6,990 nt of DNA from NCBI GenBank assembly GCA_016182435.1, contig JACPGN010000256.1, forward strand, positions 1-6,990, in the 5' to 3' direction. Position numbers and translations under genes: made by a program. The stretch comes from Lentisphaerota bacterium. GTDB lineage: Bacteria; Verrucomicrobiota; Kiritimatiellia; JAAZAB01. The notes below the pieces were generated by a model. That model did not search any database. It had not been told where the DNA came from and worked only from the letters and a program-made list of their open reading frames with translations. Shown here one piece after another: positions 1 through 6,990 of this stretch (positions are counted from its first letter, which is position 1; every line of letters starts with the position of its first letter).

Positions 1-192
1 GAAGCGCTGAGTGTTATGTTGCAGGTCGGTTTCTTCAAATGGAAACGCCGCCGTATTTTTGCCTGCGCGCCGATTCATCATCACTTCGAATTGAAGTCGT
101 CGCCCTGGAGCGAAACGCAGGTAACCGTCCGGTTCTGGATCGTTTCCATTATTTTCGCGCTGATCGGCCTGCTGCTGATGAAAATCCGCTGA
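1..192 (+). CDS. mraY: Phospho-N-acetylmuramoyl-pentapeptide transferase, C-terminal end (5' partial)
   Basis: The open frame runs in from the left edge (frame 1) and stops at TGA 190-192, giving the last 63 residues. MraY is an integral inner-membrane enzyme that transfers phospho-MurNAc-pentapeptide from UDP onto undecaprenyl phosphate to make lipid I. The diagnostic stretch is seen here: a Phe-Phe-Lys-Trp segment at about residues 11-14, then API-HHH-FE at about 24-31 (the conserved His cluster of the last cytoplasmic loop), then VRFW followed by a hydrophobic final helix ending in KIR. The line-up with the E. coli MraY C-terminus, as recalled, is clear from HHH to the end. The start lies outside the window. 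murD follows after 136 bases on the same strand, the normal order in division/cell-wall clusters. Confidence 0.96.
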
Positions 193-239
193 CGACAGGT
201 GAAAATAAAGCAATGTGTCAGTTATAAGGTGGTCGCGTG

Positions 240-297
240 AGGGTAGGGACGGCTCGCCGAGCCGTCCGCGGCGCGTTCGGCGAACGCGCCCTACCTC
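240..297. repeat. Branched palindromic repeat (three-way-junction type) between mraY and murD
   Basis: Two adjacent near-perfect hairpins sit inside an outer stem. The outer stem pairs GGTAGGG (242-248) with CCCTACC (289-295). Hairpin one pairs 247-256 with 258-267 (GGACGGCTCG / CGAGCCGTCC). Hairpin two pairs 270-279 with 281-290 (GGCGCGTTCG / CGAACGCGCC). Each has 10 complementary bases per arm, in practice about 8 paired with a small loop. There is no reading frame worth calling. It looks like a dispersed intergenic repeat of a kind I associate with PVC-group genomes (from memory). It could also reduce read-through from mraY into murD, but no T run follows, so it is not a classic terminator. 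Confidence 0.8.
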
Positions 298-328
298 TTA
301 CCCCCACAAGACTGGGGTTACAAAATAA

Positions 329-1682
329 ATGCGGCCATACAAGTCAGCTCTTGTGCTCGGCCTGGGCGAAAGCGGCAAAGCCGCCGCCCGACTCCTGCTG
401 GCCGAAGGCACAAAGGTCGTGGTCTTAGATCGCGGGGATTCAGAGGCTCTGCGTCAGCGCTCCGCCGCATTGCAGGCCTTGGGCGCCGAGGTAAGCCTGG
501 GCCTGCCCGCCGGGTCGGCCAGGGGGAGCGGTGTCAGCGCCGCCGGGTGATTTTGAAGTTGCCATTATCAGTCCCGGTATTTCCGCCTCAGCCGCCGCTG
601 TGCAGGCGATAACCGCCCGCGGCATTCCTGTGGTTTCGGAACTGGAGCTGGGCTGGAGCCGCGCAACCTGCCGAGTGCTGGCCATCACCGGCTCAAACGG
701 CAAAAGCACGCTCGTCAAACTGTGCGCCGAGGCCCTCGCCCAGGCCGGACAACGGGTGGTAATCGCGGGGAATTATGGAGTGCCAGTTGCCGCCGTAGTC
801 AGTGAACGCCGGAAGCTGGACTGGCTGGTGCTGGAAGTCAGTTCCTTCCAATTGGAAACCGTGCAGGCGTTTCGTCCCGATGTGGGCGTGTTGCTGAACG
901 TGACGCCGAATCATCTTGACCGGCACGGGGATTTGCCGACCTACCGCGGGCTGAAAGCGCGCTTGTTTGCGCGCATGACCGCGGCGGATACCGGCATTGT
1001 TGAGCAGGCGATCATGCCGGAAATCCAAGCCCTGGCTCATTCATCTAACCGCTGGATTGTCGCAGGTATCAGCCCGACTGCCGATTGCTTTTATCAGTCC
1101 GGCGCCATTCATAATTCAATCTCGCGGGAAAAGATTGAATTGCGCGGCACGATGTTCGACAACGAAATCATGGGACTTACCGCCGCGGCCGCCATGGCGG
1201 CGCTCTCGGCCTGCGGTGTGGCTGCGCGGCATCTGGTAGCCGCTGCCCGCGCTTTTAAGCCGCTGCCGCATCGTATGCAGGCCCTTGGCGCGGTGCGCGG
1301 CATCCGGGTGGTGAATGATTCCAAGGCCACGAATCTCGCGGCCATGCTGGCCGCGCTGACCATCACACCCGCTCCGATCAGATTGATTGCCGGTGGCTTG
1401 CCTAAGCGCGAGTCTTATGAGCCGGCTCGGGAACTGCTGGCAAGCAAAGTGACCGGGGTCTATCTGATTGGCCAGGCGGCTGAAGCCATGGCCGCCGCTT
1501 GGCGCGAGACACTGCCGTGTATTATGTGTGGCACGCTCGAACAGGCCGTTGCCACGGCCTGGAAGGAGGCCAAACCAGGCGAAACGATTCTGCTTTCACC
1601 CGCCTGCGCCAGCTTTGACCAGTTCCACAGTTTCGAGGAGCGCGGCGAGCGCTTTAGTAACTTGATCCAGCGCTTGGCCTGA
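329..1682 (+). pseudogene. murD: UDP-N-acetylmuramoylalanine--D-glutamate ligase, interrupted by a one-base frameshift
   Basis: MurD is the cytoplasmic ATP-dependent ligase that adds D-Glu to UDP-MurNAc-L-Ala. Two overlapping frames make one protein: 329-550 gives the N-terminal Rossmann-like domain (GLGESGKAA near residue 11), and the frame carrying 531-1682 gives the rest. The second frame has the ATP-binding loop TGSNGKST (687-710), NVTPNHLDRHG (from 897), YRGLK with the lysine expected to be carbamylated, LPHRMQ, NDSKATN (1314-1334) and SPACASFDQF (1596-1625). Removing one base near GGGGG 522-526 joins the frames into about 450 residues, normal for MurD. ATG 329 is chosen because an in-frame TAA lies directly before it; the ribosome site is weak (GGGG at 314-317). 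All motifs are intact and the enzyme is essential, so an assembly error or very recent mutation is more likely than true decay. Confidence 0.93.
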
Positions 1683-1747
1683 ATTCGCCTTAGCGCTTCG
1701 GATTTTCCTGTTAAGCCAGTTACGTCAATGCTATAAAAAACGTAATT

Positions 1748-1753
1748 GAGGAG
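1748..1753 (+). promoter_or_regulatory. Strong Shine-Dalgarno site of the aminotransferase gene
   Basis: GAGGAG is placed five bases before ATG 1759, which fixes the start. A TATAAA at 1732-1737 could be a -10 box giving this gene its own transcript, but no convincing -35 was seen, so no promoter is called. Confidence 0.75.
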
Positions 1754-1758
1754 TTCGC

Positions 1759-3042
1759 ATGTCAGGATTAGCGATCAATCAGGGCCGACCAGTGCGGACG
1801 GCGCCGTTCGCCTCCTGGCCGGTTTTCGACGCGGCCGAGGAAGCGGCGCTACTGAAGGTGCTGCGCAGCGGCAAGTGGTGGCGCTTTGCCTTCGGGCAGG
1901 GGGTTGAACTGGCCGAGCCGGAACAAGGCGAGCAGAGCGAGGTGGTGCTTTTTCAAAAGGAATTTGCCGATTATCACGAATGCCGTTACGGCGTCGCGGC
2001 GGCCAACGGCACCGGCACGCTGGAAATCGGGATTCGCGCGCTGGATTTCGCGATCGGTGATGAGATCATCATCCCGGCCTATACCTACATTGCCTGTGCC
2101 GCCTGCGTGCTGCAGAATAATCTCGTGCCCATCTTTGTTGACGTAGAAGCCGATACCTATAACCTCGACCCTGCCCGGATTGAGCAGGCCATTACGCCGC
2201 GCACGCGGGCGATCATGGTGGTGCATTTCGGCGGACAGGTGGCCGATATGGATCGCATCCTGGCGATTGCCGCCAAACATCGCCTGGCGGTGATTGAAGA
2301 CGCCGCCCATGCGCACGGCTGCGCCTGGAAGGGCAAGAAAGCGGGTTCGTTCGGGCTTTTCAGCTCCTTCAGCTTTCAAGCCAGCAAGAACATGACCAGC
2401 GGCGAGGGCGGGATTCTCTGCGCCAATGACCAGGCGCTGGCCACGGAATGCGATTCACTGCTCTGGGCCGGTCGCAGGGTAGGGCGGCCATGGTATGAGT
2501 TTCATCGCCTGGGCTGGAATTACCGGATGACGGAGTTTCAGGCAGCCATTCTACGCTGTCAGCTCCAACGGCTTGACCGGCAAATTGATTGCCGGGCGCG
2601 CAATGCCGAGTATCTCTCGGAGCAGCTTGCGCGGATTGAGGGTGTAAGCCCGCTCGTCCCCGACCCGCGCGCCACGCGGCACGGCTACCATGTCTATATG
2701 TTCCGCTATGATGAGGAGCGCACCGGACTCAAGCGCGAGCGTTTTCTCAAAGCGCTGGTCGCCGAGGGCATTCCAGCCGTCAGCGGCTACACTTTCCCTT
2801 TATACAAGAACCCGATGTTCCTGGAAAAGAAGTTTATCAATGGCTCGTTTCCGCTGGGGAGCGCCTATCACGCGGACCTCGATTATCGGGAGTTTGCAGC
2901 ATTGTGCCCGGTGGCCGAGCGGGCGGCCGGCTCCGAAGCGGTCTGGCTGCCCCAGAATGTGTTGCTCGGCTCCCGAAAAGATATCGCCGATATTGTTGAA
3001 GCCATCCAGAAAGTCCTGACCCACAAGAACGAGATCCCCTGA
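1759..3042 (+). CDS. DegT/DnrJ/EryC1/StrS-family PLP-dependent aminotransferase
   Basis: 427 residues, the usual length or slightly longer for this fold-type I family of cytoplasmic sugar or cyclitol aminotransferases. Visible family marks are: NGTGTLE at 83-89 (phosphate-binding turn); DEIIIPAYTYIA at 101-112; VPIFVDV at 123-129; IEDAAHAHG at 179-187, with Asp181 expected to contact the PLP ring nitrogen; FSFQASKNMTSGEGG at 204-218, with Lys210 as the likely Schiff-base lysine; and GWNYRMTEFQAA at 252-263. Members make amino sugars for surface polysaccharides, or amino-cyclitols. The substrate cannot be read from the sequence, and no sugar dehydratase, epimerase or glycosyltransferase is nearby to help. 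It starts 76 bases after murD, where ftsW would often lie, and ends before a hairpin pair. A few members of the superfamily are regulatory and lack the lysine; this one keeps it. Confidence 0.93.
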   Translation: MSGLAINQGRPVRTAPFASWPVFDAAEEAALLKVLRSGKWWRFAFGQGVELAEPEQGEQSEVVLFQKEFADYHECRYGVAAANGTGTLEIGIRALDFAIGDEIIIPAYTYIACAACVLQNNLVPIFVDVEADTYNLDPARIEQAITPRTRAIMVVHFGGQVADMDRILAIAAKHRLAVIEDAAHAHGCAWKGKKAGSFGLFSSFSFQASKNMTSGEGGILCANDQALATECDSLLWAGRRVGRPWYEFHRLGWNYRMTEFQAAILRCQLQRLDRQIDCRARNAEYLSEQLARIEGVSPLVPDPRATRHGYHVYMFRYDEERTGLKRERFLKALVAEGIPAVSGYTFPLYKNPMFLEKKFINGSFPLGSAYHADLDYREFAALCPVAERAAGSEAVWLPQNVLLGSRKDIADIVEAIQKVLTHKNEIP

Positions 3043-3075
3043 TAGGGAAATTTGCGTAAAGAGATAGAGGAACAC

Positions 3076-3130
3076 GACCCCAACGGGGTCGGACATCATA
3101 GCCCAGCGAGAATCGCTGGGCCCCCTTTTT
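3076..3130 (+). terminator. Double hairpin plus T run after the aminotransferase; also a dispersed-repeat candidate
   Basis: Hairpin one is GACCCC-AAC-GGGGTC (3076-3090). Hairpin two is a perfect 9-bp stem with a 3-base loop, GCCCAGCGA-GAA-TCGCTGGGC (3101-3121). A C run and TTTTT (3126-3130) follow. The position, 34 bases past the aminotransferase stop and just before the convergent gene, fits rho-independent termination on the + strand. The spacing between stem and T run (CCCC) is not ideal. The pairing of a small ACCCC-AAC-GGGGT hairpin with a GCCCAG... hairpin resembles an intergenic repeat I recall from PVC bacteria, so it may be a repeat that happens to serve as terminator. Confidence 0.6.
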
Positions 3131-3139
3131 CCCCAGACC

Positions 3140-4591
3140 TCAAATTGCCAGGCCGTCCGTGTGATGCCGGTTGAGATTCTGGGTTGCGACCCAATTCAAC
3201 CATTCCCAGAAGCGGTAGCGCTGGTAATCATCGGTGTGGTCGCATTGCGAAGCGCAGACTCTATCCGCGAAACCATGAGCCGAAGGCGCGGAAAGCTTCT
3301 TGAGGTCGTCGTTGAGCGTCCCGGCGTCCCAGTGCGCCAGTATGACTGCGAAATCTTCGCCGTCCTTTTCACTCCCCAGGACTTGGGAGAGCGTTTTACG
3401 CCCGAATGCTCGCACGGTATCCTCCGGCCAGTGCGTAAAATGCGAGAAGGCCAGGTAATTCAAAGCCGCCGGGATCAGGCGGGCGGAAACTTCGCCATGA
3501 ATGCTCACGCCTTCTAACCCCGACCGATAGGCGCGCAGGCAGGCTTCCTTGATCGTGCTGACCGCGCATTGGTAGCGATTCACGCTGCTCCATTGGCTGG
3601 CCTGGTGAACAAACCCGACATTGCGCTTAGCGCCCGGCCGCAGGTCCTTGCTCCATTGCGGATTGGCGAAGGCCGCCGCGGGTGCGCCATCATCTAAGTA
3701 GGCGGTCAAGGGCAGGGCTTCTTTCAGCAACATGCCGGTCAGGGTCCACTGACAGATGCTTTGTTCGGGCAAGATGCTCAACATGGCCGGCGGCTTCTGG
3801 CCCATGCCGGTATTTTGCTTCAACTCCTGGCAATACTGGAATCCCGCATAGGTGGCGTAGGTCGCTAAAATGTCAGGGAGCCGATCCTGAATGGCGAGTA
3901 GCGCCTGCTGATAGGAGCGGCCCTGGTGGAAAAAGACATCGGGATCATCGGCGGGCCAGCCCTGGCGCAAGGCCTTGGCCAGCGGGGAATAGTCCACCAG
4001 GAAATCGCCGTTTTCCAGATTGAGGCCGCCGATTTCAAATTCCCGGAACAGCCAATCCAGCGATTCCTTCAACCAGGCCTGGAAGGCCGGATGGCCGAGG
4101 CAGGCGCCGTATTCGCCGTTGAATTCCATGGGCTGGCCCTTTTCGGTGAGCATGCGGGCATCCGGGTTCTGGCGCAGAAAGTTCTGGAGGTTGTAACGGT
4201 GATCGCCTTCGTAGTAGGCGCCGCCATACCAGGTGGTGCCGAAGCCCGGCATGATCGCCACGCCTTTTTTGGCCGCGTAACCCGCCACGCGCTTGGCATA
4301 TTCAACCCCGCCGTGCGAATCGCGCAGGAAGCCCCAGATGATGATGCCCTTGATCCCCAGTCCGGCGGCATGGTCCGTCAGGCGCCGATAATCCTCGATA
4401 AAAGTGTCCGCGTGCTTGAAATAGCGGTTATAGCAGCCGCCTATCTGCAGGCCGGGATCATCCACGAACCAGTTGGTGCTGTGGTCCCACGTCCAGAAAT
4501 AGGAGCTGGGCAGAGCTGATTTCGGGCGTTCGAGCTTGAAGCTGAAATAATGCCGGGGCAGAGCCCGCTCTTCGGTCGAGCAGATCCACAT
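3140..4591 (-). CDS. Putative TIM-barrel carbohydrate-active protein of unknown family
   Basis: About 483 residues. No signal peptide or membrane helix is seen, so it is probably cytoplasmic. I do not recognise the family with certainty. Very aromatic segments such as FWTWDHSTNW (residues 34-43, numbered from ATG 4597), alternating strand/helix blocks such as IKGIIIWGF (82-90) and VAIMPGFG (113-120), and acidic residues at strand ends (GGLNLENGD 190-198, Glu196; VSIHGEVS 364-371, Glu369) resemble (beta/alpha)8 glycoside hydrolases. Assigning Glu196 or Glu369 as catalytic is a guess. Two in-frame ATGs are possible. GAAGGGAG (4598-4605) abuts the first ATG (4597) with no spacing but lies six bases before the second (4591), so the second is preferred. 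The gene is convergent with the aminotransferase and has an isolated position, with a compound inverted repeat upstream. A sugar-processing role together with the aminotransferase is possible but unproven. Confidence 0.75.
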   Translation of the reverse strand: MWICSTEERALPRHYFSFKLERPKSALPSSYFWTWDHSTNWFVDDPGLQIGGCYNRYFKHADTFIEDYRRLTDHAAGLGIKGIIIWGFLRDSHGGVEYAKRVAGYAAKKGVAIMPGFGTTWYGGAYYEGDHRYNLQNFLRQNPDARMLTEKGQPMEFNGEYGACLGHPAFQAWLKESLDWLFREFEIGGLNLENGDFLVDYSPLAKALRQGWPADDPDVFFHQGRSYQQALLAIQDRLPDILATYATYAGFQYCQELKQNTGMGQKPPAMLSILPEQSICQWTLTGMLLKEALPLTAYLDDGAPAAAFANPQWSKDLRPGAKRNVGFVHQASQWSSVNRYQCAVSTIKEACLRAYRSGLEGVSIHGEVSARLIPAALNYLAFSHFTHWPEDTVRAFGRKTLSQVLGSEKDGEDFAVILAHWDAGTLNDDLKKLSAPSAHGFADRVCASQCDHTDDYQRYRFWEWLNWVATQNLNRHHTDGLAI

Positions 4592-4597
4592 AGACAT

Positions 4598-4605
4598 CTC
4601 CCTTC
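4598..4605 (-). promoter_or_regulatory. Ribosome binding site that decides the start of the TIM-barrel gene
   Basis: Read on the minus strand this is GAAGGGAG. It directly touches ATG 4597-4595 and is six bases from ATG 4591-4589. Normal spacing favours the inner ATG, which shortens the protein by two residues. Confidence 0.6.
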
Positions 4606-4637
4606 AAAAAAGAAACAATTGAGGCCGATGAAAAGCA

Positions 4638-4714
4638 GCCTGCCCGCCCGCCTGCAGCGCTATGTGCAGCATTGCGGGCAGGCCAGACTTCGTCCAGCGA
4701 TGTAGGCGGGCGGG
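4638..4714. repeat. Compound inverted repeat with two mutually exclusive foldings
   Basis: Folding one: GCCTGCCCGC (4638-4647) pairs with GCGGGCAGGC (4674-4683), with an inner CTGCA/TGCAG stem (4652-4656 / 4665-4669) and a 4x4 internal loop. Folding two: 4643-4656 (CCCGCCCGCCTGCA) pairs over 14 positions, one of them G-T, with 4701-4714 (TGTAGGCGGGCGGG). Both use the bases 4643-4656, so only one can form. The element lies 47-123 bases upstream of the minus-strand TIM-barrel start. It is probably a mobile or dispersed intergenic palindrome; a regulatory role in the leader is only a possibility. Confidence 0.7.
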
Positions 4715-4747
4715 AATGGTGGGGAAAAGCGCCGGGGTGGTCAAGTT

Positions 4748-4768
4748 AAATACGGGAAATACGGGAAA
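4748..4768. repeat. Short tandem repeat, AAATACGGG twice
   Basis: Two exact copies of the nonamer at 4748-4756 and 4757-4765, followed by AAA. The 4715-4819 stretch around it has no supported gene. It also holds ACAAGACTGTGGTT (4782-4795), which matches 13 of 14 bases with 306-319 upstream of murD. Confidence 0.6.
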
Positions 4769-4819
4769 AAGTGGGACATCTACAAGACTGTGGTTTGTCG
4801 GCGGCTGTCGGAGTGAGCT

Positions 4820-4884
4820 GGCCGAACGCCGCGAATCACGCATCGGCGCGCCGGCGACGATAGCGCGCATTCATCTTGTTGGCC
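4820..4884 (-). other. attC-like recombination site A (downstream of mazF)
   Basis: Read on the minus strand: GGCCAAC core (4884-4878), 5-base spacer, GAAT arm (4872-4869), ATCG arm (4861-4858), a GC-rich palindromic centre, CGAT (4845-4842), ATTC (4836-4833), 5-base spacer, and GTTCGGCC core (4827-4820, one bulged C in the pairing). Outer AAC/GTT cores, symmetric 5-base spacers, inner arms with unequal bulges and a length of 65 bp all follow the R''-L''-L'-R' plan of integron attC sites. It begins three bases after the mazF stop. The R' box departs from the strict GTTRRRY consensus, and the primary sequence differs from sites B and C, so this is a structural call. Confidence 0.5.
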
Positions 4885-4887
4885 CCC

Positions 4888-5223
4888 TCAGTAGATGCAG
4901 GCATCAAGCAGCGAAAGCACCGTATCCAACACCGCTGGCGCCGCGCGAGAGATCCTTCGAGCATTGCGGGCGCGAAAATCAATTGACTTGACCTGCTCGA
5001 CCATGACCACGCCCGTGATGCCAGGATCGTCCTCGATCGGCACATGGAAGGGATGGCCACGCCGGGTATTCGTGATTGGGCAGACGATGGCAAGTCCCGC
5101 GTGTTGGTTGAACAAGTCATTGCTGACAACAAGTGCGGGGCGTCGTCCCCTTTGTTCGTGTCCCGACTGCGGATCGAATGTGACGGCGACATAGTCGCCC
5201 TTGCTCGGAACGTACGTCGGCAT
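4888..5223 (-). CDS. mazF: MazF/PemK-family mRNA interferase toxin
   Basis: 111 residues, the same length as E. coli MazF. The family is a sequence-specific, ribosome-independent endoribonuclease that cuts mRNA when released from its antitoxin. The N-terminal half carries the family pattern: GDYVAVTFDP (9-18), the G-x-EQ-x-G-x-RP turn at 21-29 with Arg28, then VVSND and CPITN with Thr51. Arg28 and Thr51 match the Arg/Thr pair known as the active site of MazF enzymes. A later segment, VVMVEQVKSIDFRAR, matches the conserved dimer-interface stretch ending ADQVKSI-WRAR in E. coli. The ATG (5223) directly follows the TAG of mazE with no gap, and GGGAGG inside the last codons of mazE serves as its ribosome site, so the two are translationally linked with antitoxin first. 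Complete, with no missing key residue. Confidence 0.95.
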   Translation of the reverse strand: MPTYVPSKGDYVAVTFDPQSGHEQRGRRPALVVSNDLFNQHAGLAIVCPITNTRRGHPFHVPIEDDPGITGVVMVEQVKSIDFRARNARRISRAAPAVLDTVLSLLDACIY

Positions 5224-5472
5224 CTACCATACCTCCCGTCCGACGGGCTTTCCCCAGTTCACCACTTCGGGCTTGTAGTCCCGCGGAATCTGCGCAACGA
5301 GCCTCTTGAGGTCGCAGCCGCCTCGCATCCGTTTTGCGGGCGCGACCAGAATCACACCGTCACGAACAGTGAGGTTCACCTCATCGCCCACCGAGATGTT
5401 TGCGTCCGCCAGCACCTGGCGGTTCAAGCGTAGTCCCTGGCTATTGCCCCAGCTTTGCACTTTCGTGATCAT
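5224..5472 (-). CDS. mazE: MazE-type antitoxin (AbrB/SpoVT swapped-hairpin DNA-binding domain)
   Basis: 82 residues, identical in length to E. coli MazE. The N-terminal domain reads WGNSQGLRLNRQVL (8-21), then VGDEVNLTVRDGVILVAP (28-45), the standard AbrB-like DNA-binding and dimer fold. The C-terminal tail ends NWGKPVGREVW, closely matching the DWGEP...KEVW end of E. coli MazE that wraps around and blocks MazF. It is expected to neutralise the downstream toxin and repress the shared promoter. The ATG at 5472 has a modest ribosome site (CAGGTAA on the minus strand). A near-consensus promoter lies just upstream, so the pair can be expressed on its own whatever its neighbours do. Confidence 0.95.
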   Translation of the reverse strand: MITKVQSWGNSQGLRLNRQVLADANISVGDEVNLTVRDGVILVAPAKRMRGGCDLKRLVAQIPRDYKPEVVNWGKPVGREVW

Positions 5473-5485
5473 GGCTTACCTGCTT

Positions 5486-5524
5486 GGATATCCCATGTAT
5501 AGCCCAGCGCGCGCTCAGAGTCAA
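5486..5524 (-). promoter_or_regulatory. mazEF promoter with an operator candidate
   Basis: On the minus strand TTGACT (5524-5519) and TATACA (5501-5496) are separated by exactly 17 bases, a very good sigma-70-type match. Transcription would start near 5489, giving a leader of about 17 bases before mazE ATG. The 8-bp palindrome GGATATCC (5486-5493) covers the predicted start site and is a plausible MazE or MazEF operator, though binding is not shown by sequence alone. Confidence 0.75.
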
Positions 5525-5536
5525 GCGTTTCACGGC

Positions 5537-5599
5537 AGCCAACGTTCCGCCTGAACCTCGCGGCGCTTAGCCGCGTAGTGTTCTATGCGGGTGTTGGCC
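5537..5599 (-). other. attC-like recombination site B (between deoxyribosyltransferase-like gene and mazEF)
   Basis: Read on the minus strand: GGCCAAC core (5599-5593), arms CCGC (5590-5587) and GAAC (5583-5580) separated by a 3-base bulge, then a perfect inner hairpin GCCGCG/CGCGGC positioned at 5559-5575 with a 5-base loop, then GTTC (5556-5553) and GCGG (5550-5547) separated by a 2-base bulge, and GTTGGCT core (5543-5537). Core-to-inner-arm spacing is nine bases on each side. GCCAAC and GTTGGC pair fully. The TAA of the upstream gene lies in the central loop (5569-5567), as is common for cassette genes whose stop sits inside attC. This is the best formed of the three sites. Confidence 0.55.
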
Positions 5600-6151
5600 A
5601 TGTTCCATGAGTACTTTCAGGTCGTTTGTGATGCATCGAGACAGATCCTCTGGAGAGGTCACGTCATGAAACTGACTCGAAGTGAGTCTACAGAAACCTT
5701 CAAGGCACCTGTAAGGCAGTTTGTCCACTCCCGGCAAAAAGTACAGAAGCATGGACTTACCTAACTCTGATGCCCAGCCGCACTCAGCCGATGCCCCAAC
5801 CGAAACACTCTTGTCAATAACTACGACGAACACGTCGCAGTCCTTCACCTCGGCGTGGTCTCGCGGAATGAAGTCCGCCGGTTTGGCCAGCGACTTGCCA
5901 AATTGTTCTATCCGGTGGGCGCTACTGACGACACACCCGGCATTCGTGACGCCGGTATGCGCATGGTGAATGATGTCTTTGAGTTGCGGGTCAAAGCCGT
6001 TGTCGTCCATGGCTGTGGTGAACCGCGCGGCAACGAACACGACAGGTTGTTCCCGGCGAGTAGCCCGCGGGAAGTAGAGACGCCGGTTGATCCAGTAATC
6101 AGCCCCAGTATTGATGACAATGAGTCCAAAGCAGAGGCCGGGCCGGGCCAA
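5567..6151 (-). CDS. Nucleoside 2-deoxyribosyltransferase-like protein
   Basis: 194 residues from TTG 6151; the start is uncertain. The core has the marks of the nucleoside deoxyribosyltransferase fold, a small flavodoxin-like enzyme acting on N-glycosidic bonds: a first strand VVFVAARF (37-44), RDHAEVKDCDVFVVVID (97-113), and SVGASAECGWASELGKSMLL (117-136). In the last, Glu123 sits where the catalytic nucleophile of the family lies. The family includes nucleoside salvage enzymes and also hydrolases used in immunity or NAD/nucleotide cleavage, so the substrate is open. The first ATG in this frame is only at residue 48. A better initiation signal, GAGG before ATG 6209, lies one frame off. The C-terminus runs into attC-like site B, which supplies the last 11 codons and the stop. 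No partner gene is visible; the unit appears as a one-gene cassette. Confidence 0.7.
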   Translation of the reverse strand: MARPGLCFGLIVINTGADYWINRRLYFPRATRREQPVVFVAARFTTAMDDNGFDPQLKDIIHHAHTGVTNAGCVVSSAHRIEQFGKSLAKPADFIPRDHAEVKDCDVFVVVIDKSVSVGASAECGWASELGKSMLLYFLPGVDKLPYRCLEGFCRLTSSQFHDVTSPEDLSRCITNDLKVLMEHGQHPHRTLRG

Positions 6152-6202
6152 GTCCGCGAGATTGCCCTGTAGAGTGTTGCCTGGGATTATGCAGGATATG
6201 TC

Positions 6203-6217
6203 TTTTCATATTTCCTC
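6203..6217 (-). promoter_or_regulatory. Ribosome site and ATG at the head of the deoxyribosyltransferase-like unit, out of frame
   Basis: On the minus strand GAGG (6217-6214) is four bases before ATG 6209-6207, which is followed by a run of four A (6206-6203). The ATG frame stops at 6099 after 36 codons. Dropping one A would join it to the long frame and add 19 residues, giving about 213. The site lies ten bases past the GTT core of attC-like site C, a typical place for a cassette gene to start. Confidence 0.45.
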
Positions 6218-6218
6218 A

Positions 6219-6281
6219 CGCTAACGGTGGCGTTCAGCCTGAGCCGTGCTAGCGGCGATAGGCTGCGACGCCTGGTTCGGA
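6219..6281 (-). other. attC-like recombination site C (between GspG-like gene and deoxyribosyltransferase-like gene)
   Basis: Read on the minus strand: TCCGAAC core (6281-6275), 2-base spacer, GGCGT (6272-6268), 3-base bulge, AGCCT (6264-6260), an inner GCCG/CGGC stem around a GCTAGC loop, AGGCT (6240-6236), 2-base bulge, ACGCC (6233-6229), 3-base spacer, GTTAGCG core (6225-6219). Bulge and spacer sizes (2/3 on one side, 2/3 on the other) are the same as in site B although the bases differ completely. Outer core pairing beyond AAC/GTT is weak. It starts three bases after the stop of the GspG-like gene. Confidence 0.5.
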
Positions 6282-6283
6282 CC

Positions 6284-6634
6284 TCATTTCGTCTTCACGA
6301 TGTCGTCGCCGGTCTGAAAAGCGCAGTCACGACCCGCAGACCGCAACTCGTACCCGTTGCTACGGGTTGTGTAACTCAACCGCTGTCCCCACGAATCGAT
6401 CAGACCATCCGGCCTGATGTATCCGCTCAGTGCGCCACCGCCGAGCCCGTTTGTTGCAGGCAGCAGCTCATCGAGAGTGCTCGGGAACCGATCATGGTCG
6501 AGTTTGAACATCTCCAATGCTGTGGCGACTGCGTTCAACTTGCCGAGTATTGATGGTTGCCCCTCTGGCCGTCGGTGACAGGAGCCTGACGTGAGGACCG
6601 CCAGCATGAGCAGGATTCTTCCTATTCTCATCAT
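6284..6634 (-). CDS. Small exported protein with a GspG (major pseudopilin)-like C-terminal domain
   Basis: 116 residues. The N-terminus has a short positive start (MMRIGR), a hydrophobic stretch to about residue 15, and a cysteine at 19 in SGSC: a signal peptide, possibly a lipoprotein signal, though the lipobox is imperfect (Ser at -3). The rest resembles the globular part of type II secretion major pseudopilins: ALEMFKLDHDRFP (39-51), TLDELLP, GYIRPDGLIDSWGQRLSY (71-88), GYELRSAGRDCAFQTGDDI (94-112), equivalent to the DPWG...Y and GADG...DI calcium-site region. The usual prepilin cleavage motif and long hydrophobic helix of GspG are missing, so it should not assemble like a normal pseudopilin. 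It may be a secreted or lipid-anchored adaptation of the fold. Ribosome site before ATG 6634 is poor. Initiation lies 10 bases past a GTTGGGA core at 6651-6645. Confidence 0.65.
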   Translation of the reverse strand: MMRIGRILLMLAVLTSGSCHRRPEGQPSILGKLNAVATALEMFKLDHDRFPSTLDELLPATNGLGGGALSGYIRPDGLIDSWGQRLSYTTRSNGYELRSAGRDCAFQTGDDIVKTK

Positions 6635-6644
6635 TTGTGTCTTG

Positions 6645-6651
6645 TCCCAAC
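6645..6651 (-). other. Possible cassette boundary core (GTTGGGA)
   Basis: On the minus strand GTTGGGA fits the R' core GTTRRRY at six of seven positions and sits 10 bases before the ATG of the GspG-like gene, the place where a cassette junction is expected. No partner AAC arm making a full attC fold was found within about 100 bases on the far side, so it may be a degenerate attC, an attI-type half site or chance. Confidence 0.3.
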
Positions 6652-6686
6652 GTCAAACGTCCAATGAAGAATGATGAGAGAGCGAT

Positions 6687-6789
6687 AATGACCCATAATG
6701 AGCGATAAATGGGGGATATGGGGGATAAATGACCAATAATGACCAATAATGACCCATAAATGACCCATAATGAGCGATATCTGAGCGAT
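6687..6789. repeat. Degenerate 9-11 bp tandem repeat array
   Basis: Ten consecutive units fit (A)AATG followed by ACCCAT, ACCAAT, AGCGAT or GGGGAT, with a last divergent unit ATCTGAGCGAT. Unit starts are at 6687, 6697, 6707, 6718, 6727, 6738, 6748, 6758, 6769 and 6779, so lengths are 9-11 bases, close to one helical turn. It is followed by AT-rich sequence (AAAATTTT at 6789). No gene is supported between 6652 and 6990; apart from this array the stretch holds a small inverted repeat TGCCA-AA-TGGCA (6864-6875) and the branched structure at 6906-6984. Confidence 0.8.
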
Positions 6790-6905
6790 AAAATTTTCCG
6801 CTAAATTAGTACCTCATCCGCGTGGAACCGCTATAAAAACAAGAATGTTTCCGCCTATATTTGTGCCAAATGGCATTTACAGGTAATTGTATTCATGATT
6901 GATCT

Positions 6906-6984
6906 AAGGTGTCATAGTGGAGAACACCCTGGGGAACGGAAGGAGGGCGTAGCCCGACTGGAGTTCCCCAGGAGCCGATACCTT
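6906..6984 (+). other. Branched stem structure, possible structured RNA or palindromic repeat
   Basis: Outer stem: AAGGTGTC (6906-6913) with GATACCTT (6977-6984), eight pairs including one G-T. Inside, CTGGGGAAC (6929-6937) pairs perfectly with GTTCCCCAG (6963-6971), capped by GGGC-GTA-GCCC (6945-6955). A small GTG/CAC stem may lie at 6917-6927. Total is 79 bases. It does not fold as a tRNA (no anticodon or T arms). An open frame from ATG 6895 also runs through to the window end but shows no recognisable protein features. The strand is uncertain. Confidence 0.4.
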
Positions 6985-6990
6985 CAACAC

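Follow-up and report, generated by a model that had tools for sequence, protein, structure and literature searches.

Evidence for a short integron cassette array with no integrase in view in a Lentisphaerae/Kiritimatiellia-type genome

The window analysed here, a stretch of 6,990 nucleotides taken over its full length, very probably carries a short chromosomal integron array of three cassettes (gspG-like; CMP N-glycosidase-like; mazEF), each ended by an attC site, in an uncultured Lentisphaerae/Kiritimatiellia-type host. As seen in the window, the array is a CALIN, the IntegronFinder term for a cluster of attC sites lacking integron-integrase, and a new instance of an already known kind of element with an ordinary mechanism. 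An initial annotation had called attC sites from the raw sequence. That call is confirmed, and a cassette array is added for a lineage on which our literature search found little integron work.

Three attC sites close three cassettes

The covariance model search of the window and the open reading frames place three cassettes head to tail on the minus strand, with one attC site closing each. The features are listed from the 5′ end of the array to its left flank; bit scores are those of the covariance model R1.

6649..6651, minus strand: proposed 5′ start of cassette 1, from the sequence (G/TT of core GTTGGGAC; the reverse complement of its own R″, TCCGAAC, matches 6/7)
6284..6634, minus strand: cassette 1 gene, 116 aa, T2SSG/GspG-like globular domain (PF08334, E 1.4e-7)
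6219..6281, minus strand: attC site A, cassette 1 (50.7 bits, E 1.4e-12; 2 nt after the stop codon)
5567..6151, minus strand: cassette 2 gene, CMP/deoxyribonucleotide N-glycosidase-like, i.e. nucleoside-deoxyribosyltransferase-like (PF05014 E 1.8e-4, below cut-off; 4jen CMP N-glycosidase E 1.3e-9)
5537..5599, minus strand: attC site B, cassette 2 (21.5 bits, E 1.1e-4; fold z -5.5; stop codon 5569-5567 inside the site)
5224..5472, minus strand: cassette 3, MazE-like antitoxin gene (PF04014, E 4.1e-6)
4888..5223, minus strand: cassette 3, MazF-like toxin gene, endoribonuclease family (PF02452, E 4.7e-28; solved MazF relatives)
4821..4884, minus strand: attC site C, cassette 3, the last of the array (28.9 bits, E 1.1e-6; 3 nt after the stop codon)
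4560..4770, no strand: chromosomal flank, 5′ end of a 485-aa gene and intergenic DNA (66.8% over 217 columns versus L001 12842-13051)

R1 was built from 22 attC sites (alignment A4) of five related genomes and contains no window sequence. Standard pairs make up 87.2% of A4 and its covariation is 0.605, compared to 0.157 after shuffling; pairs 2-76 and 4-74 are each broken in 7 of the 22 sites. Twenty-one training sites were picked by eye from the listed sites of at most 85 nt, the remaining listed sites being excluded, and one (L067 522-581) came from a separate listing. One of the 22 (L128 11097-11158) lies on contig C7 of genome G001, where no integrase was seen, and the other 21 on five intI-bearing contigs. 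A folding scan for AAC...GTT hairpins returned 89 sites in 289,870 bp (21 integron-related loci) versus 59 in 798,084 bp (57 control loci), and with final filters retained site B alone in the window. The scan is thus weakly specific and was therefore used solely for choosing training sites. An Rfam scan of the window gave nothing relevant, in a database that may or may not include an attC family.

The initial annotation had proposed that the three palindromes are attC sites, and the model built without them ranks them as the top three matches of the window, all on the strand of the genes; the next match scores 9.1 bits. The best score in 760,967 control bases was 14.1 bits with default filters, and a 27-nt fragment elsewhere reached 16.3 bits. 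The score of site B is close to the bottom of the range for sites in integron loci. All three sites carry AAC and GTT cores in RYYYAAC/GTTRRRY ends, with variation at the outer R/Y positions like that among the training sites, and their R1 scores indicate the attC hairpin with its conserved spacers and extrahelical bases. The G of G/TT is at 6225 in site A, 5543 in site B and 4827 in site C, and the start core of cassette 1 is at 6651, exactly where these cut points had been placed. Each cassette consists of one or two genes oriented with their attC site and ending at it, and the distances from stop codon to site (2 nt for A, overlap for B, 3 nt for C) agree with the 0-3 bases or overlap first noted. 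The four genes were likewise found on the minus strand at the positions claimed, as open reading frames and by Pfam.

Two earlier statements about the palindromes stand in part. Folding into a hairpin holds for sites A and B (minimum-energy fold z of -2.5 and -5.5) but not for site C as a minimum-energy structure (z +1.1), because self-pairing of GCGCGC competes; in the attC register, site C fits the canonical plan and has the second-highest score. A shared plan with different sequences is true among the three sites of the window, but site A is related in sequence to attC sites of relatives (L140:7433-7488 and L067:7077-7134).

The cassette genes

The cassette 1 protein carries a lipoprotein-like signal before the globular domain, with what we take to be a lipobox. 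A protein search found eight close relatives (P0001-P0008); GspG alignment scans of genome contigs and viral contigs found none. A distant GspG-like relative in genome G129 is followed by an attC site of the sequence family of site A (16.5 bits). Among ten distant GspG-like matches an attC site was nearby only in one (L098). A gspG-like unit with attC is seen only weakly in other genomes.

The cassette 2 protein, whose N-terminal start is uncertain, has a sole protein relative, P0009, a 157-aa form that is 99% identical. No relative was found in 276 genomes of the class, nor any relative with genomic context. It aligns over residues 37-145 with the known CMP/hydroxymethyl-CMP N-glycosidase, presumably MilB, and with Blasticidin M, and retains the E-x-G-W-A-S stretch. 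However, the aligned part covers 109 of its 194 residues, and unlike the known enzyme it is an orphan protein with a predicted activity only. The array added here for the lineage includes this orphan nucleotide-hydrolase-like gene.

In cassette 3 the MazE-like gene directly precedes the MazF/PemK gene, and PF04014 and PF02452 are both above cut-off, as expected of a MazEF type II toxin-antitoxin pair. Neither protein attained an NCBIfam equivalog cut-off, and PADLOC matched none of the four proteins encoded by the cassettes. Toxin-antitoxin systems are among the commonest cassette functions according to passages of two papers (PMC8618304, PMC7370490); 'mazF' is absent from the main text of the latter. 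Like known chromosomal-integron toxin-antitoxin cassettes, cassette 3 is a two-gene unit with an attC site; it differs in that the pair is MazEF and the host is of the Lentisphaerae/Kiritimatiellia type.

Comparison with the nearest relative

The closest relative found is G001, the MAG 'Lentisphaerae bacterium' NC_groundwater_387. Its contig C80 encodes an IntI (457 bits versus a cut-off of 265) adjoining an attC array, with ten R1 matches on one strand beside the integrase, four of which are training sites. These attC sites have the same plan as those of the window, and several share sequence with site A. The two loci differ in that IntI lies beside the array on C80 and none is present in the window.

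Contig C7 of G001 has the mazEF family of the window (MazF 86% and MazE 82% identical) in the midst of attC sites, between model matches at 9189 and 11097 of L128, the latter a training site. Nucleotide homology of this unit corresponds to 4876-5531 of the window and ends near the predicted cassette edges, among different neighbours. Visual inspection showed a GGCCAAC start core at the upstream boundary of four of nine close mazEF loci, one of which (L115) has a full attC site there. Within the fetched 1.8-3.3 kb, the other two cassette genes were near none of the nine. Model matches in the fetched flanks were limited to L109 and L115; in L109 the site that immediately follows mazF scores a weak 14.4 bits, inside the range of control matches.

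On the left, the flank can be aligned with L001 up to some 50 bp short of the array, where L001 continues into another gene. L001 has no attC at the array position, and its only model matches, fragments of 27 nt and 19 nt, lie elsewhere. The array is absent beside the corresponding left flank of the nearest relative found. The initial annotation had held that palindromes without model matches, together with the three genes conserved as a fixed block or with boundaries unrelated to the predicted cores, would refute a cassette array. All three sites match our own model and mazEF has other neighbours in G001, so that the array stands, on conservation data that concern mazEF and the left flank.

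The neighbours of the array are a DegT aminotransferase gene and the 485-aa gene, to which Pfam and NCBIfam searches assigned no family.

The integrase and alternative readings

Neither IntI nor attI was found in the window by profile or intI-like match, by open reading frames or with R1, and to the right of 6651, up to 6990, there is no attC model match and no recognisable attI; no complete integron is therefore present within the window. Three attC sites lie inside 1.5 kb, and according to a passage of PMC9024848, two attC sites are enough for IntegronFinder 2 to report a CALIN. Like such CALINs, the window has attC sites (three) in one orientation at cassette-sized spacing and no IntI in view; it differs in showing just 340 bp on the attI side, so that the integrase-free distance is unproven. 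For the contents of the window, the CALIN reading was right.

It is unlikely, if less so than the alternatives below, that the array is part of a complete chromosomal integron, with the integrase gene immediately past the right end of the window, and hence is no CALIN. The 5′ end of the array (6651) does face that end, 340 bp off, and IntI over cut-off occurs in the nearest relative and in 103 of 288 genomes sampled in the class of G001. However, the intI start codon of G001 is about 110 bp from an attI core proposed by eye, whereas the last 340 bp of the window contain no intI-like match and no plus-strand frame of at least 50 aa starting there. Moreover, integrase-distant attC clusters occur in the class: genome G087 has a single IntI over cut-off and four attC clusters that lie at least 290 kb away from it or on different contigs.

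A dead array, with attC sites that have lost the ability to recombine and with mazEF and the other genes as normal parts of the chromosome next to them, is improbable. Seven of the nine close mazEF loci have no attC match, the site after mazF in G001 is weak and site C folds poorly; against this, the sites of the window retain their AAC/GTT cores and stems, and the score of site A falls among those of integrase-linked sites. A third reading takes the palindromes for plain transcription terminators, or for REP-like repeats scattered behind unrelated genes, as suggested by their position directly after stop codons and by further palindromes at 4636-4721, 6928-6972 and 241-295 (the last by eye). 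It is rejected as contradicted by the R1 scores of window and control DNA: the three sites fit a model from other genomes in their cores, 2/1 extrahelical bases and fixed spacers, nothing in control DNA reaches their scores, and the remaining palindromes of the window are below 10 bits.

For the cassette array, established integron biology predicts that one strand of each attC site would fold and that an IntI of the relatives' type would cut the folded site at G/TT. Cassettes would then be gained or lost at 6651, 6225, 5543 and 4827. The integrase would act in trans, or would have been present formerly, or would be encoded beyond 6990. Losing the array is probably costly because of the MazEF pair.

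attC sites across the class

The less expected part of these results is the commonness and dispersal of attC sites in the class of G001. Matches were found in 80 of 116 sampled genomes, and 31 of the 80 have no strong IntI, a count limited by MAG incompleteness. We tentatively suggest, at somewhat less than even chance, that most cassettes of the class are kept far from the integrase, in numerous small clusters and as single cassettes spread over the chromosome by IntI in trans, and not as one array beside intI; the window would be one such insertion. These counts make the lineage useful for asking how CALINs arise. In one genome, G089, IntI-linked clusters occur together with lone attC sites on a single near-complete contig.

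attC sites of the cassette array

As the initial annotation had described, three minus-strand units lie in the array, each ended by a palindrome. Pfam recognised four genes in them:

Unit 1, minus strand: T2SSG/GspG-like protein, 116 aa (Pfam)
6281-6219, minus strand: palindrome A, 3' of unit 1
5567-6151, minus strand: unit 2, 194-aa frame with weak nucleoside-deoxyribosyltransferase similarity (Pfam)
5599-5537, minus strand: palindrome B, 3' of unit 2
Unit 3, minus strand: mazE-mazF (Pfam)
4884-4821, minus strand: palindrome C, 3' of unit 3

In simple DNA folding, A (z -2.5) and B (z -5.5) are outstanding and C (z +1.1) is not. The poor fold of C is due to competing GCGCGC self-pairing, and C obeys the attC plan when folded in the attC register.

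A covariance model was built from 22 attC sites of five relatives (G001, G138, G125, G063 and G089), picked in cassette orientation from the hairpins seen. The regions retrieved for this numbered 20, of which 18 surround an IntI over the cut-off. Twenty-one sites lie on integrase-bearing contigs and one on contig C7 of G001, 'Lentisphaerae bacterium' MAG NC_groundwater_387, the closest relative found. Their common plan is AAC, 2 nt, a 5-bp stem, 2 nt, a 6-bp stem and a variable loop, followed by a 6-bp stem, 1 nt, a 5-bp stem, 3 nt and GTT. In this structure 87.2% of the pairs are standard and covariation scores 0.605; shuffled versions score 0.157 and slid ones at most 0.156. The values were similar (86.9% and 0.593) for 97 matches at E ≤0.1 from 34 sources, a set that includes the training sites, the three window sites and a few mutually overlapping loci, in an alignment fitted to the same structure.

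The initial annotation had taken the palindromes for attC sites and proposed a covariance-model search. With the full model and filters off, the three top-ranking matches in the window are these palindromes, every one of them on the minus strand. A scores 50.7 bits (E 1.4e-12), C 28.9 bits (E 1.1e-6) and B 21.5 bits (E 1.1e-4); the next match reaches 9.1 bits. Bit scores are safer than E values here, since calibration was brief. The top control score was 14.1 bits in 55 loci (760,967 bp, default filters), and 16.3 bits, for a 27-nt fragment, in two further G001 loci (37,117 bp, filters off). Site A is, moreover, related in sequence to attC sites in both G001 and G138. We are highly confident that this is a real integron cassette array.

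Chromosomal setting and the integrase

The left part of the window is ordinary chromosome, with what we take by eye to be the end of mraY, then murD, a DegT-type aminotransferase gene and a gene for 485 aa without a Pfam match. The DegT-type aminotransferase and its G001 counterpart (locus L001) have 91% protein identity, and the DegT and 485-aa genes share 87-91% DNA identity with L001. With the 'Kiritimatiellia bacterium' label of one GspG-like relative, this suggests an uncultured host of the same Lentisphaerae/Kiritimatiellia-type group. The alignment extends to window position 4770, ~50 bp short of the array end, past which L001 enters another gene and the covariance model found no full-length attC. 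In this comparison of the left flank, array gain in the window is indistinguishable from loss in G001. REP-like palindromes occur at 6928-6972, 4636-4721 and, by eye, 241-295, all below 10 bits with the attC model.

The integrase had been proposed to be absent or to lie beyond the window. No intI was found in the window by tblastn with G001 IntI (best E 0.61), nor did the model find an attC in the window right of 6651. In G001, whose IntI reaches 457 bits (cut-off 265), the array lies left of intI and is read from the other strand, attC-like palindromes separating its small frames. There, ~110 bp separate intI from an attI core proposed by eye, whereas 340 bp beyond the array 5' end are intI-free in the window; this favours a CALIN (a cassette array without integrase) without proving it. 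We infer that a nearby integrase is probably absent. As far as visible, the array is a CALIN and belongs to an already known kind. Immediately beyond its 5' end, 6673-6790 holds short tandem repeats of the ATGACCCATA / GGGGATAAATG type; a similar stretch occurs in G001 ~400 bp beyond the intI stop (L067, on contig C80, 9198-9300).

attC sites and IntI across the class

IntI over the cut-off was found in 103 of 288 sampled class genomes, and attC matches at E ≤1e-4 in 80 of 116. Thirty-one of these 80 have no strong IntI (24 with at least two sites), although MAGs may be incomplete. G001 has 31 matches (E ≤0.001) over 15 contigs, eight of them on the intI contig. On long contigs, G087 carries 28 matches in four clusters (11 on C1, 6 and 4 on C3, 7 on C4), its sole over-cut-off IntI lying on C1 ~293 kb from the closest attC cluster; the 3.88-Mb contig C1 of G089 carries IntI-adjacent clusters and four lone attC sites. 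CALINs in the class therefore need not be assembly breaks.

Integrons are already reported in Verrucomicrobiota, toxin-antitoxin cassettes are common, and off-target insertion, intI loss and rearrangement have been proposed as CALIN origins (PMC8618304, PMC7370490). Lentisphaera araneosa is among the species of an integrase study (PMC3108266). Of the 11 taxa that have attC models of their own (PMC8352920), none is the Lentisphaerae/Kiritimatiellia-type group. We found no open-access paper devoted to integrons of Kiritimatiellia-type bacteria.

Cassette genes in relatives

The GspG-like protein has eight close relatives, seven on contigs under 4 kb and one labelled 'Kiritimatiellia bacterium'. 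Among ten loci of distant relatives, one (L098, in G129) has, after the gene, an attC that scores 16.5 bits and whose outer core is broken, and an additional attC of 25.6 bits; the other nine gave no model match above 10.6 bits.

The cassette 2 protein matched a single record (P0009, 99% identical over 81%) and none in 276 class genomes, in a search run without a positive control. It resembles solved CMP N-glycosidases (best E 1.3e-9), the matched region including E-x-G-W-A-S. The 5567-6151 product is an orphan similar to CMP/hydroxymethyl-CMP N-glycosidases. Speculatively, its gene could be a nucleotide-depleting defence gene; PADLOC gave no match for the protein.

MazF has nine relatives at 75-87% identity in the 276 class genomes. 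In three of the best aligned loci, the shared DNA is the mazEF unit and little more (window 4876-5531 in L109, from G001 contig C7; 4891-5525 in L108; 4869-5526 in L111); in L110 homology reaches 5576. A GGCCAAC start core was seen by eye at the upstream edge in four of the nine (L109, L108, L115 and L116), and L115 has a complete attC there. The mazEF of contig C7 sits among same-strand model matches (L128 5360, 6235, 8410, 9189 and 11097, the last a training site). Yet seven of the nine loci have no model match within the retrieved flanks, and the attC candidate directly 3' of mazF in L109 is weak (14.4 bits). The family thus seems to occur both in cassettes and outside them.

The chromosomal integron of G001 contig C80 holds a second, distant mazEF-like cassette (L067 3353-3921; MazF 33% identical). 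By eye, the same integron (L067 1-7400) also carries an ORF-poor cassette in two near-copies, at ~5570-5836 and 7136-7390.
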